From a bacterium (GTDB lineage: Bacteria > JAJVIF01 > JAGGVT01), in contig JAGGVT010000030.1 of assembly GCA_021157815.1 (NCBI GenBank), forward strand, positions 1-9,559: a stretch of DNA of 9,559 nucleotides, written 5' to 3'. Within the stretch, counting starts at the first letter, position 1; every line of letters begins with the position of its first letter. Below, in pieces: positions 1-9,559 of the stretch. The notes under the pieces were generated by a model. That model searched no databases. It worked only from the letters and a program-made list of their open reading frames with translations, and had not been told where the DNA came from. A program made the translations under genes and the position numbers.

Positions 1-1094
1 CCGCCAGCCTTCCTGACCTCCGGTTTCTCCTCGACTTTCGCCTGATGCCCTTTCGTCAACCGTATCACTTTACCCAGAAACTGCTCGTAAACGTTGCCGA
101 GAATTTCCGCCGGCATGAAACTAAACTCATACGGGCTTTCGGGATAATACAATCGCGCGAGTATTTCTTTTATGATTTTATCATCGATGCGAATATTCGG
201 CGTAAGCGTGTCCTGAATCGATGCCCGTCCCGTTTCCTTCTTGAAATGAAACAAACCGGAGTTGTACTTATCATCAGCATTGCGGAATACATTAACAAGC
301 TTTTTGTAGATGCCCGTACCCGCGCAAAGATTCTGCAATTGCGAATAATCCTCGATTCCCCTGTCCTCACACATGCGAAGGAAGATAATCCGGTCGATTG
401 TCCTTTGGACAGCGAAATTAATTCCGCGGATATCTATTGCCGGATTCCTCAGCGCGATATTCCGTGCCAGCGCCTCGCGCCATTTCTCAATTTCCTTCAA
501 AAACTCGGTGTCAACCTCCGATGTCCCCCGCTTGCCTTTTTTCGATTCGACATACTTGTCAAAGGAACCTTTCAGGATGGCGTCCCGCGAGAACACCGAT
601 TCTATTTCATCCCATTTATCAATATATTCCCGAAACGTGTAATACTTGATTCGCGCTTGCGATGGCTTGTCATTCTTTTTGGGGCGAATCCTGCAATCGT
701 AAACCGCCATCTCTTCAAAGTCGGTCAGAATGGAAAGCGGAAGTTTCCCGCTCCAGCCGTATCGTCGCAGTTGGTAAGCCGGATGTATTTCGTGTTTAAC
801 ATCGACAGACGGCTTTTTCGTTTCCAGAAAGAATTTAGGTTTGCCCGCGATAGTGAAGCAATAATCAGGCGCTTTGGTAGTGAGACCGACTTTGAGGGGA
901 AATTCCTGTTTGACATCACGATACGGTATCGCGTAACCCGCCTCGTTTGTCATATCCCATCCAAGCGCTTTCCAGAATGGGTTGACAAAATCCGATCGCA
1001 GCTGCGTTTCGTTATAAGCGGCGCTTTTGAGGTTATCGATATCCCGCTCGAAAATCTCAATCAACTCTTCGATTATTTTAGGCGCATTGGGCAT
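1..1094 (-). CDS. Eco57I-like type II (IIG) restriction-modification enzyme, N-terminal part (C-terminus off window)
   Basis: I see 364 complete codons read right to left from ATG at 1094 to the window edge, with no stop. Residues 1-125 resemble an HsdR-N-like PD-(D/E)xK nuclease: D77 in KAPDYCF, then E91-T-K93 in FFLETKK, followed by the conserved QLRRYGW (108-114) and LSILTDFEE (120-128). Residues 165-350 are the helical linker of this family, including GSFDKY, RNIALRNP, FAVQRTIDRIIFLRMCEDRG and PAEILGNVYEQFLGK (328-342). The sequence stops at VRKAGG, just before the YYTP segment that opens the N6-adenine methylase domain in relatives. From family knowledge, one chain cuts DNA and methylates adenine, giving self versus non-self discrimination. 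The start is fixed by an in-frame TGA four codons upstream and by the promoter. No Shine-Dalgarno is present. Whether the methylase and target-recognition parts are intact cannot be seen. Confidence 0.93.
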   Translation of the reverse strand, partial: MPNAPKIIEELIEIFERDIDNLKSAAYNETQLRSDFVNPFWKALGWDMTNEAGYAIPYRDVKQEFPLKVGLTTKAPDYCFTIAGKPKFFLETKKPSVDVKHEIHPAYQLRRYGWSGKLPLSILTDFEEMAVYDCRIRPKKNDKPSQARIKYYTFREYIDKWDEIESVFSRDAILKGSFDKYVESKKGKRGTSEVDTEFLKEIEKWREALARNIALRNPAIDIRGINFAVQRTIDRIIFLRMCEDRGIEDYSQLQNLCAGTGIYKKLVNVFRNADDKYNSGLFHFKKETGRASIQDTLTPNIRIDDKIIKEILARLYYPESPYEFSFMPAEILGNVYEQFLGKVIRLTKGHQAKVEEKPEVRKAG

Positions 1095-1095
1095 T

Positions 1096-1130
1096 TGGAT
1101 AAATCATATACGAGAAACGGGGAGTGTCAA
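1096..1130 (-). promoter_or_regulatory. Sigma70-type promoter of the restriction-modification gene, near-leaderless
   Basis: On the minus strand, a perfect -35 TTGACA (1130-1125) and a -10 TATGAT (1108-1103, 5 of 6) are separated by 16 bases. With normal spacing the transcript would begin at about 1096, an A only two bases before the ATG. The mRNA should therefore have essentially no leader, which fits the lack of any Shine-Dalgarno sequence. The start site is inferred from spacing, not measured. Confidence 0.72.
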
Positions 1131-1193
1131 GTGCGTGAATCTCCGGGCATTAAATTTATTAGCGGATTATAAAATCGTATATCAAAGGGACAC

Positions 1194-1229
1194 CCGTGGT
1201 GCCAGCCGTAGTGCCAGCCGTGGTGCCAC
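1194..1229. repeat. Three tandem copies of a 12-base repeat
   Basis: CCGTGGTGCCAG (1194-1205), CCGTAGTGCCAG (1206-1217) and CCGTGGTGCCAC (1218-1229) stand head to tail, with one substitution each in copies two and three. The array lies 100 bases upstream of the R-M start and about 205 bases before the dnaB -35. The function is unknown. It could be a slippage microrepeat, a protein-binding array or a remnant of a dispersed repeat. Confidence 0.75.
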
Positions 1230-1266
1230 TGGATGTTTATTAGTTCTGAGACAGTTTCCTTATTAG

Positions 1267-1278
1267 CCCACTAGTGGG
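1267..1278. repeat. Perfect 12-base palindrome CCCACTAGTGGG
   Basis: This self-complementary 12-mer is followed directly by TCGCCCCTAC. That arrangement suggests one half of a larger degenerate palindromic repeat. It contains an ACTAGT core. It could equally be an operator or chance, since only one copy is visible in the window. Confidence 0.4.
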
Positions 1279-1433
1279 TCGCCCCTACATTAGCGCTTTT
1301 TCAACAAGCCATTTCGCTCGGCTGACAGATAAACCGGATTTCTGATATACTTTTTCTGTGGAAATGGATTTTACCGGCAACCTCAAAATACGCAAGTTAT
1401 TAACAATGTGAATATCTTTTGGAAAGCATTTTC

Positions 1434-1463
1434 TTGACACTTCACTAATTCTGATTAAATAAT
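1434..1463 (+). promoter_or_regulatory. Sigma70-type promoter of dnaB
   Basis: A perfect -35 TTGACA (1434-1439) is followed after 18 bases by AATAAT (1458-1463, 5 of 6). An alternative -10, TAAATA (1456-1461), gives a 16-base spacer but matches less well. Transcription should begin near 1470, leaving a leader of about 30 bases. That leader has no strong Shine-Dalgarno sequence. The promoter probably drives dnaB and purD together. Confidence 0.65.
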
Positions 1464-1499
1464 CATGTAATATTTATTTTGCGTGTGATGTGATTACGA

Positions 1500-2963
1500 A
1501 TGAATGAGAATGAAGAAAAAGCAAAAACCCCACCTTTTTCCCAGGCGGCTGAGGAAGCGCTTCTTGGAGCAGTTTTGCTTGAAAGTGATGTCATGGCCGA
1601 TATCGTGGATATCGTTGGTTCAAGTGATTTCTACCGGCCACAGAATAAAAAGATATTCGAGCATCTCACAAAAATGTGGGAGAACCGTGAACCAATAGAT
1701 ATAATCACTCTTCAGGAAAGCCTAAAAGAGAAAAAGACGCTAATCAAAGTAGGCGGCGCCGTTTATCTGGACCAGCTATTCGATAACGTTCCCTCAAGCC
1801 AGAACGCGAAACGATACGCCGGTATTGTTCACAAGATGGCGCTAAGGCGCGAGATTGCCAACCTTGGCCAAAATCTGATAGACCTTGCGGTGGATTCACC
1901 TGAGACATCGGAGAAAATCATGGACGTTGTCGGGCAGAAGTTTTTCAGCCTTACCCAGCTGGAGAGCGTAAAAGACAATGTCAAGATGAAAGAGATGATT
2001 GTTGAACTCCAGGAAAACATCGAAAGGTTGATGAAGGACAAAGGCTATTCAGGTTTGGAGACCGGATTCAGAAGACTTGACAATATGCTTGGTGGTTTTC
2101 AAAAATCGGATTTCATCATTTTAGCAGCGCGACCATCGGTGGGTAAAACAGCGATGGCTTTGAATATCCTTGAGGAGGTAACTCGAAACGGTGGCCATGT
2201 TCTTTTCTTCTCGCTTGAGATGTCCGCTCAACAGCTGGCAATGAGATTGCTTACATCAATCAGCGGAATAAACTCACAGAGAATACGTCGAGGAAATATA
2301 ACCCGGGATGTCATGGATGAAAATATCATGCCGGCTTTGGCAATAATGGATGGCATGAATATCACTTTCAATGAAAATGCGACTATCTCACCTCTTGGAA
2401 TCAGGTCTGAGGCGAGAAAGTGCATGTTGAAAAGCGAAAACAAAATTGACCTTGTGATTATCGATTACATACAGCTTATCTCATCTTATTCTGCACGGCG
2501 CCAGGATAATCGTGTTCAGGAGGTAAGTGACATATCCAGAGCTTTGAAATCGCTTGGGCGTGAACTTAATGTTCCGATATTGGCGTTGAGCCAGTTAAGC
2601 AGAGCATCGGAAAAGGAAAACCGCGAGCCTGTACTGAGCGATTTAAGAGAGTCAGGCGCGCTTGAGCAGGATTCTGACGTTGTTATGTTTCTTCATCGCG
2701 TAACACCAAGGGCAAAAAAGAAAAAACCGGGTGAAGCGCAGGATGTCCAGGAAGAAGAGCCGAAAATCCTCGATATGAAACTGATTGTCGCCAAGCACAG
2801 GAACGGGCCTACTGGGGTTATAAAAATGAAATTTGAAAAAAGGCGCACAAAATTCTTTGTTGAGACTCAGGAACAAGAGGATGTTTTTGTGGATGATGTT
2901 CCCGGTATGGACAGCGATATTGATGATTCCAGCACTGACCAAATCGATGAATACGAGTTTTAA
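1500..2963 (+). CDS. dnaB: Replicative DNA helicase DnaB
   Basis: This is the hexameric 5'-3' helicase that unwinds DNA ahead of the replisome and recruits primase. The product is 487 residues, near the usual 450-480. The N-terminal collar domain spans about 10-120 (QAAEEALLGAVLLES, DFYRPQNKKIF). The RecA-like C-terminal domain begins near 185 (GLETGFRRLDNMLGGF). Visible motifs are Walker A ARPSVGKTA (210-218, K216), Walker B DLVIIDYIQL (317-326), LALSQLSR with Q365, DLRESGALEQDSD (381-393), and AKHRNGPTG (431-439) with the K432/R434 pair that contacts the neighbouring subunit's ATP. Between FLHR and the last strand, a Lys- then Glu-rich insertion (about 402-421) looks longer than common. The C-terminal tail is highly acidic. 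A TGA lies two codons before ATG 1500, so this is the first possible ATG. No strong Shine-Dalgarno is seen. purD follows 44 bases later. Confidence 0.98.
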   Translation: MNENEEKAKTPPFSQAAEEALLGAVLLESDVMADIVDIVGSSDFYRPQNKKIFEHLTKMWENREPIDIITLQESLKEKKTLIKVGGAVYLDQLFDNVPSSQNAKRYAGIVHKMALRREIANLGQNLIDLAVDSPETSEKIMDVVGQKFFSLTQLESVKDNVKMKEMIVELQENIERLMKDKGYSGLETGFRRLDNMLGGFQKSDFIILAARPSVGKTAMALNILEEVTRNGGHVLFFSLEMSAQQLAMRLLTSISGINSQRIRRGNITRDVMDENIMPALAIMDGMNITFNENATISPLGIRSEARKCMLKSENKIDLVIIDYIQLISSYSARRQDNRVQEVSDISRALKSLGRELNVPILALSQLSRASEKENREPVLSDLRESGALEQDSDVVMFLHRVTPRAKKKKPGEAQDVQEEEPKILDMKLIVAKHRNGPTGVIKMKFEKRRTKFFVETQEQEDVFVDDVPGMDSDIDDSSTDQIDEYEF

Positions 2964-3007
2964 TTAGAACAAGAAATATTGAAAATCCAAAATCAGAGGC
3001 ATGGAAA

Positions 3008-4279
3008 ATGAGAATTCTGGTAATAGGTTCAGGCGGTCGTGAACACACTATCGGATGGGCGCTGCATAACGATCCGGCGGTAAGCAAAGTGTTTTTCGGG
3101 CCCGGCAACGGCGGCACATCATTGATCGGAATCAACCTTCCGAATGTCAATCCAATGGATTTCAATTCAATAGTCGATGCTGTTGAATCCAATGAGATTG
3201 GCATGGTTGTCTGCGGCCCTGAGGATCCACTCGCAGCTGGCATCTATGATTACCTGATGAAGAAAGGTATCGCCTCGATTGGGCCATCACAAAAAGGCGC
3301 GCAGCTTGAGGGATCAAAAATCTTTGCCAAAGAGTTTTTGTTCAACATGAATATTCCAACCGCTGATTACAGGGAATTTTCAGACCCACAGGCGGCTTAT
3401 GATTACATCAATGATATAAACTGGGAACCTGTAATCAAATGCGATGGCCTTGCCGCGGGAAAGGGTGTTTTGCTTCCCGAATCTAAAGATGACGCGAGGC
3501 AGGTTGTAAAAGAGATTCTGGTCGATGGCAAATTCAAAGGCGCTGGCAGGAAAATAATAATCGAAAAGCGTATCTCCGGTTTTGAAACAACGCTTTTAAG
3601 TTTTGTGGATGGCGAAACAATACTTCCAATGCTTTTCAGCCAGGACTACAAACGCGCGCATGAGAATAATGAGGGATTAAACACAGGCGGAATGGGTTGC
3701 CTGTGCCCGAGTCCGCGAATTGATAATGAGCTGAGGGAGCAGATTATAACGGAAATAGTCGAGCCGACATCAAAAGGCTTGAAGGAATATTCAATACCGT
3801 ATAAAGGTATATTGTATTTCGGATTGATGATTACCGATAAGGGGCCTCAGGTGCTCGAATTCAATGTAAGAATGGGAGATCCGGAAACGCAGGTTATCTT
3901 ACCGCTTTTAAAAACTGGTTTGTCTGTTCCGCTCAATGCAATCAAGGACGGCAAACTGAATAAAACAAAACTGGAATGGCATGATGGCGCAGCTGTTGGC
4001 GTGGTGCTGGCATCGGATGGCTATCCCGGCTCATATAAAAAAGGCGTGCAAATCGATATGCTCAAACGATGGGATGAGCCGGAGGAAAATTTCATTGTGT
4101 TTCATGCCGGCACGAAACGTGAGGGCGAGCATTTGGTAACATCAGGAGGTCGATTAGTCTGCATGACCGCGCTGGGTGAGAATTTAAGAGAATGCCGTGA
4201 TATGATTTACTCGCGAATAAATGAAATGAATCTGGAAGGCTTGTTTTATAGAAGCGATATTGCTGCGGAGTATGTTTAG
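3008..4279 (+). CDS. purD: Phosphoribosylamine-glycine ligase (GAR synthetase)
   Basis: PurD catalyses the second step of de novo purine synthesis: phosphoribosylamine plus glycine plus ATP gives glycinamide ribonucleotide. At 423 residues it is full family length. The N-domain opens with MRILVIGSGGREHTI (1-15), and VVCGPEDPLAAG lies at 67-78. The ATP-grasp region contains GPSQKGAQLEGSK (92-104), PVIKCDGLAAGKGV (141-154) and IIIEKRISGFE (183-193). The substrate and metal region contains NTGGMG (225-230) and LEFNVRMGDPETQ (283-295), with the acidic residues needed for Mg-ATP. The C-domain includes VVLASDGYPG (332-341). NTGGMG is followed by CLCPSP where AYSPAP-like sequence is common. AGAGG at 2995-2999, eight bases before ATG 3008, serves as Shine-Dalgarno. 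The nearby ATG at 3001 is in another frame. Likely co-transcribed with dnaB (44-base gap). Confidence 0.98.
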   Translation: MRILVIGSGGREHTIGWALHNDPAVSKVFFGPGNGGTSLIGINLPNVNPMDFNSIVDAVESNEIGMVVCGPEDPLAAGIYDYLMKKGIASIGPSQKGAQLEGSKIFAKEFLFNMNIPTADYREFSDPQAAYDYINDINWEPVIKCDGLAAGKGVLLPESKDDARQVVKEILVDGKFKGAGRKIIIEKRISGFETTLLSFVDGETILPMLFSQDYKRAHENNEGLNTGGMGCLCPSPRIDNELREQIITEIVEPTSKGLKEYSIPYKGILYFGLMITDKGPQVLEFNVRMGDPETQVILPLLKTGLSVPLNAIKDGKLNKTKLEWHDGAAVGVVLASDGYPGSYKKGVQIDMLKRWDEPEENFIVFHAGTKREGEHLVTSGGRLVCMTALGENLRECRDMIYSRINEMNLEGLFYRSDIAAEYV

Positions 4280-4323
4280 CACCATGTTTTAGAGGATGTA
4301 GGATACGTTTTTAAAACTTGATG

Positions 4324-4363
4324 CCCCCACCCCAGCCCTCCCCGCGAGCTGGTAGGGAGAAAA
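4324..4363 (+). repeat. C-rich palindromic element, copy 1
   Basis: This C-rich stretch contains CCCCGCGAGC (4340-4349) and a small inverted repeat CTCCC (4338-4342) / GGGAG (4355-4359). It ends in an A run. The same pattern occurs inverted at 4418-4456, with an exact 10-base match over the CCCCGCGAGC core. It is probably a dispersed, non-autonomous intergenic repeat of the host. That is inference, because only these two copies are visible. Confidence 0.6.
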
Positions 4364-4417
4364 TAGTATTAATTGTTTGTGTTTGTATGGAATAGGCACA
4401 AGGTTTACACAATAAAC

Positions 4418-4456
4418 ATTTCCCCCCGCTCGCGGGGGGGTTAAGGGGGGGAGAGA
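4418..4456 (-). repeat. C-rich palindromic element, copy 2 (inverted)
   Basis: Read on the minus strand this matches copy 1: a C-run, TTAA, a C-run, GCGAGC, then a G-run and AAA. It contains a perfect hairpin, CCCCCCGC (4422-4429) against GCGGGGGG (4432-4439), with TC between them. No T-run follows on the plus strand, so it is not a standard terminator. Its right edge (GGGGGAGAG, about 4447-4455) overlaps the Shine-Dalgarno position of rfaE2. Confidence 0.6.
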
Positions 4457-4464
4457 AGTTACTT

Positions 4465-4944
4465 ATGAACAACACACAAAAAACAATAGATGAAATCCGA
4501 CACCGTAAATCAAACGGCGAGGTCTGCGTATTTACAAACGGATGTTTCGATATCCTTCACGCGGGGCATGTTCACATCCTGGAAAAGGCCAGCGAGATGG
4601 GCGATTTCCTTGTGCTGGGACTGAACTCGGATGAATCCGTTACACGGTTGAAAGGTAAAGGCCGTCCGGTGAACGATTTGTTTTCGCGCATCGCAGTTTT
4701 GGAAGCGATTCGATATGTAGATTACGTGCTGGTTTTCGAGGATGATACACCCCGTGAATTGATTCTTCAGATTCAACCCGACATACTTGTAAAGGGTGGA
4801 GATTACGAACCTGATATTGTTGTCGGGGGGGATATTGTTGAATCATCCGGTGGACGGGTCAAGATTGTGCCGCTTTTGGAGGGCTTTTCAACCAGCGATG
4901 TGATTCAGCAGCTATCTGAGAGCGATGAGGACGATACTGAATAA
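4465..4944 (+). CDS. rfaE2: D-glycero-beta-D-manno-heptose-1-phosphate adenylyltransferase (stand-alone RfaE domain II / HldC type)
   Basis: The enzyme transfers AMP from ATP to heptose-1-phosphate, making ADP-heptose for the LPS inner core or for surface glycans. The 159-residue product equals the C-terminal nucleotidyltransferase domain of bifunctional HldE, here as a separate protein. The sugar kinase (RfaE1/HldA) must therefore be encoded elsewhere. Visible motifs are VFTNGCFDILHAGH (22-35) with the nucleotide-binding H32-x-G-H35 signature, LGLNSDESV (51-59), KGKGRPVN (63-70), PDILVKGGDY (105-114) and LLEGFSTSDVI (137-147). The likely Shine-Dalgarno GGAG (4450-4453) lies 11 bases before ATG 4465, inside the edge of the upstream G-rich repeat. 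The stop TAA touches the ATG of the next gene, so the pair is probably translated together. A related cytidylyltransferase such as TagD is less likely, given the GRPVN and KGGDY motifs. Confidence 0.93.
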   Translation: MNNTQKTIDEIRHRKSNGEVCVFTNGCFDILHAGHVHILEKASEMGDFLVLGLNSDESVTRLKGKGRPVNDLFSRIAVLEAIRYVDYVLVFEDDTPRELILQIQPDILVKGGDYEPDIVVGGDIVESSGGRVKIVPLLEGFSTSDVIQQLSESDEDDTE

Positions 4945-5391
4945 ATGAGTTTAAAGTCGGATATTATTTTCTCAATCGATCCGGGAACCAGCAAAGTCGG
5001 ATTAGCTGTCGTTGATTCGTCGGGTATGGTTATTCATAAAGAGATTCTAAAAAAAATCCAACTTCTTGAAGAAACATTAATCAGCTTAATTTCTTCACAT
5101 AATCCTGATGTAATTATCCTTGGAAATGGCACAGGGAGCAAAAAAATTGGGGGATTTCTTGAGTCAAAATTCCATGAGATAATCCCCGTTGAACTGGTTG
5201 ATGAAAGGAAATCAACTGAGGAGGCAAGAAAGGAGTATTATCAGCGCCATTCTCCAATAAGGCGATTTTTACTGACTGTTTCACATATACTGGGCGTTTC
5301 TGTTCCTGATTTTGATGATGATGTTGCTGTCATTCTGGCAAAACGTTATCTCAAAGCTAAATCAGGGCAAATCGGCGGCCAGCCGGATTGA
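4945..5391 (+). CDS. YqgF-like RNase H-fold protein (putative Holliday-junction resolvase / rRNA-processing nuclease family)
   Basis: This 148-residue protein has the RNase H-like layout of the YqgF superfamily. IFSIDPGTSKVGLAVVD (8-24) carries the first catalytic acid, D12. VIILGNGTGSKKI (56-68) is the strand-4 region. VELVDERKSTEEAR (82-95) holds E87, and DDDVAVILAKRYL (124-136) holds the last acids, D125/D126. The GNGTGS and DExxST motifs match the less-studied branch of short proteins annotated as resolvase-like or pre-16S rRNA nuclease. They do not match canonical RuvX, which has a GLP motif. The substrate, DNA junction or rRNA precursor, is not known from sequence. ATG 4945 directly follows the rfaE2 stop with no gap, implying coupled translation. 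No clear terminator follows. Family assignment is fairly sure; function is uncertain. Confidence 0.8.
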   Translation: MSLKSDIIFSIDPGTSKVGLAVVDSSGMVIHKEILKKIQLLEETLISLISSHNPDVIILGNGTGSKKIGGFLESKFHEIIPVELVDERKSTEEARKEYYQRHSPIRRFLLTVSHILGVSVPDFDDDVAVILAKRYLKAKSGQIGGQPD

Positions 5392-5413
5392 ATTAAAAAA
5401 GAGTGAAAAAAAG

Positions 5414-5444
5414 TTGCCAATATGGTAGAATTCCTGCTTAAAAT
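5414..5444 (+). promoter_or_regulatory. Candidate promoter upstream of the porin leader (weak)
   Basis: TTGCCA (5414-5419, 4 of 6) and TAAAAT (5439-5444, 5 of 6) are separated by 19 bases. A TG at 5435-5436 sits just upstream of the -10, though not in exact extended -10 register. The spacing is long, so this is only the best visible candidate. Use of this site would give a leader of about 345 bases. Confidence 0.3.
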
Positions 5445-5602
5445 TGGGGGTTAAGTTGTATTTAGTTTCGTTAATATTTTTGGGCATATCATGAAGATAA
5501 ATGGGGTTTTGTGGCGATAATATATGTATTACAGGCACGGACATATTCGGGTCGGATTAACCCCGGTGTGGTGGTTTTGTGTCTGATTAATTTGTTATGG
5601 AC

Positions 5603-5667
5603 TCTCCTCGCGGGGCGGAAAGAAAGGAGGTGAAAACAATTATTAATCCGCGAGTCCCGACAGGAGA
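5603..5667 (+). promoter_or_regulatory. Hairpin displaying a 13-base anti-16S sequence (AGAAAGGAGGTGA)
   Basis: AGAAAGGAGGTGA (5621-5633) is an exact complement of the pyrimidine-rich 3' end found in many 16S rRNAs. It lies in the loop of a stem formed by TCTCCT (5603-5608) with AGGAGA (5662-5667) and CGCGG (5609-5613) with CCGCG (5648-5652). The 3' side has a 9-base bulge. No ATG, GTG or TTG stands at normal distance; the codon in place is ATT (5639), opening 12 codons to TAA at 5675. CTCCT (5604-5608) could instead pair with AGGAG (5625-5629) and hide the sequence. Confidence 0.5.
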
Positions 5668-5689
5668 AATGCCATAAATTTTATCAGTA

Positions 5690-5789
5690 GTTCGATTTAG
5701 GGAGTTATTCATAAGGCAACTTGGATTCTTATGAACCAGCCTCCTGAAAATCGAACAGAGTTAAATTCTGTAAGTTACTCCAAGGAGGC
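5690..5789 (+). promoter_or_regulatory. Long leader hairpin with an anti-Shine-Dalgarno strand; possible translational switch
   Basis: Three stacked helices are visible: GTTCGATTT (5690-5698) with AAATCGAAC (5748-5756), GGAG (5701-5704) with CTCC (5741-5744), and TTCATAAG (5708-5715) with CTTATGAA (5728-5735). Together they make 21 base pairs. Overlapping the middle helix, GCCTCCT (5739-5745) is an exact 7-base complement of AGGAGGC (5783-5789), which includes the porin Shine-Dalgarno. The pyrimidine strand could therefore either stay in the hairpin, leaving the ribosome site open, or sequester it. The pairings are read directly from sequence; regulation is inferred. Confidence 0.55.
5782..5788 (+). 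promoter_or_regulatory. Strong Shine-Dalgarno of the SLH porin gene
   Basis: AAGGAGG ends seven bases before ATG 5796, the ideal spacing. It fixes the start ahead of a clear signal peptide. It is the target of the anti-Shine-Dalgarno strand at 5739-5745. Confidence 0.9.
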
Positions 5790-5795
5790 ACAGTA

Positions 5796-7502
5796 ATGAA
5801 GAAAGGTTTTATTTTCTTCGCTGCTATCCTGCTCGTTGGCGTTTTTTGCATCCCGGCATTTGCGGGTCCTTTCACAGACGTGCCAACTGACCATTGGGCA
5901 TACGAAGCGATTGACAAGCTTCAGTCAGAAGGTTTTGTCGAGGGTTATCCCGACGGAACTTTCCGCGGCAAGCAGTCGTTCACTCGCTACGAAATGGCAA
6001 TGGTAGTCGCACGCATGTGGGATCGCCTTGAGTCAATGATATCTTCACCAGCTCCCATGAAAGGTGATTTCTGCACAGAAGCAGACCTTGAGGAATACAA
6101 AGACCTCATTGACAACCTTATGAGTGAGTTTGAAGGTGAAATTGCTCGAATAAAAGGTGATGTTAACAAGGCTCACAGCCGTCTGGATGATGTCGAGAAA
6201 CGTCTTGGCGCACTTGAGCGAATTCGCAGAAGCATCGAATGGTCCGGTCTCATGAGAGTCCGAATCGAATCAATCATCACGGACAACACCGACGTTTTCG
6301 GTGGTGGCACGTGGGGTGGATACTACGATGGTTTCTGGGATGACCTTGAAGGCCAGATTAACGAGCGATGCCCATCCGACCGCGCGGGTTTAATTACTCC
6401 GCTCGTAGGCGGATTTGGTACTACCCCGGGTCAGGGAACAAGTGATCCAGAGCTCGAGCAGCTTATTTTCCTCGCGCTCAACGCTAAACCATCCGACTAC
6501 CTGGATGTTTATGTAAGTTTCCTGCAGATCGCCAGCTATCTTGATTCACCGATTGGCGATCCATTCCCGTCAAACCAGGCTCTCGTAATCGATGAAGCCT
6601 GGATGAACGCGGACCTCATGAACCTTCTCGGCTGGGAAGCCGATGAGGTTTTCAACCGATTCAATTTGCTCTTCGGACGCATTTATGGTCGTGTTGGAGA
6701 ATATGGTCTGATGTTCGACAACGGCTTTGAAAGCCGTCCGGGATTCTTCTTTGATCTCGGTGGCGACCGTCTTGATATCCAGCTTCTGCTTGCACAGAAT
6801 TCACGAATCGGTGAGGCCGAGGGCCTCGGCGTTTTCCGCGCCGCATACGGATTCGGTGATTCACGCAGCATGAGGCTTGAGCGAGACTATTTCGCCAAGG
6901 TAGGTCTTAACGTACTCGCCAGCGGTGTTGGCGACGAGGACGGTTACGGTATCGATCTCAATACAGAGATCCTTGCCTATGACTGGTTCTCACTGCTCAG
7001 ATTTGAGTACCTCTTCCTTAATCAGGACCAACTCGGCCTTAATATTGAGGATTGGTATGGCGATGACTACTCCAACAGCTTCATCGTTGGCGTTGACATC
7101 TTCAATGATGGCAATTTGAAGGCAAATGTTGCCTATGCAGATATCGGTCTTGCGCCAGGATTCTCAAGCGTTGACAACAATCCTTTCGAGGAATTCGACG
7201 CGATGTGGACTGGAATCGGAACCAATATTGGTTATGGATATGAATCAGGAATCAACATGTTCCCGGTTAACTTCCAAGGTGTTGGATTCGATGTCGAGTA
7301 CACATGGTTTGAGAAACTGTATTCTCACCTGGCTATCTATGACGGACAAACTCAGGCAGAGGATGACCTTCCGGTCGTCATTCGCCTGAACCTCCGTTAT
7401 CCTCTCTCTGAGAGTTCCGATATTGCTCTTGAGTACATCCACGCTGGTATCGACTACGACACCATCGCGAAACTCAGGGGCGAATTCCTGGTCAGGTTCT
7501 AA
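5796..7502 (+). CDS. SLH-domain, coiled-coil outer-membrane porin (OmpM/SomA-like architecture)
   Basis: This is a 568-residue exported protein. A signal peptide covers 1-23 (basic MKK, hydrophobic core, AFA then cleavage before G24). One S-layer homology domain follows at 26-75 (FTDVPTDHWAYEAI, EGYPDGTF, TRYEMA), which in relatives binds peptidoglycan-linked polymer. A charged heptad-like coiled coil runs from about 95 to 145. The remainder (about 147-568) alternates polar and aromatic residues like beta-barrel strands and ends in FLVRF, with a terminal Phe as in outer-membrane proteins. By family, such proteins anchor the outer membrane to the cell wall and form a channel. SomA of cyanobacteria, OmpM of Negativicutes and Ompalpha-like proteins share this layout. 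The long structured leader, strong ribosome site and terminator suggest an abundant, regulated monocistronic product. The solute passed is unknown. A lipoprotein is unlikely because C18 lacks a lipobox. Confidence 0.9.
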   Translation: MKKGFIFFAAILLVGVFCIPAFAGPFTDVPTDHWAYEAIDKLQSEGFVEGYPDGTFRGKQSFTRYEMAMVVARMWDRLESMISSPAPMKGDFCTEADLEEYKDLIDNLMSEFEGEIARIKGDVNKAHSRLDDVEKRLGALERIRRSIEWSGLMRVRIESIITDNTDVFGGGTWGGYYDGFWDDLEGQINERCPSDRAGLITPLVGGFGTTPGQGTSDPELEQLIFLALNAKPSDYLDVYVSFLQIASYLDSPIGDPFPSNQALVIDEAWMNADLMNLLGWEADEVFNRFNLLFGRIYGRVGEYGLMFDNGFESRPGFFFDLGGDRLDIQLLLAQNSRIGEAEGLGVFRAAYGFGDSRSMRLERDYFAKVGLNVLASGVGDEDGYGIDLNTEILAYDWFSLLRFEYLFLNQDQLGLNIEDWYGDDYSNSFIVGVDIFNDGNLKANVAYADIGLAPGFSSVDNNPFEEFDAMWTGIGTNIGYGYESGINMFPVNFQGVGFDVEYTWFEKLYSHLAIYDGQTQAEDDLPVVIRLNLRYPLSESSDIALEYIHAGIDYDTIAKLRGEFLVRF

Positions 7503-7521
7503 ACGACCCGGCCGGTTTTTT

Positions 7522-7539
7522 CCATCCGTTCGCGGATGG
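7522..7539 (+). ncRNA. 3' UTR hairpin with TTCG tetraloop
   Basis: CCATCCG (7522-7528) and CGGATGG (7533-7539) form a perfect 7-base-pair stem closed by TTCG, an exceptionally stable loop in RNA. It begins 20 bases after the porin stop. A T-run lies before it, not after, so it is not a normal plus-strand terminator. It may protect the mRNA 3' end or be part of a small RNA. Confidence 0.6.
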
Positions 7540-7542
7540 GCA

Positions 7543-7556
7543 CTGTCGAAAGACAG
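7543..7556 (+). ncRNA. 3' UTR hairpin with GAAA (GNRA) tetraloop
   Basis: CTGTC (7543-7547) and GACAG (7552-7556) form a 5-base-pair stem around GAAA, a GNRA loop. It stands three bases after the TTCG hairpin, so the two could stack coaxially. The side-by-side pair of classic RNA tetraloops suggests a folded RNA unit rather than chance. Its function is unknown. Confidence 0.55.
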
Positions 7557-7597
7557 ACTGGACTTATAGCCTTAGGAATTACTTTAACTCTGCCAAC

Positions 7598-7635
7598 AAT
7601 CCCTCCGGGAGCAATCTCGGGGGGATTTTCTTTTT
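7598..7635 (+). terminator. Intrinsic terminator of the porin transcript
   Basis: AATCCCTCCG (7598-7607) pairs with CGGGGGGATT (7618-7627) over ten positions with one T-G wobble, leaving a 10-base loop. TTTTCTTTTT runs through 7635. This is a textbook Rho-independent terminator about 95 bases past the porin stop. It separates the porin unit from the NERD-helicase gene. Confidence 0.9.
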
Positions 7636-7692
7636 GATTATTACCAATTGAAAATTGATTCTATCTGTCGGAAATGGTGTATTCCTAATTCA

Positions 7693-7721
7693 TTGCTCCA
7701 TATCCTTGGCTATGGTAATAT
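7693..7721 (+). promoter_or_regulatory. Candidate extended -10 promoter of the NERD-helicase gene
   Basis: TGG followed by TAATAT (-10 at 7716-7721) forms an extended -10 element. TTGCTC (7693-7698) lies 17 bases upstream as a weak -35. Transcription would start near 7728, giving a leader of about 28 bases. No strong Shine-Dalgarno lies before ATG 7756. This is the best visible candidate, but uncertain. Confidence 0.4.
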
Positions 7722-7755
7722 TTTTCTTTAATCACTTCATATTTCGGATAACATT

Positions 7756-9559
7756 ATGGCTAATATGCTTCCTTGTGATTTGGGACCTGAAACCATAAGT
7801 CCCTGGGAAAGAAAACTATTCTATAGGTTTAAAGAAGAACTTCCTGATAACGTTTATGTTATACATTCCTTAAAAGATCGAACGCACACTGATAAAAGAT
7901 GGGGTGAGGCTGATTTTGTCATAGTATCCACAAAGGGCATCTATGTAATTGAAGTCAAAGGAGGTGGTGTTTCATGTAAAGATGGTAGTTGGATTTATAC
8001 CGATCGTAAGGGAAATTCTTATCCAAAGAGTGAAAGCCCCTGGGACCAGGCAAGCAAGTCGATGTTATCCGTGCAAAAAGAGATTGAATCTAAAAACAAA
8101 AATAATAAAGGATTTGTTTATGGATATGGCGTCATTATGCCTGATGAGCGCTCCATCCCGGATAGCATGGAGATCATCATTGATGTTCTACTGGATAAAG
8201 ACAATCTGGATAAAAGTATGAAAGATTATCTTAGTGTAATTGAAGATTACTGGGTTGGTGAATTTAGAACTAAGCGAAAACGTGTGCCTCGTACAATTTC
8301 CAATCGTGAGATAATTTTTATTCGCAAGATTCTACGCCCAGATTTTGACTCGACATTTACTTTGAAATCGAGATTTGACGTAGCAGAAAGACAGCTTATT
8401 GAGTGGACAAAAGAGCAGCAGGAGACAATGAAGGGTTTAGAAAATAATGAACGTTCGATTATTACAGGTGCTGCAGGTACTGGTAAAACCATCCTTGCAT
8501 TTGACAAAGCAGTCAGTGCTGCAAGAAAAGGGAATAGTGTTTTAATGTTGTGCTTTGGTGAACTATTAGCTGATACACTGATTAATAACATTCCAGAAGA
8601 CGTTAACGAAAATCTCGAAATATTTTCTTTTTTTGGATATGTTACGATGAAAACAAGTGAATATTTAGAGAAAAAAGGGGATGATTTTAATAATCTCTTA
8701 TGCGAAGAAACTCGAATGAAATATGATACTCTCCGTCAAGATCTACCAGAACTTTTTTGTGAAGCTGTACTAAACGATGATGATTTTAAAGCTTATGATA
8801 TGGTTATCATTGATGAAGCTCAAGATATTCTATGCGGAAAACTACCAGACGTAATTGACTTTATTCTAAAGGGAGGATTAAAGTTTGGGAATTGGCATTT
8901 ATTCTTAGACCCGAATCAAGCAAGTGATTTTGCATTAAGAGATATTAATAGAATATTAGAGCAAATGAAATCATACAAACCTGTATTTTTTAACCTGAGT
9001 AAAAATTGTAGAAATTGCAAACAAATTTTGGATGAAGCAAAAAAATTGACAGGTTATGACTTTCTTAATATGAATGCTATCGAAGGAGGGAAATGCGACA
9101 TTATAAAATATTCTAGTACTGAGGATTTCAAAACTAAATATGAAATGAAACTGAAGGAAATTTACAAACTGGGTTATAAAAGCGAAAATATTGTAGTTTT
9201 ATCATCACATGAATATGAGAAGTCTATAATGTTTGATGCCTATCCTATGGATTCTTATTATGATCCTGAGAAAGGTCTTCAGGAATTTGAAAAACAATAC
9301 GCTTCAAAATTAAACAGGATAAATGATCTACTTGATGATACTGACTATTTAATTGGACCTGCATTGCCCAAGCTTTCTAAAATGTACATAGAGGAATTAG
9401 CAAAACCTGAATATCCCTTATATTATAATAGTATCCTGAATATAATTCAAAAATTAGTTGATTATAATACGATAGATCAATTTCGTGGATGCGAAAAAGA
9501 TATTGTAATGTATATTGACTTCAAATCGGAATTAATAAATTTAAAACAAGTGCCGGAAG
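7756..9559 (+). CDS. NERD nuclease-domain / superfamily 1 (UvrD-like) helicase fusion, C-terminus off window
   Basis: An open frame of 601 complete codons runs to the window edge without a stop. Residues about 18-135 form a NERD (nuclease-related) domain: WGEADFVIV (49-57) with D53, IYVIEVKGG (62-70) with the E66-x-K68 pair, and a later WDQA (96-99). This is a PD-(D/E)xK-type layout. A superfamily 1 helicase follows. Its Walker A is ITGAAGTGKT (236-245), Walker B is MVIIDEAQD (349-357), motif III is LDPNQ (384-388), the NLSKNCRN segment is at 413-420, and motif V is IDQFRGCEKDIV (573-584). Only the last helicase motif should be missing. Some NERD-helicases are known from phage-defence settings, but the role here is inferred. 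The gene is far richer in A/T and in ATA, AGA and TTA codons than the porin before it, hinting at transfer. Start chosen as the first ATG after the terminator; the ATG at codon 4 is an alternative. Confidence 0.9.
   Translation, partial: MANMLPCDLGPETISPWERKLFYRFKEELPDNVYVIHSLKDRTHTDKRWGEADFVIVSTKGIYVIEVKGGGVSCKDGSWIYTDRKGNSYPKSESPWDQASKSMLSVQKEIESKNKNNKGFVYGYGVIMPDERSIPDSMEIIIDVLLDKDNLDKSMKDYLSVIEDYWVGEFRTKRKRVPRTISNREIIFIRKILRPDFDSTFTLKSRFDVAERQLIEWTKEQQETMKGLENNERSIITGAAGTGKTILAFDKAVSAARKGNSVLMLCFGELLADTLINNIPEDVNENLEIFSFFGYVTMKTSEYLEKKGDDFNNLLCEETRMKYDTLRQDLPELFCEAVLNDDDFKAYDMVIIDEAQDILCGKLPDVIDFILKGGLKFGNWHLFLDPNQASDFALRDINRILEQMKSYKPVFFNLSKNCRNCKQILDEAKKLTGYDFLNMNAIEGGKCDIIKYSSTEDFKTKYEMKLKEIYKLGYKSENIVVLSSHEYEKSIMFDAYPMDSYYDPEKGLQEFEKQYASKLNRINDLLDDTDYLIGPALPKLSKMYIEELAKPEYPLYYNSILNIIQKLVDYNTIDQFRGCEKDIVMYIDFKSELINLKQVPE

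What the first reader, a model, noticed from the sequence alone, without database searches (positions are those of the whole stretch)
5690..5795. Possible translational switch in the SLH porin leader
A hairpin with 21 base pairs in three helices ends 25 bases before the porin Shine-Dalgarno. Its strand GCCTCCT (5739-5745) pairs either inside the hairpin (CTCC with GGAG 5701-5704) or, over seven bases, with the Shine-Dalgarno itself. Mutually exclusive pairing is the hallmark of riboswitches, thermosensors and protein-binding leaders. I recognise no known class. Porin synthesis responding to envelope state or a small molecule would make sense.
Basis: partly seen in the sequence, partly recalled or inferred. 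Interest (0 to 1): 0.65.

Follow-up and report, generated by a model that had tools for sequence, protein, structure and literature searches.

The report
Bistable leader before an SLH porin
The messenger RNA ahead of an envelope-anchored porin gene forms a real hairpin that can refold to cover the gene's ribosome-binding site, so it may turn porin synthesis down, but the hairpin is not shared with the few known relatives and no trigger is known.

Summary
The hairpin 5690-5756 has 9+4+8 pairs and folds better than all of 200 shuffles (z -4.4). GCCTCCT (5739-5745) is fully complementary to the Shine-Dalgarno (SD) AGGAGGC (5783-5789). The two states differ by only 1.7 kcal/mol, SD-free state favoured. 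Chance gives such a match in 2-4% of shuffles; 3 of 158 sampled genes of the genome reach seven bases. A second strand, CUUGGA in the hairpin loop, matches UCCAAG beside the SD. No shuffle in 4000 and no sampled gene had both within 200 nt, but I chose that test after seeing the data.

Only four genomes of this phylum are held. The hairpin is absent from the other three. The two of the sister genus have their own structured leader with three conserved islands, two of which carry 9-nt perfect complements to the third, the SD, in the same order. Covariation is not above chance, and in one sister genome the competing pairing is energetically out of reach.

Most likely this is a cis-acting leader limiting porin translation by SD capture, default on in the window. 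No Rfam class matches. Ligand or protein control is untested; heating does not open the SD. The switch is plausible, not shown.

The parts
5690..5698 (+). P1, 5' arm GTTCGATTT
   Evidence: pairs with 5748-5756, 9 of 9
5748..5756 (+). P1, 3' arm AAATCGAAC
5701..5704 (+). P2, 5' arm GGAG, which holds the anti-SD strand in the SD-free state
5708..5715 (+). P3, 5' arm TTCATAAG
   Evidence: pairs with 5728-5735; the only such inverted repeat in the genome
5728..5735 (+). P3, 3' arm CTTATGAA
5720..5725 (+). apical loop strand CUUGGA, complementary to UCCAAG 5779-5784 (possible pseudoknot)
   Evidence: 6 of 6 pairs; 3.6% of shuffles for this strand alone
5739..5745 (+). anti-SD strand GCCUCCU
   Evidence: 7 of 7 pairs with 5783-5789; CTCC 5741-5744 also pairs with GGAG 5701-5704
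5755..5771 (+). small second hairpin between the main hairpin and the SD
   Evidence: MFE fold
5782..5789 (+). Shine-Dalgarno AAGGAGGC of the porin
   Evidence: 6 nt before the ATG at 5796
5796..7502 (+). SLH-domain porin of 568 aa, OmpM-like by sequence
   Evidence: Pfam SLH 1e-11; profile of the four orthologues matches D. radiodurans SlpA 1e-22 and Veillonella OmpM1 3e-21, both over the N-terminal part only
5597..5660 (+). upstream stem-loop with AGAAAGGAGG in its loop; possible counterpart of the E1 element of the sister genus, not shown to be homologous
   Evidence: own fold not beyond shuffles, z -0.32; sister-genus model R1 does not find it

Best explanation
The leader is a cis-acting element that can limit translation of the SLH porin by capturing its Shine-Dalgarno. 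In the default fold (shown by energy computation only) the hairpin 5690-5756 locks the CCUCC strand and leaves the SD accessible, so the gene is on. In the alternative fold P1 and P2 are given up, the 5' half refolds, and GCCUCCU closes the SD over seven pairs. The loop strand CUUGGA may also dock on UCCAAG next to the SD. Some signal (a protein, a small RNA or a ligand; inferred, not identified) would shift the balance. Capture of the SD region by two upstream strands recurs in the sister genus with different helices, so I infer that the principle is older than this hairpin.
For: Hairpin z -4.36. Two states 1.7 kcal/mol apart, the SD-free one also formed first in stepwise folds of a growing transcript. 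Anti-SD match in 2-4% of shuffles. Both SD-flanking complements together: 0 of 4000 shuffles and none of 160 and 58 background genes within 200 nt, one of 160 within 300 nt. In the sister genus (G001, G003) three islands of mostly 84-100% identity stand out of a background of roughly 40-50%, the leader folds beyond column shuffles, z -4.9, against -0.7 for the stretch upstream, and two islands carry 9-nt perfect complements to the SD island, each in about 0.2-0.6% of shuffles. The SD opening cost is in the top 0-4% of sampled genes in G001 and G002 over all three contexts, and in G003 only with the longest context.
Against: The window hairpin has no homologue in any of 289 genomes, nor with filters off in the relatives' loci, and the leaders do not align beyond shuffles. 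In G003 the competing pairing is about 20 kcal/mol worse. Compensatory changes are at the shuffled level. The SD of the window itself is no more occluded than in an average gene. The two-strand test was chosen after seeing the data. No promoter or transcript end is known.
Confidence: 0.45

Rival explanations
1. The hairpin is a plain 5' stabiliser or spacer of an abundant porin mRNA, as known for E. coli ompA (own knowledge), and the seven-base match to the SD is coincidence.
For: A strong hairpin with an open SD is the default. CCUCC strings match any good SD; 2-4% of shuffles and 3 of 158 genes do as well. The SD accessibility is ordinary.
Against: The two states are almost balanced, and a second strand matches the other side of the SD. 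Sister leaders conserve such complements in islands.
Confidence: 0.33
2. The leader is a landing site for a trans-acting regulator: the porin itself or another protein, or a small RNA that pairs with the hairpin loop or the SD region; the cis alternative fold is secondary.
For: Porin mRNAs of Gammaproteobacteria are often so controlled (own knowledge). The 12-nt loop with CUUGG is exposed in the default fold.
Against: No protein or small RNA identified; no second copy of the hairpin in the genome.
Confidence: 0.12
3. A metabolite-binding riboswitch of a new class.
For: Mutually exclusive SD pairing and a possible H-type pseudoknot resemble translational riboswitches such as the preQ1 classes (PMC11625349).
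Against: No Rfam match up to E 5; single copy, upstream of a porin and not of a biosynthesis gene; the putative aptamer is not conserved in relatives.
Confidence: 0.05
4. A DNA operator: the inverted repeat TTCATAAG-12-CTTATGAA is a protein-binding site.
For: Perfect 8-bp inverted repeat.
Against: Only one such repeat in 3.2 Mb; it sits inside two further nested helices.
Confidence: 0.05

Closest known systems
ompA RNA thermometer of Yersinia pseudotuberculosis (PMC8245352)
   Same: 5' leader of an outer-membrane protein gene in which RNA structure limits ribosome access
   Different: There heat melts the closed state; here the computed default is open, and heating shifts slightly towards the closed state
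Translational riboswitches with SD-pairing pseudoknots, such as the preQ1 classes (PMC11625349)
   Same: Hairpin loop strand and anti-SD strand that can pair with the SD region
   Different: No Rfam match, no ligand, no conserved aptamer, porin gene downstream
5' leader hairpin of E. coli ompA that stabilises the mRNA (own knowledge)
   Same: Strong hairpin ahead of a single-stranded ribosome-binding site of a porin mRNA
   Different: Additional near-balanced SD-closing fold
slpA leader of Thermus thermophilus, remembered as translationally autoregulated (own knowledge; no paper found)
   Same: SLH-domain outer-membrane protein with a structured leader
   Different: Sequence not compared here; no evidence of protein binding

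Membership tests
Known riboswitch or other Rfam leader class | covariance-model match | tested here: not met
   none at gathering score in the window, none up to E 5 in 5392-5900; relatives' loci give only two sub-threshold hits, neither in the porin leader
Riboswitch (any class) | aptamer conserved across relatives | tested here: not met
   hairpin model R3 finds only its own locus among 289 genomes; leaders do not align; only three relatives exist in the data
Riboswitch (any class) | ligand-dependent structural change | not testable with these tools
   needs in-line probing
RNA thermometer | SD closed at low and open at high temperature | tested here: not met
   SD opening cost only 3.3 to 1.3 kcal/mol from 5 to 65 C; state balance moves towards closed near 60 C; model energies only
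SD-sequestering translational leader | alternative pairing that covers the SD | tested here: met
   seven pairs, state 1.7 kcal/mol above the default
SD-sequestering translational leader | compensatory changes in the helices | tested here: inconclusive
   two sister leaders: 2 double and 7 single changes, shuffles 6.7 in sum; no alignable partner for the window
SD-sequestering translational leader | expression changes when the pairing is altered | not testable with these tools
   needs a reporter
OmpM-like SLH porin (downstream gene) | N-terminal SLH domain, stalk, beta-barrel | tested here: inconclusive
   SLH domain found and N-terminal profile match to OmpM1 and SlpA; barrel not modelled

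The most novel reading that the evidence does not exclude
A phylum-wide, undescribed type of porin leader in which two upstream strands (CUUGG type and CCUCC type) together clasp the sequence CCAAGGAGG around the Shine-Dalgarno, with helices that turn over quickly between genera while the clasp is kept.
Probability: 0.2. Interest if true: 0.6.

Novelty: new member of a known kind. Interest (0 to 1): 0.4.

Why it matters
SLH porins of the OmpM type hold the outer membrane to the cell wall and let nutrients in (PMC10628300), and I found no paper on how their translation is set. A leader that sets porin translation in a lineage known from environmental genomes would be a first lead, and the conserved islands in the sister genus give a clear, testable RNA.

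Tried and rejected
Rfam at gathering score and at permissive E-values: nothing relevant. Covariance model R2 was built with helices shifted by one base and was not used; R3 replaced it. Model R1 of the sister-genus element E1: only G001 and G003, plus one hit at E 0.008 per genome in an unrelated genome, which chance would give over 289 genomes; it does not recognise the window's 5597-5660. Single-sequence genome scan and viral scan for the porin found nothing. Direct alignment of the leaders is not significant. Sigma-70 promoter and terminator scans are at chance level. A short leader ORF (SD AAAGGAGG, then UUG GUU UGA) in the sister leaders was considered, but the window has no matching start codon. 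Thermosensor rejected on computed energies. Paralogous SLH porins of the same genomes do not show the two strands.

Full report
The sequence. The porin gene (568 aa, 5796-7502) follows a 404-base intergenic stretch behind dnaB, purD, an rfaE2-type adenylyltransferase and a YqgF-like gene. The porin has an SLH domain, and a profile of the four orthologues matches D. radiodurans SlpA and Veillonella OmpM1 over the N-terminal part (8BYM and 8BYS are OmpM1 entries, PMC10628300).

The observation. The hairpin 5690-5756 has 9+4+8 pairs, and alone it folds to -23.8 kcal/mol, z -4.36. Of 120 leaders from the same genome, four have an equally low z in the 110 bases before the start codon. The anti-SD strand matches the SD over seven bases. 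That is found in 2-4% of dinucleotide shuffles and in 3 of 158 other genes of the genome within 120 nt, so by itself it is suggestive only.

The two states. With the hairpin forced, the ensemble energy is -31.0 kcal/mol; with the SD helix forced it is -29.2, and the 5' half refolds into another hairpin. In stepwise folds with a growing 3' end, the SD-free hairpin is complete before the SD exists. The model therefore says on by default, with a closed state within reach. The difference vanishes near 60 C in favour of the closed state, so a heat-opened thermometer is not supported. The loop strand CUUGGA (5720-5725) also matches UCCAAG (5779-5784). Both complements together were not seen in 4000 shuffles nor in 160 and 58 background genes within 200 nt; one background gene has them within 300 nt. 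This joint test was defined after the strands were seen.

Relatives. The phylum as held has four genomes. All four have the orthologous porin, 54-57% identical to the window's. The hairpin of the window is in none of the other three, and the leaders do not align beyond shuffles.

The sister genus. Upstream of the leader G001 and G003 are 48% identical, but three islands reach mostly 84-100% per 25-nt bin: about -250 to -175, -125 to -75, and -25 to the start codon. The leader -245..0 has a consensus fold with z -4.9 against column shuffles; the stretch upstream has -0.7. Island 1 carries CCUUGGUUU, complementary to AAACCAAGG at the SD, and island 2 carries ACUUCCUCC, complementary to GGAGGAAGU. 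Island 2 also has the rival strand GGAGAAGG. The order is the same as in the window. In G001 the SD-closing state lies within about 2 kcal/mol of the free fold, but in G003 it is about 20 kcal/mol worse, and in both the free fold has a short local hairpin over the SD. Base-pair changes in the helices are not more compensatory than in shuffles. G002 shows no such strands, but its SD lies in a strong local hairpin.

SD occlusion. Against 128 leaders of the window's genome, the cost of opening the SD is average or below in the window, in the top 0-4% in G001 and G002 for all contexts, and in G003 only with 200 nt of context.

Verdict. A real hairpin and a nearly balanced alternative fold are shown by computation. 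That the leader regulates the porin is inferred, helped by the conserved leader of the sister genus. Which signal it answers to is unknown. No known RNA class fits.

Noticed in passing
L033 2473-2540 (-), L034 2033-2100 (-): Conserved 68-nt stem-loop (E1) about 170-240 nt before the sister-genus porins, 61 of 68 positions identical, with AGAAAGGAGG and CCUUGGUUU; contains SD-like AAAGGAGG followed by UUG GUU UGA, a possible minimal leader ORF.
   Followed up: partly
G001 and G003, about -425 to -375 from the porin start: Moderately conserved island with TTGACC and, 17-18 nt on, TACCAT or TAAGAT: a possible promoter that would give a leader of nearly 400 nt.
   Followed up: no
L034, behind the porin stop, near the contig end: Tandem copies of a 17-nt unit GGTCGTGCCTCTGTTAC.
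   Followed up: no
L036 (G000:C186), upstream of the second SLH porin: Array of short repeats of the type GTTAGCAG before the paralogous porin gene.
   Followed up: no
window 7756-9558 (+) and 3-1094 (-): NERD-domain helicase, incomplete at the window end, and on the other strand the start of a protein that looks like a restriction-type enzyme (by reading, not tested).
   Followed up: no
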